A stretch of 64,000 bases of DNA from Pseudorhizobium endolithicum (GTDB lineage: Bacteria > Pseudomonadota > Alphaproteobacteria > Rhizobiales > Rhizobiaceae): contig NZ_CABFWF030000013.1 in assembly GCF_902153245.2 (NCBI RefSeq), forward strand, positions 1 through 64,000. Reading direction: 5' to 3'. Numbering within the stretch: the stretch's first letter is position 1; each line of letters opens with the position of its first letter. Under the pieces are notes generated by a model, which saw only the letters and a list, made by a program, of their open reading frames with translations, was not told the DNA's origin and made no database searches. This document shows, one piece after another, positions 1-64,000 of the stretch. The translations under genes and the position numbers were made by a program.

Positions 1-419
1 CGATCTGGCCGTCGAACCAGGCTATGCGGCGACGCAAGACATCGGGACGCTGCTGCTCTGAGGCATGCGCCGTCTTTTTTGAACGTGATGCCGCGCCGGT
101 CAAGAAACAGCCAGACCGTCGAGGGCGCCACCCGCACGCCGCGCTCGCCAGCAAGGCGCTCGCCGATCTCAGCAAGGGTGATGTCCGGTGTCTTCTCGAT
201 GAGGCCCAGAATGAAGGCCTCGTGCGTATCAAGCTTCGAGCGCGACGGCTGTCCCTGCTTGCGCCCTTCCATCTCGCCGGTCTCGCGATAGCGGCGATAC
301 CAGGCCCCGGCCGTCGAGATGCCGATGCGGAAGCGTCGTGCCGCCTCCCGCGTCGAAACCCCATCTTCGATCGCTGCAATTACCCGACCGCGAAGGTCTC
401 CGCTCAGGCTCCTCGTCAT
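1..419 (-). CDS. IS630-family transposase, N-terminal part, probable -1 frameshift gene
   Basis: Read on the minus strand from ATG 419 (a second ATG is at 422; AGGAGG sits just upstream), the product begins MTRSLSGDLRGRVIAAIEDG and holds a helix-turn-helix of the IS630 type (about residues 10-60: REAARRFRIG, AWYRRYRETG) followed by a second winged-helix-like part ending WLFLDRRGITFKK. In the same frame the sequence then becomes unlike a transposase (DGACLRAAAS). Shifting by -1 at the run of six A on the minus strand (75-80 on the plus strand) restores the family sequence KTAHASEQQRPDVLRRRIAW. IS630 members often make their transposase by frameshifting between two ORFs, so this is probably programmed, but a decay mutation is possible. 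The catalytic DDE part lies beyond the window edge. Confidence 0.8.
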   Translation of the reverse strand, partial: MTRSLSGDLRGRVIAAIEDGVSTREAARRFRIGISTAGAWYRRYRETGEMEGRKQGQPSRSKLDTHEAFILGLIEKTPDITLAEIGERLAGERGVRVAPSTVWLFLDRRGITFKKDGACLRAAASRCLASPHSLVRRPD

Positions 420-510
420 CATCTCCTCCTGGCAAATCACAGGAGCAGTGAATCAGACATTGTTCATCGCGTGAATCCTCAAAGCGACTCGGTGTTCGTC
501 AAATTTGCTC
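1..510 (-). mobile_element. IS630-family insertion sequence, partial (transposase 5' end)
   Basis: The left edge holds the transposase start side of an IS630/Tc1-mariner-type element, read on the minus strand and continuing beyond base 1. The element appears to end at 510, followed by the dinucleotide TA at 511-512; IS630 elements insert at TA and duplicate it. The terminal inverted repeat cannot be confirmed because the other end lies outside the window, so the outer boundary is inferred from the TA and from where the leader of rpsF begins. Confidence 0.7.
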
Positions 511-512
511 TA

Positions 513-876
513 GGGCGGATGATCCAGTTCAACACCGCATCGCCTTACGCCAACGCGAGAGCGCGACTTCGCAGATGGAAGAGAGAACGGCTGCGGCTTG
601 ACGGCTTTTCTCCACCGGAGAGCTTGCTTTCGCGCCAGAAATCCGTATAAGCGCGCCTGTTCGAAACACCCGGTCTTTCTGGCTGGTGGCTGAACGGAGG
701 GCAGGCTCGGGCGACCGAGCTGCATGAACCAAAGGGTTCAGGCCTCCCGTGTCTCCGCTCTCGACCGTCTCGATCAAACAACTTTTCTTGCCGGGTTCAG
801 GCCCTTCAGGAGCAGTCGTTGAGGCTTAGCCGCCGAGGTCCGGGTGAACACAATCGCAAGAAAAGGCAAAGCTTAC
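513..876 (+). other. Non-coding region and leader upstream of rpsF
   Basis: About 360 bases lie between the IS end and rpsF. I see no convincing gene. The ten-base sequence GGTTCAGGCC occurs twice in direct orientation, at 735-744 and 794-803. The rpsF promoter and a possible autoregulatory S6/S18 leader should be here, but I could not pick out a convincing -35/-10 pair or the known S6:S18 mRNA motif. The region upstream of the natural rpsF promoter may have been displaced by the IS. Confidence 0.4.
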
Positions 877-1320
877 ATGGCTCTCTACGAACACGTATTC
901 CTTGCCCGGCAGGATATGTCCGCTCAGCAGGTTGATGCCCTCGTCGAACAGTACAAGGGCGTCATCGAAGCTAACGGCGGCAAGGTCGGGCGCATCGAGA
1001 ACTGGGGCCTCAAGTCCCTCACCTACCGCATCAACAAGAACCGCAAGGCTCACTACGCCCTGATGGACATCGACGCACCGGCTGCCGCCGTGCACGAGAT
1101 GGAACGCCAGATGCGCATCAACGAAGACGTTCTTCGCTACATGACGATCGCCGTCGAGAAGCATGAGGAAGGTCCGTCCGCGATGATGCAGAAGCGCGAC
1201 CGCGACGATCGCCCGCGCGGCGACCGCCCCGGCTTCGGCGACCGCGACCGTGGGCCGCGTCCGGACCGTGGTCCGCGCGAAGGCGGCTTCGACCGTCGTC
1301 CGCGCGAAGACCGTGCGTAA
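877..1320 (+). CDS. rpsF: 30S ribosomal protein S6
   Basis: Ribosomal protein S6 binds S18 and 16S rRNA in the platform of the small subunit. The 147-residue product starts [20 protein letters not shown] and carries the family core up to about residue 100 ([20 protein letters not shown], then [20 protein letters not shown]). The C-terminal 40 residues are a charged Arg/Asp/Gly/Pro tail with [10 protein letters not shown] and [10 protein letters not shown], as usual in rhizobial S6 proteins. The ATG at 877 was chosen over an in-frame GTG at 844 because the family starts with MALYEH. It heads the operon rpsF-rpsR-DUF2232-rplI, 22 bases before rpsR. Confidence 0.97.
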
Positions 1321-1342
1321 TCGAGCTTAAGGAGAAAAGAAA

Positions 1343-1591
1343 ATGGCTGAAGCATCCTCTGCTCCCGCACGCCGTCCGTTCCATCGCCGCCGCAAGACCT
1401 GCCCCTTCTCGGGCGCGAATGCACCGCGGATCGACTACAAGGACGTACGCCTCCTGCAGCGCTACATTTCCGAGCGCGGCAAGATCGTGCCGTCCCGCAT
1501 CACGGCCGTTTCCCAGAAGAAGCAGCGTGAACTGGCCAAGGCCATCAAGCGCGCCCGCTTCCTCGGCCTGCTGCCCTACGTCGTAGCGTGA
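1343..1591 (+). CDS. rpsR: 30S ribosomal protein S18
   Basis: S18 is the partner of S6 in the small ribosomal subunit. The 82-residue product has the conserved [20 protein letters not shown] and [20 protein letters not shown] segments and the C-terminal [14 protein letters not shown] motif. A strong ribosome binding site (AAGGAG) precedes the ATG. Length and sequence are typical. It is cotranscribed with rpsF; a hairpin without a T-run follows the stop codon. Confidence 0.98.
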
Positions 1592-1603
1592 TTTGAAAGC
1601 TCC

Positions 1604-1630
1604 GACCCGCTGATTAGGAGTCAGCGGGTC
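1604..1630 (+). terminator. Perfect hairpin after rpsR (partial terminator or processing site)
   Basis: GACCCGCTGA (1604-1613) and TCAGCGGGTC (1621-1630) form a perfect 10-bp stem with a 7-base loop, 13 bases after the rpsR stop. No run of T follows (CTTCCCTTCC), so it is a weak intrinsic terminator at best. It more likely separates expression of the ribosomal genes from the DUF2232 gene by attenuation or by protecting the 3' end of the S6-S18 message. Confidence 0.5.
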
Positions 1631-1750
1631 CTTCCCTTCCGCGATGGGCGCGGATCGGAACATTTGAAATCCCATGTTGGGGATGAAGGGCCTGAGAAAG
1701 CGATTCAGGCCACCTCCCCTAACTGCTTGATCTGGCAGGACAGCGAGACC

Positions 1751-2719
1751 GTGAAGACTTCGAACCAGACAGTACTGCCGGTCGGCATTCTCGCCGGCGT
1801 CGTTGCCACCCTGCTCGCGCTGGGTGCGATGGCGCAGCTGTCGTTCGCCGTCGTCATCTATGCCGCGTCCGCGCTTCCCATCCTGATCGCCGGCCTCGGC
1901 TGGGGCAACAAGGCCGCCATCACCGCCATCACTACCGCGGCGGTGCTGGGCGCAGTCCTGGTTTCGCCGCCCTTCGCAGCCACCATGGCGGTCTTCACGC
2001 TCATCCCCGCCGGCTGGCTGTCGCACCTGGCAAACCTCGCCCGTCCCGCCGCTGAACTTGGCGGACCGGATAACCTGCTCGCCTGGTATCCCTTGTCCGA
2101 CATCCTGCTGCACCTGTGCAGCCTGGTGACCGTCGCAATGATCGCGCTCGGCGTCGTCATCGGCTACGGGCCGGAACTGACGAACGAACTCGTGGGCCTG
2201 ATGACCTCCGCCTTCCAGGCGCAGGATCCCTCCTTCGCACCGGATCCCGAAAGCCTGGCGCAGACGAAGGCGATGTTCGTCCTGATGCTGCCGATGATCC
2301 AAGCCGGGCTGTGGGTGGTGCTGCTGTTTGCGGCCTTCTACCTCGCCATCCGCGTCGTCTCCCGCTCGCCGCGCGCGCTGCGGCCGAGGGAGGACATGCC
2401 TTCGGCGCTGCGGATGAACCGCAACTCGATCTTCGTCTTCCTGGCCGGGATCGTACTGACCTTCTTCGGCGGCGTGCCCGCCATGATCGGCGCCACGCTG
2501 TGCGGCGCGTTCGGGGCGGGCTTCCTGATGGCCGGCTACGCGTCCTTGCATTTCAGGAGCAAGGGCAAGGACTGGCGCCTTCCGGCCCTGGTGCTCGCCT
2601 ATATCTCCGCCCTGCTGGTTCTGCCGGCATTCTTCATTCTCGTGCTCGGCCTTGCCGATACAAGGCGTACAATCGCGCTCACGCCGGCACGCGACGACAG
2701 CAAGCAACATTCCGACTGA
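1751..2719 (+). CDS. DUF2232 multi-pass membrane protein in the ribosomal operon
   Basis: A 322-residue hydrophobic protein with about eight predicted membrane spans, for example LPVGILAGVVATLLALGAMA, AVVIYAASALPILIAGLGW, LIQAGLWVVLLFAAFYLAI-like and RLPALVLAYISALLVLPAFF. It matches the DUF2232/YybS-type family that sits between rpsR and rplI in Rhizobiales and has no known function. The frame is open from an ATG at 1664, but the GTG at 1751 (VKTSNQTVLPVG) gives the usual start just before the first membrane segment; the 29 extra residues look like leader sequence. It lies 24 bases before rplI, so it is probably cotranscribed with it. Confidence 0.85.
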   Translation: MKTSNQTVLPVGILAGVVATLLALGAMAQLSFAVVIYAASALPILIAGLGWGNKAAITAITTAAVLGAVLVSPPFAATMAVFTLIPAGWLSHLANLARPAAELGGPDNLLAWYPLSDILLHLCSLVTVAMIALGVVIGYGPELTNELVGLMTSAFQAQDPSFAPDPESLAQTKAMFVLMLPMIQAGLWVVLLFAAFYLAIRVVSRSPRALRPREDMPSALRMNRNSIFVFLAGIVLTFFGGVPAMIGATLCGAFGAGFLMAGYASLHFRSKGKDWRLPALVLAYISALLVLPAFFILVLGLADTRRTIALTPARDDSKQHSD

Positions 2720-2743
2720 CAACCCAACTGAAAGGACAAACCC

Positions 2744-3319
2744 ATGGAAGTCATTCTCCTTGAACGGATTGCCCGGCTCGGCCAGATGGGCGAGACCGTG
2801 AAGGTCCGCGACGGCTATGCCCGCAACTACCTCCTGCCGCAGGGCAAGGCGCTGCGCGCCAACGAAGCCAACAAGAAGCGTTTCGAAGCCGAACGCGCAA
2901 CGCTCGAAGCCCGCAACCTCGAGCGCCGCTCGGAAGCCCAGAAGGTTGCCGACGCTCTTGAAGGCAAGACCTTCATCATGGTTCGCTCCGCCGGCGAAAC
3001 CGGCCAGCTCTACGGCTCGGTCGCTGCCCGCGACATCATCGAGGCACTGGCTGCCGAAGGCTTCAACATCGGTCGCAACCAGGTCGACCTCAGCCTGCCG
3101 ATCAAGACCATCGGCCTGCATAAGGTAACCCTGCTGCTGCACGCTGAAGTCGAGATCGAGATCGAGATCAACGTGGCCCGTACGGTCGAAGAAGCCGAGC
3201 GTCAGGCGAAGGGCGAGACCCTCACCTCCGCCGATGCCATCTACGGCGTCGACGAAGATGCACTTCGTCCGGAAGACTTCTTCGATCCGGACGCCGATCG
3301 CGACGGCGACGAAGAGTAA
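2744..3319 (+). CDS. rplI: 50S ribosomal protein L9
   Basis: L9 binds 23S rRNA near the L1 stalk and helps maintain the reading frame. The 191-residue product has the N-terminal domain [20 protein letters not shown] and [17 protein letters not shown], the long connecting helix rich in Lys/Glu/Ala, and the C-terminal RNA-binding domain (residues about 75-150). An acidic tail ([20 protein letters not shown]) extends beyond the bacterial norm of about 150 residues, as in other rhizobia. An AAAGGA ribosome site precedes the ATG. It is the last gene of the operon, followed by a strong terminator. Confidence 0.97.
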
Positions 3320-3338
3320 TCTTCATCGTGCAATCGAC

Positions 3339-3375
3339 AAAGAAGCCCCCGACGGATACCGCCGGGGGCTTCTTT
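3339..3375. terminator. Rho-independent terminator between convergent rplI and ugpC
   Basis: AAAGAAGCCCCC (3339-3350) and GGGGGCTTCTTT (3364-3375) form a perfect 12-bp stem around a 13-base loop, starting 20 bases after the rplI stop. The T-rich 3' arm and the A-rich 5' arm make it usable in both directions, so it probably also ends the minus-strand ugp operon, whose last stop codon is 35 bases away. Confidence 0.9.
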
Positions 3376-3409
3376 CGTTTGGAGCTCGCTACCCGCTGAC
3401 CGCCCTCGC

Positions 3410-4465
3410 TCAGGCGTCCAACCGTTTCCCGGCGGCGTCGAAGGCATGGATCGAAGACCGGCCGGCAGCAATTGCGATCGTCTCGCCGATAGCGATACGG
3501 GATCGTCCGGGAACGCGGAAGACGACCGTGTTTCCGTCGGCGAAGGAGCCGTAGACATAGCTCTCGGCGCCGACCAGTTCGACCGCATCCACCTGCACGC
3601 GACCCGCAAAATCTCCGGAAGCACTGGCATCCGCGATCACGATGTCTTCGGGCCGGATGCCGACCGTTTCCACGTTGCCGGCGATACCGGCGGCCTGAGA
3701 AATGGCCCAGCCGCTCCCCTCGCCCGATTGACGCCTCAGGAGATTCATCGAGGGCGAGCCGATGAAGGTTGCAACAAAGGTGGAGGCCGGACGCTCGTAG
3801 AGTTCGATCGGCGTGCCGACCTGCTCGATCTTGCCACCGTTCAGGACCACGAGGCGATCGGCGAGCGTCATCGCTTCCATCTGGTCGTGGGTGACGTAGA
3901 CGCTGGTCGTTGCGAGCGACCGCTGCAGGCGACGGATCTCAACGCGCATCTGGACCCGCAGCTTGGCGTCCAGGTTCGACAGCGGCTCGTCGAACAGGAA
4001 GGCCGCGGGCTTGCGAACGATCGCGCGTCCCATGGCGACGCGCTGGCGCTGGCCGCCGGAAAGCTGGCGCGGCTTGCGCTCGAGATACTGCTCGATTTCC
4101 AGCGCCCTCGCCGCCTCGGTGATGCGGCGGTCGATCTCGTCCTTCGGCGTGTTGCGGTTCTTCAGTCCATAGGCGAGGTTCTGCCTCACCGTCATGTGCG
4201 GATAGAGCGCGTAGTTCTGGAAGACCATGGCAATGTCGCGCTCAGACGGCTCAAGCTGGTTCACCACCCGGTCGCCGATCACGATCTCGCCCGACGATAT
4301 GCTCTCCAGGCCCGCGATCATGCGCAGCAGCGTGGACTTGCCGCAGCCCGAGGGGCCGACCAGCACGATCATCTCGCCGTCTTCGATCTTCAGCGAGACG
4401 CCCTTGATCGCCTCGATATTGCCGCCATAGACCTTGCGGACATCCTTCAGTTCAATTCCGGCCAT
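3410..4465 (-). CDS. ugpC: sn-glycerol-3-phosphate ABC importer ATPase UgpC
   Basis: ATP-binding subunit of a CUT1-type sugar/glycerol-phosphate importer, on the cytoplasmic face of the inner membrane. The 351-residue product has Walker [10 protein letters not shown] (residues 37-45), signature LSGGQRQR, Walker [14 protein letters not shown] and the switch histidine in [16 protein letters not shown], then a regulatory OB-fold (TOBE) C-terminal domain (from about residue 235). Sequence and the gene order B-A-E-C support Ugp rather than a maltose-type system. Its ATG shares one base with the stop of ugpE (TAATG), so translation is coupled. Substrate assignment rests on family resemblance. Confidence 0.9.
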
Positions 4466-5313
4466 TACTTTTCAGTCTCCACAAGACCCTTGACGAACCA
4501 GCGCTGCATCAGAACCACCACCAGCACGGGCGGGATGATGGCGAGCACCGCGGTTACCATGACGTAGTTCCACGGGGTGGACGCGTCGGTGAAATCGACC
4601 ATGCGCCGCAGCCCGATGATGATGGTGTTCATCTTCGCGTCGTTGGTGACGAGCAGCGGCCAGAGATATTGCGTCCAGCCGTAGATGAAGAGGATCACGA
4701 AGAGTGCAGCGATATTGGTCTTCGAGAGGGGAAGCAGGATGTCCTTCATGAAGCGGAAGGGCCCCGCGTTGTCGATGCGGGCAGCTTCCACCATCTCTCC
4801 GGGAATCGTCAGGAAGAACTGCCGGAACAGGAAGGTGGCCGTGGCGGAGGCCATCAGCGGCAGTGTCAGGCCCGCATAGGTATCCAGGAGCCCGAGATCG
4901 ACGATCACCTTGTAGGTCGGCAGGATGCGCACCTCCACCGGCAGCATCAGGGTGATGAAGATCATCCAGAAGAAGCCCATGCGGAACGGGAAGCGGAAGA
5001 AGACGATCGCGAAGGCGGAGAGGAAGGAGATGACGATCTTGCCGATCGCAATCGCCATCGCCACCACGAACGTGTTGAACAGCAGCCTTTCCAGGCTGAC
5101 ACCCACGACCTGCTCCAGCCCGCCGGACATGGCGCCTGCATAATTCTCCACCAGATGATCGCCGGGCAGCAGCGACATCGGCGGGCGGATGATGTCCACC
5201 GAGGTCATCGTGGAGGCGACGAAGGTGTAGTAGATCGGGAAGGCGACGATGATGATGCCGATGACCAGCATCAGGTGGGCCATCAGCCTCGCTACGGGGC
5301 GGTTCTCGATCAT
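4465..5313 (-). CDS. ugpE: sn-glycerol-3-phosphate ABC importer permease UgpE
   Basis: Second inner-membrane permease of the Ugp importer. The 282-residue product has six predicted membrane segments, beginning [20 protein letters not shown], a large periplasmic loop after the first segment, and the binding-protein-dependent permease EAA motif ([20 protein letters not shown]) that contacts the ATPase. It follows ugpA by 9 bases and overlaps ugpC by one base. Length and order are normal for the family. Confidence 0.9.
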
Positions 5314-5322
5314 GCGCGGGCC

Positions 5323-6204
5323 TCAACCATAATGCACTTTCTTCTCGACGAAGCGGAACTGGAAAGCCGTCAACGCGATCACGATCACCATCAGGACCAC
5401 GGACTGCGCCGCCGAAGAGCCCAGATTGAGATTCACGAAGCCGTCGTTATAGACCTTGTAGACGAGCGTCTCCGTCGCCTTGGCGGGCCCCCCGCCCGTC
5501 ACGGCATGAATGATGCCGAAGGTGTCGAAGAAGGCATAGACCGTGTTGACGACGAGGAGGAAGAAGGTGGTCGGCGCAAGCAGCGGGAAGATGATCGTCC
5601 AGAACCGCCGGCTGCCGCGCGCGCCGTCGATGGCAGCAGCCTCCAGCAGCGACTTCGGGATTGCCTGCAGGCCGGCAACGAAGAACAGGAAATTGTAGCT
5701 GATCTGTTTCCAGGCAGCGGCGACGACGACGAGCAGCATGGCCTGGTTGCCATCCAGCAGCGGGTCCCACATCACGCCATTGCGACGGAGGAGATAGGCG
5801 AAGGTGCCCATGGCCGGGTTGAACATGAAGAGCCAGAGCATGCCGGCCACGGCCGGAGCGACCGCATAGGGAACGATCATGAAGGTTCGGTAGAAGCCGC
5901 GTCCGCGAACCACGAGATCGGCAGCCGTCGCCAGGAAAAGCGCCGTGCCCATGGCCAGCACCGCGGTCGCCACGCTGAACACCACCGTTACCTGCAGCGA
6001 GTGCAGGTAGTTGGCGTCATTGAAGATCGCGGCAAAGTTGGCGAAGCCGACGAAGGTGCTCCGGAGGCCGAAGGGATCTTCCCGCATTGCCGACTGATAG
6101 AGCGCCTGGCTCGCGGGCCAGAAGAAGAAGATCACCGTCAGGATGATCTGCGGGGCGACCAGAAGATAGGGAAGTATCTTGTTGGGAAAGACCACGTTCT
6201 GCAA
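5323..6204 (-). CDS. ugpA: sn-glycerol-3-phosphate ABC importer permease UgpA
   Basis: First inner-membrane permease of the Ugp importer, 293 residues, six predicted membrane segments (for example [20 protein letters not shown]) and the EAA loop ([20 protein letters not shown]). The start is a TTG at 6204 preceded by an AAGGG ribosome site; no ATG gives the expected N-terminus. It is separated from ugpB by 68 bases that contain a strong hairpin, which is typical where the binding protein must be made in excess over the permeases. Confidence 0.9.
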
Positions 6205-6231
6205 AGCGGGGAACCCTTCGGAAATGAAATT

Positions 6232-6258
6232 GCCGCCCGGGCTGGTTGCCCGGACGGC
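6232..6258 (-). other. Intercistronic hairpin between ugpB and ugpA
   Basis: On the minus strand GCCGTCCGGGC and GCCCGGGCGGC form an 11-bp stem (one G-T pair) with a 5-base loop, 14 bases after the ugpB stop. There is no T-run, so it is more likely an mRNA-stabilising or partial-termination element that raises the yield of the binding protein relative to the permeases. Confidence 0.65.
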
Positions 6259-6272
6259 ATCGAACGGCAGTC

Positions 6273-7583
6273 TTAGTTGCCGAGGGCCTGCTGGATGGCG
6301 GCGTTACCGCGCTCGACGGCCTTGTCGAGGGCGGCCTGTGCATCCTGCTGGCCCGAAAGCATGGCCTCGAACTCCTCGTTCATGATGTCGCGGACCTGCG
6401 GCAGGTTCACGAGGCGAACGCCCTTGGAGTTTTCGGTCGGCTCCTTGCCCATCATCTGCTGGATCGGCGTTTCGCGGCCGGGGTTCTTTTCATAGAAGCC
6501 CGACTCCTTGGTCGCGTTGTAGGCCTCCATGGTGACGGGCAGGTAACCCGAAACCTGATGCAGGCGGGACTGGATCTCCGTCTGGGACAGGAAGTTGAAG
6601 AACTCCGCGATGCCCTTGTATTCTTCGTCCGTCTTGCCGCCAAAGACCCAGAGGCTGGCGCCGCCGGGGGTGGTATTCTGCGGGCGGCCTTCGCCCTCGT
6701 AGTAAGGCAGCTGGCCGATGCCGTAGTTCATGCCGCTCTTGACGATGTCGCCGAGGCCACCGGAGGATTCCGTCAGGATGCCGCATTCGCCTGACAGGAA
6801 CAGTTGCTTTGCCTCAGACGTACGGCCGCCGTAGCGGAACACGCCTTCCTTGGCGAGATCGGCGATCGACTGGAAGTGCTCGACGAACAGCGGCGAGTTG
6901 AACTTCAGCTCGACATTGGTGTCGGCGAGACCGTTCTCGTTCGTCGCATAGGATACGTTGTTCCAGGCGGCGAAGTTTTCGGTCTGGATCCAGGTCAACC
7001 AAGTGGAGGTGTAGCCGCATTCAGCCGCACCACTGGTCTTGATCTTGCGAGCGGCTTCCCAGACTTCCGGCCATGTCTTCGGCGGGTTGTCCACGTCGAG
7101 CCCGGCCTTCTCGAAGACATCCTTGTTGTAATAGAGGATCGGCGAGGACGAGTTGTAGGGGAAGGACAGCATGGTGCCGTCGGGCTTGGAGTAATAGGCG
7201 ACGATACCGGCCAGGTACTTCGACTTGTCGAACTCGTAGCCGCCCTTTTCCAGCACTTCCGCAACCGGCATAACGGCGCCTTCGGCTCCCATCATCACGC
7301 CGGTGCCGACGTCGAACACCTGGATGATGGCCGGCGTCTGCTTGGCGCGGAACGCTGCGATGCCGGCGTTCAGCGTCTCGGGATACGTCCCCTTGAACAC
7401 CGGGACGATCTTGTACTCGCTCTGCTTCTCGTTGAACTCCTTGGCGAGCGTGTCAACCACTTCGTTGTTGGCACCGGTCATGGCGTGCCACCATTGCAGT
7501 TCGGTGACCGCAAGCGCGCTCGACGCCCAAAGGAGCGAAAGGCTCGCGGTTGCTGCCGAGGCAGCGATCTTCATCGTGGACAT
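6273..7583 (-). CDS. ugpB: sn-glycerol-3-phosphate-binding periplasmic protein UgpB
   Basis: Periplasmic binding protein that captures glycerol-3-phosphate or glycerophosphodiesters for import. From the ATG at 7583 the product has 436 residues with a signal peptide ([20 protein letters not shown], likely cleaved after SSALA). The mature start [20 protein letters not shown] and the later [17 protein letters not shown] and [16 protein letters not shown] are typical of UgpB. The frame is open 23 codons further upstream, but the chosen ATG has a GGGAGGAAG ribosome site. First gene of the minus-strand operon; it is divergent from the TRAP genes. Confidence 0.93.
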
Positions 7584-7671
7584 TGTCTTCCTCCCTGTTC
7601 TACCGACTGGTTCATTCCGCGCCGCCGCCCTTGCTCTCATCGGCGGCGCCACGATCTTTCAAACCTAAATC

Positions 7672-7700
7672 AGCTAACCCAGAAACGCGCGCTTTGACAA
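7672..7700 (-). promoter_or_regulatory. Candidate sigma-70 promoter of ugpBAEC
   Basis: On the minus strand a -35 hexamer TTGTCA (7695-7700) and a -10 hexamer TTAGCT (7672-7677) are separated by exactly 17 bases, about 90 bases upstream of the ugpB start codon. It is a reasonable but not perfect match; no start site data exist here. Confidence 0.5.
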
Positions 7701-7719
7701 TGGGATAATCGCAGGCGAC

Positions 7720-7746
7720 TTTCGATTTTGTTTCGTTTTCTTTTCG
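7720..7746. promoter_or_regulatory. Three TTTCG direct repeats with exact 11-bp period (candidate operator)
   Basis: TTTCG occurs at 7720-7724, 7731-7735 and 7742-7746, each copy exactly 11 bases after the last, so all copies face the same side of the helix. The array lies about 20 bases upstream of the candidate ugpB -35 box, in the divergent ugpB/TAXI promoter region. Phased short direct repeats are the style of DeoR-family regulators (GlpR, AgaR), which act on glycerol-3-phosphate and sugar genes. The regulator itself is not in the window. Confidence 0.5.
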
Positions 7747-7869
7747 CAACTGCCCGCCCGCGATCTTCACGTCCACAAAGGTCGGGAGAAGCCCGGCCGC
7801 CCGGCGCAGACGGTTGACAGGCAGGCGTGACCTTATCCATGGTGGAAGAAACAGGAGAAAGGGACCCCA

Positions 7870-8844
<975 letters not shown>

Positions 8845-8866
8845 GCGCAGCCCGTTCCGGAGAAAC

Positions 8867-8897
8867 AGCGGCGGTCCGCCCGGAGCAGGCCGCCGCT
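8867..8897 (+). other. Intercistronic hairpin between TAXI receptor and TRAP permease
   Basis: AGCGGCGG (8867-8874) pairs with CCGCCGCT (8890-8897), and the loop itself pairs (TCCG with CGGA), giving a long structured stem 22 bases after the receptor stop codon. Only TTT-less sequence (TTCCGTTG) follows, so it is probably an mRNA-stabilising or partial-termination element favouring the receptor over the permease. Confidence 0.6.
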
Positions 8898-8928
8898 TTC
8901 CGTTGAAAGCAGAGACAAGAGAAGACAG

Positions 8929-10977
8929 ATGGCCGAAGGCGACAAGATTGCTCCGATGGAGCTGGACGAGGCGAAGGCGCGCGAACTGGAAGAGCAGTTC
9001 GATTCGGAGATCCGCTTCCGGCCGCTGGCTCCGCTTGCGGCGCGCCTTGTAGGCGCATCACTGGTGGCGTTGTCGATCTTCCACTACTACACCGCCGGCT
9101 TCGGCCTGCTCTCCGAAGTCCTGCACAGGGGAATTCACCTCTCCTTCGTGCTCGGCCTCATCTTCCTGGTCTTCCCCTTCTCCCGGAAAGGCTATGATCA
9201 ACCGGCGAATGCCAGCGTGATCCGGCCGCTGGGGATTTCGCTGTTCGACTGGGCTCTTGCCATCGGCGCCGTCGTGGCCGTCATGCACGTGCCGTTCATC
9301 CCGCTCGATGATCTGGCCTTCCGGGTCGGCAATCCCACGACAACTGATGTCATTCTCGGCGGCATCCTGATCGTGGTGCTGCTGGAGGCGACGCGCCGGT
9401 CCGTCGGTTGGCCGCTGCCGATCATCGCCATCCTGTTCATGGCGTACTCGCTCTACGGGCCGTCCATGCCGGGCATCCTCGTCCATCCCGGCGCCACGGT
9501 CTCGCAGCTGATCAACCATCTCTACCTGACGAGCCAGGGCATCTACGGCATCGCGCTCGGGGTGGTAGCGACCTATGTCTTCCACTTCGTGCTCTTCGGC
9601 GTCTTCGCCACCCGTATCGGTCTCGGCCAGCTCTTCCTCGATTGCGCAGCCTGGGTCGCAGGCCGCTTTGCCGGCGGCCCGGCCAAGGTATCGATCTTCG
9701 GTTCTGCGCTGTTCGGCATGATCTCCGGCTCCTCGGTCGCCAACACGGTGACCGTCGGATCCCTGACAATCCCGGCAATGATCCGCATGGGCTACAAGCG
9801 CCCCTTTGCAGCAGCCGTCGAAGCCGCATCCTCGACGGGAGGCCAGATTACGCCGCCGATCATGGGGGCGGCCGCCTTCCTGATGATCGAGTTCCTGAAC
9901 CTCCCCTATACGACGATCATCCTCGCCGCGATCGTGCCGGCCTTCATGCACTTCTTCGGGGTTCTCGTGCAGGTGCATTTCGAGGCGAAGCGCAACGGCA
10001 TGCGCGGCATGACGAAAGAGGAAATGCCGGACCTGCGGGAGGCATTCAAGCGGGACTGGCCGACGGTGATCCCCCTCATCGTGCTGATAGCGGTCCTTCT
10101 GTCCGGCTATACACCCTATCTCGCCGCCTTCTGGGGGATCACGCTCTGCGTGCTGGTCGGCCTTCTCAACCCACGCCGGCGCATGTCTTTCACGGAAATC
10201 TTCGAGAGCCTTCGCGACGGCGCCAAGTATGCGCTGGCGGTCGGCGCCGCGGCAGCCACCGTCGGCATCGTCGTGGGCGTCGTGACCCTGACCGGCGTCG
10301 GCTTCAAAATCTCCTATATCGTCACCACGACCGCTGCTCAGATCGCCGCCTTCGTCGGCACGTTCATGCCTGCCGACTGGTTCGGGCCGCAGGCGCTGAC
10401 GCTCCTGTTCACGCTGATCATGACCGGGGTCGTCTGCATCCTGATGGGCTGCGGCATCCCGACTACCGCCAACTACATCATCATGGCGACGATCGCCGCC
10501 CCTACCCTCGGCATGCTGGGCGTGGAGCCCATCGTCGCGCATTTCTTCGTCTTCTATTACGGCGTGCTTGCCGACATCACCCCGCCGGTGGCGCTGGCGG
10601 CTTATGCGGCGGCGGGAATGGCGGGGGCCGATCCATTCAAGACCGGCAACACCGCCTTCCGGCTCGGCCTCGGCAAGATCCTCGTGCCCTTCGTCTTCGT
10701 GTTCTCGCCATCCCTGCTGCTGGTGACTGCCGATTTCACCTGGAGCAATTTCCTCGTCGCCTTCATCGGATGCGCCCTCGGCATCACCTTCCTCGGTGCC
10801 GCACTCTCAGGCTTCATGCTGGTCCGGACGGTGTCCTGGGAAAGGCCCCTGCTGATCCTGGCAGCCATCCTTCTCGTGGTGCCCGAACTGACGTCGTCGC
10901 TGGTCGGCATCGCCCTCGCCCTGCCGGTGCTGTTCCGGCAGTTCACGGCCTACCGCGGCGGGATCGCCCCTGCCTAA
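8929..10977 (+). CDS. TRAP transporter fused small and large permease (DctQM type)
   Basis: Inner-membrane permease of the TAXI-TRAP importer, driven by ion gradients rather than ATP. The 682-residue protein fuses the small four-helix subunit (about residues 40-160, LAARLVGASLVALSIFHYYT onward) to the large DctM-like subunit (GMISGSSVANTVTVGSLTIP, EAASSTGGQITPPIMGAAAF, DITPPVALAAYAAAGMAGAD), as usual for TAXI systems. The N-terminus is a short charged cytoplasmic segment. It follows the receptor gene and surely works with it; cargo is unknown. Confidence 0.94.
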   Translation: MAEGDKIAPMELDEAKARELEEQFDSEIRFRPLAPLAARLVGASLVALSIFHYYTAGFGLLSEVLHRGIHLSFVLGLIFLVFPFSRKGYDQPANASVIRPLGISLFDWALAIGAVVAVMHVPFIPLDDLAFRVGNPTTTDVILGGILIVVLLEATRRSVGWPLPIIAILFMAYSLYGPSMPGILVHPGATVSQLINHLYLTSQGIYGIALGVVATYVFHFVLFGVFATRIGLGQLFLDCAAWVAGRFAGGPAKVSIFGSALFGMISGSSVANTVTVGSLTIPAMIRMGYKRPFAAAVEAASSTGGQITPPIMGAAAFLMIEFLNLPYTTIILAAIVPAFMHFFGVLVQVHFEAKRNGMRGMTKEEMPDLREAFKRDWPTVIPLIVLIAVLLSGYTPYLAAFWGITLCVLVGLLNPRRRMSFTEIFESLRDGAKYALAVGAAAATVGIVVGVVTLTGVGFKISYIVTTTAAQIAAFVGTFMPADWFGPQALTLLFTLIMTGVVCILMGCGIPTTANYIIMATIAAPTLGMLGVEPIVAHFFVFYYGVLADITPPVALAAYAAAGMAGADPFKTGNTAFRLGLGKILVPFVFVFSPSLLLVTADFTWSNFLVAFIGCALGITFLGAALSGFMLVRTVSWERPLLILAAILLVVPELTSSLVGIALALPVLFRQFTAYRGGIAPA

Positions 10978-11084
10978 GGGAGCGGGCATCCGGGCTACAG
11001 CCACGGCCGCAGTGCTAGGCATGGGGAGGATTCGCGGCGGCGGACTCAAGGCGATCTGCCGCCTTACGAAGGCCGCCTCCCTGG

Positions 11085-12437
11085 CTACGCCTTCGCTGTC
11101 GCAGCCGCGATCTCCCGGATCAGCGGCTCGCGGTCGCCGACCCAGAACCAGTGATCGCTTCCTTCCAGAAGGATGAGCCGGGCGTCGGGGATCTGCTCGG
11201 CCATGTAGATCGAGGCTTCCTTCTTCACCGCCCGGTCCCCCTTCCGGTGCATGAGCGTCGTCCGCACCGTGAGCTCGGACAGGCACTGGCGCACGTCAAC
11301 ATCCCGCAGCGCGGTCAGGACGGTTCGCATCGACCCCGGACTGGACGACGCCCTGAGGAGACTGGCCCACCAGTTCCGCGCCGCGGGATCCCCGAGCAGG
11401 CTGGGGGCGAATGTCGAAAGGTCAACCGGACCTCCCCATTCGTGTGTCAGCTTCGCCAGCCAGGCATCGAACTGCAGCCGGTCCAGCGCAAACGGATAGT
11501 CGGCACTCCTGCAGCCTTTCGCCATCGCGCCCCACAGGATCAAGCTGTGGACGCGCTGAGGGAACTTGACCGCGAAGAAGATGCTTCCCGGCCCACCTTC
11601 CGAAGCACCGACAACGACCGCCTTTCTGCTGGCCGCGGCATCCAGCACCGCTTCCATGTCCCGTGCGACGGCTTCCGGCGTCGGGTATGCGGCAGCCCGG
11701 TCGGACAGGCCGACGCCCCGCCGGTCAAACAGGATCAGTCGGCCGCATGATGCAACCTGTTCCATCCATTGGCGACAGTGCCTGTCATCGAACCCGCGCT
11801 CGACATGAGACACGAAGCCCGGGACGAGCAGAATGTCGACCTCTCCCTCGCCGACTGTCCGGTAGGCCACATGCAGGCCATCCACAGGCACATAGCGCAC
11901 AGGCGAGACCAGAAGCGACGCTTTATCAAAAGCGGGAGTGGAAGCCGGCTGGAGAAGTGCGCGCGTCTCACCGGAGGGCTGCACTCCCAGCGACCGTTGC
12001 AGCAGGTCGGCGCAGAACTGGTAGTGCCTGCGTGCGGAGACCAGATCGCCGCCCTCCATCGCCGCCCTTATCAGGTAACGATGCGCCGCTTCATTGAGCG
12101 GATCGCATTCCACAAGACGGGCGCCGAATCTGGCCGCATCGGCATAGCGGCCTTGGCCAAAGGCATCGTGAACGAGGCGCTCGAGAGCCTGCAGAAGGCG
12201 ACCGCGCAGAGCTTCACGCCTGAAGAATATCCACTCCTGGAGGTCGGATGCTTCATCCAGATGGAAACCTTGGAGAAAATCCTGCGTGTAGAGAGGCTCG
12301 GCTTCGGCGAAGCGGTGAGCGGCAAGGAGTTCCTCGAAGGTCATGACATCGCTTGCCACCCTCGCCAGGGGTGAAAGCCAGATGTTGGAGCGGTCGCTCT
12401 CCAGGGACGCCAGGTGACTAACGTCCGGTCCGTCCAA
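11085..12437 (-). CDS. BTAD domain plus alpha/beta hydrolase protein, DNA-binding domain missing
   Basis: The 450-residue product has a bacterial transcriptional activation (BTAD) helical repeat domain (about residues 30-165, from DVMTFEELLAAHRFAEAEPL) and an alpha/beta hydrolase domain (about 180-450) with nucleophile Ser279 in VVVGASEGGPG, acid in HRKGDRAV and His in EGSDHWFW. Family members normally begin with a winged-helix DNA-binding domain of about 90 residues. Here only its last strand remains (NIWLSPLARVASDVMTF) and an in-frame TGA lies at 12444-12446, so translation would start at TTG 12437 or at internal ATG codons. It looks like a 5'-truncated gene that may still make a hydrolase. 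It is divergent from the hydrolase at 12470 with only 32 bases between. Confidence 0.75.
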   Translation of the reverse strand: MDGPDVSHLASLESDRSNIWLSPLARVASDVMTFEELLAAHRFAEAEPLYTQDFLQGFHLDEASDLQEWIFFRREALRGRLLQALERLVHDAFGQGRYADAARFGARLVECDPLNEAAHRYLIRAAMEGGDLVSARRHYQFCADLLQRSLGVQPSGETRALLQPASTPAFDKASLLVSPVRYVPVDGLHVAYRTVGEGEVDILLVPGFVSHVERGFDDRHCRQWMEQVASCGRLILFDRRGVGLSDRAAAYPTPEAVARDMEAVLDAAASRKAVVVGASEGGPGSIFFAVKFPQRVHSLILWGAMAKGCRSADYPFALDRLQFDAWLAKLTHEWGGPVDLSTFAPSLLGDPAARNWWASLLRASSSPGSMRTVLTALRDVDVRQCLSELTVRTTLMHRKGDRAVKKEASIYMAEQIPDARLILLEGSDHWFWVGDREPLIREIAAATAKA

Positions 12438-12469
12438 CAGGCATCACTATAACCGAGAAGGAATCGGTC

Positions 12470-13255
12470 ATGAATATCATCGAGCAGAGGGCTGCATCAT
12501 CCCTCCAGTTTGCCCGCAGTTCCGACGGCGTCGAAATCGCATTCAAGGTCGCTGGAACAGGCCGACCCTTGGCATGCCTCCATGGCTTCAGCGAGAGCCA
12601 CGAGGGATGGGAAGAAGCAGGCTATGTGGAACCGCTGATGGCCGCGGGTTACCAGGTCATCCTGATCGACAGCCGTGGCCACGGCCAATCGGACAAGCCT
12701 CATCAGCCCGACGCCTATTCCGGCTCCCTTCGGATTGCCGATCTTGTCGCCGTGCTCGACAGGCTGGGGCATGGGAAGGCGCTACTCCTCGGCCATTCCA
12801 TGGGCGGAACTCTCGCCCTTGCGGCGGCAGCACACATACCTGAACGGGTGGAGGCCGTGATCGCCATCGGCGCGCATCCGTTCAGCGAGGATCTGGAGCC
12901 GCTACGGCATGTCCTGCGGGCGGGCCTGCAGGATTGGATGGCACATCTGGAACGGCAGGCGGGGACGATGAGCCAGAGCACCCGGCGGCGGATCGCCGAC
13001 AATGATCCGGCGGCACTGTCGGCCTGCGCCGCTCGCAACCGTGCCGATTTTTCCGCTCAGGTGTCGGCTTCCGGCATCCCGCTCCTGGCGATCGTGGGCA
13101 GCGAAGACGAGCGGAAGAGCCGCGTCCTCGACATGACCGGCATGCCGAACGCTTCCGTCGAGGTCGCCGGGGGGCTCAACCACTGCACCTCCTTCGCCCA
13201 AGCCGGAACGATCCTGCCAATCATCCTGAACTTTCTTGAAGGCATGGAGGCGTGA
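12470..13255 (+). CDS. Alpha/beta fold hydrolase
   Basis: A 261-residue hydrolase with oxyanion motif LHGFSESHEGW, nucleophile elbow GHSMGG (LLLGHSMGGTLALAAAAHIP), acid in VGSEDERK and His in GGLNHCTSF near the end. The substrate is unknown; esterase, lactonase or dehalogenase-like activities are all possible. The start codon has AAGGA seven bases upstream. The stop is 7 bases before the methyltransferase start, so the two are cotranscribed. Its promoter must overlap the divergent BTAD gene. Confidence 0.88.
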   Translation: MNIIEQRAASSLQFARSSDGVEIAFKVAGTGRPLACLHGFSESHEGWEEAGYVEPLMAAGYQVILIDSRGHGQSDKPHQPDAYSGSLRIADLVAVLDRLGHGKALLLGHSMGGTLALAAAAHIPERVEAVIAIGAHPFSEDLEPLRHVLRAGLQDWMAHLERQAGTMSQSTRRRIADNDPAALSACAARNRADFSAQVSASGIPLLAIVGSEDERKSRVLDMTGMPNASVEVAGGLNHCTSFAQAGTILPIILNFLEGMEA

Positions 13256-13262
13256 GATCGTC

Positions 13263-13901
13263 ATGTGCGGGTTTTGCCAAGGAATCCTGAAATCGGTCGG
13301 GCGCGTGATCGTCAACAAGGGGTGCAGTGCACCGCCGTTCAGGGCGATGCGCGAACGAATCATACCTACCGCATATGGTGACGTGCTTGAGGTGGGAGTG
13401 GGCTCGGGCCACAATCTCGACCTCTATGACCGGGAACGAACCAAGACTCTCGTCGGGGTCGATCCGGATGCGAAGATACTGGCCTTGGCCCGAAGGAGAG
13501 CGGACGATCTGCAGCGGCATGTACGGCTGCTGGAAGGCACTGCAGAGGACCTGCCGATCGAGACGAGTTCCGTCGACACGCTGGTTGCGAGCTACCTTCT
13601 CTGCACCGTCGTCGATCCGGAGAGGGCGCTCTCGGAGATGAGGCGCGTTCTGAGAGCGGAGGGGCAGCTGATCTTCCTCGAGCATGGCGCGAGCCGCGGT
13701 CGGCTTCTGCCGCGTATCCAGAGCCGCGTGAATGGGGCGTGGAAGCTCCTCGCCGGCGGCTGCAACCTGACGTGGGAGCCGCTTGCCGCTCTCGCCCGGA
13801 GCGGGTTTCATGTCGAACTGCTAGCGGACGAGGAGTTCGGCGGGCGGATGCGCTTCCTCGGAAGCCACGTCGGCGGAATTGCGCGGCGCGCGACTGCGTG
13901 A
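13263..13901 (+). CDS. Class I SAM-dependent methyltransferase (UbiE/Methyltransf_11 type)
   Basis: The 212-residue product has the SAM-binding motif I DVLEVGVGSGHNLDLY, motif II acid in LVGVDPDAKI, a motif III region ASYLLCTVVDPERALSEMRR and the LRAEGQLIFLEHG strand. Such small methyltransferases often resemble human METTL7 or PmtA-like lipid enzymes; the acceptor cannot be told from sequence. A TTG at 13236 would add nine residues, but ATG 13263 immediately follows the upstream gene and gives a natural N-terminus MCGFCQGILK. Cotranscribed with the hydrolase. Confidence 0.85.
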   Translation: MCGFCQGILKSVGRVIVNKGCSAPPFRAMRERIIPTAYGDVLEVGVGSGHNLDLYDRERTKTLVGVDPDAKILALARRRADDLQRHVRLLEGTAEDLPIETSSVDTLVASYLLCTVVDPERALSEMRRVLRAEGQLIFLEHGASRGRLLPRIQSRVNGAWKLLAGGCNLTWEPLAALARSGFHVELLADEEFGGRMRFLGSHVGGIARRATA

Positions 13902-14003
13902 AGCAGGACCCGATGGTCCCGCAGACCCGCGAGCGGCAGAGGGACCGTGACGAGCCATGACGGTTTTGTCACGGTCAAATCATCTTCGGTCTGCTGCCGG
14001 ACT

Positions 14004-14012
14004 TTATCCACA
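14004..14012 (+). promoter_or_regulatory. Perfect DnaA box upstream of dnaB
   Basis: TTATCCACA, the consensus DnaA-binding nonamer, lies 115 bases upstream of the dnaB start in an otherwise empty 225-base gap. A weaker reverse match (TCTCCACAG on the minus strand) follows 20 bases later. It suggests DnaA control of the replicative helicase gene; a single box does not indicate an origin. Confidence 0.55.
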
Positions 14013-14126
14013 AACGGAATTTCGGACTGTGGAGATCGCAAAATCGACGGGGCTCCTTGATGTGAATGCGTTCCTTCGCCGCAATGTGCTGTAGGATGGA
14101 ATGAATCACCTCACCGATTGGACGAC

Positions 14127-15629
14127 ATGCAGGACGTAGCACGCAAGCTGACGGCGCTCAGCAACAAGGACGCGGAACCCCACTACCGCGAAGCGCCGAA
14201 CAATATCGAGGCGGAGCAGGCATTGCTCGGCGCCATCCTCGTCAATAACGACGCCTATTACCGGGTTTCCGACTTCCTGAAACCGGTGCATCTGTTCGAG
14301 CCGCTGCACCGACGGATCTTCGAGGTTGCCGCCGACATCATCCGCATGGGCAAGACGGCCAACCCCGTCACCATGAAGACCTTCCTGCCGGCCGACGAGC
14401 GGGTCGGCGACCTGACGGTGGCGCAATACCTCGCCCGCCTCGCGGCCGAAGCGGTGTCGATCATCAACGCCGAGGACTACGGCCGCGCCATCTACGACCT
14501 GGCGCTGCGCCGGGCGCTGATCACCATCGGCGAGGACATGGTCAACATCGCCTATGATGCGCCGCTCGACATGCCGCCGCAGACGCAGATCGAGGACACC
14601 GAACGGCGTCTCTTCGAACTCGCGGAAACCGGTCGCTATGACGGCGGCTTCCAGTCCTTCAACGATGCCGTGGCCCAGGCGATCGACATGGCGGGCGCCG
14701 CCTTCGAGCGGGACGGGCATCTTTCCGGCATCTCGACAGGCATCATGTCGCTTGACGCCAAGATGGGCGGCCTGCAGCGGTCCGACCTGATCGTGCTTGC
14801 CGGACGTCCGGGCATGGGCAAGACCTCGCTCGCCACCAACATCGCCTACAATATCGCTGCGGCCTACGAGCCCGAGGTACAGGCGGACGGAAGTTTCAAG
14901 GCGAAGAATGGCGGCGTCGTCGGCTTCTACTCGCTCGAAATGTCGGCGGAGCAGCTGGCGACCCGTATCATTTCCGAGCAGACGGAAGTTTCCTCCTCGA
15001 AGATCCGGCGCGGCGACATCACCGAGGCCGACTTCGAGAAACTGGTGGCCTGCAGCCAAATGATGCAGAAGGTGCCGCTCTTCATCGACCAGACCGGCGG
15101 CATTTCGATCGCCCAGCTTTCCGCACGCGCAAGACGCCTGAAGCGCCAGCGCGGTCTCGATTGCCTGGTGGTCGACTATATCCAGCTGATGACCGGCGCC
15201 GGAAAATCCGGCGACAACCGTGTGCAGGAGATCACCCAGATCACCACGGGCCTCAAGGCGCTCGGCAAGGAACTGAACGTTCCGATCATCGCGCTCTCGC
15301 AGCTCTCCCGTCAGGTGGAAAGCCGCGAGGACAAGCGTCCGCAGCTTTCCGACCTTCGCGAATCCGGCTCAATCGAGCAGGACGCCGACGTGGTGCTCTT
15401 CGTGTTTCGCGAAGAATATTACGTGAAGAACATGGAGCCGCGCGATCCCAACGATCCGAAATACCCGGAATGGGAATCCCACATGGACAAGGTGAAGGGC
15501 ACGGCAGACGTCATCATCGCCAAGCAGCGCCACGGACCGACCGGTACCGTCAAGCTGGCCTTCCAGTCGGAATACACGCGCTTTGCGGATCTCGCCGATC
15601 CGAGCTTCACGCAGTACGAGGAGCACTGA
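14127..15629 (+). CDS. dnaB: Replicative DNA helicase DnaB
   Basis: Hexameric helicase that unwinds DNA ahead of the replication fork and recruits primase. The product has about 500 residues: N-terminal domain (REAPNNIEAEQALLGAILVN), linker, then the RecA-like domain with Walker A GRPGMGKTS (about residue 226), FYSLEMSAEQLATRI, Walker B LDCLVVDYIQLM and the later ALSQLSRQVESREDKRPQLS and SGSIEQDADVVLFVFRE. ATG 14127 was preferred; a TTG at 14118 would add three residues. It is transcribed alone or with alr, and a perfect DnaA box lies upstream. Confidence 0.96.
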   Translation: MQDVARKLTALSNKDAEPHYREAPNNIEAEQALLGAILVNNDAYYRVSDFLKPVHLFEPLHRRIFEVAADIIRMGKTANPVTMKTFLPADERVGDLTVAQYLARLAAEAVSIINAEDYGRAIYDLALRRALITIGEDMVNIAYDAPLDMPPQTQIEDTERRLFELAETGRYDGGFQSFNDAVAQAIDMAGAAFERDGHLSGISTGIMSLDAKMGGLQRSDLIVLAGRPGMGKTSLATNIAYNIAAAYEPEVQADGSFKAKNGGVVGFYSLEMSAEQLATRIISEQTEVSSSKIRRGDITEADFEKLVACSQMMQKVPLFIDQTGGISIAQLSARARRLKRQRGLDCLVVDYIQLMTGAGKSGDNRVQEITQITTGLKALGKELNVPIIALSQLSRQVESREDKRPQLSDLRESGSIEQDADVVLFVFREEYYVKNMEPRDPNDPKYPEWESHMDKVKGTADVIIAKQRHGPTGTVKLAFQSEYTRFADLADPSFTQYEEH

Positions 15630-15715
15630 GACAAGGGGAAACGCCTGGCAGTGGACAAGGGCGACCGTAAGGGTTAGCCCTCAGCCCACCTTGCCTCCAG
15701 CTACACGTGACTTTC

Positions 15716-16876
15716 ATGATCGATGCAGATGAAATGCCTGAACTCCCGGACCCCTTCGACATCGCCCCCGTTCGGCTGACGGTCGACCTTTCCGCACTTG
15801 CCGAGAACTGGCGGGACATGGCGAAGCGCTCGGGAAGCGCTCGGACGGCGGCGGTGGTCAAGGCGGACGCCTACGGCCTTGGGCTGGAGGATTGCGGCAC
15901 CACGCTCTACGAGGCCGGCGCCCGCGATTTCTTCGTGGCGGTCGTGCAGGAAGGCGTCACGCTGCGCGCCTATGCGCCCGATGCACGCATTTTCGTACTC
16001 TCCGGAATCTGGCCGGGGCAGGAGCGGATGTTCTTCGAGAACGACCTGGTGCCGGTGATCGCTTCGGAGGAGCAGCTCGCCTTCTGGATGGGCGTGATCG
16101 CCGAGCTCGGAGACTATCCCTGCGCTCTTCAGGTGGATACCGGCTTCAACCGGCTCGGGCTGCCCTTGCAGGATGCGCTGGCTCTGGCAGAGGATGTATC
16201 CCGCCCGGCGAGCTTCTCGCCGGTTCTGGTTCTGTCGCACCTCCACAGCGGAGACGCGCCGTCTGCTCCCAGCAACAAGGCACAACTCGAATCTTTCCGG
16301 CAGGTTAGTGCAGCCTTCGAAGGTATTGAATCAAGCCTCTCAGCCTCCGCTGGAATATTCCTCGGCCCGGACTACCATTTCGACCTGACCCGGCCCGGCA
16401 TCGCGCTCTACGGAGGCGAGGCCGTAGGCGGCATGAAGCCGCTGCGGCCGGTGGCCACGGCGGCGGCGCGGATCGTCCAGATCCGCGAGGCGGCGGCCGG
16501 AGGCACCGTTAGCTATGGCGCCACCTATCAGCTCGCGCGCCCCAGCCGACTGGCGATCGCGTCTGTCGGCTATGCCGATGGCTATCTGCGCTCGCTTTCC
16601 GGTTCCGGCGTTCCGCTGCGTGCCGGCGGCACAGCCGGCGGGTACGGCTACGTCGCCGGGCACCGCGTCCCGGTCGTCGGCCGCGTCACCATGGACCTGA
16701 CGATCTTCGACGTGACGGATGTTCCGGAGGGCGCCGTGAACGCGGGGGATTACGTCGAGTTGTTCGGTCCCAACATTCCTGTCGACGATGTCGCGCGTGC
16801 CGCCGGCACGATCGGTTACGAAATGCTGACGGGCCTCGGCCTGCGCCACGAACGGCGTTATCTGGAAGCAGAATAG
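15716..16876 (+). CDS. alr: Alanine racemase
   Basis: PLP-dependent enzyme making D-alanine for peptidoglycan. The product of about 386 residues has the cofactor lysine in AAVVKADAYGLG (near residue 49), the barrel motif QVDTGFNRLG, catalytic tyrosine in TVSYGATY and the C-terminal domain signature VGRVTMDLTIFDVTDV. In-frame starts exist at GTG 15707, ATG 15716 and ATG 15734; none has a strong ribosome site, so the exact start is uncertain. It lies between dnaB and radA as in other rhizobia. Confidence 0.93.
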   Translation: MIDADEMPELPDPFDIAPVRLTVDLSALAENWRDMAKRSGSARTAAVVKADAYGLGLEDCGTTLYEAGARDFFVAVVQEGVTLRAYAPDARIFVLSGIWPGQERMFFENDLVPVIASEEQLAFWMGVIAELGDYPCALQVDTGFNRLGLPLQDALALAEDVSRPASFSPVLVLSHLHSGDAPSAPSNKAQLESFRQVSAAFEGIESSLSASAGIFLGPDYHFDLTRPGIALYGGEAVGGMKPLRPVATAAARIVQIREAAAGGTVSYGATYQLARPSRLAIASVGYADGYLRSLSGSGVPLRAGGTAGGYGYVAGHRVPVVGRVTMDLTIFDVTDVPEGAVNAGDYVELFGPNIPVDDVARAAGTIGYEMLTGLGLRHERRYLEAE

Positions 16877-16918
16877 GCGTCAGCCTCTTGCCATGACCAG
16901 ACGGTCCGGCTAAGCAAT

Positions 16919-16933
16919 GTTCTCTATTTGTTT
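16919..16933 (+). promoter_or_regulatory. Candidate LexA (SOS) box upstream of radA
   Basis: GTTC, seven bases (TCTATTT), then GTTT: one mismatch from the alphaproteobacterial LexA site GTTC-N7-GTTC, with the AT-rich centre usual in rhizobial boxes. It ends 29 bases before the radA start codon. It would place radA in the SOS regulon, but the mismatch in a conserved position lowers certainty. Confidence 0.4.
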
Positions 16934-16962
16934 CCATCGTGACAGCTAGGCGACACCGACCC

Positions 16963-18366
16963 ATGGCCAAGCCCAAGACCCAATTCGTGTGCCAGAACTG
17001 CGGCACCGTCCATACCCGCTGGGCGGGGAAATGCGACGGCTGCGGCGAATGGAACACGATCGTCGAGGAAGACCCGATGGGCGGGATCGGCGGCGGCCCC
17101 TCCCGGGCGCCGAAGAAGGGGCGACCAGTTGCACTGACGACGCTCTCGGGAGAGACGGAGGAAGCCCCCCGAATTCGCTCCGGCATCTCGGAACTCGACC
17201 GCGTCACGGGCGGCGGTTTCGTGCGCGGCTCTGCGGTTCTGGTCGGGGGCGATCCCGGCATCGGCAAGTCGACGCTGCTGATGCAGGCGGCCGCCGCGCT
17301 CTCCCGGCGCGGGCATCGCGTCATCTATGTTTCCGGCGAAGAAGCCGTGGCGCAGGTCAGGCTGCGCGCACAGCGGCTGGGTGCAGCGGACACGGAGGTG
17401 CTGCTCGCAGCGGAGACAAACGTGGAGGACATCCTCGCGACGCTCGCTGAGGGCAAGCGGCCGGACCTCGTCATCATCGACTCGATCCAGACGCTCTGGA
17501 GCGATACAGCCGATTCCGCTCCCGGCACCGTTACGCAGGTTCGCACCGGCGTGCAGGCGATGATCCGCTTCGCCAAGCAGACAGGGGCCGCCATGGTGCT
17601 CGTCGGCCATGTCACCAAGGAAGGCCAGATTGCCGGTCCGCGCGTGGTGGAACACATGGTGGATGCGGTCCTCTACTTCGAGGGCGACCGCGGCCACCAC
17701 TACCGCATCCTGCGCACCGTCAAGAATCGCTTCGGGCCGACGGACGAGATCGGCGTTTTCGAAATGTCCGACATCGGGCTTCGGGAGGTCACCAATCCGT
17801 CCGAGCTCTTCCTCGGGGAGCGGAATGCGAAGTCACCCGGCGCGGCGGTGTTTGCCGGGATGGAGGGAACGCGGCCGGTGCTGGTCGAGGTCCAGGCGCT
17901 GGTGGCTCCGACCTCCCTCGGTACGCCGCGACGCGCGGTCGTGGGTTGGGATTCGTCCCGGCTGGCGATGATCCTTGCCGTGCTGGAGGCGCATTGCGGC
18001 GTGCGGCTGGGGCAGCACGACGTCTATCTCAATGTCGCCGGCGGATACCGGATCACCGAGCCCGCAGCGGATATCGCCGTCGCCTCAGCGCTGGTTTCCT
18101 CGCTTGCCGGAACTGCCCTCCCCTCCGACTGCGTCTATTTCGGCGAGATCAGCCTTTCCGGCGCGGTGCGTCCCGTTTCGCAGACGGCACAGCGGCTGAA
18201 GGAGGCGGAAAAGCTCGGCTTCGCCGGCGCGCTCCTGCCCGCCAGTTCCGCGGAACTGCCGAAGTCGTCATCAAGCCGCTGGACGGAGATCGAGGACCTT
18301 CCGGACCTCGTCAGCCGGATCGCGGGCTCTGCCGCCCGGCTTGCGAAGCCGCAAGAAGATGATTGA
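16963..18366 (+). CDS. radA: DNA repair protein RadA (branch migration helicase)
   Basis: RadA drives branch migration of recombination intermediates together with RecA. The 467-residue product has an N-terminal zinc finger with Cys10, Cys13, Cys24 and Cys27 (FVCQNCGTVH, AGKCDGCGEW), a RecA-like domain with Walker A GGDPGIGKST (residues 95-104), the RadA-specific KNRFG motif (TVKNRFGPTDEIGVF) and a Lon-protease-like C-terminal domain (AVVGWDSSRLAMILAVLEAH onward). ATG 16963 gives the usual MAKPKTQFVC start. A LexA-like box lies just upstream. Confidence 0.96.
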   Translation: MAKPKTQFVCQNCGTVHTRWAGKCDGCGEWNTIVEEDPMGGIGGGPSRAPKKGRPVALTTLSGETEEAPRIRSGISELDRVTGGGFVRGSAVLVGGDPGIGKSTLLMQAAAALSRRGHRVIYVSGEEAVAQVRLRAQRLGAADTEVLLAAETNVEDILATLAEGKRPDLVIIDSIQTLWSDTADSAPGTVTQVRTGVQAMIRFAKQTGAAMVLVGHVTKEGQIAGPRVVEHMVDAVLYFEGDRGHHYRILRTVKNRFGPTDEIGVFEMSDIGLREVTNPSELFLGERNAKSPGAAVFAGMEGTRPVLVEVQALVAPTSLGTPRRAVVGWDSSRLAMILAVLEAHCGVRLGQHDVYLNVAGGYRITEPAADIAVASALVSSLAGTALPSDCVYFGEISLSGAVRPVSQTAQRLKEAEKLGFAGALLPASSAELPKSSSSRWTEIEDLPDLVSRIAGSAARLAKPQEDD

Positions 18367-18450
18367 TCTTCCGTTACCTGCACCACTGTTGTAAGAGACT
18401 GCCGGAACGCGGGGGGCCGTGGCACGGCCAAGTCTTGGAGTACATCTTAC

Positions 18451-19053
18451 ATGCCCATCACGATCTTTGACGGTATCGTCATCGGCGTCACGCTGTTTTC
18501 TGCCGTGCTTGCCATGGTTCGCGGCTTCTCCCGCGAGGTGCTGTCGATCGCAAGCTGGGTGGGCTCCGTCGCGGCGGCCTACTATCTCTATCCGCTGCTC
18601 GTCCCCTACGCGCAGAACTACACGACAGACGACCGCATCGCGATCGCCGCGTCCGCCGGCATCATCTTCCTCGTCGCGCTGATCATCATCTCCTTCATCA
18701 CGTCGCGCATCGCCGACTTCATCATCGACAGCCGCATCGGCGCGCTCGACCGCACCCTGGGCTTCCTGTTCGGCGCCGCCCGCGGCATCCTGCTGCTCGT
18801 CGTCGCCGTCGCCTTTTGGAACTGGCTCGTCGACGTCCGCTCGCAGCCGGAATGGGTCAGCCAGTCGAAGTCGAAGCCTTTCCTGGATACGCTGGTCGGG
18901 CGCCTGCAGGCCGTGCTGCCGGAAGACATCGAGCCGCAGATCCGCGCGCGGATCACCGGCCAGGAGGAGGCGCCCACCGATGGCGCGCCCGCCCAGGGCC
19001 AGCCGCCGGCGGAGAGTGCGCCGGCCGAAGATGCGCCTGCGACAAATAATTGA
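18451..19053 (+). CDS. cvpA: CvpA family inner-membrane protein
   Basis: A 200-residue protein with four predicted membrane segments (ITIFDGIVIGVTLFSAVLAM, VLSIASWVGSVAAAYYLYPL, IAIAASAGIIFLVALIIISF, GFLFGAARGILLLVVAVAFW) and the CvpA family signature. CvpA is known from colicin V production and lies next to purF in many bacteria, as here; its molecular role is not settled. The C-terminal 40 residues are Pro/Ala/Glu-rich and probably unstructured. A 15-base palindrome (GGCCGTG/CACGGCC at 18415-18429) lies in the gap after radA. Confidence 0.93.
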   Translation: MPITIFDGIVIGVTLFSAVLAMVRGFSREVLSIASWVGSVAAAYYLYPLLVPYAQNYTTDDRIAIAASAGIIFLVALIIISFITSRIADFIIDSRIGALDRTLGFLFGAARGILLLVVAVAFWNWLVDVRSQPEWVSQSKSKPFLDTLVGRLQAVLPEDIEPQIRARITGQEEAPTDGAPAQGQPPAESAPAEDAPATNN

Positions 19054-19189
19054 CGCTTTGTCGCGCTTGATGCGCCGCCAGGCATCACCATTTGTGCTAA
19101 CATACGAGACTACACGGGAAAGGGCTGGCAGCGGGGAACTCTGGATCCCGGCCGGCTCTTCCATTTTTCCGAGAGGCAAGGGCCAGCAG

Positions 19190-20692
19190 ATGAACGAGCC
19201 GGTTTCGCAGACGATCGCAGATGACCTTCGGGGCGATCTCGATGGGGACACGCTTCACGAGGAATGCGGCGTCTTCGGCATCCTTGGCCATCCCGAAGCA
19301 GCGACACTGACGGCACTCGGTCTGCACGCCCTGCAGCACCGTGGCCAGGAAGCAGCCGGCATCGTCTCCTTCGACGGCACGCGCTTTCACTCGGAGCGCC
19401 GCATGGGGCTCGTCGGCGACCACTACACCGACCCGGTTACCCTCGCGAAACTGCCCGGCACCATCGCCATCGGCCATGTCCGCTATTCGACCACCGGCGA
19501 AGTCGCGTTGCGCAACGTCCAGCCGCTGTTCGCCGAGCTCGAAGTCGGCGGCATCGCCATCGCACACAACGGCAATTTCACGAACGGCCTGACGCTCCGG
19601 CGCCAGCTGATTGCCGGCGGCGCCATCTGCCAGTCGACGTCGGATACGGAAGTCGTCCTCCACCTCATCGCCCGCTCCCGTTATACCTCGACGGCCGACC
19701 GCTTCATCGACGCCATCCGCCAGATGGAGGGCGGATACTCGACTGTTGCCATGACCCGCACCAAGCTGATCGCCGCGCGGGATCCGACCGGCATCCGGCC
19801 ACTGGTGATGGGCGAACTCGACGGCAAGCCGATCTTCTGTTCGGAAACCTGCGCCCTCGACATCATCGGCGCGAAGTACATCCGCGACGTGGAGAATGGC
19901 GAAGTCATCATCTGCGAGATCCAGCCCGACGGATCGATCGAGATCGATGCCCGCAAGTCCGGCAACCAGCAGCCGGAGCGGCTGTGCCTCTTCGAATACG
20001 TCTACTTCGCCCGTCCCGATTCCGTCGTGGGCGGCCGCAGCGTCTATGTCGCCCGCAAGAACATGGGCATCAACCTGGCCAAGGAAGCGCCGGTGGATGC
20101 GGATGTCGTGGTTCCGGTTCCGGACGGCGGGACGCCTGCCGCCCTCGGCTTTGCGCAGCAGAGCGGCATCCCGTTCGAATACGGCATCATCCGCAACCAC
20201 TATGTCGGCCGTACCTTCATCGAGCCGACGCAGCAGATCCGCGCCTTCGGCGTGAAGCTCAAGCATTCCGCCAACCGGGCGATGATCGAGGGCAAGCGCG
20301 TCGTGCTGGTGGACGATTCGATCGTGCGCGGCACGACCTCGCTGAAGATCGTCCAGATGATCCGCGACGCAGGCGCCAAGGAAGTGCACATCCGCGTCGC
20401 GAGCCCGATGATCTACTATCCGGACTTCTATGGCATCGATACGCCGGACGCCGACAAGCTGCTCGCCAATCAGTACGACAGCCTGCAGGCGATGTGCGAC
20501 TACATCCGGGCGGACTCGCTCGAGTTCCTGTCGATCGACGGCCTCTACCGTGCCGTCGGCGGCGAGCCGCGCAACCCGGCCCGGCCGCAGTTCACCGACC
20601 ATTACTTCACCGGCGACTACCCGACCCGTCTTCTCGACAAGAACGGCGAAGCCATGGGCAACAAGGTCTCGATGCTCGCCAGCAACGGCTGA
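19190..20692 (+). CDS. purF: Amidophosphoribosyltransferase
   Basis: First committed enzyme of purine synthesis: PRPP plus glutamine to phosphoribosylamine. The 500-residue product has a short propeptide ending before the nucleophile Cys26 (HEECGVFGILGHPEA), the glutaminase domain (ALQHRGQEAAGIVSFDG, IAIGHVRYSTTGEVALRNVQ) and the PRPP-binding phosphoribosyltransferase domain (RVVLVDDSIVRGTTSLKIVQ). The frame runs open upstream to 18980, but ATG 19190 gives the known start. A terminator follows. Confidence 0.97.
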   Translation: MNEPVSQTIADDLRGDLDGDTLHEECGVFGILGHPEAATLTALGLHALQHRGQEAAGIVSFDGTRFHSERRMGLVGDHYTDPVTLAKLPGTIAIGHVRYSTTGEVALRNVQPLFAELEVGGIAIAHNGNFTNGLTLRRQLIAGGAICQSTSDTEVVLHLIARSRYTSTADRFIDAIRQMEGGYSTVAMTRTKLIAARDPTGIRPLVMGELDGKPIFCSETCALDIIGAKYIRDVENGEVIICEIQPDGSIEIDARKSGNQQPERLCLFEYVYFARPDSVVGGRSVYVARKNMGINLAKEAPVDADVVVPVPDGGTPAALGFAQQSGIPFEYGIIRNHYVGRTFIEPTQQIRAFGVKLKHSANRAMIEGKRVVLVDDSIVRGTTSLKIVQMIRDAGAKEVHIRVASPMIYYPDFYGIDTPDADKLLANQYDSLQAMCDYIRADSLEFLSIDGLYRAVGGEPRNPARPQFTDHYFTGDYPTRLLDKNGEAMGNKVSMLASNG

Positions 20693-20736
20693 GCCGCGGC
20701 AACTCGCCTGTTTGCATCGCGGACCAAACACTCTAG

Positions 20737-20762
20737 AAGGCTGCGGCAACGCGGCCTTTTTT
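20737..20762 (+). terminator. Rho-independent terminator after purF
   Basis: AAGGCTGC (20737-20744) pairs with GCGGCCTT (20751-20758) with one G-T pair and loop GGCAAC, followed by a run of T up to 20762. It ends the dnaB-to-purF transcription block just before the dehydrogenase gene. Confidence 0.85.
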
Positions 20763-20789
20763 ATGCCGCAGCAGGAGACGGGACGGCAC

Positions 20790-21530
20790 ATGACGATTAA
20801 CCTGAAGGACAGGATCGCGCTGGTGACCGGCGCATCGCGCGGCATCGGCTACTTCACCGCACTGGAGCTGGCGAAGGCGGGGGCACACGTCATCGCCTGT
20901 GCCCGCACCGTCGGCGGCCTGGAAGAGCTGGATGATGCGATCAAGGCCGAAGGCGGCTCAGCGACGCTCGTTCCCTTCGACCTGACGGACATGCAGGCCA
21001 TCGACCGTCTCGGCGGCTCGATCTTCGAGCGCTGGGGCAAGCTCGACATCCTCGTCGCCAATGCCGGTATCCTCGGCGTGATCTCCCCCATCGGCCACAT
21101 AGAGGCGAAAGTGTTCGAAAAGGTGATGCTGACCAACGTCACCGCCACCTGGCGGCTGATCCGCTCCGTCGAGCCGCTGCTGCTGAAGTCCGATGCCGGC
21201 CGGGCGCTGGTCCTCTCCTCCGGCGCGGCCCACAAGTGCCGGCCGTTCTGGGCCGCCTACTCAGCCTCCAAGGCCGCAGTCGAAGCACTGGCGCGCACCT
21301 GGGCGGCCGAACAGCAAAGGACGGCGCTGCGCGTCAATTCCATCGACCCCGGCGCAACGCGGACCTCCATGCGCGCCCAGGCCATGCCGGGCGAAGACCC
21401 CAACACGCTGCCGCACCCCTCCGATGTAGCCAAGGCAATCCTGCCGCTCGCCTCTCCCCAGATGACGGAGACCGGCCGGCTGTTCGTGGTGCGCGACAAC
21501 AAGTTCGTCGATTACCGCATGCCGGAATGA
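20790..21530 (+). CDS. Short-chain dehydrogenase/reductase
   Basis: A classical SDR of 246 residues with cofactor motif TGASRGIG (residues 12-19), the NAG motif in ILVANAGILG, catalytic Ser in VLSSGAAHK and the YSASK catalytic pair in AAYSASKAAVEAL. The basic residue after the glycine motif (ACARTV) suggests NADP(H). The substrate is unknown. The chosen ATG follows the purF terminator at 28 bases and has GGAGACGGGACGG upstream. It is conserved beside purF in rhizobia by my recollection. Confidence 0.9.
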   Translation: MTINLKDRIALVTGASRGIGYFTALELAKAGAHVIACARTVGGLEELDDAIKAEGGSATLVPFDLTDMQAIDRLGGSIFERWGKLDILVANAGILGVISPIGHIEAKVFEKVMLTNVTATWRLIRSVEPLLLKSDAGRALVLSSGAAHKCRPFWAAYSASKAAVEALARTWAAEQQRTALRVNSIDPGATRTSMRAQAMPGEDPNTLPHPSDVAKAILPLASPQMTETGRLFVVRDNKFVDYRMPE

Positions 21531-21575
21531 TCGTTGCGGGTCAGGCGGGCTGCGCAAGAGTTGTTCTTCCCCGCC

Positions 21576-21604
21576 TTGACCGAAGCCCCGCCCCGCGCCA
21601 TAAC
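21576..21604 (+). promoter_or_regulatory. Candidate sigma-70 promoter of the cysS leader
   Basis: TTGACC (21576-21581), 17 bases, then CATAAC (21599-21604). The expected transcription start about seven bases after the -10 falls on the A of the ATG at 21611, so the leader ORF would be translated from a leaderless message. Confidence 0.6.
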
Positions 21605-21610
21605 TGCCGC

Positions 21611-21652
21611 ATGAAAACGGCGATTTCCATTTGCGGGATCATTATTCGCTAG
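21611..21652 (+). CDS. Candidate 13-residue leader peptide upstream of cysS
   Basis: The mini-ORF encodes [13 protein letters not shown] and stops 91 bases before cysS. It contains one Cys codon followed by Gly and three consecutive Ile codons. Its ATG coincides with the predicted transcription start, as in the trp leader of Sinorhizobium, whose peptide ([14 protein letters not shown] as I recall it) also places the regulatory codons just before a terminal Arg. There is no room for a Shine-Dalgarno site within such a transcript. Being upstream of cysteinyl-tRNA synthetase, the Cys codon would make sense as a sensor; the Ile run is unexplained. Real translation is not proven. Confidence 0.5.
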
Positions 21653-21717
21653 CGCACCGCGCTGGCCCGGCCGTTTTCGTCTCTCGAAAAGCCTGAAGAC
21701 AAACGACCCGGTCCAGC
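21613..21717 (+). promoter_or_regulatory. Alternative RNA pairings in the cysS leader (candidate attenuator)
   Basis: GAAAACGGC at the start of the leader ORF (21613-21621) is perfectly complementary to GCCGTTTTC (21670-21678). The same downstream segment can instead form the hairpin TTTTCG/CGAAAA (21674-21679 with 21685-21690). In addition GCTGGCCCGG (21661-21670) pairs with CCGGTCCAGC (21708-21717) with one mismatch. These exclusive pairings surround the leader ORF in the way expected of a ribosome-dependent attenuator, but I see no clear terminator stem followed by a T-run, so control could be at translation. Confidence 0.4.
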
Positions 21718-21743
21718 CGGTGGCTTGCTGTCAGGAGAATTCG

Positions 21744-23129
21744 ATGAGCGTAACGCTCAAGCTCTACAATACGCTGACCCGGGAAAAGGCCGAGTTCCGC
21801 CCGATCGATCCGAACAACGTGCGCATGTATGTGTGTGGTCCGACGGTTTATGATTATGCCCATATCGGCAATGCGCGGCCGGTGATCGTCTTCGACGTGC
21901 TCTACCGCCTGCTGCGCCACGTCTACGGGACGGATCAGGTCACCTATGCCCGCAACATCACCGACGTCGACGACAAGATCAACGCGCGCGCGCTGCGCGA
22001 CCATCCCGGCCTGCCGCTGAACGAGGCGATCCGGCTGGTCACCGAAAAGACCGAGACGCAGTTCCACGATGACGTGAAGGCGCTCGGCTGCCTGGAACCC
22101 AATGTCGAGCCTCGGGCGACCGACAACATCGCGCAGATGATCGAGATCATCGAGCGGCTGATTGTCAAGGGTCACGCCTACGTGGCCGAGGGCGAAGTGC
22201 TGTTCGACACGAAGTCGATGCGGGACTATGGCCAGTTGTCCAAACGTCCCCTCGACGAGCAACAGGCCGGCGCCAGGATCGCGGTCGACGCCCACAAGAA
22301 GAACCCCGGCGATTTCGTCCTGTGGAAGCTCTCCTCCCCCAACGAACCCGGCTGGGAGAGCCCCTGGGGGCGCGGCCGGCCCGGCTGGCACATCGAATGC
22401 TCCGCCATGAGCGGCCGCTATCTCGGCGAAGTCTTCGATATCCACGGCGGCGGGCTGGACCTGATCTTCCCGCACCACGAGAACGAGATTGCCCAATCGC
22501 GTTGCGCGCACGGCACCGAAGTAATGGCGAATGTCTGGATGCACAACGGCTTCGTGCAGGTCGAAGGCCGCAAGATGTCGAAGTCGGAAGGCAACTTCGT
22601 CACGATCTACGACCTGCTGCACACGGAGAAATTCGGCGGACGGCAGTGGCCGGGGGAGGTGCTGCGGCTCGCCATGCTGATGACGCACTACCGGGAGCCG
22701 ATCGATTTCTCCGTCAAACGGCTGGAGGAGGCAGAGCGCCTGCTTGCCAAGTGGCCGGTCCCGGATTCGCCGGAAGGCGAGCCGGATGCTGCCATCATCG
22801 AGACCCTCCGCGACGACCTCAACACGGTTGGCGCAGTGCAGGAACTGCATGCTTTGGCCCAGGCCGCCAAGGCCGATCCGGACAAGCTTCCCGCCTTCGC
22901 GGCGAGTGCTGCCCTGCTCGGCGTCCTGCCGAAGAAGACCGAGGTGGACGAGGCCGTCGCGTCCGCGGTGGATGCACTGGTCGAAATGCGGCTCGAAATG
23001 CTCAAGGCCAAGAACTTTGCCGAAGCAGACAAGATCCGCGATGATCTCTCCGCCAAGGGCATCCACCTCAAGGACGGCAAGGATCCCGCGACCGGCGGCC
23101 GGGTCACGACATGGGAGGTGAAGAGGTGA
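21744..23129 (+). CDS. cysS: Cysteinyl-tRNA synthetase
   Basis: Charges tRNA-Cys. The 461-residue class I synthetase has the zinc-binding and HIGH-type motif [15 protein letters not shown] (about residues 28-42), the zinc ligands in [10 protein letters not shown] and [14 protein letters not shown], and the KMSKS signature [17 protein letters not shown] ribosome site precedes ATG 21744. The leader upstream suggests regulation by tRNA charging. Its last bases overlap the following gene (GTGA). Confidence 0.97.
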
Positions 23130-23608
23130 CGGAGCTTCACACGGGTGGCTGCCAGTGCGGCGCCGTGCGCTATCGCGCCGAAGGCGAGATAGGCTGTCCG
23201 CATGTCTGCCACTGCCGCATGTGCCAGAAGGCGGCCGGCAACTATTTCATGCCGTTCGGTGGCGTGAGGTACGAGAATTTCACGCTGACCCGCGGGCAGC
23301 CGGCGTGGTTCCAGTCTTCCGCAACCGTTCGCCGCGGCTTCTGCGGTCAATGCGGGACGCCGCTCTTCTATGACGGCGGCCACGACCATATCAGCATCAC
23401 GCTGGGCTCCCTGGATGATCCCCAGAGCGTGAAGCCGGAGCTGCAGACGAACCTGGCGCGCAAGATGAAATGGTTCGGCGAGCTCAATACACTGCCTCAC
23501 GACCGGCGCATGGACACGTCTGCGGAGGACGATGCCGAGATTGCCAGAAGCAGTTGCCAGCACCCGGATCACGATTCGGAAGGCTGGCCACCGGAGGTAC
23601 GCTCATGA
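23126..23608 (+). CDS. GFA/CENP-V family zinc protein, copy 1
   Basis: A small 160-residue zinc protein of the glutathione-dependent formaldehyde-activating (GFA)/CENP-V fold, with ligands in [20 protein letters not shown] and [13 protein letters not shown]. The family name comes from GFA, but most members have unproven activity. The start is taken as GTG 23126, overlapping the cysS stop by four bases; an in-frame ATG at 23111 lies inside cysS. It ends in an ATGA overlap with copy 2, so the two arose by tandem duplication and are cotranslated. Confidence 0.88.
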
Positions 23609-24087
23609 CTGTTCAAGTCTACACAGGCGGGTGCCAGTGCGGTGCCACGCGATTTCGGATCACCGGGCCGGTCAAGGGATCCTCGATCTGCCATTGCCGG
23701 ATGTGCCAGAAGGCGTTCGGCGCCTTCTTTGCGCCGCTGGTCGATATCGGCGACGCGGAACTTGTCTGGACCCGCGGCGAGCCCAAACATTTCCAGTCTT
23801 CCAATCACGTAAAGCGCGGCTTCTGCCCGGAGTGCGGCACTCCCCTCACCTATGAGGCTGCGGACGGCATGGCGGTCGCTACGGGCGCTTTCGACGAGCC
23901 CTCCCAACTTGCGCCGACGGTGCAATACGGCATAGAGGGCAGGCTGCCGTTCATGGACAGTCTGCACCGCCTGCCGGAGCGCCACACGATGGATGACATC
24001 GAGGCGGCGCCCTTTCTCGCCGACATCGTCTCCCGCCAGCATCCCGATCACGATACAGAAACCTGGCCGGAAGGCGGTACCTCGTGA
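23605..24087 (+). CDS. GFA/CENP-V family zinc protein, copy 2
   Basis: Second tandem GFA/CENP-V protein, 160 residues, with the same zinc ligands ([33 protein letters not shown]) and the same C-terminal layout (RLPERHTMDDIE, then SRQHPDHDTETWP against [13 protein letters not shown] in copy 1). It overlaps both neighbours by four bases. The two copies differ mostly in the middle (FAPLVDIGDAELVWTRGEPK versus [20 protein letters not shown]), suggesting divergence in substrate. Confidence 0.88.
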   Translation: MTVQVYTGGCQCGATRFRITGPVKGSSICHCRMCQKAFGAFFAPLVDIGDAELVWTRGEPKHFQSSNHVKRGFCPECGTPLTYEAADGMAVATGAFDEPSQLAPTVQYGIEGRLPFMDSLHRLPERHTMDDIEAAPFLADIVSRQHPDHDTETWPEGGTS

Positions 24088-24197
24088 CACAGAATCCGGA
24101 CACCAAGATGCCGAAATGGCTCCTCTACGGCCTTATCGGAAAAGGCCTGCTGGTGGTGCTGGTTACGGCCGCGATCCTCGCATATGCATTCTTATGA
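24084..24197 (+). CDS. Tiny single-span membrane protein
   Basis: A 37-codon ORF that starts with GTG overlapping the stop of the GFA gene (GTGA) and encodes VTQNPDTKMPKWLLYGLIGK followed by a hydrophobic span GLLVVLVTAAILAYAFL. The overlap and the clean single membrane helix make it likely to be real. I recognise no family. It has a short cytoplasmic N-terminus and almost no C-terminal tail. Confidence 0.6.
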   Translation: MTQNPDTKMPKWLLYGLIGKGLLVVLVTAAILAYAFL

Positions 24198-24239
24198 TGA
24201 AGATCTCGCGGCTAGCCATTGATAACAAGGACTTTTCAT

Positions 24240-24362
24240 ATGAATGACATAGCCGATCGCCTGCCGGCGGTCCTCCTCGTCACGGGCGGAGATGCAATGC
24301 CGACCTCGATCTGCGCCATGGCGCCGGTACCGGCCTCGTCAGCTCCGGGGGGCCGGGCATGA
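24240..24362 (+). CDS. Possible 40-residue ORF (uncertain)
   Basis: ATG 24240 has AAGGA eight bases upstream and the frame ends with TGA overlapping an ATG at 24359 (ATGA). The product begins MNDIADRLPAVLLVTGGDAM and has no recognisable domain. It may be a real small gene, the remains of a larger one, or chance. Nothing else occupies the stretch. Confidence 0.3.
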   Translation: MNDIADRLPAVLLVTGGDAMPTSICAMAPVPASSAPGGRA

Positions 24363-24391
24363 GCAGCGGTCAAGGAGACCGGAGGCAAGGC

Positions 24392-26024
<1,633 letters not shown>

Positions 26025-26068
26025 GTGATCAGGCTGCGTTCGACACGCGGCCCCGGAGGAACGAGCAC

Positions 26069-27685
26069 ATGACGCGCGAACGCATCCATCTCTTCGACAC
26101 CACCCTGCGCGACGGGCAGCAAACACCCGGCGTGGACTTCTCGGTCGAGGACAAGATCGCCATATCAAGCATGCTCGACGCATTCGGCTTCGACTATGTC
26201 GAGGGGGGGTATCCGGGCGCCAATCCGACGGACACCGCCTTCTTTTCGGAAAAGCGGACCGAGAAGGCCGCCTTCGTCGCCTTCGGGATGACGAAGCGGG
26301 CCGGCATCTCGGCATCCAACGATCCGGGCCTTGCGGCACTCTTGCAGGCGAAAAGCGACGCCATCTGTTTCGTCGCCAAGAGCTGGGACTACCACGTGCG
26401 CGTGGCGCTCGGCTGCACGAACGAGGAGAACCTCCAATCCATCCGGGAAAGCGTCGAGGCCGCCAGGGCTTCGGGCAAGAAGGCCATGGTTGATTGCGAG
26501 CACTTCTTCGACGGCTACAAGGCCAATCCCGACTATGCGCTGGCTTGCGCCAGGACGGCCTACGAGGCGGGGGCACGGTGGGTCGTGCTGTGCGACACCA
26601 ATGGCGGCACCCAGCCGGCGGAAATCCGCAGGATCGTGGAGACGGTCATTGCGACGGGGATCCCCGGCTCGTCGCTCGGCATTCACGCCCATGACGATAC
26701 CGGCCAGGCGGTCGCCAATTCGCTGGCCGCCGTCGAGGCGGGTTGTCGGCAAATCCAGGGCACGCTGAACGGTATCGGAGAGCGTTGCGGCAACGCCAAT
26801 CTGGTGACGCTGGTCGCCAGCCTTTCGCTGAAGGAGGTCTATTCCTGCCGCTTCGAGACGGGGATCGATCCCGAGCGCCTGTCCGGCCTGACCGACCTCA
26901 GCCACGCCTTCGATGAGCTTCTGAACCGTTCGCCGAACCATCAGGCGCCCTATGTCGGCGCCTCGGCCTTCGCCACGAAAGCGGGGATCCACGCATCCGC
27001 ATTGCTGAAGGACCCGAAGACCTACGAGCATGTGCCACCCGAAACGGTCGGCAATTTCCGCAAGGTGATGATCTCCGATCAGGGCGGCAAATCGAACTTC
27101 ATCAACGCCTTGAAACGGCGCGGCATCGTGGTGCAGAAGGACGACCCGAAGCTCGACCTGCTGATCTCCATCGTCAAGGAACGGGAGGCGACCGGCTATG
27201 CCTATGAAGGCGCCGATGCGAGCTTCGAACTTCTTGCCCACCGGACATTGGGAACCATCCCCGAATTCTTCACGGTGGACAGCTTCCGCGTGATGGTCGA
27301 GCGGCGCTTCGATGCCAACGGCCGCATCAAGACGGTGTCGGAGGCGGTCGTGAAGCTCGACGTCGACGGCGAGCGCGTGATGTCGGTGGCCGAGGGCGAC
27401 GGACCGGTCAACGCGCTGGATCTCGCGCTGCGCAAGGACCTGGGCAAGTACCAGGCCGAGATCGCCGACCTCGTGCTCGCCGACTTCAAGGTGCGCATCC
27501 TGAACGGCGGAACGGCCGCCATCACGCGCGTGCTTATCGAATCGACCGACGGCGACGGCACGCGCTGGTGGACGGTCGGGGTATCGGAAAACATCATCGA
27601 CGCCTCGTTCCAGGCGCTGACCGACTCCATCATCTACAAGCTGATGAAGAACCGGCACATGGCAGGCCGGATGGCTGCGGAGTAG
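26069..27685 (+). CDS. cimA: Citramalate synthase (CimA-type alpha-isopropylmalate synthase homologue)
   Basis: Condenses pyruvate and acetyl-CoA to (R)-citramalate, a route to isoleucine and branched chains. The 538-residue product has the HMGL-type TIM barrel start LFDTTLRDGQQTPGVDFSVE, the metal-binding GIHAHDDTGQAVANS and GTLNGIGERCGNAN motifs, and a C-terminal LeuA-type allosteric domain (about residues 410-530). This matches the TIGR00977 citramalate synthase group rather than classical LeuA. ATG 26069 has GGAGG upstream. Possible alternative acceptors are not excluded by sequence. Confidence 0.92.
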   Translation: MTRERIHLFDTTLRDGQQTPGVDFSVEDKIAISSMLDAFGFDYVEGGYPGANPTDTAFFSEKRTEKAAFVAFGMTKRAGISASNDPGLAALLQAKSDAICFVAKSWDYHVRVALGCTNEENLQSIRESVEAARASGKKAMVDCEHFFDGYKANPDYALACARTAYEAGARWVVLCDTNGGTQPAEIRRIVETVIATGIPGSSLGIHAHDDTGQAVANSLAAVEAGCRQIQGTLNGIGERCGNANLVTLVASLSLKEVYSCRFETGIDPERLSGLTDLSHAFDELLNRSPNHQAPYVGASAFATKAGIHASALLKDPKTYEHVPPETVGNFRKVMISDQGGKSNFINALKRRGIVVQKDDPKLDLLISIVKEREATGYAYEGADASFELLAHRTLGTIPEFFTVDSFRVMVERRFDANGRIKTVSEAVVKLDVDGERVMSVAEGDGPVNALDLALRKDLGKYQAEIADLVLADFKVRILNGGTAAITRVLIESTDGDGTRWWTVGVSENIIDASFQALTDSIIYKLMKNRHMAGRMAAE

Positions 27686-27810
27686 TCAGGGCGCCTCTCC
27701 GCCGGGGGACGAATTCACGTCGGCGATCAACGCTTCACGCAAATGAATTGGTTCGCCTCAGGCCGTTGGAGTAGATCGGGCGCCAACCGGAAAGACGATC
27801 GGAATATCCC

Positions 27811-28722
27811 ATGGCCACCACCGAAGCGCCCGCCGTCGCCAAGAACGAGGATTCCGCGCGAGGTTTTGCTTTTGCCCTTACGGCCTATCTGCTTTGGGGC
27901 TTCCTGCCGATCTACATGAAGGCGGTTGCACACATGTCGCCGTTCGAGGTTCTGGCGCACCGCGTCGTGTGGTCCGTGCCCGTGGCGGGTGTCGTGCTGC
28001 TGATCCTGCGCCGGACGTCGGAGCTCAAGGCGGCGCTCCGCTCGCCCCGCACGATGATGATGGCAGGTCTCACCGCCGCCCTCATCACGGTGAACTGGGG
28101 CATCTATGTCTGGGCGATTTCCGTCGACCGTGCCCTCGACACGGCCCTCGGCTATTTCATCAACCCGCTGTTCAGCATCTTTCTCGCAGCGGTGCTTTTG
28201 AAGGAACGGCTGCAGCCGGTGCAACTCGTCGCGATCGTGCTGGTCGTGGTGGCCGTTGCCATCCTGACTTACGATGCCGGCGGCCTCCCGTGGGTCTCGC
28301 TGATCCTCACCGTCAGCTGGGGCTTCTATGCCTTTTTCCGCAAGACGCTTCCCGTCGGGCCGAACCAGGGCTTCTTCCTTGAGGTGCTGATCCTCAGCCC
28401 CGCGGCGCTCGCCTACATCATCTATGCGGAGACCTCCGGCAGCGGACATCTGATCAACACAAGTCTCTCCGATACGCTGCTGCTCGTTGCCAGCGGGCTG
28501 GTGACGGCCGGGCCGCTGATGATCTACGCCAACGGGGCGAAGCTGCTGCGGCTGTCAACGATCGGCATCATGCAGTACATCGCCCCCACCATGATCTTCC
28601 TGATCGCAGTCTTCGTTTTCCACGAGCCGCTCAGCATGGTGAAGCTCGGCGCCTTCATGCTGATCTGGGCGGCGCTCGCAATCTATTCCTGGGCGATGCT
28701 GCGTCCGGGCCGTCACGCCTGA
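27811..28722 (+). CDS. rarD: RarD family EamA transporter
   Basis: A 303-residue inner-membrane protein with about ten predicted spans and two EamA repeats. It begins with a cytoplasmic tail and then GFAFALTAYLLWGFLPIYMK, HRVVWSVPVAGVVLLILRR and TVNWGIYVWAISVDRALDTA, all typical of RarD (chloramphenicol-sensitivity protein family). The substrate is unproven. It has no close operon partner; the LOG gene after it is convergent. Confidence 0.92.
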   Translation: MATTEAPAVAKNEDSARGFAFALTAYLLWGFLPIYMKAVAHMSPFEVLAHRVVWSVPVAGVVLLILRRTSELKAALRSPRTMMMAGLTAALITVNWGIYVWAISVDRALDTALGYFINPLFSIFLAAVLLKERLQPVQLVAIVLVVVAVAILTYDAGGLPWVSLILTVSWGFYAFFRKTLPVGPNQGFFLEVLILSPAALAYIIYAETSGSGHLINTSLSDTLLLVASGLVTAGPLMIYANGAKLLRLSTIGIMQYIAPTMIFLIAVFVFHEPLSMVKLGAFMLIWAALAIYSWAMLRPGRHA

Positions 28723-28755
28723 CGCCGGCCCCGGAAGCATGACGAGGATCGCCTC

Positions 28756-29361
28756 CTAGAGGCGCGAGATCACGGCCGCCTCGCCGGATGCGGGAGTGCG
28801 GGCGCCAGCCCGGTCCAGGATGGCCGGAACGATGTCCTCGACGTCGTCGATCACCATCGGCTGCACGAGATGGGCGCGGTGGATGAAGCCCTGCTCACGC
28901 ATATGCTCGACGAGATCGAGCATGGGCTTCCAGAAGCCGCCGATATTGGCGAAGACCATCGGCTTTTCATGGCGTCCGAGCTGTGCCCAGGTCATGATCT
29001 CAACGATCTCCTCGACCGTTCCGATGCCGCCGGGAAGCGTCACGAAGGCGTCCGAGCGCTCGAACATGGCATGCTTGCGCGCATGCATGTCCTCCGTGAC
29101 GATCAGTTCGTCGAGCTGGCCGAGAGAATGACGCGTGGCCTCCATGTCCACGAGGAATTCTGGTATGATGCCCGTCACCTGGCCGCCATGGGCGAGGACA
29201 CCCGCCGCCACTGCGCCCATGATGCCCTTGGTGCCGCCACCATAGACCAGCCGAAGCCCGTGGGCGGCGATGGATTTTCCAAGCGCGCGACCGGCTGCGA
29301 GGTAGGCAGGATCGCGACCGGGCTGGGAGCCGCAATAGACGCAGATTGACTGAATGGGCAA
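28756..29361 (-). CDS. LOG family protein (TIGR00730 Rossmann-fold, cytokinin-activating type)
   Basis: The 201-residue product belongs to the LOG/TIGR00730 family, which cleaves nucleoside 5'-monophosphates and, in plants and some bacteria, releases active cytokinins. Seen motifs: SICVYCGSQPG, LVYGGGTKGIMGAVA and the catalytic PGGIGTVEEIVEIMTWAQLG (PGGxGTxxE). In soil bacteria the true substrate may be AMP or other purine nucleotides. It is divergent from the LysM gene and convergent with rarD. Confidence 0.92.
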   Translation of the reverse strand: MPIQSICVYCGSQPGRDPAYLAAGRALGKSIAAHGLRLVYGGGTKGIMGAVAAGVLAHGGQVTGIIPEFLVDMEATRHSLGQLDELIVTEDMHARKHAMFERSDAFVTLPGGIGTVEEIVEIMTWAQLGRHEKPMVFANIGGFWKPMLDLVEHMREQGFIHRAHLVQPMVIDDVEDIVPAILDRAGARTPASGEAAVISRL

Positions 29362-29523
29362 TTATCTACTCCAGAAGGGTCATGAGGGCGAACCGCGAGC
29401 GCGGCCATGTGCAAAAGTGGTCGCAAATGGAAGCAACCGCAAGCCCGAAGGGACTGAAAAGCTTGTGAAGCCAGTAGGAAAGAGTTAATTCCTGACAGGC
29501 GGCACTCTTTCGCCCGGAGACGT

Positions 29524-31281
29524 ATGAACATGAGAAATCGCGCCGGTTGGCTGGCACTTTTCGTCCTTGCCGCAGCAACCCTGCTGATGGTCTTTTTCGT
29601 GCTGCCGCGAATTTCCGACGAGGGCGACCAGATCTCGGAGGCGATCAACAGCGCCGGCGAGACCGTCAAGGACGCCGTGAGCGAAAAGATGCCGGCGCCG
29701 GAAACAGCCAGGCAAGAACCGCCGGAGGTTGCCTCCGCGCCGTCGGGAAGCGCGGCTGAAAGCGCGCCCCAGCAACCTGCGCCAGCCGCCAATCCACCTG
29801 CAGAGGCTGCGAATGCCTCCATCGTTCCCGCTTTCGACGTCCTTCGCGTCGAGCCGAACGGCTCCACCGTCATCGCCGGCCGCGCCGAGCCGGACGCCAC
29901 CGTGGAAGTGGCATCCGGAGACAAGGTCGTGGCCACCGTCAGGGCCGGGGCGAGCGGCGACTTCGCACTGGTGCTGGACCAGCCGCTGCCCGCCGGCGAC
30001 CATCAACTGGTGCTGCGCGCAACGGGCAAGGCCGGCCAGCCGGTGGTTTCCGAGGAGACGGCTACCGTCTCCGTCCCTGAAAACGCAGAAGGAAAGCTGC
30101 TCGCCATGGTGACGAAGCCAGGCAAGGCGAGCCGGCTCATCAACATACCGGCCGCCGGCATCGATCCCTCCGCGACGCCGGCTGCGGCTTCGACGGGAGA
30201 CGGCACAGCACCTTCGCCGGCACTGCCCGCCCTCCCCGGCGCGGCTTCGGATCTCGTCGCCACGGCCCCGCCGGTCGCGCCGGTCGCGCCGGCCACCTCT
30301 CCCGGCGCCGATCAGGCTCCCACAGCCGCCGCGGACATCCAGGTAACGGCCGTCGAAATCGAGGGAAGCCGGCTGTTCATCGCCGGGCGGGCGCCTTCCG
30401 GCGCCTCCCTGCTCGGCTTTGCCAACGACCAGTCCATCGGCCGCGCCAAGGCGACCGACGAAGGGAATTTCGTCATCGAAGGCAGCATCGACCTTTCGGT
30501 CGGCAACCACATCATCGGCGTGGAACTGCTGGACAGCGCCGGAAAGACGGCGCTTCGCGTCGAGGTTCCTTTCAACCGGCCGGCCGGCGCCCAGGTCGCG
30601 GCCGTGGCGGGACAGGAGGGACCCGATGCCGTTTCGGCGATCGACGGCGGCGCCTTCGACAAGCTGCGGAACGAAGCCGGCCGCGCGTTCGCGCTGCTGA
30701 AGGGGCTATACCAGGGCGGCCGGCAGCCGACGCCGGAGGAACTCGCCGCCGCCCGCTCGGCCACCGCAATCGCCCTGAAATCGCTCTCGGAGTACCGCCT
30801 TCCCGCAGGGGCCGGGGCCGCCGCGCGCGAGATCGTCGAGCAGACGGCAAAACAGTCAGGTGGAGCCCTGGCTGCGCTTGACGGACTTCCGCCGGGACCC
30901 GAGGCGATCGGGGCCAAGCTTCCCGAGCTGGCTTCCGCGATCGAGGCCGCCGTAGGGCCGGTAATCGCGGAAAGCACGGAGAACGGCGACACAAGTGCCT
31001 CCCCACAGCAGACGGCCGAAGCGGGCCCGAAGACCATCGAGCAGGCGCCGCTGACCCAGGCGCGCAATTCCGTGATCATCCGCCGGGGCGACACGCTTTG
31101 GCAGATTTCCAGACGCGTCTACGGTCAGGGCGTCCGCTATACCACCATCTACCTGGCGAACCAGGACCAGATCAACAATCCCGACCTGATCGAGCCCGGC
31201 CAGATATTCGGCGTGCCCGACGAGGCCTTGCCGGATGCGGAGGAACTGCACCGCAAGCGTCTGCAGAAGCAGCAACGCTGA
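29524..31281 (+). CDS. LysM peptidoglycan-binding protein, membrane-anchored
   Basis: A 585-residue envelope protein. An N-terminal membrane anchor (WLALFVLAAATLLMVFFVLP, residues about 8-27) is followed by a Pro/Ala-rich linker, two Big-like beta domains (about residues 100-190, SVTVIAGRAEPD-like; and about 275-355, VTAVEIEGSRLFIAGRAPSG), an Ala-rich helical region and a C-terminal LysM domain (about 520-570: VIIRRGDTLWQISRRVYGQG). It probably sits in the periplasm tied to the inner membrane while binding peptidoglycan. Rhizobial homologues are annotated only as LysM proteins. Terminator follows. Confidence 0.88.
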   Translation: MNMRNRAGWLALFVLAAATLLMVFFVLPRISDEGDQISEAINSAGETVKDAVSEKMPAPETARQEPPEVASAPSGSAAESAPQQPAPAANPPAEAANASIVPAFDVLRVEPNGSTVIAGRAEPDATVEVASGDKVVATVRAGASGDFALVLDQPLPAGDHQLVLRATGKAGQPVVSEETATVSVPENAEGKLLAMVTKPGKASRLINIPAAGIDPSATPAAASTGDGTAPSPALPALPGAASDLVATAPPVAPVAPATSPGADQAPTAAADIQVTAVEIEGSRLFIAGRAPSGASLLGFANDQSIGRAKATDEGNFVIEGSIDLSVGNHIIGVELLDSAGKTALRVEVPFNRPAGAQVAAVAGQEGPDAVSAIDGGAFDKLRNEAGRAFALLKGLYQGGRQPTPEELAAARSATAIALKSLSEYRLPAGAGAAAREIVEQTAKQSGGALAALDGLPPGPEAIGAKLPELASAIEAAVGPVIAESTENGDTSASPQQTAEAGPKTIEQAPLTQARNSVIIRRGDTLWQISRRVYGQGVRYTTIYLANQDQINNPDLIEPGQIFGVPDEALPDAEELHRKRLQKQQR

Positions 31282-31306
31282 CGCATTCGAGAGCATTTCA
31301 TTGATC

Positions 31307-31332
31307 AGGGGCGGAGAGATCCGCCCCTCTGC
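31307..31332 (+). terminator. Hairpin terminator after the LysM gene
   Basis: AGGGGCGGA (31307-31315) pairs with TCCGCCCCT (31320-31328) around a GAGA tetraloop, a perfect 9-bp stem 26 bases after the stop codon. The downstream sequence CTGCTTTCG is only weakly T-rich. Confidence 0.7.
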
Positions 31333-31420
31333 TTTCGTGGCACGGCTTGCCGGCCATTGCATCACCGCCCGCCCCGTCCTATGTGCGGAAGCAAGCGGCG
31401 GCCGCCCTCCGGAGACTTAG

Positions 31421-33310
31421 ATGGCAGTAACAAAGAAGACCGTCTCGGCGGATTCCAGCAATCCGCTCGGGACGCTGGTGAACCTGTGGCCCTATATGTG
31501 GCCGCATGGTCGGGGTGACCTGAAACGCCGGGTCGTATGGGCGACTGTCTTCCTGTTCCTTGCAAAGCTTGTGCTGCTCGGCGTGCCTTACTTCTTCAAA
31601 TGGGCGACGGATGCCCTGAACGGCAATCTCGACATGGCGGGCGTGCTGCCCGCCTTCCTCCTCGGCGCCGTCGTTCTCGTCATCGCCTACAACCTGACCC
31701 GCATCTTCCAGGTCGGCCTCAACCAGCTGCGCGACGCTCTCTTCGCGAGTGTCGGCCAGCATGCGGTGCGGCAGCTGGCCTACAAGACCTTCGTGCACAT
31801 GCACACGCTGTCGCTGCGCTTCCACCTGGAGCGCAAGACCGGCGGGCTGTCGCGCATCATCGAGCGCGGCACGAAGGGCATCGAGACGATCGTCCGCTTC
31901 ACGATCCTCAACTCGGTGCCGACCTTCATCGAGTTCCTGCTGACCGCGGTGATCTTCTGGTTCAGCTACGGCTTTTCCTATGTCGCCATCACGGCCGCAA
32001 CCGTCTGGGCCTATGTCTGGTTCACCGTCCGGGCGAGCGACTGGCGCATCGCCATCCGCCGCTCCATGAACGACAGCGATACGGACGCGAATACGAAGGC
32101 GATCGATTCGCTCCTCAACTTCGAGACCGTGAAATATTTCGGCAACGAGGAGATGGAGGCGCGGCGCTTCGATGCCTCCATGGCGCGCTACGAAAAGTCG
32201 GCCACGCAGGTCTGGACCTCCCTCGGCTGGCTGAACTTCGGCCAGGGCGTCATCTTCGGTCTCGGCATGACGGTGATGATGGTCATGTCCGCCCTGGCCG
32301 TCCAGCGGGGCGAGCAGACCATCGGCGACTTCGTCTTCGTCAATGCTCTGCTGCTGCAGCTTTCCGTGCCGCTCAACTTCATCGGCTTCGTCTACCGCGA
32401 AATCCGCCAGGGGCTGACCGATATCGAGCAGATGTTCGACCTCCTGGAAGTCGAGGCGGAAGTGGTGGACCATCCGGACGCGCGGCCCTTGGATATCCAC
32501 CAGGGCGCGATCGCCTTCCGCGATGTACATTTTTCCTATGATCCCGAGCGGCCGATCCTCAAAGGGATTTCGTTCGACGTGCCGGCCGGCAAGACGGTGG
32601 CGATCGTCGGGCCTTCGGGAGCCGGCAAATCCACGATATCGCGCCTGCTCTACCGCTTCTACGATGTCCAGAAGGGCGCCATCACCATCGACGGGCAGGA
32701 TATCCGCGAGGTGACGCAGAAATCGCTGCGGGCGGCGATCGGTATGGTTCCGCAGGACACCGTCCTCTTCAACGACACCATCGCCTACAACATCCGGTAC
32801 GGCCGTCCTTCCGCAACGGAGGAAGAGGTGCATGCGGCCGCCGAGGTCGCGCAGATCGGATCGTTCATCGAGAGCCTGCCGCATGGTTACGAAACGATGG
32901 TCGGCGAACGCGGCCTCAAGCTCTCCGGCGGCGAAAAGCAGCGCGTGGCAATCGCGCGGACGATCCTGAAGGCGCCGCCGATCCTCATTCTGGACGAGGC
33001 CACCTCGGCCCTCGACACCACGACCGAACACGAGATACAGGCGGCGCTGGACGTCGTCTCGAAGAACCGGACCACCCTGGTGATCGCCCACCGGCTCTCC
33101 ACGGTCATCAATGCGGACGAAATCATCGTGCTGCGCGACGGCGGCATCGCCGAGCGCGGAACCCATGCGGACCTGCTTGCCCAGGACGGCCTCTACGCTT
33201 CCATGTGGAACCGCCAGCGCGAGGCAACGCAGGCCGAGGAGCATCTGCGGAAGGTGCGGGAGAGCGACGACCTCGGCGTCATCGCGCGCGGCACCCCAGC
33301 GGCAGAATGA
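31421..33310 (+). CDS. atm1: Atm1/HMT1-type ABC exporter (glutathione-conjugate/heavy metal)
   Basis: A 629-residue half-transporter forming a homodimer in the inner membrane. Six membrane segments (about residues 35-320, including RTVRASDWRIAIRRSMNDSD-type coupling helix) precede the nucleotide-binding domain with Walker A GPSGAGKST, signature LSGGEKQR and Walker B ILILDEATSALD. It closely resembles the bacterial Atm1 group that exports glutathione-bound metals or sulfur compounds and the mitochondrial Atm1 of Fe/S metabolism. The ATG follows an unlabelled 140-base gap with a terminator. A small membrane ORF follows. Confidence 0.9.
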   Translation: MAVTKKTVSADSSNPLGTLVNLWPYMWPHGRGDLKRRVVWATVFLFLAKLVLLGVPYFFKWATDALNGNLDMAGVLPAFLLGAVVLVIAYNLTRIFQVGLNQLRDALFASVGQHAVRQLAYKTFVHMHTLSLRFHLERKTGGLSRIIERGTKGIETIVRFTILNSVPTFIEFLLTAVIFWFSYGFSYVAITAATVWAYVWFTVRASDWRIAIRRSMNDSDTDANTKAIDSLLNFETVKYFGNEEMEARRFDASMARYEKSATQVWTSLGWLNFGQGVIFGLGMTVMMVMSALAVQRGEQTIGDFVFVNALLLQLSVPLNFIGFVYREIRQGLTDIEQMFDLLEVEAEVVDHPDARPLDIHQGAIAFRDVHFSYDPERPILKGISFDVPAGKTVAIVGPSGAGKSTISRLLYRFYDVQKGAITIDGQDIREVTQKSLRAAIGMVPQDTVLFNDTIAYNIRYGRPSATEEEVHAAAEVAQIGSFIESLPHGYETMVGERGLKLSGGEKQRVAIARTILKAPPILILDEATSALDTTTEHEIQAALDVVSKNRTTLVIAHRLSTVINADEIIVLRDGGIAERGTHADLLAQDGLYASMWNRQREATQAEEHLRKVRESDDLGVIARGTPAAE

Positions 33311-33325
33311 GAAGGATAGAGTGAC

Positions 33326-33454
33326 GTGAGATATTCGACCAAACGCATGATTATTGCCGGCAGCATCGCCCTTGCCTACGCTCTCGTTCTCATCTTCTAC
33401 GGATCGCCGCTGCTGGCGCTGACGACCTGGCTTGGATGGGTGGAGCCCCAATAG
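33326..33454 (+). CDS. Small single-span membrane protein
   Basis: GTG start 15 bases after the exporter stop, preceded by GGATAGAG. The 42-codon product VRYSTKRMIIAGSIALAYAL then VLIFYGSPLLALTTWLGWVE has a basic N-terminus and one hydrophobic span. No family recognised. Its place between the Atm1 gene and psd, with the same direction, supports a real small gene. Confidence 0.55.
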   Translation: MRYSTKRMIIAGSIALAYALVLIFYGSPLLALTTWLGWVEPQ

Positions 33455-33566
33455 GCGGCCGAGCCGCCCCGCCCTGTCTGCGCCGCTCTCTGCCGCGCGG
33501 AACCGCATTGCCCCCCAAACTGTTTGCCTGTAGTCAGCGAAAGCCGACACCTTGAGGAGAACCGGG

Positions 33567-34268
33567 TTGATCAATCTGTTCGACACCATCCGCAACACGC
33601 TCGTTCCGATTCACAAAGAAGGCTACGTCTTCGTCGCGGCGTTCTTCATCGCATCGCTGATCCTCGGATGGATCGCCGAGCCGCTATTCTGGATCGGCCT
33701 CGTCCTGACGCTCTGGTGCGCCTATTTCTTCCGCGACCCGGAGCGGGTCGTGCCGCAGGACGACGACCTTGTGCTCAGCCCCGCGGACGGCCGCGTCTCC
33801 TCCGTCCAGATGGTCGTACCTCCGGCGGAGCTGAACCTCGGCACGGAGCCGATGCTGCGCATTTCGGTGTTCATGAACGTCTTCGACTGCCACATCAACC
33901 GCTCGCCGGTGCGCGGCCAGGTGACGGACATCCAGTACCGCGCCGGCCAGTTCATCAATGCCGAGCTCGACAAGGCGAGCGAAGACAACGAACGCAACAG
34001 CATGGTGATCGAGACCCGCCATGGCAGGATCGGCGTCGTGCAGATCGCAGGCCTCGTGGCACGCCGCATCGTCTGCTGGGTGAAGCCGACGGAGCCGGTC
34101 AATGCCGGCGAGCGCTTTGGCCTGATCCGCTTCGGCTCCCGTCTCGATGTCCTCCTGCCGGCCGGTGCGCAGCCGCGCGTTTCCGTCGGGCAGAGGACCT
34201 ATGGCGGGGAGACCGTCATTGCCGAGTTCGGCTCGACCAAGGGCCCGACGATCAGCCGCCGCAGCTAA
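33567..34268 (+). CDS. psd: Phosphatidylserine decarboxylase proenzyme
   Basis: Converts phosphatidylserine to phosphatidylethanolamine; pyruvoyl enzyme made by self-cleavage. The 233-residue product is of the short archaeal/alphaproteobacterial type: two N-terminal membrane helices ([20 protein letters not shown]), [20 protein letters not shown], and the cleavage site FGSTKGP near residue 223, where Ser becomes the pyruvoyl group. The start is TTG 33567 with GGAGAACCGGG upstream, giving [11 protein letters not shown] as in rhizobial homologues; a TTG at 33552 would add five residues. Sixteen bases before pssA. Confidence 0.94.
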
Positions 34269-34284
34269 GCGTTCAGGAGTTCTT

Positions 34285-35106
34285 ATGGAGACGCCTGTTT
34301 CCCCACCAGAGACACCCCGGCCAGACACGAGCGGGAGGGGTCCCCGGCTGCGGGAAATTCCGATCCGCCTGATGGTGCCGAACCTCATCACGGTGCTCGC
34401 CATCTGCGCCGGCCTGACGGGTATCCGACTGGCCTTCGAAGGGCGGTACGAGCTTGCGGTATCGATGGTGCTCCTTGCCGCCTTCCTCGACGGCATCGAC
34501 GGCAGGATCGCGCGCCTTCTCAAGGCGACGTCGCGATTTGGCGTCCAGATGGACTCGCTCGCCGACATCATCAACTTCGGCGTAGCACCCGCTCTCGTCT
34601 CCTATGCCTTCCTGCTCGACCACGCCCGCTCCTTCGGCTGGATCGCGGCCCTCATCTATGCGATCGCCGCCGGGCTGCGGCTTGCGCGCTTCAACGTCAT
34701 GGAAGAGCGCCAGGAGAAGGCTGCGTGGCAATCGGAATTCTTCGTGGGTGTGCCGGCGCCATTGGGGGCGGTGCTGGTGCTGCTGCCCGTCTATCTCGGA
34801 TTTCTCGGCGTCGATCCCTCTCCCGTCTTCGTCTATTGCAGCGTCGCCTACACGATCCTCATCGGCTATCTCCTCGTCAGCCGCCTCCCGGTATGGTCGG
34901 GTAAATCGCAGACGAAGGTCCGGCGGGACCTGATGCTGCCGTTCCTGCTGGTGATGGTCCTCTATGTCGCACTCTTGATGAGCTATACGTGGCAGGTGCT
35001 GGTCGTGACCGTCGTGGCCTACCTCGCCTTCCTGCCGTTCAGCGCCCGGCTCTGGCAACGGCGCTACGGCACGCTCACGATCGAGGACGATAACGCTTCG
35101 GTGTAA
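34285..35106 (+). CDS. pssA: CDP-diacylglycerol-serine O-phosphatidyltransferase
   Basis: Makes phosphatidylserine from CDP-diacylglycerol and serine in the inner membrane; with psd it supplies phosphatidylethanolamine. The 273-residue product has the CDP-alcohol phosphotransferase motif D-G-x2-A-R-x8-G-x3-D-x3-D (DGRIARLLKATSRFGVQMDS then LAD) and about seven membrane segments. The N-terminal 25 residues are Pro-rich (METPVSPPETPRPDTSGRGP). Part of the psd-pssA operon, ended by a hairpin at 35133. Confidence 0.95.
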   Translation: METPVSPPETPRPDTSGRGPRLREIPIRLMVPNLITVLAICAGLTGIRLAFEGRYELAVSMVLLAAFLDGIDGRIARLLKATSRFGVQMDSLADIINFGVAPALVSYAFLLDHARSFGWIAALIYAIAAGLRLARFNVMEERQEKAAWQSEFFVGVPAPLGAVLVLLPVYLGFLGVDPSPVFVYCSVAYTILIGYLLVSRLPVWSGKSQTKVRRDLMLPFLLVMVLYVALLMSYTWQVLVVTVVAYLAFLPFSARLWQRRYGTLTIEDDNASV

Positions 35107-35132
35107 CCCACTGCGGCAGACATGCATCACTT

Positions 35133-35151
35133 CCGGACCATTATGGTCCGG
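35133..35151 (+). terminator. Hairpin after pssA
   Basis: CCGGACCA, loop TTA, TGGTCCGG: a perfect 8-bp stem 26 bases after the pssA stop. No T-run follows (CGTCTCCCC), so termination strength is uncertain. Confidence 0.5.
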
Positions 35152-35265
35152 CGTCTCCCCGCCTATGACGCTCCTTGTTCCGCCGCCACTATTTGGCCGG
35201 CTTTGCAGACGAAATCCCCGCCCGCATTTATTCGCACCCTTAATCATACGGCGAGGAGACAGATC

Positions 35266-35400
35266 ATGAGCAACGAACCGGCAGCCGCCGAACAGACGAA
35301 AGCGGAACAAGCCCTTCCCTACCGGCCGCTGGCCCTGAAGGCCGTCGTCGCAGCAGCCCTGATGCTGAAGCCGAAGCCGGCCCTGAAGTCTGCAGGCTGA
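35266..35400 (+). CDS. Small hypothetical protein (44 residues)
   Basis: ATG 35266 with GAGGAGAC upstream encodes MSNEPAAAEQTKAEQALPYR and then PLALKAVVAAALMLKPKPAL. The N-terminal half is polar, the C-terminal half an amphipathic Ala/Leu/Lys helix that could touch the membrane. I recognise no function. The good ribosome site and codon use favour a real gene. The next gene is convergent, 8 bases away. Confidence 0.55.
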   Translation: MSNEPAAAEQTKAEQALPYRPLALKAVVAAALMLKPKPALKSAG

Positions 35401-35408
35401 CGGCTCGC

Positions 35409-36023
35409 CTACTGTCCGAGGCTGAGCAGCAGGCCTATGGCCAGCACGCTCATGACGAGCCCAATCAGGACGTCGAGTACCCGCCACGCGGCGGGTTTTG
35501 CGAACAATGGCGCGAGCAGCCGCGCACCGTAGCCGAGGCCGAAGAACCAGACGAAGGACGACAGCGCCGCTCCGGCGCCGTAAGCGAAACGTTCGCGTCC
35601 TTCGAAGGCCGCCGACAGGCTTCCCAGGAGAACGACCGTATCGAGATAGACGTGCGGGTTGAGGAAGGTGAAGGCCAGACATGCCAGAACCGCCGCCTTC
35701 AAGCCGAGACCTTCGGGTGCGCCCGCGACCATGGCCGCGGGACGCCAGGCACGGCGGAACGCCATGAAGGCATAGCCTGCCAGAAACGCCGCGCCGCCCA
35801 GGGTGACGATCGTGATCAGCGTGGGCGACCGGGCGACGAGGGTGCCGAGACCGGCCACGCCAGCGGTGATCAGCAAGGCGTCCGAAAGCGCGCAGATCAG
35901 GCAGAGGATGAAGACGTGGCTGCGGATCAAGCCCTGCCGGAGGATAAAGGCGTTCTGCGCCCCGATCGCGATGATGAGCGAGGCGCCGAGCGCGAAGCCG
36001 GAAAGTGCTGCGGAGAACATCAA
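35409..36023 (-). CDS. LysE/ArgO family amino acid exporter
   Basis: A 204-residue inner-membrane exporter with six predicted spans. It begins MMFSAALSGFALGASLIIAI and continues GAQNAFILRQGLIRSHVFIL, the LysE signature GAQNAFxLRQG; FTFLNPHVYLDTVVLLGSLS is the second conserved block. The family exports lysine, arginine or analogues. No LysG-type regulator is nearby. Twenty-four bases separate it from the HMCES gene upstream on the same strand. Confidence 0.92.
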   Translation of the reverse strand: MMFSAALSGFALGASLIIAIGAQNAFILRQGLIRSHVFILCLICALSDALLITAGVAGLGTLVARSPTLITIVTLGGAAFLAGYAFMAFRRAWRPAAMVAGAPEGLGLKAAVLACLAFTFLNPHVYLDTVVLLGSLSAAFEGRERFAYGAGAALSSFVWFFGLGYGARLLAPLFAKPAAWRVLDVLIGLVMSVLAIGLLLSLGQ

Positions 36024-36047
36024 GAACGTCCTGGAACCGAGGAAGGA

Positions 36048-36803
36048 TCAGAAGAGCGACATCTGTGCCGCGGCCTTGGGAGGCGGATCCTGCGGTTCTG
36101 CCAGGATGATCGGCTTCTGGAGTTCCGGACCCATATTGGCGACCCTGTTGACGAGATTGGAAACCGGCACCGCTTCGAAAAGCTCCTCCGGCGCCGGCTG
36201 CAGGAGATCGGCCACCTCCCGCGGCTCCTGCGTCCTGCAGTCCAGCCAGCGTGAGAATTCCTGCGGCGGAATGACGACGGGCATCCGGTCGTGGATACCG
36301 CGGAGGGTCGCATTGGCCCTCGTGGTCAAGATTGCGGCCGTGTCCATTTCCGAGCCGTCGGCGGAGGCATAGGTCTCCATCAGCCCGCCGAATGCAACAA
36401 GACCGCCTTTGCGCGACCTTATCCAATAGGGTTGCGCCGGCAGTCCCGTTTCCTTCGCGGGCCGGCGCCATTCGTAGAAGCCGGACGCCGGGACGAGAAC
36501 GCGCCTGTGGCGCATCGCGCCCCGGAAGGATGCCTTCTCCGGAGCCGTTTCCGCCCTGGCATTGATGAGCAGCGGAAAGTCCCGGACATCCTTTACCCAG
36601 CCGGGTAGGAAGCCCCAGCGGGCCAGCAGCGCCCGCCGCCGAGGCAGGTTGCTCCCCGGCCGATGATGCTCCTCGGCCGCGACAACAAGAACCGGCTGCG
36701 TCGGTGCGATGTTGTACCTCGCCGGGAAGTCGTCGATGTCGATGACACCGAGGAAATCCAGGACCTCCTTCGACGTCGCGGTCAGCGCATAGCGTCCACA
36801 CAT
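36048..36803 (-). CDS. HMCES/YedK-type abasic-site DNA-protein crosslinking protein (SRAP)
   Basis: SRAP proteins shield abasic sites in single-stranded DNA by a thiazolidine crosslink made with Cys2. From ATG 36803 the 251-residue product starts MCGRYALTATSKEVLDFLGV, so the catalytic Cys is residue 2 after Met removal. Other family motifs are YNIAPTQPV, LLARWGFLPGWVKD, LLINARAETAPEKASFR, LVPASGFYEW and the His in HDRMPVVIPP. The frame is open upstream, but only this start exposes Cys2. I see no LexA box in front of it. Confidence 0.95.
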   Translation of the reverse strand: MCGRYALTATSKEVLDFLGVIDIDDFPARYNIAPTQPVLVVAAEEHHRPGSNLPRRRALLARWGFLPGWVKDVRDFPLLINARAETAPEKASFRGAMRHRRVLVPASGFYEWRRPAKETGLPAQPYWIRSRKGGLVAFGGLMETYASADGSEMDTAAILTTRANATLRGIHDRMPVVIPPQEFSRWLDCRTQEPREVADLLQPAPEELFEAVPVSNLVNRVANMGPELQKPIILAEPQDPPPKAAAQMSLF

Positions 36804-36846
36804 GCAGTCGTCATCGCATCGGCGTTCGAAGCGGTCAAGGAAGGGA

Positions 36847-37170
36847 TCAGCCTCTTGGCCCGAAGAGGATGACGGAGGCACCGGCGAGGCATATCAGCCC
36901 GCCCGAAAGGTCCCATCGATCGGGAAGCCGCCCTTCCGCCAACCAGAGCCACAGGATGGACGCAACGATATAGATGCCGCCATAGGCGGCGTAGGTCCGA
37001 CCTGCAGCGTCGCTCGGAACGAGCGCCAGAAGACCGGCGAACAGCGCCAGCGAAACGATGCCGGGCGCCAGCCACCACACCGCCTTGTCAAGCCGCCACC
37101 AGGCCCAGAAGGCGAAGCAGCCGGCGATCTCGGCAAGGGCGGCCGCGGAATAGAGAAGATATGTCTTCAT
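36847..37170 (-). CDS. ynfA: YnfA family small membrane protein
   Basis: A 107-residue protein with four predicted membrane segments, starting [20 protein letters not shown] and containing [17 protein letters not shown] and [20 protein letters not shown], the UPF0060/YnfA signature. YnfA is related to small multidrug resistance pumps. It is divergent from the NUDIX gene (57 bases) and lies 43 bases upstream of the HMCES gene on the same strand. Confidence 0.93.
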
Positions 37171-37227
37171 GAAGCGGTCCGAAGGCCCCCGTTTCGATTT
37201 TTGCGAATCCGTTCTACCCTGCCGCCC

Positions 37228-37674
37228 ATGGACGACCAACCTTCCTCCGCACCAAAGCCCGCGCCGGCGACGCTCGCCTCCTCCGCAATCCTCGAGCGCG
37301 GCGGCCGGTACCTGCTGGTCCGCCGGCGAAACCCGCCTGCCGCCGACATGTTCGCCTTTCCCGGAGGGCGTGCGGAGCCGGGAGAAACGCCGGAAGAAAC
37401 GGCATTGCGCGAATTCCTGGAGGAGACCGGGATCACCGCGCGCGATCCGGAGCCTTTCGCGGCTTACGACCTGAAGACGCAGGACGAGGACGGCCGAATC
37501 ACCAGCCATTTCCTGCTGTCCGTTTTCCGGGTTTCTGCCGATGCCTCAGCCGAAGCGATCGCCGGGGATGATGCCAGCGAGCACGGGTGGTATACCTTGG
37601 AGGAGATTCGCGCGCTTCCGGTTCCGCCCAGTGTGCTCGACTGTGTCGAAAAGCTCACAGCCATGCCCGGCTGA
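37228..37674 (+). CDS. NUDIX hydrolase
   Basis: A 148-residue nucleotide-type pyrophosphatase. The NUDIX box is complete: [16 protein letters not shown] followed by FLEETGI (G-x5-E-x7-REUxEExGU), with [10 protein letters not shown] in front. It resembles ADP-ribose or MutT-like enzymes but the substrate is unclear. Its stop shares one base with the ATG of the next gene (TGATG), so the two are coupled. Confidence 0.92.
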
Positions 37675-38114
37675 TGCGCGCGAGAAACGAGAAAACGATG
37701 TCGTTCTTCCTGCGCGCTTGTGCAACAAGCCTGATACTCCTGATCGCGGGCCCGGTACCTCTTGCCTCGCAGCAGGCGGCCTCGCCGGCGCCGCCACCGG
37801 CCGAGGAGAAGCCCGCTCCCTACGACCTGCAGCTTGCGCGGTTGGCGGAGATTCTCGGATCGCTTCATTACCTGCGGGACCTCTGCGGCGAGGAGAACGG
37901 AAACTGGCGCGCCTCCATGCAGGAAATGCTGGAATCCGACACGGCGAACGAGCCGAACCGGCGCGCACGCCTCACCGCCGCCTTCAATCGCGGATACCGT
38001 TCCTTCGCCGCCGTACACACCACCTGCACCGAGGCCGCGAGGGCGGCGGAGGAGCGGCACCGTAACGAAGGCGCAACACTCGCCGGAGAAATCGCTGCAC
38101 GGTTCGGAAATTAG
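37674..38114 (+). CDS. TIGR02301 family secreted protein
   Basis: A Rhizobiales-specific family of unknown function. The product of about 146 residues has a signal peptide (SFFLRACATSLILLIAGPVP, cleavage near ASQQA) and the family core YDLQLARLAEILGSLHYLRD, LCGEENGNWRASMQEMLESD and RLTAAFNRGYRSFAAVHTTC with two conserved cysteines (in LRDLCGEE and HTTCTEAA), probably a periplasmic disulfide. Start ATG 37674 overlaps the NUDIX stop; ATG 37698 (MSFFLRAC) is an equally good signal-peptide start. Confidence 0.85.
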   Translation: MRARNEKTMSFFLRACATSLILLIAGPVPLASQQAASPAPPPAEEKPAPYDLQLARLAEILGSLHYLRDLCGEENGNWRASMQEMLESDTANEPNRRARLTAAFNRGYRSFAAVHTTCTEAARAAEERHRNEGATLAGEIAARFGN

Positions 38115-38175
38115 GGCATTATTTACCTCCTTCGCCAGCAAGCCGTGTCGTTTTGGTAAAAGGCTGCTAGAGTTC

Positions 38176-38190
38176 TTAACGACGTAGTAA
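38176..38190 (+). promoter_or_regulatory. CtrA-like site (one mismatch) upstream of the 38213 gene
   Basis: TTAA, seven bases, GTAA: one mismatch from the CtrA full site TTAA-N7-TTAA. It sits 23 bases before the start codon. A 10-base palindrome ACCCGCGGGT follows at 38189-38200. Single near-matches are common by chance. Confidence 0.2.
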
Positions 38191-38212
38191 CCCGCGGGTA
38201 ACCGAGGAAGAC

Positions 38213-38473
38213 ATGATGCAGACAGGCCGCAACGAAATCGACGACATGATTGTCCATGAGAAGATGCAGGTTGCCCTGGAATACCAGAACGAGGCATGGG
38301 CGGACGGTATGGCCGACGGCATAGAGCCGGAGATCATTGCCGATGCAGCCTTCGCTTTGGCGATGCGCGAGACGATTCGCATTCACGGCGAGAATGGCGC
38401 GGAAGCTATGCTTGAAGCCCTTCGCGAGCGGATGCTTGCCGGCGAGTTTTCTCCGGAACGCCGGCTACAGTAG
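38213..38473 (+). CDS. Small acidic hypothetical protein (86 residues)
   Basis: The product begins MMQTGRNEIDDMIVHEKMQV and continues EIIADAAFALAMRETIRIHG; it is soluble, acidic and helical, without signal peptide. ATG 38213 has GAGGAAG upstream. I do not recognise a domain, though similar short proteins occur in rhizobia. It lies alone between the TIGR02301 gene and a secreted protein gene. Confidence 0.65.
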   Translation: MMQTGRNEIDDMIVHEKMQVALEYQNEAWADGMADGIEPEIIADAAFALAMRETIRIHGENGAEAMLEALRERMLAGEFSPERRLQ

Positions 38474-38488
38474 CCTCAGGTCCTTCCG

Positions 38489-39208
38489 ATGCGATCGGAA
38501 CCGCGGAATTCCAGTGCCAGGAAACATCATGCTGCGGCGGCGGTTCTCGCCTCTCTTCTGATAGCGCTGCCGCCGCTTCCCGCCGAAGCCCTCTCCGGCG
38601 TCGGATCGGATGATTCGCCGCGCGAGCAACAGCCGAAAGAAGAGCCGGAGGTAGCGCCCGGCCTGCCTCTTCCCGACCCGCTCATCAATCGCTCACCCAC
38701 AGACAGCGCCGGGACACCGGAGGTCGGCGGCGAGGTGGACGCGGCGGCCGATGCGGAAATCATCCTCGATCCCGCCCTTCTCCCGGAACCGGTCCGGCGG
38801 ATGCGGGAACTCATCGTCGAGGCCGCCGCCTCCGGCGATATCGAGCAATTGCGCCCTTTGACCACGGGTCCGCACCAGACCCAGGTCAACGGCGAGATCA
38901 ACGACCCGATCGAGGCGCTGAAGAGCTATTCGGGGGATCCGGAAGGGCTGGAGATCCTTGCTATCCTGCTGGACATCCTGTCGACGGGCGCGGCGCGGCT
39001 GGATGTCGGCACGCCGGACGAGGTTTATGTGTGGCCCTACTTCGCCGGAAAAACCCTGTCGTCCCTGACCGCGCCGGAGCGGGTGGACTTGCTGCGAATC
39101 GTGACGGCGGGCGACCTGATGGGCATGGAAGAAAGCGGCAACTACAATTTCTATCGCCTTGCCATCACGCCCGCAGGCGAGTGGAAGTCCATGACGGGCG
39201 GCGATTGA
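38489..39208 (+). CDS. Secreted/periplasmic hypothetical protein
   Basis: A 239-residue protein with a twin-charged N-terminus and hydrophobic signal (AAAAVLASLLIALPPLPAEA, cleavage near EALS), a Pro/Glu-rich linker (residues about 40-85), and a conserved C-terminal domain (RMRELIVEAAASGDIEQLRP, EILAILLDILSTGAARLDVG, YVWPYFAGKTLSSLTAPERV). The pattern is that of a rhizobial periplasmic protein of unknown function. It lies 15 bases after the small acidic gene and may be cotranscribed with it. Confidence 0.75.
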   Translation: MRSEPRNSSARKHHAAAAVLASLLIALPPLPAEALSGVGSDDSPREQQPKEEPEVAPGLPLPDPLINRSPTDSAGTPEVGGEVDAAADAEIILDPALLPEPVRRMRELIVEAAASGDIEQLRPLTTGPHQTQVNGEINDPIEALKSYSGDPEGLEILAILLDILSTGAARLDVGTPDEVYVWPYFAGKTLSSLTAPERVDLLRIVTAGDLMGMEESGNYNFYRLAITPAGEWKSMTGGD

Positions 39209-39283
39209 CGGAACTGCAGGAGAGGCTTGCTGCAACGCCGGCAAATGCCTAACTGAAGGCAGTGAAACCTCCCGAGCCCGTCC

Positions 39284-40126
39284 ATGCCAGCTGCCTATCT
39301 CCAGAGCCGCCGCTTCATCCGTATCTCCGGTCCGGACGCGGAGCATTTCCTCCAGAACCTGATCACCACCGACGTGAGTTCGCTCGCCGCCGGCGAAGCG
39401 CGACCGGGGGCGCTTCTGACGCCGCAGGGCAAGATTCTCTTCGACTTCATGGTCTGGCGGCAAGGCGACGCCTTCGTCCTGGAGACGGAGGCCGTGCAGC
39501 AGGAAGCGCTTGCAAGAAGGCTCACCATGTACAAACTGCGGGCGCCGGTGGAGATCCAGTCCCTGCCGGAGGAAGGAGTGACGGTTCTGTGGGGTGACGA
39601 GGCAAGCTCCGCGGGAGTCGAGGACGCACGCTTTTCAAAATCGGGCATTCGACTGCTGCGACTCGCCGGACAGGCCGTCGGCAATCTCGTGCGGGGCGAC
39701 TATGACCTTCTGCGGGTGCAGGCCGGCGTCGCGGCATCGGGAATCGACTATGGCCTGCAGGACGCGTTTCCCCATGACGTCCTGATGGACCTGAACGGCG
39801 GGCTTTCGTTCCGCAAAGGCTGCTATGTCGGCCAGGAGGTGGTCTCGCGCATGCAGCATCGCGGTACCGCCAGGAGACGGCTGGTACAGATCGAGGCCAA
39901 GGAAGCGCTGCCGCCTTCCGGCACGGATATCACCGCCGGGGGAAAGCCCGTCGGCACGCTCGGCACCGTTTCCGGACATTTCGGCCTCGCCATAGTCCGA
40001 ACGGACAGGGTCGGAGCGGCCGTTGCCTCGGACACTCCGCTGCTGGCCGGAGATATCGTCGTAACGACAGAGCTTCCGGCATGGAGCGGACTTTCTCTGC
40101 CGACCGACGACGAGGCCGGATCGTGA
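39284..40126 (+). CDS. ygfZ: YgfZ/IBA57-type folate-binding protein
   Basis: Folate-binding protein needed for repair or assembly of Fe/S enzymes such as MiaB. The 280-residue product has the aminomethyltransferase-like fold and the signature KGCYVGQEVVSRMQHRG (with the reactive Cys), preceded by PHDVLMDLNGGLSFR. The N-terminal SRRFIRISGPDAEHFLQNLI is typical. Its stop overlaps the next start by GTGA, forming a three-gene overlapping set ygfZ-HD-phosphatase. Confidence 0.93.
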   Translation: MPAAYLQSRRFIRISGPDAEHFLQNLITTDVSSLAAGEARPGALLTPQGKILFDFMVWRQGDAFVLETEAVQQEALARRLTMYKLRAPVEIQSLPEEGVTVLWGDEASSAGVEDARFSKSGIRLLRLAGQAVGNLVRGDYDLLRVQAGVAASGIDYGLQDAFPHDVLMDLNGGLSFRKGCYVGQEVVSRMQHRGTARRRLVQIEAKEALPPSGTDITAGGKPVGTLGTVSGHFGLAIVRTDRVGAAVASDTPLLAGDIVVTTELPAWSGLSLPTDDEAGS

Positions 40127-40740
40127 GCCGCGTCTCCCCAAGAGCGTGGCAGCGCATGCTTTCCGGGCGGAGGCTGGACCTGCTCGACCCCTCCCCGCTG
40201 GACGTGGAGATTTCCGATATCGCGCACGGACTTGCCCGCGTCGCCCGCTGGAACGGCCAGACCCGGGGCGACCACGCCTTTTCCGTGGCCCAGCACTGCC
40301 TGGTGGTGGAGGAAATCTTCCGCCGTTGCACCGGCGAGGATTGCCGGAGCCGGATGATGGCGCTGTTGCACGATGCACCGGAATACGTCATCGGCGACAT
40401 GATCTCCCCGTTCAAATCGGTGGTCGGCGGCGGCTACAAGAGCGTGGAACACCGGCTGGAAGCGGCGATCCACCTGCGTTTCGGCCTGCCGGCCCATCCG
40501 AGCCGCGAGCTGAAGGCGCAGATCAAGAAGGCCGACGCCATTGCCGCCTTCTTCGAGGCAACGGAACTGGCCGGCTTTTCCCCGGAGGAAGCGCGCAAAT
40601 TCTTCGGCCAGCCGCGCGGGATCACGAAGGAGATGCTGCCGCTGCAGCCGGTGCCGGCCATGGAAGCACAGTCATCATTCCTCAAGCGCTTCGCCGAGAT
40701 CGAGGCCGAGCGCGGGCATCGGCCGGAAGCTCCCCCTTGA
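40123..40740 (+). CDS. HD-domain phosphohydrolase (YfbR/5'-nucleotidase-like)
   Basis: A 205-residue HD-domain protein with the metal ligands in GDHAFSVAQHCLVVEEIF, MALLHDAPEYVIGDMISPFK and KKADAIAAFFEATEL. The family includes dNMP 5'-nucleotidase YfbR. GTG 40123 overlaps the ygfZ stop; an ATG at 40081 lies inside ygfZ and would add a charged extension unlike the family. Coupled to the phosphatase gene downstream by TTGA. Confidence 0.88.
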   Translation: MSRVSPRAWQRMLSGRRLDLLDPSPLDVEISDIAHGLARVARWNGQTRGDHAFSVAQHCLVVEEIFRRCTGEDCRSRMMALLHDAPEYVIGDMISPFKSVVGGGYKSVEHRLEAAIHLRFGLPAHPSRELKAQIKKADAIAAFFEATELAGFSPEEARKFFGQPRGITKEMLPLQPVPAMEAQSSFLKRFAEIEAERGHRPEAPP

Positions 40741-41258
40741 GCGCCATCGTCGTCTGTCCCCTCGGCAGCATCGCGGAACTGGCCGCGCGGCACAAGGCGA
40801 GCCACATGGTGAGCCTCATGGCCGAGAAGCATGATTTCCACCGCCCCGGCCTGATCGATGCGGAGCGTCACCTCGTGCTCAAGATGAACGACATCGCGTT
40901 CGCCGGCACCGGCGACCTCGTGGCGCCGGCGGAGGAGCATGTCGTCCAGTTGATCGACTTCGCCCGGCGATGGGACCGGGCATCGCCGATCGTCATCCAC
41001 TGCTGGATGGGCGTGTCGCGCTCTCCCGCCGCAGCGGTCATCGCGTCGCTCGCGGTCGACCCGGAGGAGGATGACTTCGAACTCGCGGCACGGCTGAGGC
41101 GGGCCGCCCCACATGCGACCCCCAACCCTCGCCTGATCGAATTCGGCGACCGGTTGCTCGGTCGCGGCGGCCGGCTGATCTCAGCAATCAAGGGCATCGG
41201 CCGCGGCGCGGAGACCGACGGGCGCGCCTCCTTCGTGCTGCCTATCCGCAAAGCCTGA
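40737..41258 (+). CDS. Protein tyrosine / dual-specificity phosphatase family protein
   Basis: A 173-residue phosphatase with the P-loop IVIHCWMGVSRSPAAAVIAS (HCx5R with Cys and Arg present) and a possible acid in LVLKMNDIAF. The start is a TTG overlapping the stop of the HD gene (TTGA), giving (M)SAIVVCPLGSIAELAARHKA. Rhizobial homologues are annotated as tyrosine phosphatase family. The substrate is unknown. Located at the end of the three-gene overlapping set. Confidence 0.88.
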   Translation: MSAIVVCPLGSIAELAARHKASHMVSLMAEKHDFHRPGLIDAERHLVLKMNDIAFAGTGDLVAPAEEHVVQLIDFARRWDRASPIVIHCWMGVSRSPAAAVIASLAVDPEEDDFELAARLRRAAPHATPNPRLIEFGDRLLGRGGRLISAIKGIGRGAETDGRASFVLPIRKA

Positions 41259-41267
41259 AGGGCGAAA

Positions 41268-41298
41268 GATCAACATATTCAAGAAGAAGATATTGATC
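41268..41298. promoter_or_regulatory. Imperfect inverted repeat GATCAA...TTGATC upstream of mscS
   Basis: GATCAACATAT (41268-41278) faces ATATTGATC (41290-41298) across an A/G-rich centre; the arms match with one extra base. A -35-like TTGACC lies 23 bases later. It could be an operator for mscS or a weak hairpin ending the upstream operon. Confidence 0.25.
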
Positions 41299-41383
41299 CT
41301 TCAAAAGTCCCGCCAACTTGCTTGACCTCCCCGCCACCTGCTCCAATTAGCGGGCAGGCTGAACAAATGGAGTAGACGCAGGC

Positions 41384-42277
41384 ATGGAACAGGCATCCGA
41401 TGCAGTGGTCGCCACACGCGCGGCCCTGGCGCAACTGATGGCCCTGGCCGTCCAATATTCCTTTTCGATCGTCGGCGCGCTCGTCCTTCTCACCGTCGGA
41501 TGGATCGCATCGCGCATGCTGAGCCGATGGGCCTTCAAGGGGCTATCCAGGATTCACGGCATCGACGTGACCCTCGCCCATTTCTTTGCGCAGGTGGTCC
41601 GTTATGGCGTTCTGGTGCTCGTCGTCGTCATGGTGCTCGGCCAATTCGGCGTGCAGACAGCCTCGATCCTCGCGGCGCTCGGCGCGATCGGCCTGGCGAT
41701 CGGGCTTGCGTTGCAGGGCACGCTGCAGAACATTGCCGCCGGCATCATGCTGCTGGTGCTGCGGCCGTTCCGCGTCGGCGAGGCAATCGAGACGAACGAC
41801 ATCAACGGCACGATCATGGACATCGGATTGTTCGCGACCGAGCTCCGTACCTATGACGGCCTCTATCGGCTGGCGCCCAATTCGACGCTGTGGAACGTTC
41901 CGGTGACGAACTACAGCCGGCTGCCGACGCGCATGCACGACTTCAAGGTCGGCATCGCCTACGAGGACGACATCGACAAGGCGCTGCACATCATGCTGGA
42001 CCTCGTCAACAGCGACAGCCGCGTGCTGAAGGATCCGGCGCCGACCGCCTATGTCGACAGCCTGGGTGACAGCTCCGTCAACCTGACGCTGCGTTACTGG
42101 GCACGGAGCGATGTCTGGTGGAACACCACGCGCGACGTGACCAAGGGCGTGAAGGTGGCGTTCGACGCGCAGGGGATCACCATCCCCTATCCGCAGGTGA
42201 CCTATCGTGTTCCGTCCGACGAGCAGGAGCCGCCTCTCCTCCATCTGTCGGAGCCGGCGCCGCAGACACGGAACTGA
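41384..42277 (+). CDS. mscS: Small-conductance mechanosensitive channel MscS
   Basis: Inner-membrane channel that opens under tension to release solutes on osmotic downshock. The 297-residue product has three membrane helices; the pore helix reads SILAALGAIGLAIGLALQGT (Ala/Gly pattern), followed by LQNIAAGIMLLVLRPFRVGE and the beta domain (YRLAPNSTLWNVPVTNYSRL). Length matches E. coli MscS. It is a single gene. Confidence 0.94.
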   Translation: MEQASDAVVATRAALAQLMALAVQYSFSIVGALVLLTVGWIASRMLSRWAFKGLSRIHGIDVTLAHFFAQVVRYGVLVLVVVMVLGQFGVQTASILAALGAIGLAIGLALQGTLQNIAAGIMLLVLRPFRVGEAIETNDINGTIMDIGLFATELRTYDGLYRLAPNSTLWNVPVTNYSRLPTRMHDFKVGIAYEDDIDKALHIMLDLVNSDSRVLKDPAPTAYVDSLGDSSVNLTLRYWARSDVWWNTTRDVTKGVKVAFDAQGITIPYPQVTYRVPSDEQEPPLLHLSEPAPQTRN

Positions 42278-42310
42278 GCCGCCGAACGGTTCGAGGGCTG
42301 TTGGCGCAGT

Positions 42311-43129
42311 TCAGTTCGCCATGGTGGAGCGGTGGGCCCAGCCGGTCATGCGCTTCTCTATCCAGGCCATCAGCGCGTACATGGCGATGCCTTCGACGGC
42401 GAGCGCCAGCAATCCGGCAAACACCAGCGGCACGTTGAACTGGCTCTGCGCCGAACTCATCATGTTGCCAAGGCCGTAGTTCGCCGCCACCGTTTCGCTC
42501 AGGACCGAGCCGACGAATGCGAGCGTGATGGCGATCTTCAGCGAGCCGAAGAAATACGGCATAGAGCGGGGAATGCCGACCTTCAGCATGATGTCCATCT
42601 TGCGGGCACCCAGCGCACGCAGCACGTCCTCGGTTTCCGGCTCGATGGTGGCAAGACCGGTCGCCACGTTGACGACGATGGGGAAGAAGGAGATCAGGAA
42701 GGCGGTGATCACCGCCGGGATCGTGCCGATGCCGAACCAGATCACCAGGATAGGCACGACCGCTACTTTCGGAATGGCATTGAAGCCGATCATCAACGGG
42801 TAGAGGCCGGCATAGATGGTCTTCGACCAGCCGATGAAGAGGCCAAGCGCCAGGCCGCCCCCGACGGCGAGGCCGAAGCCGAGGGTCGTGGTGAACAGCG
42901 TCTGCAGCGAGTTCTTCCAGATGGCGGACCAATACTGCACCACGGCCTGAAAGACGCGGCTGGGTGCCGGCAGTACCGTCACCGGCGTGTCGAGCGCGAT
43001 CACCAGCAGTTCCCAGACCAGGAAGAGGCCGAGCGTGTAGAGCCATGGGGCCGCTCGGACCCAGTTGATGCGCATCGGCCGAGCCTTTGCCTCCGGGTCC
43101 TGCGAGATGGTGTCCGAGACGATGGTCAT
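42311..43129 (-). CDS. NitT/TauT-type ABC importer permease
   Basis: A 272-residue inner-membrane permease with about six predicted spans and the permease EAA loop (IEPETEDVLRALGARKMDIM). It begins with a cytoplasmic segment then INWVRAAPWLYTLGLFLVWE. Typical of the SsuC/TauC/ThiX group. Its ATG overlaps the ATPase stop (ATGA), and it is the last gene of the operon binding protein, ATPase, permease. Confidence 0.92.
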   Translation of the reverse strand: MTIVSDTISQDPEAKARPMRINWVRAAPWLYTLGLFLVWELLVIALDTPVTVLPAPSRVFQAVVQYWSAIWKNSLQTLFTTTLGFGLAVGGGLALGLFIGWSKTIYAGLYPLMIGFNAIPKVAVVPILVIWFGIGTIPAVITAFLISFFPIVVNVATGLATIEPETEDVLRALGARKMDIMLKVGIPRSMPYFFGSLKIAITLAFVGSVLSETVAANYGLGNMMSSAQSQFNVPLVFAGLLALAVEGIAMYALMAWIEKRMTGWAHRSTMAN

Positions 43130-43914
43130 GCGGCAATCCTCGCGCTGGCGATCTCGCCGTGCAACTGGTGCACGAGGTCGTTGAACTCGGTTTCGTACAT
43201 CAGTTCCAACTCGCGGGGACGCTCGAAGGGAACACGGTGCTCCCGCAGGATCCGGCCGGGGCGCGCGCTCATGACGAAGATCTTGTCGGCCAGGAAGGCC
43301 GCCTCGCGCAGGTCATGCGTGACGAGGATGATCGTGACCCCTTGCGCCGCGTGCAGGTCGCGGATGACGCACCAGAGTTCCTCGCGGGTGAAGGCGTCCA
43401 GCGCGCCGAAGGGTTCGTCGAGCATCAACAGGTCCGGTTCGTGTATCAGCGCCCGGCACAGGTTGGCACGCTGCTGCATGCCGCCCGATAATTGCCACGG
43501 AAACTTTGCCCCGAATCCCTTCAGCCCGACCAGTTCCAGGAGGTGCTCGGCCTTCCCGACATACTCCCGGCGGTTGGCGCGCAGGCGGTGGCGGTGCCTC
43601 TCGACGATCTCAAGGGGCAGCAGGATGTTTTCGAGCGTCGTCCGCCAGGGCAGCATGGTGGGATTCTGGAAGGCCATGCCGACGATCGAGACCGGCTGCG
43701 TCACCTGCCGGCCGGCAACGATGACCGTGCCCTTCTGCGGAATGTGGAGCCCCGTGACGAGCTTCATCAGCGTGGACTTGCCGCAGCCGGAGGGGCCGAC
43801 GACGGCCGCGAAGTCGCCCTTGCCGACCCGCATGGTGAGACCCGAGACGGCGAGCGTGCCTTCTGCGCCGCCATAGCGCATGTCGACGTCATCAATGGAA
43901 ACGAGATGGGGCAT
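43126..43914 (-). CDS. NitT/TauT-type ABC importer ATPase
   Basis: A 262-residue ATPase with Walker [18 protein letters not shown]-loop VGMAFQNPTMLPWRTTLENI, signature LSGGMQQRANLCRALIHEPD, Walker B LLMLDEPFGALD and the switch His in ILVTHDLREA. The QR-type motif LSGGMQQR and the ENILLPLE stretch are typical of nitrate/taurine/pyrimidine importers. It overlaps the permease gene and is separated from the binding protein gene by a 170-base palindromic repeat. Confidence 0.93.
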   Translation of the reverse strand: MPHLVSIDDVDMRYGGAEGTLAVSGLTMRVGKGDFAAVVGPSGCGKSTLMKLVTGLHIPQKGTVIVAGRQVTQPVSIVGMAFQNPTMLPWRTTLENILLPLEIVERHRHRLRANRREYVGKAEHLLELVGLKGFGAKFPWQLSGGMQQRANLCRALIHEPDLLMLDEPFGALDAFTREELWCVIRDLHAAQGVTIILVTHDLREAAFLADKIFVMSARPGRILREHRVPFERPRELELMYETEFNDLVHQLHGEIASARIAA

Positions 43915-43949
43915 TGCTTCTTCTTTCTCTAGGCCGAGGAGGGAGGCGC

Positions 43950-44075
43950 CCTCATCCGGCTGCCGTCACCTTTCTCCCGCCTGCGGGGAGAAAGGATAGG
44001 TCGCTCCCCTCGTCCTCTTGTGGTGCCTTTCCTCTCCCATGTGCGGGGAGAGGGTCAGGGTGAGAGGCAGGCCTC
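43950..44075. repeat. Rhizobial intergenic palindromic repeat (two stem-loops)
   Basis: The gap between the binding protein and ATPase genes holds two palindromes: CTTTCTCCCGC (43970-43980) facing GCGGGGAGAAAG (43983-43994), and CCTCTCCC (44031-44038) facing GGGGAGAGG (44045-44053), in the context CGCCCTCATCCGGCTGCCG. This is the style of the dispersed REP/RIME-like intergenic repeats of Rhizobiaceae. Here it lies inside an operon, where it may end or stabilise part of the message. Family assignment is from memory of the sequence pattern. Confidence 0.65.
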
Positions 44076-44084
44076 CATGACGCC

Positions 44085-45116
44085 TTACGGCAGCATCCGC
44101 TCTTCCTTCGGAGGCAGGTAGCTCGCATCGAAGACCTGCTCCGCCTTTATCTCGCCCTTGAGGCCCATGGACAGCTTGAGCGTTTCGATCGATGCGCCGA
44201 GGCGCTCCATGTCGACGCCTCCGAAGCCGTTTTCGCTTACGTTGGGCGTCTTGATGTTCATGGCGTTGGCCATGGACAGCCGCTCGAGTTCGATATCCGG
44301 GTTGAGCGTCTCATTGCGCTTCAGCACGGCGGCCACCCCTTCTTCCGGATCGGCTACGGCATCGGCGAAACCCTTGGCGAGCGCCTTCAGGAAGCCCTTC
44401 ACGGCCTCCGGATTCTCTGCCGCGAAATCGGTGTTCACCATGACGGCGTTGCCGTAGAGGTTGAGGCCGTTCTCGGCCATCAGGATGGTGGCGATGTCGT
44501 CGTCGGCGATGCCTTGAGCCTTGAGGTTCAGGATGACGGAGAAGGCAAAGCCGAAGACCGCGTCCACGTCTCCCTGGGCGAGCATCGGCTCCCGGACGGG
44601 GAAGCCGATCGATTCGATGGTGATCTTGCTGTCGTCGATGCCGGCAACCTGCTTGAAGGCCTTCCACTGGGCAAAGGCACCATCCGGCGGCGGTGCGCCG
44701 AGCTTCTTGCCTTCCAGCGACTTCGGATCCTCCGTCACGCCGAGCGTCTTGCGGCCGACGACCGCGAAGGTCGGCCGCTCGTAGATCATCATCACGGCCT
44801 TCACCTTCTGCGACGGGTCTTCGTCGAGGAACTTGATCACCGAGTTGATGTCGCCGAAGCCCATCTGGTAGGTGCCCGTCGCCACGCGCGGGATAGCCTC
44901 TACCGAGCCGTTGCCGGTGTCGATCGTCACGTCGAGGCCTTCTTCCTTGAAGTAGCCCTTGTCGAGCGCGAGCAGGAAGCCCGCCGCCGGCCCCTCGAAC
45001 TTCCAGTCGAGCGTGAACTTGATCGGCGTCTCGGCAGAGGCGATCGACGGAAAGCCGAAGCTCGCGGCGACGGCAGCGGCGGCTGCAAGCCTGGTCAGAT
45101 ATCTGCGTGTGAACAT
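44085..45116 (-). CDS. NMT1/THI5-like ABC importer periplasmic binding protein
   Basis: A 343-residue periplasmic protein with a signal peptide (MFTRRYLTRLAAAAAVAASF, cleavage near IASA) and the NMT1/THI5/SsuA fold: TPIKFTLDWKFEGPAAGFLL, ALDKGYFKEEGLDVTIDTGN, GFGDINSVIKFLDEDPSQKV. Candidate ligands for the family are pyrimidines, taurine, sulfonates or riboflavin; the sequence does not decide. There is no TPP-riboswitch-like sequence upstream. ATG 45116 was chosen over a frame extension of 12 residues because it begins the signal peptide. Confidence 0.9.
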   Translation of the reverse strand: MFTRRYLTRLAAAAAVAASFGFPSIASAETPIKFTLDWKFEGPAAGFLLALDKGYFKEEGLDVTIDTGNGSVEAIPRVATGTYQMGFGDINSVIKFLDEDPSQKVKAVMMIYERPTFAVVGRKTLGVTEDPKSLEGKKLGAPPPDGAFAQWKAFKQVAGIDDSKITIESIGFPVREPMLAQGDVDAVFGFAFSVILNLKAQGIADDDIATILMAENGLNLYGNAVMVNTDFAAENPEAVKGFLKALAKGFADAVADPEEGVAAVLKRNETLNPDIELERLSMANAMNIKTPNVSENGFGGVDMERLGASIETLKLSMGLKGEIKAEQVFDASYLPPKEERMLP

Positions 45117-45204
45117 TGTTCTTGTCGTTCCCCTGCTGGTTGAATGGCTCATTCAAAGCGACAAGACGGGCGGGAAGCAAGCATTATTTGCCTACTTATT
45201 CGCC

Positions 45205-45233
45205 ATTTATTTTTCTGATTATTTTTTCGTCAA
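45205..45233 (-). promoter_or_regulatory. Candidate sigma-70 promoter of the NMT1-type importer operon
   Basis: On the minus strand TTGACG (45228-45233), 17 bases, then ATAAAT (45205-45210), in a strikingly A/T-rich stretch. It lies about 90 bases upstream of the binding protein start codon. Confidence 0.6.
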
Positions 45234-45375
45234 ACCTGACGTGCGGACAGGCAATTCGACCAGGTTTTAGGCGAACTCGGCAGAGGCGACATCCCGCCCG
45301 GATCAGATGCGGTGGAGGTTTGGAATCACCGGCCCCGCATGTATAAGCGGAATACATCTCGGACGGGGCCACACG

Positions 45376-48072
45376 ATGGATCTTCTGCTGCTTCTCGTCA
45401 TCGTGCTTGGCATCGCATGGCAAAGAAAAACCTCGCGACGCCTGGCCAGGCTCGAGCACGAACTTGCGGCGCTGCGCCAGCAGTTGCAGGGGGAACATCC
45501 GTCCACGAAGGCGATCGTGGAAACCGCGATTGCTGCGCCGAACGCGGAAGACAGGCCGGCCGAAGCTGATCCTGGTGCACCGCCCCTCGCGATGGACACG
45601 GTTGCCGACGCAACGGCCAGCGGGGAACAGGTGCCGCAGGGGGAGGAGATCGCGTCTCACTCCTTCGAAAGCACCCTCGGCGCCCGGTGGGCTGTCTGGG
45701 TCGGCGGGATAGCGCTTGCGCTGGGCGGCATCTTCCTCATCCGCTATTCCATCGAGGCCGGCCTCATCGGCCCGGAGGCGCGCCTCGTTCTCGCCGGGAT
45801 TTTCGGCGCGATCCTGCTCGCTTCGGGCGAAGCGGTGCGGCGGCGGATGGTACCCCAGGTCGCCGCCCGCTACAGCAACGCGATGATCCCCGGCGTCCTG
45901 ACCGCGGCTGGGGCTGTCACGCTTCTTGGCGCCACCTACGCCGCACACGGCTACTATGGCTTCATCGGCCCTGCCGTCGCCTTCGCGCTGCTGGCCCTCA
46001 TCTCGCTTGCGACGCTTGCGCTTTCGCTCCTGCACGGCCAGGCGCTGGCCGGGCTCGGCCTCGCCGGCTCGCTGCTGACGCCGGCGCTCGTCGCTTCCAA
46101 TGCCCCGAGCGCCTGGGCACTCTTCACCTTTCTCGCCGTCACATGGCTTGCCTCGGCCGCGGCCGCCCGGCTCCGTCGGTGGACCATCGTTCCCGCACTC
46201 GCCAACCTCGGCCTGGGTATCTGGGTTATGATGTATGTTTTCGAGGCCTTTCCGCCCGATCCGCTGCCGCCGACGCTGGCACTCCTCGTCATGATCGCCG
46301 GCAGCGCCCTCGTCTGGCCGGGCCGCCGGTTCGACGATGTCCCGCCGGAGGAGGAAACCTGGTGGCGTTTCCTGCGGCGGCGCCCGCTGGGTATCAGCCT
46401 CTCTCTTGCCCTCGTCACCTTGCTCTCGGCATTCGCCCTTGTCGCCGCCGATGATGGAGCGACCGTCCTTTCCGTCTTCGCCGGCGCGTCGCTGATGGCG
46501 GCACTGGGGGCCGTCGGAGCGGCCCGTTCCCATGCCGTATGGCCGGCCATCCTTTCGGCGGCCGGCGCCGTGGCCTGCATCGGGCTGATGGCGCTCATCC
46601 TGCTCGACCACGTCCCGCCCGTAGCCGCCGACGGCTCGATGCCGGCACCCCGGGGCTTCGGGATCGAGATCGCGGTCAGCCTGCTGCTCGGCGCCGTCTT
46701 TACCTTTCTCGGCTTCACCTTCCTGCGCCTCCACGGGGACCGGGGCGGCAAGCTAGCTTCGCTCTGGGCAGTCTTCATGTCGGCCGTTCCTATCGCCGTC
46801 GCGACCATCAGCTTCCTGAACTTCGGCCTCCTGGCCCGCGATTGGACGCACGGCGCCTATGGCCTGCTCCTGGGGACCGCGTTGCTGGCCGCAGCGCAAT
46901 GGCGCTTCCGGGGCAGCGACGCCGCAACGGGGGATCGGGCTGCGAATCTCGTTGTACTCGGCTCCTTCGCCGCCTTCGCCTTCAGCCTGCATGCCTTGAC
47001 CAACGGGGTGACGACCACGATCCTGCTCTCTGTCCTCGGCATCTGCTACATCGCAGCGACGCGGTGGCGGCCGTGGCCGGCGCTCCCGTGGGCGATGGGC
47101 GCGGCACTCCTCCTCATCTTCGGCCGGATCGCATGGGAGCCGACGCTTGTCGGCCCCGCACAGCTCGGCACCAGTCCCTTCTTCAACGCGCTGCTGCCGG
47201 GATACGGCATTCCCGCCGTTCTCGCGGTGCTGGCGGCCTATGGTATGCGCAACTGGGAGGACAGCCGAGCCCGCAACTTCCTGCAGGCGCTCGCCACGCT
47301 GATGGTGATGATGGCGCTCGCCGTCCTCGTGCGCCATGCCATGAACGGCGGCGTGCTCGACGACCGGGTGCCGACGCTCGGCGAGCAGTCCATCTACACG
47401 CTGCTGACGGTCGGCCTGTCGGCGACGCTCATGACGCTCGACCTCAAGGCGCCGAGCCCTGTCTTCCGCTACGGATCGATGATCGCCGGCGTGCTCGCTA
47501 CCCTCAACGTGCTGTCCCTGCACGTCCTTGCCCTCAACCCCTATCTCAGCGGCGAAGGCACCGGCCGCTGGCCGTTCGTCAACCTGCTGCTGATCGGCTA
47601 CCTCCTGCCTGCCCTCTGCTATGCCGGGCTCGCCTATTATGCCCGCGACAAGCGGCCACGGCCTTACGTCGCGATGCTTGCCATCGCCGGCTCCGTCCTC
47701 GGCTTCCTCTGGGCCACCCTCTCCGTCCGCCGCTTCTGGCACGGCGAGAACATTGCCGACTGGAAAGGCTTTCTCGCCAACGAGACCTACACCTATTCCG
47801 TCGTCTGGCTGCTGATCGGCGTGGTGCTGCTGGTACTCGGATCCCGGTTCGATGCGCGCAGCCTGAGGATCGCCTCGGCAGGACTTGTCATCATCACGGT
47901 CTTGAAGGTCTTCCTGGTCGACATGTCGAACCTCGAAGGCATATTGCGGGCGCTGTCGTTCATCGGGCTCGGACTCGTGCTGATGGGCATCGGCCTGTTC
48001 TACCAGAAGATCCTTGCCCGGCGGCCACGGATGCCGGGCGGGCTCCCGGAAGCTCCACAGGACGGATCATGA
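45376..48072 (+). CDS. DUF2339 giant multi-pass membrane protein
   Basis: An 898-residue protein of the DUF2339 family. After an N-terminal span (LLLLLVIVLGIAWQ) comes a coiled-coil segment (RRLARLEHELAALRQQLQGE), a Pro/Ala linker and then more than twenty predicted membrane spans, beginning ARWAVWVGGIALALGGIFLI. The function is unknown; the family is often placed near cell-envelope genes. ATG 45376 was chosen because the frame open upstream to 45307 reads into the promoter region. It overlaps the next gene by ATGA. Confidence 0.92.
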   Translation: MDLLLLLVIVLGIAWQRKTSRRLARLEHELAALRQQLQGEHPSTKAIVETAIAAPNAEDRPAEADPGAPPLAMDTVADATASGEQVPQGEEIASHSFESTLGARWAVWVGGIALALGGIFLIRYSIEAGLIGPEARLVLAGIFGAILLASGEAVRRRMVPQVAARYSNAMIPGVLTAAGAVTLLGATYAAHGYYGFIGPAVAFALLALISLATLALSLLHGQALAGLGLAGSLLTPALVASNAPSAWALFTFLAVTWLASAAAARLRRWTIVPALANLGLGIWVMMYVFEAFPPDPLPPTLALLVMIAGSALVWPGRRFDDVPPEEETWWRFLRRRPLGISLSLALVTLLSAFALVAADDGATVLSVFAGASLMAALGAVGAARSHAVWPAILSAAGAVACIGLMALILLDHVPPVAADGSMPAPRGFGIEIAVSLLLGAVFTFLGFTFLRLHGDRGGKLASLWAVFMSAVPIAVATISFLNFGLLARDWTHGAYGLLLGTALLAAAQWRFRGSDAATGDRAANLVVLGSFAAFAFSLHALTNGVTTTILLSVLGICYIAATRWRPWPALPWAMGAALLLIFGRIAWEPTLVGPAQLGTSPFFNALLPGYGIPAVLAVLAAYGMRNWEDSRARNFLQALATLMVMMALAVLVRHAMNGGVLDDRVPTLGEQSIYTLLTVGLSATLMTLDLKAPSPVFRYGSMIAGVLATLNVLSLHVLALNPYLSGEGTGRWPFVNLLLIGYLLPALCYAGLAYYARDKRPRPYVAMLAIAGSVLGFLWATLSVRRFWHGENIADWKGFLANETYTYSVVWLLIGVVLLVLGSRFDARSLRIASAGLVIITVLKVFLVDMSNLEGILRALSFIGLGLVLMGIGLFYQKILARRPRMPGGLPEAPQDGS

Positions 48073-48719
48073 CGACCTCTCCGGCATCGGCCTTTTCACC
48101 GCATGAAGAACTCGCCGCCGCTCTGCTGCCCCATGCGACGGAGGGGGACGACGGCTCGCACGATCTCGCCCATCTCCTGCGCGTCTTCCGCAACGCGATG
48201 CGTATCCATGCGGCGGAGGGCGGCGACGGCCGCCTGCTGGCCGCCGCCGTGCTGCTGCACGACTGTGTCGCCGTGGAGAAGAGCTCGCCATTGCGCGCGC
48301 AGGCCTCGCGGCTGGCATCCGAAAAGGCGGCCGGCATCCTGCGGGCGATGGGTTGGGAAGAGCTTCGCATCTCCGCCGTCGCGCATGCAATCACCGCGCA
48401 CAGCTTCTCGGCCAACATCGCGCCGGAGACGCTGGAGGCGAGGATCCTGCAGGACGCCGACCGGCTCGACGCGATCGGCATGATGGGCGCCGCCCGTTGC
48501 TTCTACATCGCCGGGCGGATGAGTTCGGGCCTCTACGATCCCTCCGACCCGCTTGCGAAGGAGCGGCCGCTGGACGACAGCCGCTTCGCGATCGACCACT
48601 TCCAGACCAAGCTCCTCAAGCTGGCGGACGGGTTCCAGACGGCTGCAGGAAGAGCCCTGGCGCAGGAACGGCACCAGCGCCTGGAACAGGTCCTCGAACT
48701 TTTCCTCGATGAAATCTGA
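48069..48719 (+). CDS. HD-domain phosphohydrolase (YedJ-like)
   Basis: A 216-residue HD-domain protein with metal ligands in GSHDLAHLLRVFRNAMRIH, AAVLLHDCVAVEKSSPLR (HD) and RILQDADRLDAIGMMGAARC. The DADRLDAIG motif is typical of the YedJ/uncharacterised HD hydrolases that act on nucleotides. Its ATG overlaps the DUF2339 stop by four bases and its stop lies 9 bases before the MOSC gene. Confidence 0.9.
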   Translation: MTTSPASAFSPHEELAAALLPHATEGDDGSHDLAHLLRVFRNAMRIHAAEGGDGRLLAAAVLLHDCVAVEKSSPLRAQASRLASEKAAGILRAMGWEELRISAVAHAITAHSFSANIAPETLEARILQDADRLDAIGMMGAARCFYIAGRMSSGLYDPSDPLAKERPLDDSRFAIDHFQTKLLKLADGFQTAAGRALAQERHQRLEQVLELFLDEI

Positions 48720-48728
48720 AGGCTTCCC

Positions 48729-49574
48729 ATGAAGGTCAGCGAACTTCACCTCTATCCCCTCAAGAGCGCCCGCGGCATTCCGCTGGAGGAGGCGGATATG
48801 ACGCTTGCCGGCATACCCGGCGACCGGCGCATGATGATCACCGATCCGGAAGGAATGTTCATCACGCAACGCGACCTGCCGGCGCTTGCGCGGCTGACCG
48901 TCGTAGCCGAGGAGCATGGGGTGAGGATCGCGATGGCGAGCGCCCTGTTGAACGTGGCGGCGCCGGACCCACGGCGGCGTCTCGACGTCACCGTCTGGAA
49001 GTCGCCCGTCAGCGCGGCGCTCGGCGAGGACAAGACCAATGCCACGCTCTCCGCCTGGCTTGGGCGCGACGTGAGGCTCGTCTTCTTCGACGATCTGTCC
49101 CGTCGCACCGCCAGCGCCGAATGGACCGGGGACGGGACGCCCGTCGCCTTTGCGGACGGCTATCAGGTGCTGATCACGACGACTGCCTCGCTCCACGCAC
49201 TCAATGCCGACATGCAGGCCCATGGCGAAGGCGCGGTCGGCATGGAGCGGTTCCGACCGAACATCGTGCTCGATACGGACGAGGCATGGGCCGAAGACGG
49301 TTGGGTATCGATCGAGGTCGGGGGCATCGCCTTCGACCTGGTCAAACCCTGCGCCCGCTGCATCATGACCGCGCAGGATCAGCAGACGGGATCACGCGAG
49401 GCCGCAAGCCCCCTCCCCGCCATGGGACGCATCCGCATGTCCGCCGACCGACGGGTACCCGGACCGCTCTTCGGCTGGAATGCAGTGCCCCGCAGCACAG
49501 GCCGGATCCGCATCGGAGACGAGGCCAGAGTGACCGCATATCGGGAAATCAGGTGGCCGATCAAAAGACGCTGA
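48729..49574 (+). CDS. MOSC-domain protein (YcbX-like)
   Basis: A 281-residue protein with N-terminal MOSC-beta barrel (MKVSELHLYPLKSARGIPLE) and C-terminal MOSC domain with the conserved molybdenum-ligand cysteine in DLVKPCARCIMTAQDQQTG, as in YcbX and the mitochondrial amidoxime reducing component. It lacks the C-terminal 2Fe-2S ferredoxin domain of E. coli YcbX. Probably reduces N-hydroxylated compounds with a separate electron donor. Cotranscribed with the HD gene. Confidence 0.9.
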   Translation: MKVSELHLYPLKSARGIPLEEADMTLAGIPGDRRMMITDPEGMFITQRDLPALARLTVVAEEHGVRIAMASALLNVAAPDPRRRLDVTVWKSPVSAALGEDKTNATLSAWLGRDVRLVFFDDLSRRTASAEWTGDGTPVAFADGYQVLITTTASLHALNADMQAHGEGAVGMERFRPNIVLDTDEAWAEDGWVSIEVGGIAFDLVKPCARCIMTAQDQQTGSREAASPLPAMGRIRMSADRRVPGPLFGWNAVPRSTGRIRIGDEARVTAYREIRWPIKRR

Positions 49575-49704
49575 ATCTGACCTTGCCAGCGAGTTGATGT
49601 TCGTTATTTTCCTTGGGAAGAGTTGTCAGACAACCTGCCGGCTCTTCGCAAGGCAGGTGCAGGGCATTCCCCCGGGCGCGGCCATTTCAGGGACTGCATC
49701 ATTC

Positions 49705-50601
49705 ATGACTTCTCGGGCGACAGGCCTCGCGTTCGCGCTTCTCGCAGTAACGATCTTCTCCATCCAGGACGGCGTTTCCAAACATCTGGCAGACAACTAT
49801 CCCGCGGTCTTCATCGCCATGATGCGCTACTGGGCCTTCGCGGCCTTCGCGCTCCTTCTCGCCAGCCGCTCCCGCGGCGGCGTGATCGGGACGGCGACGA
49901 GTCCGCGGCCGGCGTTGCAGATCTTCCGCGGCGTGCTTCTGGCTGTGCAGATCGTCGTCGCGATCACTTCCTTTGCGGTGGTCGGCCTCGCGCAAAGCCA
50001 GGCGATCTTTCAGTCGGCGCCGTTGATCGTGGCACTGCTCTCCGTGCCGCTGCTCGGGGAGCGCGTCGGCTGGCGGCGCTGGACGGCGATTGCCATCGGG
50101 TTCCTGGGCGTACTGCTGATCCTCAAGCCCGAGACCGGCGGCTTCGACATCAGCCTGCTGCTGCCGATCGCCGGCGCCGTCATGTACAGCCTCTATTCCA
50201 TCACCACCCGGCTCGCCAGCCGGACCGATACCGCCAATACCAGCTTCTTCTATACCGGCGTCGCGGGCGCAGCCGCCATCTCCATCATCGGCCCCTTCTA
50301 CTGGTCCAGCTTCGCAGGAAACGACGGCTGGTGGATGCTCCTGCTCTGCATCCTCGGGGTCGTCGGCCACTACCTACTGATCCGCGCCTTCGACCATATC
50401 GATGCCGTGATCGTGCAGTCGATGTCGTACCTGCAACTGGTGCTCGTCACCCTGATTGGCGTCTTCATCTATGGCGAGACGCTTGGTTTCAACATGGTGG
50501 CAGGTTCGCTGATCGTGGTCTGCGCCGGCCTCTTCACCATCTACCGGGAAGCCCGCAGCGGCCGGCGGACGCCGCGGATCGATCCGCCCGGAGAGATCTG
50601 A
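49705..50601 (+). CDS. EamA/DMT family transporter
   Basis: A 298-residue inner-membrane transporter with ten predicted spans and two EamA repeats (LAFALLAVTIFSIQDGVSKH; DISLLLPIAGAVMYSLYSIT). The substrate is unknown. ATG 49705 gives a natural start MTSRATGLAFALL; an ATG at 49594 would add 37 residues of little hydrophobicity. Confidence 0.9.
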   Translation: MTSRATGLAFALLAVTIFSIQDGVSKHLADNYPAVFIAMMRYWAFAAFALLLASRSRGGVIGTATSPRPALQIFRGVLLAVQIVVAITSFAVVGLAQSQAIFQSAPLIVALLSVPLLGERVGWRRWTAIAIGFLGVLLILKPETGGFDISLLLPIAGAVMYSLYSITTRLASRTDTANTSFFYTGVAGAAAISIIGPFYWSSFAGNDGWWMLLLCILGVVGHYLLIRAFDHIDAVIVQSMSYLQLVLVTLIGVFIYGETLGFNMVAGSLIVVCAGLFTIYREARSGRRTPRIDPPGEI

Positions 50602-50705
50602 ACGAAGCATCAATTTCCATGATGCATCGCTGAGGAAAACTGACTTTGGCTTTGCCGGCGGCGGCAGTATGGTCGAGCACTTGAGTCATGCAGGAGGCAT
50701 CATCG

Positions 50706-51932
50706 ATGACGCAGGCCGCCCGTAATCCCATGCCCTGGCTGATCATCATCGCAGGCTCCCTGATTGCCGTGCTGACCTTCGGGCCGCGATCCGCGATGGG
50801 CTTTTTCCAACTGCCCATGCTCTCGGAGACCGGCTGGGACCGCTCCACCTTCGGACTGGCCATGGCGATCCAGAACCTGAGCTGGGGCCTCGGGCAGCCG
50901 ATCTTTGGTGCACTCGCCGACAGATACGGCACCGGCCGCATGCTGGCGCTCTCCGGCGTGCTTTACTGCGCGGGCCTCTTGCTCATGTCCACCGGAGCTT
51001 CCGTGACCGCGCTTCATATTGGCGGCGGCGTGCTGGTCGGCCTCGGGGTCGCGGCAGGCTCGTTCGGCGTCATTCTCTCCGCCTTCGCCCGCAACGTGAC
51101 GCCGCAGCGGCGCTCGTTCGCCTTCGGTATCGGGACGGCGGCCGGATCGGCCGGGATGTTCCTGTTCGCACCCCTGAGCCAAGGGCTGATCTCCGCCTAT
51201 GGCTGGTCGGACAGCCTGGTGATCATGGCGGCCCTGATGCTGATCGTGCCCCTGCTCGCCTATCCGCTGCGCGGCAACGCCTCCTCCGGATCGCAATCCC
51301 AGGCGGAGTTCAAGCAGACCGTCGGCGAAGCGCTGCGGGAGGCCTTCGGGCACCAGAGCTACCTGCTGCTCGTCAGCGGCTTCTTCGTCTGCGGCTTCCA
51401 GGTCGCCTTCATCACCGCGCATTTCCCGGCCTATCTCGGGGATATCGGCATCGAGGCCAGCTATGCAGTGATCGCAATGGCGCTGATCGGCTTCTTCAAC
51501 ATCATCGGATCGCTGGCCGCCGGCGTCATCGGGCAGCGATACTCCAAGCCCTATTTCCTCGCCTATATCTACATCGCCCGATCCGTCGCGGTGACCGCCT
51601 TCCTGCTCCTGCCGCAATCGCCCTCCTCCGTCATCGTCTTCGCGATCGTCATGGGCCTGCTGTGGCTCTCCACCGTGCCGCCCACCAACGCGCTTGTGGC
51701 GATCATGTTCGGCACCCGCCATCTCGGCCTGCTGGGCGGTATCGTCTTCCTGTCGCACCAGGTCGGCTCGTTCCTGGGCGTCTGGATGGGCGGCTTCCTG
51801 TACGACCGTTTCGGGTCCTATGATCCGGTCTGGTGGCTGGGGGTTGCTCTGGGCATCTTCGCCGCCATCGTCCATTGGCCGATCCGGGAGAAGCCCGTCG
51901 AGCGCCCGCTGGCGGTGGCCCAGCCAGCCTGA
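50706..51932 (+). CDS. MFS transporter
   Basis: A 408-residue major facilitator with about twelve predicted spans; loop 2-3 reads FGALADRYGTGRMLALSGVL (the DRYGxxR motif) and the middle loop is short. It resembles oxalate/formate or monocarboxylate-type facilitators with unknown cargo. An AGGAGG ribosome site lies eight bases before ATG 50706. The stop codon abuts that of recO on the other strand (TGATCA). Confidence 0.9.
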   Translation: MTQAARNPMPWLIIIAGSLIAVLTFGPRSAMGFFQLPMLSETGWDRSTFGLAMAIQNLSWGLGQPIFGALADRYGTGRMLALSGVLYCAGLLLMSTGASVTALHIGGGVLVGLGVAAGSFGVILSAFARNVTPQRRSFAFGIGTAAGSAGMFLFAPLSQGLISAYGWSDSLVIMAALMLIVPLLAYPLRGNASSGSQSQAEFKQTVGEALREAFGHQSYLLLVSGFFVCGFQVAFITAHFPAYLGDIGIEASYAVIAMALIGFFNIIGSLAAGVIGQRYSKPYFLAYIYIARSVAVTAFLLLPQSPSSVIVFAIVMGLLWLSTVPPTNALVAIMFGTRHLGLLGGIVFLSHQVGSFLGVWMGGFLYDRFGSYDPVWWLGVALGIFAAIVHWPIREKPVERPLAVAQPA

Positions 51933-52685
51933 TCAGCCGGCCTTCCGCTCTTCCTGGAGCGCCAGAGCCTTCAGCGCCGCCTGGACAAAGCCGTCCCGGG
52001 CGGCGTTCTCCGTGATGCCGCGCGGCTCGTAGACATGGCGATGGAGGAAGAAGCCGGTGAGCCGGAAGGCGGCCGACAGCCCGACCGGATCGGCGCCGGC
52101 GTTGGAACCCTCCCGGAGAAAGGCCGGCAGCGCCAGGAGCCGGTCCGCATAGGGCTCGCCGGCCGCGCCGCATACCGCCCGCCCCGATTTCGGCGAGACA
52201 TATTTCAGGTCCTCCTGCGCGCCGGTGGCGGCGCATTCGCTCAGGTCCAGCCCGTAGCCAAGGTCGTTCAAGATCGCGAGTTCGAAGCGGATGAAGAGTT
52301 CTCCCGCATCGGCCGGATCGTCCATCGTCTCAAGGATGACGTCGAGCGCCTCGTAGAGATGCGGATGCGGGTCACGCTCCGGCAGAAGGCGTAGAAGCGC
52401 ACCCATGGCCTGGACGCCGTAGACGGAGGTTGCCTGTTCCATCAGACGCGCGGCCCGCAGACGAAGCGGCTCCAGCTTGAACTCGCCGAGATGCTCGTCG
52501 AGCCGCGCGCGCCAGACCACGTCCACCCGGTTCCCCGGCTGGAGCACGGGCTGCATGCTGCGCGAGCGGCCGGACCGGACGAGGCCCAGATGCCGGCCGC
52601 GCGAGCGCGTCATCACCTCGGCTATGACACTCGTCTCACCGTGGCGCTTCACGCCGATTATGATTGCTTCGTCTTGCCACTGCAT
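51933..52685 (-). CDS. recO: DNA repair protein RecO
   Basis: RecO helps load RecA at single-strand gaps with RecF and RecR. The 250-residue product starts [20 protein letters not shown] (OB fold, residues 1-80: [17 protein letters not shown]) and has a helical domain with two separated Cys ([18 protein letters not shown]) in the region of the zinc site of other RecO proteins. Length is normal. The frame is open 15 codons upstream, but MQWQDEAI is the family start. It lies downstream of era with a small convergent gene between. Confidence 0.94.
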
Positions 52686-52836
52686 CGGCACTTCAACAGT
52701 TTCGCGATCCGATTCAACAGTAGCGGACAAGCCGCTGAAGCTGAATCACTTTTTCCTGCCCTTTAATCCTGCGGGCCTTGGAACAAATTGCCCCTCTTCG
52801 GAATTGCCCCGGCGAATTCCGACCTCAGGAGCATCC

Positions 52837-53202
52837 ATGAGATACCTTCCGCTCGTCTTCCTGCTCGCCGCCTCTCCCGCCATGGCCCAGTCACCGGAAC
52901 TGGAGAAGGCCTGCGTCACCGTCGCGCAGAACTTCCTGCTGGTGCCCGTCATCAAGACAGGTGTGGTGCAGTCCTTCCCCGAACTGGACCCGCCGGGTGC
53001 ACGACTGACCTATTCGACGCGCGAGGATGCCAAGGCGAGCGATTTCACCAACGAGATCGAGTGCGAATTCAGCAGCGCGACGCCGCCCTTCACCCTTACC
53101 CGCTTCTGCATCTCCGATACCTGCTACTCCGAAAACGAGCAGGAGCCGGAAAACCGCCGCCGGTATCTCGAGGTCAAGGCGCTGATGGATCGGCAGAAGT
53201 AG
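52837..53202 (+). CDS. Small secreted protein, unknown function
   Basis: A 121-residue protein with a signal peptide (MRYLPLVFLLAASPAMAQSP, cleavage after AMA) and four cysteines after it (KACVTVAQ, IECEFSS, RFCISDTCYSEN), probably forming disulfides. I recognise no family. It sits alone on the plus strand between recO and era. AGGAGC precedes the ATG. Confidence 0.75.
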   Translation: MRYLPLVFLLAASPAMAQSPELEKACVTVAQNFLLVPVIKTGVVQSFPELDPPGARLTYSTREDAKASDFTNEIECEFSSATPPFTLTRFCISDTCYSENEQEPENRRRYLEVKALMDRQK

Positions 53203-53209
53203 CAGCCGA

Positions 53210-54148
53210 TCAGCCCTTCGGGAATTCCAGCCCCATCTCGCGGAAGCGGGCCGGATCGTCGCCCCAGTTCTCGCGCACCTTCACGAACAGGAAGAGGTGC
53301 ACGGGCTGCTCGAGGATTTCCGACAGTTCCTTGCGCGCCGCCGTCGAGATAGCCTTGATCGCCTCTCCGCCCTTGCCGAGCGCGATCTTCTTCTGGCTTT
53401 CGCGCTCGACGTAGATCACCTGCTCGATGCGTACGGAGCCGTCCTTGCGCTCCTCCCACTTCTCCGTTTCGACGTGCGATGCGTAAGGAAGCTCCTGATG
53501 CAGGCGCAGGAAGAGCTTCTCGCGCGTGATCTCGGCCGCAAGCTGGCGCATGGGAAGGTCCGAGATCTGGTCCTCCGGATAGTACCAAGGCCCCTCCGGC
53601 AGGCGCTCGCCAAGGAAATCCATCAGGTCTTCGCAGCCCGACCCTGTCGTTGCGGAGATCATGAAGGTCCGCTCGAACTCGATCGCCTCGTTGGCGGCCG
53701 AGGTAAGCTTCAGCAGGTCTTCCGGCTTCACGCGGTCGATCTTGTTCAAGACGAGGATCTTCGGCTGCCTGACCTCCTTGAGGCCTTCCAGGATCGCTTC
53801 GGCATCGCCGCGCAGGCCGCGCTCGCTGTCGATCAGCAGCATGATCAGGTCGGCATCCTTGGCGCCGCCCCATGCGGACGTCACCATGGCGCGGTCCAGC
53901 CGCCGGCGCGGCTTGAAGATACCGGGTGTGTCCATGAACACGATCTGGGCATTGCCGTGGATCGCAATGCCCCGGACGATGGCGCGCGTCGTCTGGACCT
54001 TGTGGCTGACGATTGAGACCTTGGCGCCCACAAGCCGGTTCAGAAGCGTCGACTTGCCGGCATTGGTCGGTCCTATCAGCGCCACGAAGCCGGAGCGCGT
54101 CGCGGCTCCCTCTGTCCCGGCACCGGTCATGTTCTCGTTATCTGTCAT
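53210..54148 (-). CDS. era: GTPase Era
   Basis: Essential GTPase that binds 16S rRNA during small-subunit assembly. The 312-residue product has G1 GPTNAGKST, G3 FMDTPGIFKP, G4 LVLNKIDRV and SAK-type G5 ISATTGSG, then a C-terminal KH domain with RESQKKIALGKGGEAIKAIS. From ATG 54148 (MTDNENMTGAGTEG). It is 8 bases after rnc in the acpS-lepB-rnc-era run. Confidence 0.96.
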   Translation of the reverse strand: MTDNENMTGAGTEGAATRSGFVALIGPTNAGKSTLLNRLVGAKVSIVSHKVQTTRAIVRGIAIHGNAQIVFMDTPGIFKPRRRLDRAMVTSAWGGAKDADLIMLLIDSERGLRGDAEAILEGLKEVRQPKILVLNKIDRVKPEDLLKLTSAANEAIEFERTFMISATTGSGCEDLMDFLGERLPEGPWYYPEDQISDLPMRQLAAEITREKLFLRLHQELPYASHVETEKWEERKDGSVRIEQVIYVERESQKKIALGKGGEAIKAISTAARKELSEILEQPVHLFLFVKVRENWGDDPARFREMGLEFPKG

Positions 54149-54156
54149 GGTTCCAA

Positions 54157-54873
54157 TCAACCTTCGGCAGGGGCCTTCGGCCATATGCCTTCGCGTTCCA
54201 GCATTTTGGTGGCGGCCACCTGTTCCGCAGCCCGTTTCGAACGGTCGCTGCCCGTTTCCGGCGGCACGCCCTTCACCTCCACCGTGACGGTGAAGCGGGG
54301 ATCATGATCCGGTCCGCTCCGATCGTCGATCCGGTAGGACGGAGTGAGGCCGAATTTCGCATGGGCCCATTCCTGCAGCTCTGTCTTGGCGTCGCGGCGA
54401 GCACCATCGGCGCGGGTCGCGCGGTCCCGCCAGTTGCGGAGGATGAACCTGCGGGCAGGCTCCAGTCCACCGTCGAGATAGAGCGCCGCGATCAGGCTCT
54501 CCACCACGTCCGCCCGTACGTTCAGCATCCGCTTGCCCGTCAACTTCTTTACGTCCGAACCTGTCCGGATATAGCGGTGGAGCTCCAGTTCGTCGGCAAC
54601 CTGGGCACAGCTTTCCGCGCTCACCAACTGGTTCAACCGGACGGAGAGCTCCCCTTCGGTGGCAGTCCGGAAGGTCTGGAACAGCAGTTCCGCGACACAG
54701 AGGCCGAGAACGCGGTCTCCGAGAAATTCCAGCCGCTCGTAGTTAGGCCCTTTGGCCAATCCGGCACTCGCGTGGGTCAGAGCGCGATCGAGCCACTGCT
54801 GGTCGGCAAACCGGTGTCCGGTCAGTTCCTCAAGCTTCGACCTGTCGTCAGCCGAGAGCGCCTTCGCCTTCAT
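54157..54873 (-). CDS. rnc: Ribonuclease III
   Basis: Double-strand-specific RNase that processes rRNA precursors and regulates mRNAs. The 238-residue product has the catalytic signature ERLEFLGDRVLGLCVAE and the second acidic site VRADVVESLIAALYLDGG, followed by a dsRNA-binding domain (AKTELQEWAHAKFGLTPSYR onward). Its ATG directly follows the lepB TGA (TGAATG), so its translation is coupled to the end of lepB. The amber codon in lepB could therefore reduce it. Confidence 0.96.
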   Translation of the reverse strand: MKAKALSADDRSKLEELTGHRFADQQWLDRALTHASAGLAKGPNYERLEFLGDRVLGLCVAELLFQTFRTATEGELSVRLNQLVSAESCAQVADELELHRYIRTGSDVKKLTGKRMLNVRADVVESLIAALYLDGGLEPARRFILRNWRDRATRADGARRDAKTELQEWAHAKFGLTPSYRIDDRSGPDHDPRFTVTVEVKGVPPETGSDRSKRAAEQVAATKMLEREGIWPKAPAEG

Positions 54874-55620
54874 TCACTCGACACCCTTGAACAGGCGGTC
54901 CCAACGCATGTTCGCCGGCCACTTCCAGAACTCGCGGAAGGACGTGTCGTTGCCAACGGAGAAGAAGATGATGGAGGCGCGGCCGATCAGGTTCTCGGCG
55001 GGCACGAAGCCCACGTCAAAACGGCTGTCCAAGGAGTTGTCGCGGTTGTCGCCCATGAAGAAGTAGTGGCCTTCAGGCACGATGAATTCGCGGGTGTTGT
55101 CGCCGCGAGAATTCGGCACCTGGTCCAGCGTATCGAAGCTCACGCCGTTGTCCAGGGTCTCCCGATAGACGGGCACGTCGGCCCCTGGGTCAAGGCACTA
55201 GTCGGAGGTGAAAGCGCCGTTCGGCTGCCGCGGCACCGACTCCCCATTGATGGAAAGGACGCCGTCGGTGACCTGGATCCGGTCGCCCGGCAGGCCGATG
55301 ACGCGCTTGATATAGTCGACATCGGTATCGGTCGGCAGGCGGAAGACGATCACATCGCCGCGTTCCGGCTCGCTGCCGAAGATGCGCCCGTCGAAAAGAT
55401 CGGGCGAGAATGGCAGCGAATACTTCGAGTAGCCGTAGGCGAACTTGTTGACGAAGATGTAGTCGCCGACGAGCAGCGTCGGCATCATCGAACCCGACGG
55501 GATGGTGAAGGGCTGGAAGAAGACGGTGCGGATCACCATCGCCAGCAGCAGCGCCTGGATGATGACCTTGATGTTTTCCCAGAGGGCGCTCTCGTGCTTC
55601 TTGTCGGCTCTGTCGGACAC
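54874..55620 (-). pseudogene. lepB: Signal peptidase I, interrupted by an in-frame amber codon
   Basis: Inner-membrane enzyme that removes signal peptides; normally essential. The 249-codon frame (GTG start) has the membrane anchor ALLLAMVIRTVFFQPF, catalytic Ser44 in FTIPSGSMMPTLLVGDY and Lys105 in DVDYIKRVIGLPGD, then TAG at codon 141 (minus strand of 55198-55200), then in the same frame CLDPGADVPVYRETLDNGVS and the essential GHYFFMGDNRDNSLDSR box. Nothing else is damaged, and both flanks read as intact LepB, so a single base (for example a Tyr codon TAT/TAC to TAG) explains it. It may be a sequencing error, a recent mutation with another lepB copy, or readthrough. An internal GTG at 55176 with AGGGG in front could restart translation and preserve coupling to rnc. 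Confidence 0.9.
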
Positions 55621-55697
55621 TGGCGGTCTTTCTCTTCAGTCAGGCTTATTTGCGGTGTGCGGCATCTCTAGACCCTTCGCCGGACGTCGGCAATGGC

Positions 55698-56102
55698 TCA
55701 ATCCGCCACGGGCCTGGCTTCGATCACCACGAAGGCCTGGGCATAGGGGTATTCATCGGTAATCGTAACGTGGATCAGGGGCTCATGGCCGGCGGGCATC
55801 AGGGATGCGAGCATCAGCCCTGCCCCGCCCGTCAGAGCCATGGTCGGCTTTCCGCTCGGGAGGTTGACGACACCCATGTCCTTCCAGAACACACCCTGAG
55901 CCAGGCCCGTCCCGAGCGCCTTGGAACACGCCTCCTTCGCCGCGAACCGCTTCGCATAGGACGCCGCGCGGTTGCGCCGGCGATCGGACTTGGCTCTCTC
56001 GATTTCGGTGAAGCAGCGCCGGGTGAAGCGCTCGCCGAAGCGTTCCAGCGATTTCTCGATGCGACGGATGTCGATCAGGTCGCTTCCCATTCCGATGATC
56101 AT
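55698..56102 (-). CDS. acpS: Holo-[acyl-carrier-protein] synthase
   Basis: Transfers 4'-phosphopantetheine from CoA to acyl carrier protein. The 134-residue product has the signature [20 protein letters not shown] with the magnesium Asp, and [14 protein letters not shown] with the second acidic ligand. ATG 56102 was chosen over an upstream frame of 28 residues without family match. It precedes lepB by 77 bases. Confidence 0.95.
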
Positions 56103-56247
56103 GGCCCCTCCTCTCCGGGAGGGTCCCGGCGTCTTCGGATGCTTCAGGCCTCTGAATTGAGCATTTGCAGGCGCCGCGTCAAGCACCCACCTCAGGAGAA
56201 ACCCTTTCGGGCGTCACCCAATGACACCGGCCCGAGGTCAGGACGTA

Positions 56248-56400
56248 TCAGAAACCGTTGCGGAACATGCCGCGGTCGATCTGCCGCTGGCGATATTCGA
56301 GGTCGACGCGATCGACAGCGCCGTTGAGATAGGCGAGCTCACGCTCTTCGATACTCTGGCCGCGCAGCGCGCGGGCAATCTTCTTGACCGGACCAAACAT
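56248..56400 (-). CDS. DUF3563 family small protein
   Basis: A 50-residue basic-acidic protein, MFGPVKKIARALRGQSIEER then ELAYLNGAVDRVDLEYRQRQ, matching the DUF3563 family of Rhizobiales, function unknown. ATG 56400 follows AGAGAAAATAC. It lies between rel and acpS, a position where other rhizobia can carry pyrE or pdxJ. The rest of the 150-base gap to acpS contains a hairpin but no gene. Confidence 0.75.
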   Translation of the reverse strand: MFGPVKKIARALRGQSIEERELAYLNGAVDRVDLEYRQRQIDRGMFRNGF

Positions 56401-56535
56401 TGTATTTTCTCTGCTTCGCTTATTGCACTGCAGCAATATAAGCGCGGCGGGCCCCTTTTACCAACGCAGGCCGAGCGGTGCTGCCTTGCTGTGGAAGCAT
56501 GGCAAGCCGCCCCTCCTGCCTGGAAACAAGGCAGG

Positions 56536-58770
56536 TCAGTCGTAAACCCGCTTCACGCTGGAGATGCACTCCAGGTCCTTCAGCTGGGTCAGCAGCTGGT
56601 TGAGCTGACGCAGGTCCCAGACCTCCACCTCGAGCGAGATGTCGGAGAAGTCGGTGGCGAGCCGGCCCATGTCCAGGTTGCGGATGTTGATGTCGAGGCC
56701 GGCAATGGTCTGGGCGACGGTCGCCAGTGTCCCCGGCTCGTTCAGCGCGCTCATCATGATCCGGGCCATGAAGCGGGACTTGTTCTCGTCGTCGAGGTCC
56801 CAGCGCACATCGATCCAGCGCTCCGGCTGATCGTCGAAACGCTGAAGGGCCGGCGCCTGGATCGGGTATATGGTGATCCCGTTTCCATCTTCGCCCATGA
56901 TCCCGACGATCCGGTCGCCGGGAACGGCACCGCTCGGCGCGAAGCGGACCTCCATGCTGCTGGACAGGCCGCGAATGGGCAAGGGCGACGGCGCATGATG
57001 CCCGGCGGACGCGTCCTCCCGCACCTCCGCCGAACGGCCGGGAACGCGGAACATCATCCCCGATACGCTGCGGACGTTGAACCATCCCTCGTCTGCCGCA
57101 GGCTTCACCGTCACCCGCTCGTCCTTGTAGTCCGGATAGACGGCCCGCATCACATCCAGCGACGACAGTTCCCCACGGCCGACCGCGGCGATCGCATCCT
57201 CCACGTCCTTCTGGCCGAGCCGATGCAGCGCCGGCTTCAGGCTCTCCCGCGAGAAGACCTTGCCGGCCCGCTCGAATGTCCGCTCGAGAATCCGGTAGCC
57301 GAGGCCGGCATACTGTTTGCGGATCGCCATGCGGGTCGCACGGCGGATGGCGGCCCGCGCCTTGCCGGTCACGACAATCTCCTCCCAGGCGGCCGGGGGC
57401 ACCTGGACGCCGGAACGGATGATCTCCACCTCGTCGCCGTTGTTCAGGCGCGTCACCAGCGGCATGATGCGGCCGTTGATCTTGGCGCCGACCGTGGTGT
57501 CGCCGATGTTGGTGTGCACGGCGTAGGCAAAATCGATCGGCGTCGCGCCGCGCGGAAGCGCGATCAGCTTTCCCTTCGGAGTGAAGCAGAAGACCTGGTC
57601 CTGGAAGAGCTCCAGCTTGGTATGCTCGAGGAATTCCTCCGGGTTATCGCCTTCGGACAGGGCTTCGATCGTATGCCTCAGCCATGAATAGGCATTGGAT
57701 TCCTTCGACAGGAGCTCGCCACCCTCACTCCCCTCGCCGTCCTTGTAGAGCGCATGGGCGGCAATGCCGTATTCGGCGATCTCGTGCATCCGCCTGGTAC
57801 GGATCTGCAGCTCGATGCGCTGCCGGGACGGGCCGACGATCGTGGTATGGATGGAGCGGTAGTCGTTCTGCTTCGGCGTGGAGATGTAATCCTTGAAGCG
57901 GCCGGGGACGACACGCCAGCGCGTGTGGACGATGCCGAGCGCCCGGTAGCAGGCGGGGATGTCGCCGACGATGATGCGGAAGCCGTAGACATCCGACAGT
58001 TGCTCGAAGGACAGCGACTTCGACTGCATCTTCCGGAAGACGGAATAGGGCTTCTTCTGCCGCCCCTTGACGACGGCATCGACCAGCCCGTTGGCGACCA
58101 GAAGATCGCGGAGCTCGTCTTCGATCTTGGTGATCAGGCCCTCGTTGCGCGCCGAAAGCTCCGCCAGCCGGTTGGTGACGGTTTCGTAGGCTTCCGGGTT
58201 GAGGTAGCGAAAGGACAAGTCCTCCAGCTCATCTCGCATGTCTTGCATGCCCATGCGGCCGGCGAGCGGCGCATAGATGTCCATGGTCTCCTCGGAGATG
58301 CGCGCCCGCTTCTCCGGGTTCATGTGCTCCAGCGTCCGCATGTTGTGGAGGCGGTCGGCCAGCTTGACGAGCAGGACGCGGACATCGTCGGAAATCGCCA
58401 GCAGCAGCTTGCGCAGGTTCTCGGCCTGCTTCGCCTTCTTTGTGACGAGATCGAGCCGCTTCAGCTTCGTCAGTCCCTCGACGAGGCGCCCGATGTCCTC
58501 GCCGAACACCTCGTCGATCTCCGCGCGGGTGGCGGTCGTGTCCTCGATCGTGTCATGAAGGAGAGCGACGGCGATCGTCGACTCGTCGAGATGCATGTCG
58601 GTGAGGATCGCCGCGACTTCCAGGGGATGCGAGATATAGGGATCGCCGCTGGCGCGCTTCTGCTGCCCATGCTTCTGCATCGCATAGACATAGGCCTTGT
58701 TGAGCAGAGCTTCGTTGGCGTCGGGCTTGTATTTCTGGACCCGCTCCACAAGCTCGTATTGCCGCATCAT
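56536..58770 (-). CDS. rel: Bifunctional (p)ppGpp synthase/hydrolase RelA/SpoT (Rsh)
   Basis: Makes and degrades the stringent-response alarmone. The 744-residue product has the HD hydrolase domain (ILTDMHLDESTIAVALLHDT; VLLVKLADRLHNMRTL), the synthetase domain (VYGFRIIVGDIPACYRALGI, QNDYRSIHTTIVGPSRQRIE), the TGS domain (VFCFTPKGKLIALPRGATPI) and a C-terminal ACT domain (IMMSALNEPGTLATVAQTIA). ATG 58770 (MMRQYELV) is the family start. The single long Rsh is normal for rhizobia. Confidence 0.96.
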   Translation of the reverse strand: MMRQYELVERVQKYKPDANEALLNKAYVYAMQKHGQQKRASGDPYISHPLEVAAILTDMHLDESTIAVALLHDTIEDTTATRAEIDEVFGEDIGRLVEGLTKLKRLDLVTKKAKQAENLRKLLLAISDDVRVLLVKLADRLHNMRTLEHMNPEKRARISEETMDIYAPLAGRMGMQDMRDELEDLSFRYLNPEAYETVTNRLAELSARNEGLITKIEDELRDLLVANGLVDAVVKGRQKKPYSVFRKMQSKSLSFEQLSDVYGFRIIVGDIPACYRALGIVHTRWRVVPGRFKDYISTPKQNDYRSIHTTIVGPSRQRIELQIRTRRMHEIAEYGIAAHALYKDGEGSEGGELLSKESNAYSWLRHTIEALSEGDNPEEFLEHTKLELFQDQVFCFTPKGKLIALPRGATPIDFAYAVHTNIGDTTVGAKINGRIMPLVTRLNNGDEVEIIRSGVQVPPAAWEEIVVTGKARAAIRRATRMAIRKQYAGLGYRILERTFERAGKVFSRESLKPALHRLGQKDVEDAIAAVGRGELSSLDVMRAVYPDYKDERVTVKPAADEGWFNVRSVSGMMFRVPGRSAEVREDASAGHHAPSPLPIRGLSSSMEVRFAPSGAVPGDRIVGIMGEDGNGITIYPIQAPALQRFDDQPERWIDVRWDLDDENKSRFMARIMMSALNEPGTLATVAQTIAGLDINIRNLDMGRLATDFSDISLEVEVWDLRQLNQLLTQLKDLECISSVKRVYD

Positions 58771-58876
58771 CCCCGGAGTTTTCCTCGGCTCGAACAAACG
58801 AAAAAAGGCGCGCCGGCTTTGGACCGGCGCAGCCATCATAATGCAGATGATCTCTTAGAGGCCAGACGATGAAGGA

Positions 58877-59290
58877 TTAGTAATCGTCGCTCTTTTCCGG
58901 CGGAACCAGGCCTTCGATGCCGGCCAGCAGTTCCTCTTCCGACATCTGATCGAAGGTGACGGTTTCCGGTAGGTCTTCCTCTTCCTCGCCGCGATCGGCA
59001 CTCGTCACGGCACCGGCATTGGCGGCCAGCAGCGACGACGGATCGGGCTCCGGCTCGTCCACTTCCACATGCTTCTGGAGCGAGTGGATCAGATCTTCCT
59101 TCAGGTCGTCGGGAGACAGCGTCTCATCGGCGATCTCGCGCAGGGCCACCACCGGGTTCTTGTCGTTGTCACGGTCAACGGTGATCGACGCACCCTGGGA
59201 AATCTGCCGGGCGCGATGGCTGGCCAGAAGCACGAGCTCGAACCGGTTGTCGACTTTATCAATGCAATCTTCTACGGTGACGCGGGCCAT
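58877..59290 (-). CDS. rpoZ: DNA-directed RNA polymerase omega subunit
   Basis: Omega binds beta' and helps assemble RNA polymerase; it is part of a ppGpp site in many bacteria, fitting its position beside rel. The 137-residue product starts [20 protein letters not shown] with [20 protein letters not shown], then an acidic C-terminal extension ([20 protein letters not shown]) longer than in E. coli, as usual in Rhizobiales. It heads the minus-strand rpoZ-rel set. Confidence 0.96.
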
Positions 59291-59471
59291 TGCCTGTCCT
59301 TTGCGGTCGTTATTTCCGGGGATTTACACGCCCGATACAGGGAATGACGGGTGAATTCAAGTTTTTCATGTGCAGTACCGGCTGGACGCCATCCGCGCCC
59401 CGTTCAAACGACGCCAATTTCGCCTCAAAGTGCTTGGAGAAATCGAATCGTGCCATAAATGCACTTACATG

Positions 59472-59496
59472 AATGATCGGTAATTTACTGATCATT
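59472..59496. promoter_or_regulatory. Near-perfect 25-bp palindrome in the rpoZ/NYN divergent region
   Basis: AATGATC (59472-59478) faces GATCATT (59490-59496), and the interior GTAA/TTAC also pairs around a central T; only one base pair breaks the symmetry (G59479 with T59489). It lies 80 bases upstream of the NYN gene start and about 180 bases upstream of rpoZ. Symmetry on this scale usually marks a dimeric repressor or activator site. The rest of the 286-base gap holds no gene. Confidence 0.5.
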
Positions 59497-59576
59497 CTGG
59501 CACAGCAAGGTCAAGTTTGGCTGAGCCGATGTCGCTCCCTGCGCCGCAGGCAATAATAAATCGGGATGGAGAAAAA

Positions 59577-60152
59577 ATGTTTGACCCCAGAGAGAAGATT
59601 GCACTCTTCATTGACGGTGCAAATCTCTACGCTGCTTCCAAGAGCCTCGGCTTCGACATCGATTATCGCAAGCTGCTCAAGGCATTCCAGAAGCGCGGCT
59701 ACCTCCTGAGGGCCTACTACTATACTGCATTGATCGAGGACCAGGAATATTCCTCGATCCGCCCGCTGATCGATTGGCTCGACTACAACGGCTACAAGGT
59801 CATCACCAAGCCCGCCAAGGAGTTCACCGACTCCATGGGCCGCCGCAAGATCAAGGGCAACATGGACATCGAGCTCGCCATCGATGCGATGGAGCAGTCG
59901 GAAACGGCCGATCACCTGGTGCTCTTCTCGGGCGACGGCGACTTCACCACCCTGGTGGAGGCCCTGCAGCGCAAGGGGCGCAAGGTTTCGGTGGTGTCCA
60001 CGATGGCCACCCAGCCGCCGATGATCGCCGACGACCTGCGCCGCCAGGCGGACCACTTCATCGACCTCGCCTCCCTCAAGGCCGAAATCGGCCGGGACCC
60101 GTCCGAAAGACCGCAACGCCCGGTCGAGCCGGTGGAGACGCAGGACGTTTGA
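59577..60152 (+). CDS. NYN-domain (LabA/DUF88-type) protein
   Basis: A 191-residue protein of the NYN/LabA-DUF88 family, a PIN-like fold related to nucleases. The active-site acids are in IALFIDGANLYAASKSL (Asp), GNMDIELAIDAM (Asp, Glu) and LVLFSGDGDFTTLVEALQRK (Asp, Asp). Members are suspected RNases or regulators; a bacterial example LabA affects the cyanobacterial clock. ATG 59577 has GGAG upstream. Divergent from rpoZ with a large palindrome in between. Confidence 0.92.
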   Translation: MFDPREKIALFIDGANLYAASKSLGFDIDYRKLLKAFQKRGYLLRAYYYTALIEDQEYSSIRPLIDWLDYNGYKVITKPAKEFTDSMGRRKIKGNMDIELAIDAMEQSETADHLVLFSGDGDFTTLVEALQRKGRKVSVVSTMATQPPMIADDLRRQADHFIDLASLKAEIGRDPSERPQRPVEPVETQDV

Positions 60153-60188
60153 GCCTGCGCAGTCCGACAGGCTCGTTGCGACGAAGCA

Positions 60189-61139
60189 TCATTGCGTCGA
60201 ACCTGCGCGGCTGAGGGAAGAAGACGCCTTTCGCGCCCGGAACACCGCCTCGGTGACGAGGCCGAGCGGGATGCCGATTGCCAGCGGAATGAAGAAATAG
60301 ATCACCCGGAAGGCTACCAGCGAGCCGATGGATGCCTGGTCGCCCATGACATGGCGGACGGTTGCCTCCAGCACGCCAAGCCCGCCCGGCGCATGGGTGA
60401 CGATGATGGCAATGTTCGCCAGCACGTAGGCCGTCGCCGCCTTGAGATAGCTGACATCGGACGCGGCCGCCATGACCTCGCGAAGTGCTGCGGCGACCAG
60501 AGCGAAATTCACGGTGCCGATCACCACCTGCGCCACGGCGAGGCGCAAGGTCGGCATCTGGAACGTCCAACTCCGGATACGCACGGGCGCCCGGGCGAAT
60601 TTCGCCAGAGCCAGGTATCCCGCTACCGCGGCAAGACAGGCGGCGCCGATGGCCAGCACCGCCCCTTCGCTCACCCGAAGCACCTCGGCGGCGTCCGTCG
60701 GGTTGATGATCATGATGATGCCGGTCAAGACGGCAAGGCCGATACCGACGGTCACTCCCGAGAGGAGCACGATCTTCGCCACATCTTCCGTGTTCATCCC
60801 CCAATGGGCGTAGTAGCGGTAGCGCAACCCGCCGCTGCTCAAGCCGGCAAGGCCGACGCTCTGGCCGATGGAAAGGCTGATGAACGATGCCAGCGCGATC
60901 TTCGGATAGCCCAGATCGTTCCTGACATATCTCACGCCCGTCCAGTCGAAGCCGGTCAGGCACACATAGGACGCGGCGCAATAGGCCATGGCGGCGACGA
61001 GATTGGCCGTCGGGATCTCCGCCACCGACTGGACGATATCGGACCAGGTGTATTCGCTGAAGATGTTCCAGAGGAGATAGCTTGCGAGGCCGAGACCCAG
61101 CACGAGCGTGCCATAGGTCAGTATCGTTTTGCGCTTCAT
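60189..61139 (-). CDS. YbhN/LPG synthase TM-domain family membrane protein
   Basis: A 316-residue inner-membrane protein of the UPF0104/YbhN family, with about eight predicted spans beginning ILTYGTLVLGLGLASYLLWN. The family shares the flippase-like domain of lysylphosphatidylglycerol synthase MprF (conserved GLSSGGLRYRYYAHWGMNTE and APGGLGVLEATVRHVMG blocks). Lipid transport is plausible but unproven. ATG 61139 has a basic start MKRKTILTYG. The WYL gene lies 26 bases upstream on the same strand. Confidence 0.85.
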   Translation of the reverse strand: MKRKTILTYGTLVLGLGLASYLLWNIFSEYTWSDIVQSVAEIPTANLVAAMAYCAASYVCLTGFDWTGVRYVRNDLGYPKIALASFISLSIGQSVGLAGLSSGGLRYRYYAHWGMNTEDVAKIVLLSGVTVGIGLAVLTGIIMIINPTDAAEVLRVSEGAVLAIGAACLAAVAGYLALAKFARAPVRIRSWTFQMPTLRLAVAQVVIGTVNFALVAAALREVMAAASDVSYLKAATAYVLANIAIIVTHAPGGLGVLEATVRHVMGDQASIGSLVAFRVIYFFIPLAIGIPLGLVTEAVFRARKASSSLSRAGSTQ

Positions 61140-61165
61140 GTCGGGCTCACGTGAGAATGTCGCCG

Positions 61166-61510
61166 TCAACGGAAGGGCCGGACTTTTGTTCCTGCGGGGG
61201 AAGCCGGTTCGAAACGGCGCAGGATCGAGCCGAAGGATGGATCCTCGGGATTGTAGCCGATCGCGGTCTTCGAGAACCGGCCGCTGGTATGCTGCAACTC
61301 CTCCACCTCATCCAGGTGGAAGAGCCGCCAGCCGCGGCCGGTTCCGGCGATCTGCCAGCCGCTGAGAGCGAGACGGCCATGTCCGACGATGCCCAGGATA
61401 TGCGGCTCGACCGTCCGCTCAACGCCGTGGTAGCGCAGAAACAGCACCACGCGCTCCGCGATCGCTTCTTCGATCAAACGCCTGAAAGTCTCCGTCCGGA
61501 TGAGCGACAT
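61166..61510 (-). CDS. Stand-alone WYL-like domain protein
   Basis: A 114-residue protein that resembles the WYL ligand-sensing core: VVLFLRYHGVERTVEPHILG (the Sm-like beta strands), LALSGWQIAGTGRGWRLFHL and DEVEELQHTSGRF. WYL domains usually sit beside a helix-turn-helix in regulators of defence, repair and metabolism; here there is no DNA-binding domain. It may act by binding another protein or nucleic acid. It precedes the YbhN gene and follows smpB. Confidence 0.6.
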   Translation of the reverse strand: MSLIRTETFRRLIEEAIAERVVLFLRYHGVERTVEPHILGIVGHGRLALSGWQIAGTGRGWRLFHLDEVEELQHTSGRFSKTAIGYNPEDPSFGSILRRFEPASPAGTKVRPFR

Positions 61511-61584
61511 GCCGGGAAACGCCGGGATGGCCCTTTGGTTCGCCGGAAAATGAAGGAGTGGCAGGGAGGAAGAGGCCTCCAGCC

Positions 61585-62061
61585 TCAGTTATCCTTCAGC
61601 AGCCTGCTCTTCTGGCGGTTCCAGTCGCGTTCCTTCTCGGTCTCACGCTTGTCGTGCAGCTTCTTGCCCTTCGCCAATGCGAGTTCGAGCTTCGCCCTGC
61701 CCTTGTCGTTGAAGTAGATCTTCAGCGGCACGAGCGTCATGCCTTCGCGATTGATGCCCGAGCGCAGCCGGCCGATCTCGCGCTTGCTCAAGAGCAGCTT
61801 GCGGCGCCGGCGCGGTTCGTGGTTGAAGCGGTTCGCCTGCAGATATTCCGGCAGGTGGGAGTTGATCAGCCAGATCTCGTCGCCCTCGTCGGAGGCATAG
61901 GACTCGGCAATGTTCGCCTTGCCCTCACGAAGCGACTTCACCTCGGTTCCGGTGAGCACCAGACCCGCCTCATAGGTGTCGATGATCTCGTAGTTGAAGC
62001 GGGCCTTGCGGTTCTCCGCGACAATCTTGTTCACCGTCCTCTGGCTGCCTTTAGGGGCCAT
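61585..62061 (-). CDS. smpB: SsrA-binding protein SmpB
   Basis: Binds tmRNA and brings it to stalled ribosomes. The 158-residue product has [20 protein letters not shown], the [20 protein letters not shown] core and a C-terminal basic tail ([20 protein letters not shown]) that enters the mRNA channel. Length is typical. It is 108 bases after dapA on the same strand, the usual rhizobial order. Confidence 0.96.
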
Positions 62062-62169
62062 CTCTTCTCACCCGTGCCCTTCGCTATGGTCCTTGCTCCC
62101 CGCAGGCGGGCATCCGCCGGGGCTTTTCGTCATGTAATGCGGGCTGGAGCGAAAGGGAAGCGGCAGGGG

Positions 62170-63054
62170 TCAGTTGAGAAGGCCTGCGTGGCGGAGCGCC
62201 GCATCGATCGAGGCTTCCGTCGACGGCTCGAGCGACGACAGCAGCGGCGAGCGTACCGCCCGGCTCATGCCCCGCGTCCGCCAGAGCCCGTACTTGGCGC
62301 CACAAAGCCCCGGCTCCAGGAAGATCGCCTTGTGCAGCGGCATCAGGCGATCCTGATATTCCAGTGCCTTCGTATAATCGCCAGCCAGGGTCGCGGCCTG
62401 AAACTCGGCACAGAGCCGCGGCGCGACATTGGCCGTCACGGAGATGCACCCGACACCGCCATGCGCGTTGAAGCCCAAGGCGGTGGCATCCTCACCGGAA
62501 AGCTGGATGAAATCCTTGCCGCAGGTGATCCGCTGTTCGGAGACGCGCTCGAGCTTGCCGGTCGCGTCCTTGACGCCGGCGATGTTCTTGTGGGCCTTGG
62601 CGAGCGCACCCATGGTCTCCGGCGTCATGTCGATCACCGAGCGGCCGGGGATGTTGTAGATGAAGATCGGCAGCTTCACGGCCTCGGCCACGGCCGAGAA
62701 ATGGGCAAACAGCCCCTTCTGGGTGGGCTTGTTGTAATAGGGTGTCACGACCAGCAGCGCATCTGCACCTGCCTTTTCGGCATGGGTTGCGAGTTCGATC
62801 GCCTCTCGCGTGTTGTTGGATCCCGCACCCGCGATCACCGGAACCCGCCTGGCGGCGACCTCGATGCAGAGTTCGACGACGCGCTTGTGCTCCGCGTGCG
62901 ACAGCGTCGGGGATTCGCCCGTGGTGCCGACCGGAACCAGGCCGCTGCTGCCCTCGGCAATCTGCCACTCGACATGAGCCGCGAAGGCTTGCTCGTCGAC
63001 GGCGCCATCATCCTTGAACGGCGTGACGAGTGCGGGCATCGATCCCTTGAACAT
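62170..63054 (-). CDS. dapA: 4-hydroxy-tetrahydrodipicolinate synthase
   Basis: Condenses pyruvate with aspartate semialdehyde in lysine and meso-diaminopimelate synthesis. The 294-residue TIM barrel has Thr44/Thr45 in [11 protein letters not shown], Tyr133 in [15 protein letters not shown] and the Schiff-base Lys162 in [11 protein letters not shown]. All catalytic residues are present. It is divergent from the lytic transglycosylase gene and upstream of smpB. Confidence 0.97.
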
Positions 63055-63277
63055 GCAAAACTCCTGGCGGCCGGCAGTCCATGCTTCGGCCGCATTCCGT
63101 GACTAAGGTGGCGCACAATAGAGCGGTGGGAAAGCGACGACAAGCGGATGCTTACGCGATTTCCACTTGGGAGCGCGGCGTTTTTTCGCGCATTTTCATG
63201 ATCCTGGTAAGCTTTCGTTAATCCGCGAAGCGGCTAATATAACCTGGGGAATTTGCTTTCTTGTCGCGAGTCGCCGC

Positions 63278-64000
63278 ATGAAGAAGCCAGTCCTGTTGCT
63301 GACCGCCCTCGGCCTCGGCCTGTCGAGCACGCAAGGCATGGCTGGATCCTTGCCGGAAGGGACGGCCACTCCCCTTCCCTATGCCAAGCCCGAACCACCT
63401 GCCGCCGTATTCCCGATGGAGATCGACGGCAAGACGTCCTCCAAAAGCGGGCGGCTTGATCCGGCACCGGTTCTGAAAGCGGGGCTCGATGCCCTCTCCG
63501 ACAATGATGCCAAGCGGGCGCTCCTCGTTCGCGACAGGCTGGCCGAAGGTTCCGTCGATCGGCAGGCGCTCACCTGGGCGCTCGCCATGTCAGGATTGCC
63601 CGGCGTTCCCGCACGGGAAATCGCAGCCGCCCGCGAGGAACTGAAGGACTGGCCCGGTCTCGACGACCTTGCGGTCCGCTACGAGCGGGCGCTCTTCCGG
63701 GAGAACCCGGACGCGAACACCGTGGTGAGGACCTTCACATCAGCGGCTCCGCAAACCCCGGAAGGTCGATACCTGCTGGCGCGCGCCCTGAAGGACATCG
63801 GCAAGCTGGACGACGCAGCCGCAGGCATTCGTGCCCTGTGGAGGTCCGAGGGTCTCGACAAGGCACTGGAAAACAGGATCCTGAAGGAGTTCGAGACGAT
63901 CCTGACGGTCAAGGACCACAAGGCGCGCATGGACTATCTCATGTATCGCGGCCGCATCACCCAGGCCGCGCGCTTTGCACAGCTGGGCGAGGCGCGGTCG
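63278..64000 (+). CDS. slt: Soluble lytic murein transglycosylase, N-terminal part (runs off window)
   Basis: The ORF begins at ATG 63278 and is open to the window end, giving 241 residues. A signal peptide (MKKPVLLLTALGLGLSSTQG, cleavage near MAG) is followed by an alpha-helical superhelical U-domain of Slt type (KAGLDALSDNDAKRALLVRD, TWALAMSGLPGVPAREIAAA, LARALKDIGKLDDAAAGIRA, MDYLMYRGRITQAARFAQLG). The catalytic GEWL-like domain lies outside the window, so the assignment rests on the helical repeats and on its divergent position beside dapA as in other rhizobia. Confidence 0.8.
   Translation, partial: MKKPVLLLTALGLGLSSTQGMAGSLPEGTATPLPYAKPEPPAAVFPMEIDGKTSSKSGRLDPAPVLKAGLDALSDNDAKRALLVRDRLAEGSVDRQALTWALAMSGLPGVPAREIAAAREELKDWPGLDDLAVRYERALFRENPDANTVVRTFTSAAPQTPEGRYLLARALKDIGKLDDAAAGIRALWRSEGLDKALENRILKEFETILTVKDHKARMDYLMYRGRITQAARFAQLGEARS

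Follow-up and report, generated by a model that had tools for sequence, protein, structure and literature searches.

A single in-frame TAG codon in the signal peptidase I gene of Pseudorhizobium endolithicum: consensus error or very recent nonsense mutation?

The lepB frame and its interruption

The window, that is, the whole stretch of DNA analysed here, comprises 64,000 nt of Pseudorhizobium endolithicum (NZ_CABFWF030000013.1, positions 1-64,000), and its numbering is followed throughout this work. The gene lepB, coding for signal peptidase I (SPase I), lies on the minus strand at 54874..55620 (248 codons plus TGA, with a GTG start), and its frame is interrupted only once; indeed, the translation contains exactly one internal stop, the TAG of codon 141 (55198..55200, minus strand). 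The surrounding genes are carried by the same strand: acpS (holo-ACP synthase, 55698..56186) is located upstream of lepB, whereas rnc (RNase III, 54157..54873; TIGR02191, 223 bits) and era (GTPase, 53210..54184) are found downstream, acpS and era being recognized by their family models. As the earlier note on this DNA had pointed out, rnc begins immediately after the TGA of lepB, at 54873; since the same TGA-ATG junction is found, identical, in the relative G002, the lepB-rnc junction of the window is an ordinary one.

When the TAG is read through, the frame matches the signal peptidase I profile along its length, both with TIGR02227 (174 bits, against a cut-off of 47; residues 17-222) and with PF10502 (189 bits; residues 14-220). 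Both matches cross the TAG, and the open frame on either side of it is therefore not due to chance. The catalytic residues Ser44 (55489..55491, minus strand, within the motif IPSGSMMPT) and Lys105 (55306..55308, minus strand, within YIKR) are encoded upstream of the stop, and the GDNRDNS box (codons 190-196, 55033..55053, minus strand) is encoded downstream of it; all of them fall in invariant columns in an alignment of 41 sequences. Translation, profile matches and alignments thus bear out the earlier description of an otherwise intact lepB having an amber codon at position 141, with the two catalytic residues before it and the GDNRDNS box after it in the same frame.

The order of the catalytic boxes, the family match over the full length and the acpS-lepB-rnc-era neighbourhood are all features that the window gene shares with signal peptidase I (LepB; PF10502, TIGR02227; E. 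coli 1T7D/1B12). It differs in the TAG of codon 141 and in the adjacent codon 142 (TGC, Cys; 55195..55197, minus strand), neither of which occurs in 99 distinct relatives. Moreover, the TAG separates the Lys box from GDNRDNS, and the catalytic Ser and Lys and the boxes B-E, as written, therefore share one frame but not one chain. Residues 28-116 and 166-243 of LepB, which include Ser44, Lys105 and GDNRDNS, could be aligned to the solved E. coli enzyme, and codon 141 falls within residues 117-165, a stretch that HMMER left unaligned. The predicted structure of the protein is poor (mean pLDDT of 45), and no inference was drawn from the model.

Distribution of the stop and selection on the frame beyond it

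The set of relatives consisted of 139 lepB-bearing loci (30 from the genus search, the best 80 of 570 confirmed and 29 more), corresponding to 99 distinct sequences and overlapping with the genomes of the genus. An internal stop in lepB was found in none of the 99 distinct relatives. Codon 141 specifies Tyr in 95 of them and Asp in the remaining 4, and codon 142 specifies R, S, K, A, Q or G and never Cys; together, the TAG and Cys142 involve two adjacent bases never found in relatives. Altogether, residues never found in relatives occur at three positions of the window LepB (128, 141 and 142, the last two being adjacent), and the relatives themselves carry from 0 to 5 such unshared residues each, codon 141 excluded. 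A frameshift in place of a stop was also considered and rejected, since the 12 nearest relatives align without gaps over codons 136-155.

The same picture was obtained on whole genomes. LepB is present in 57 out of 57 genomes of the genus, and the stop is absent from the main lepB of the 56 other than that of P. endolithicum, which has the only stopped best hit; the genome G013 possesses a partial extra LepB homologue with stops, and its main LepB is intact. The search in the wider family covered 121 genomes, 120 of which gave a match, and two of them (that of P. endolithicum and G044) were already in the genus set; on the basis of the best hits, among the matches listed, lepB is intact in 118 of the 119 further genomes, the other one (85% complete) having no match. 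Hence, the TAG is peculiar to the window genome among all the genomes examined. A stop conserved in relatives, which would be the mark of programmed readthrough, was found in none of the 99 distinct relatives, of the 56 genomes of the genus and of the 118 of the family; since the TAG occurs in no examined relative, no evolutionary persistence can be shown.

The nearest named relative of the window lepB is that of Neorhizobium xiangyangii T786 (L033), with an identity of 94% at the protein and 87% at the DNA level. Over codons 143-248, the dN/dS values of the window against L033, L114, L115 and L017 were 0.059, 0.032, 0.060 and 0.062, respectively; the values between relatives over the same part of lepB range from 0.014 to 0.035, those of the window (0.032-0.062) being somewhat higher. 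Judging from these ratios, the lepB codons past the TAG are still under purifying selection. The base changes found only in the window are unevenly distributed: in the comparison with three relatives there are 0 non-synonymous and 6 synonymous changes 5' of the TAG, and 6 and 6, respectively, from codon 142 onward; with six relatives, the corresponding figures are 0 and 1 before the TAG and 6 and 3 after it. Two of the six non-synonymous bases represent one Ser-to-Ser codon change at position 216, and therefore four amino acids are changed (142, 152, 162 and 217). We did not accept the excess of amino-acid changes after the TAG as a sign of relaxed selection, given that the imbalance between the two sides has a one-sided probability of about 0.12 (hand calculation) and that the branch ranks are unremarkable. 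Indeed, in a tree of 100 sequences the 3' protein branch of the window is the 18th longest (the 26th without codon 142), which is not extreme, and the 3' DNA branch is the 16th (the 18th without codon 142); on the 5' side the protein branch has almost no length (rank 96), and the DNA branch is the 42nd. In addition, three of the four changes that occurred in the window lineage after the TAG led to residues used by other relatives, against a random expectation of 13% (98/749; p about 0.008, by hand arithmetic). We read these data as suggesting that a full-length LepB was selected until very recently, or still is now, a modest relaxation being possible. The relaxed selection that would follow the lesion in a pseudogene was not detected, and a very recent loss would leave no trace of it.

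Signal peptidase genes and decoding of UAG in the genome

The activity of LepB is reported to be essential for bacterial viability on the basis of work on E. coli (PMC10269814), which implies that a true null should not grow; as for rhizobia specifically, we found no citable report on lepB essentiality in the literature searched. The earlier note had suggested that the lesion might be covered by a second lepB, an idea that the search of the genome does not support. In the draft of P. endolithicum (4.19 Mb in 20 contigs, 99.99% complete), PF10502 matches two genes only, lepB itself and a gene on contig C20, and the latter codes for a conjugative TraF (NF010412, 278 bits), whose score with the SPase I model is 26 bits, below the cut-off of 47. 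The intact paralogue that would cover for a pseudogene was thus not found in this draft, where TraF is the only match besides lepB.

The ability of the cell to decode UAG was analysed through the tRNA gene set, in which 43 tRNAs were found by Rfam and their anticodons read by ARAGORN. None of the 43 has the anticodon CTA, and the amber-suppressor tRNA previously envisaged is not among them. The tRNA-Ile(GAT) and tRNA-Ala(TGC) were also absent, which implies that some tRNA genes, apparently few, are missing from the draft and that the list is nearly, not fully, complete. These two tRNAs are usually encoded within rRNA operons, and the missing copies probably sit in rRNA operons that were not assembled. 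In the course of this survey two tRNA-Ser(CGA) genes were observed, neither of which reads UAG: one of 90 bases (C20:14155-14244, locus L186), close to the end of the contig, 14.8 kb in length, which also harbors the TraF gene, and one of 87 bases on contig C14. The former may mark a mobile element.

RF1 and the ribosomal proteins S4, S5 and S12 do not reveal a suppressor background, which we rejected. The RF1 gene has no internal stop and keeps the GGQ motif. RF1 and the ribosomal protein S4 were compared with those of 13 relatives, and S5 and S12 with those of 12 (8 or 7 of the genus, respectively, and 5 of the order, the nearest two, G002 and G018, lying outside the set). The residues found only in P. 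endolithicum are 4 in RF1, 4 in S4, 2 in S5 and 0 in S12; in these 12-13 relatives none of them falls at a constant site, the sole one at a near-constant site being D288E of RF1 (12 of 13 relatives agree), which is outside GGQ.

Nor is there any sign of a genome-wide reassignment of TAG. This codon terminates 33 of the 165 genes predicted in 204 kb, and when 1.004 Mb of the genome was scanned by coding signature, 34 same-frame stops were flagged, 7 of them being TAG. In four of the seven an ATG occurs no more than four codons away, and these resemble gene junctions; two others gave no hit in Pfam, and only in lepB was a domain shown to extend across the stop. The other 27 candidates were judged from the listing alone, except for one TGA case, in which a different protein lies on each side. 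TAG is thus neither absent as a terminator nor found inside many genes, and, with RF1 open and no CTA tRNA, nothing suggests that it has been reassigned; it behaves as an ordinary stop in this genome. The likeness to the known amber decoding systems (suppressor tRNA, pyrrolysine) is the identity of the codon in lepB, the lack of a CTA tRNA among the 43 and the ordinary use of TAG as a terminator being the differences.

Possible origins of the stop

There is exactly one stop in lepB, no examined relative shares it, the gene is conserved from end to end, and neither a paralogue nor a suppressor was found in the draft. A unique, unshared stop in a conserved frame, for which no decoder was found, is most probably either a consensus error or a nonsense mutation of very recent date; the sequence data favour these two, without telling them apart, and such a stop in a single-copy, normally essential gene whose frame is under selection is what an error would produce and also what a mutation only a few generations old would look like. 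We lean towards the error, as a bet and not as a demonstration, and consider it somewhat more probable than not that the TAG is not a real feature. According to this reading, the window would contain an ordinary lepB, present in a single copy in a Neorhizobium-like bacterium, and a false base in codon 141 of the deposited sequence would have arisen at the consensus level (by sequencing, assembly or a mixed colony); in the living strain one frame would yield normal signal peptidase I of full length, and rnc and era would be translated as they are in relatives. The isolation of the stop (0 of 99 distinct relatives, with 56 genomes of the genus and 118 of 119 of the family lacking it) supports the error, as do the presence of TraF as the only other candidate in a genome whose LepB should be indispensable (PMC10269814), the purifying selection on codons 143-248 together with the 18th rank out of 100 of the 3' protein branch, and the failure to find a means of reading UAG (no CTA among 43 tRNAs, RF1 open, TAG ending 33 of 165 genes). 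Among the options raised in the earlier note, the second lepB, the suppressor tRNA and the two-part enzyme lose ground on these data, while the sequencing error, the recent lesion and natural readthrough remain.

If the stop is real, the least implausible account, which we nevertheless consider doubtful, is a very recent nonsense mutation whose leaky readthrough by near-cognate tRNAs yields enough LepB; no evolved device would then be involved, and reversion or loss of the mutation would be expected. The intact and conserved frame after the TAG fits this idea, and published work provides precedents for it: in-frame stops in genes with dN/dS below 1 are reported to be widespread and mostly short-lived in bacteria (PMC7918605), and reporters in E. 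coli revealed frequent readthrough, in the order TGA > TAG > TAA (PMC11126739). Like the sporadic in-frame stops described by Belinky et al. (2021, PMC7918605), the lepB TAG is a single stop with a conserved frame on both sides and a low dN/dS; that study, however, focused on stops present in at least two species in order to minimise artefacts, a filter that the lepB TAG, found in a single genome, does not pass. The same reporter study associated changes of the downstream region towards T with less readthrough (PMC11126739), and the base following the lepB TAG is indeed T, which argues against efficient leakage; the stretch after it is not T-rich as a whole. The absence of a suppressor tRNA and the lack of changes in RF1, S4, S5 and S12 at sites constant in the 12-13 relatives compared also weigh against leakage. 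The stronger idea that the TAG is fixed in the species, that LepB reaches its full length only via regular readthrough, and that SPase I, and through coupling also RNase III and Era, are tied to the amber decoding rate appears very improbable to us. An even smaller probability is assigned to a programmed or adaptive readthrough, with the TAG maintained as a dimmer lowering LepB, and perhaps RNase III and Era, at a set decoding rate. A down-regulation via in-frame stops has been proposed (PMC7918605), and the frame past the TAG is conserved; on the other hand, none of the 43 tRNAs would decode the codon, and lepB is the only one of the 7 TAG candidates in 1.004 Mb with a domain across the stop.

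It is also conceivable that a real stop is covered by something that the assembly lacks, such as a second lepB or a suppressor tRNA, carried by an unassembled stretch or a lost plasmid, or a bypass of SPase I. A draft in 20 contigs without tRNA-Ile(GAT) and tRNA-Ala(TGC) leaves room for such a cover, which is unlikely all the same: the genome is 99.99% complete with one LepB, the score of TraF with the SPase I model is poor (26 bits vs a cut-off of 47), and the 3' part of the gene does not exhibit the clear relaxation that would be permitted if a second copy had stood in for a long time. Lastly, the earlier note had proposed a two-part enzyme, in which residues 1-140 and a chain restarted at the GTG of codon 149 (55174..55176, minus strand), seven codons (21 bases) past the TAG, would assemble into an active peptidase. 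The ribosome-binding score of this GTG is usable, its predicted pairing to the 16S tail being -5.7 kcal/mol, equal to that of the lepB start. Nevertheless, the codon specifies the conserved Val149, which is Val in 105 of the 108 relative loci counted out of the 139 (31 loci on the other strand were left out), and a strongly hydrophobic segment is missing from the restarted chain (the highest Kyte-Doolittle mean over 19 residues is 1.17, vs 2.13 before the TAG). The active site of LepB works outside the membrane, facing the periplasm; the second half would thus have no visible way over the membrane, and the two halves would be left on opposite sides of it. On the grounds of topology we regard the two-part enzyme as nearly excluded.

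Two sets of observations, Cys142 and the clean surroundings of the gene, are the reason why the consensus error is not rated higher. A one-base slip leaves both oddities, the TAG and Cys142, unexplained, and an error affecting two bases would be less usual. Besides, the higher 3' dN/dS of the window compared with relatives and its 5' protein branch near zero would fit a slightly older real stop as well. As to the surroundings, counterparts with an identity of at least 60% were found in the 204 kb for 58 of the 100 genes taken from 120 kb of G002 and for 42 of the 60 taken from 73 kb of G018, and among these 58 and 42 orthologues lepB is the only gene stopped inside a conserved part; the other stops fall in the first 22 alignment columns, with an identity of 29-50% before them, ahead of likely starts. 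The cleanness of the compared stretches weakens the consensus error as an explanation and favours the recent mutation with leakage. A cluster of errors from a badly filled gap was rejected and lends no support to the error: five unusual bases occur within 39 around codon 141, the five listed near relatives have 4-5, and 11 of 99 relatives have at least 5, so that such bases are no denser than in near relatives. A chimaera with another locus was also discarded, the 19-base stretch around the stop matching the genome exactly at a single place and with 3 mismatches at one other; a reversed-pattern control gave 5.

If the TAG is real, lepB would provide a naturally occurring example of an enzyme, essential in E. 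coli, that rests on readthrough in a single-copy gene, and a clean setting in which to determine the level of readthrough sufficient for life. On the present evidence, the case is mainly a caution about lone, unshared stops in single-copy, normally essential genes with a conserved frame.

Concerning the assembly itself, a run of 10 N at C13:78826-78835 of the P. endolithicum genome (G000), about 23 kb from lepB, represents a scaffold join and reveals that the contig was scaffolded. In the comparison with G002, moreover, the counterpart of a gene of 555 residues, at 21720-23126 of the window, has no equivalent of some 70 residues (query 420-488), the frame being the same on both sides; either these residues were deleted in frame or the sequence varies too much there to be aligned.
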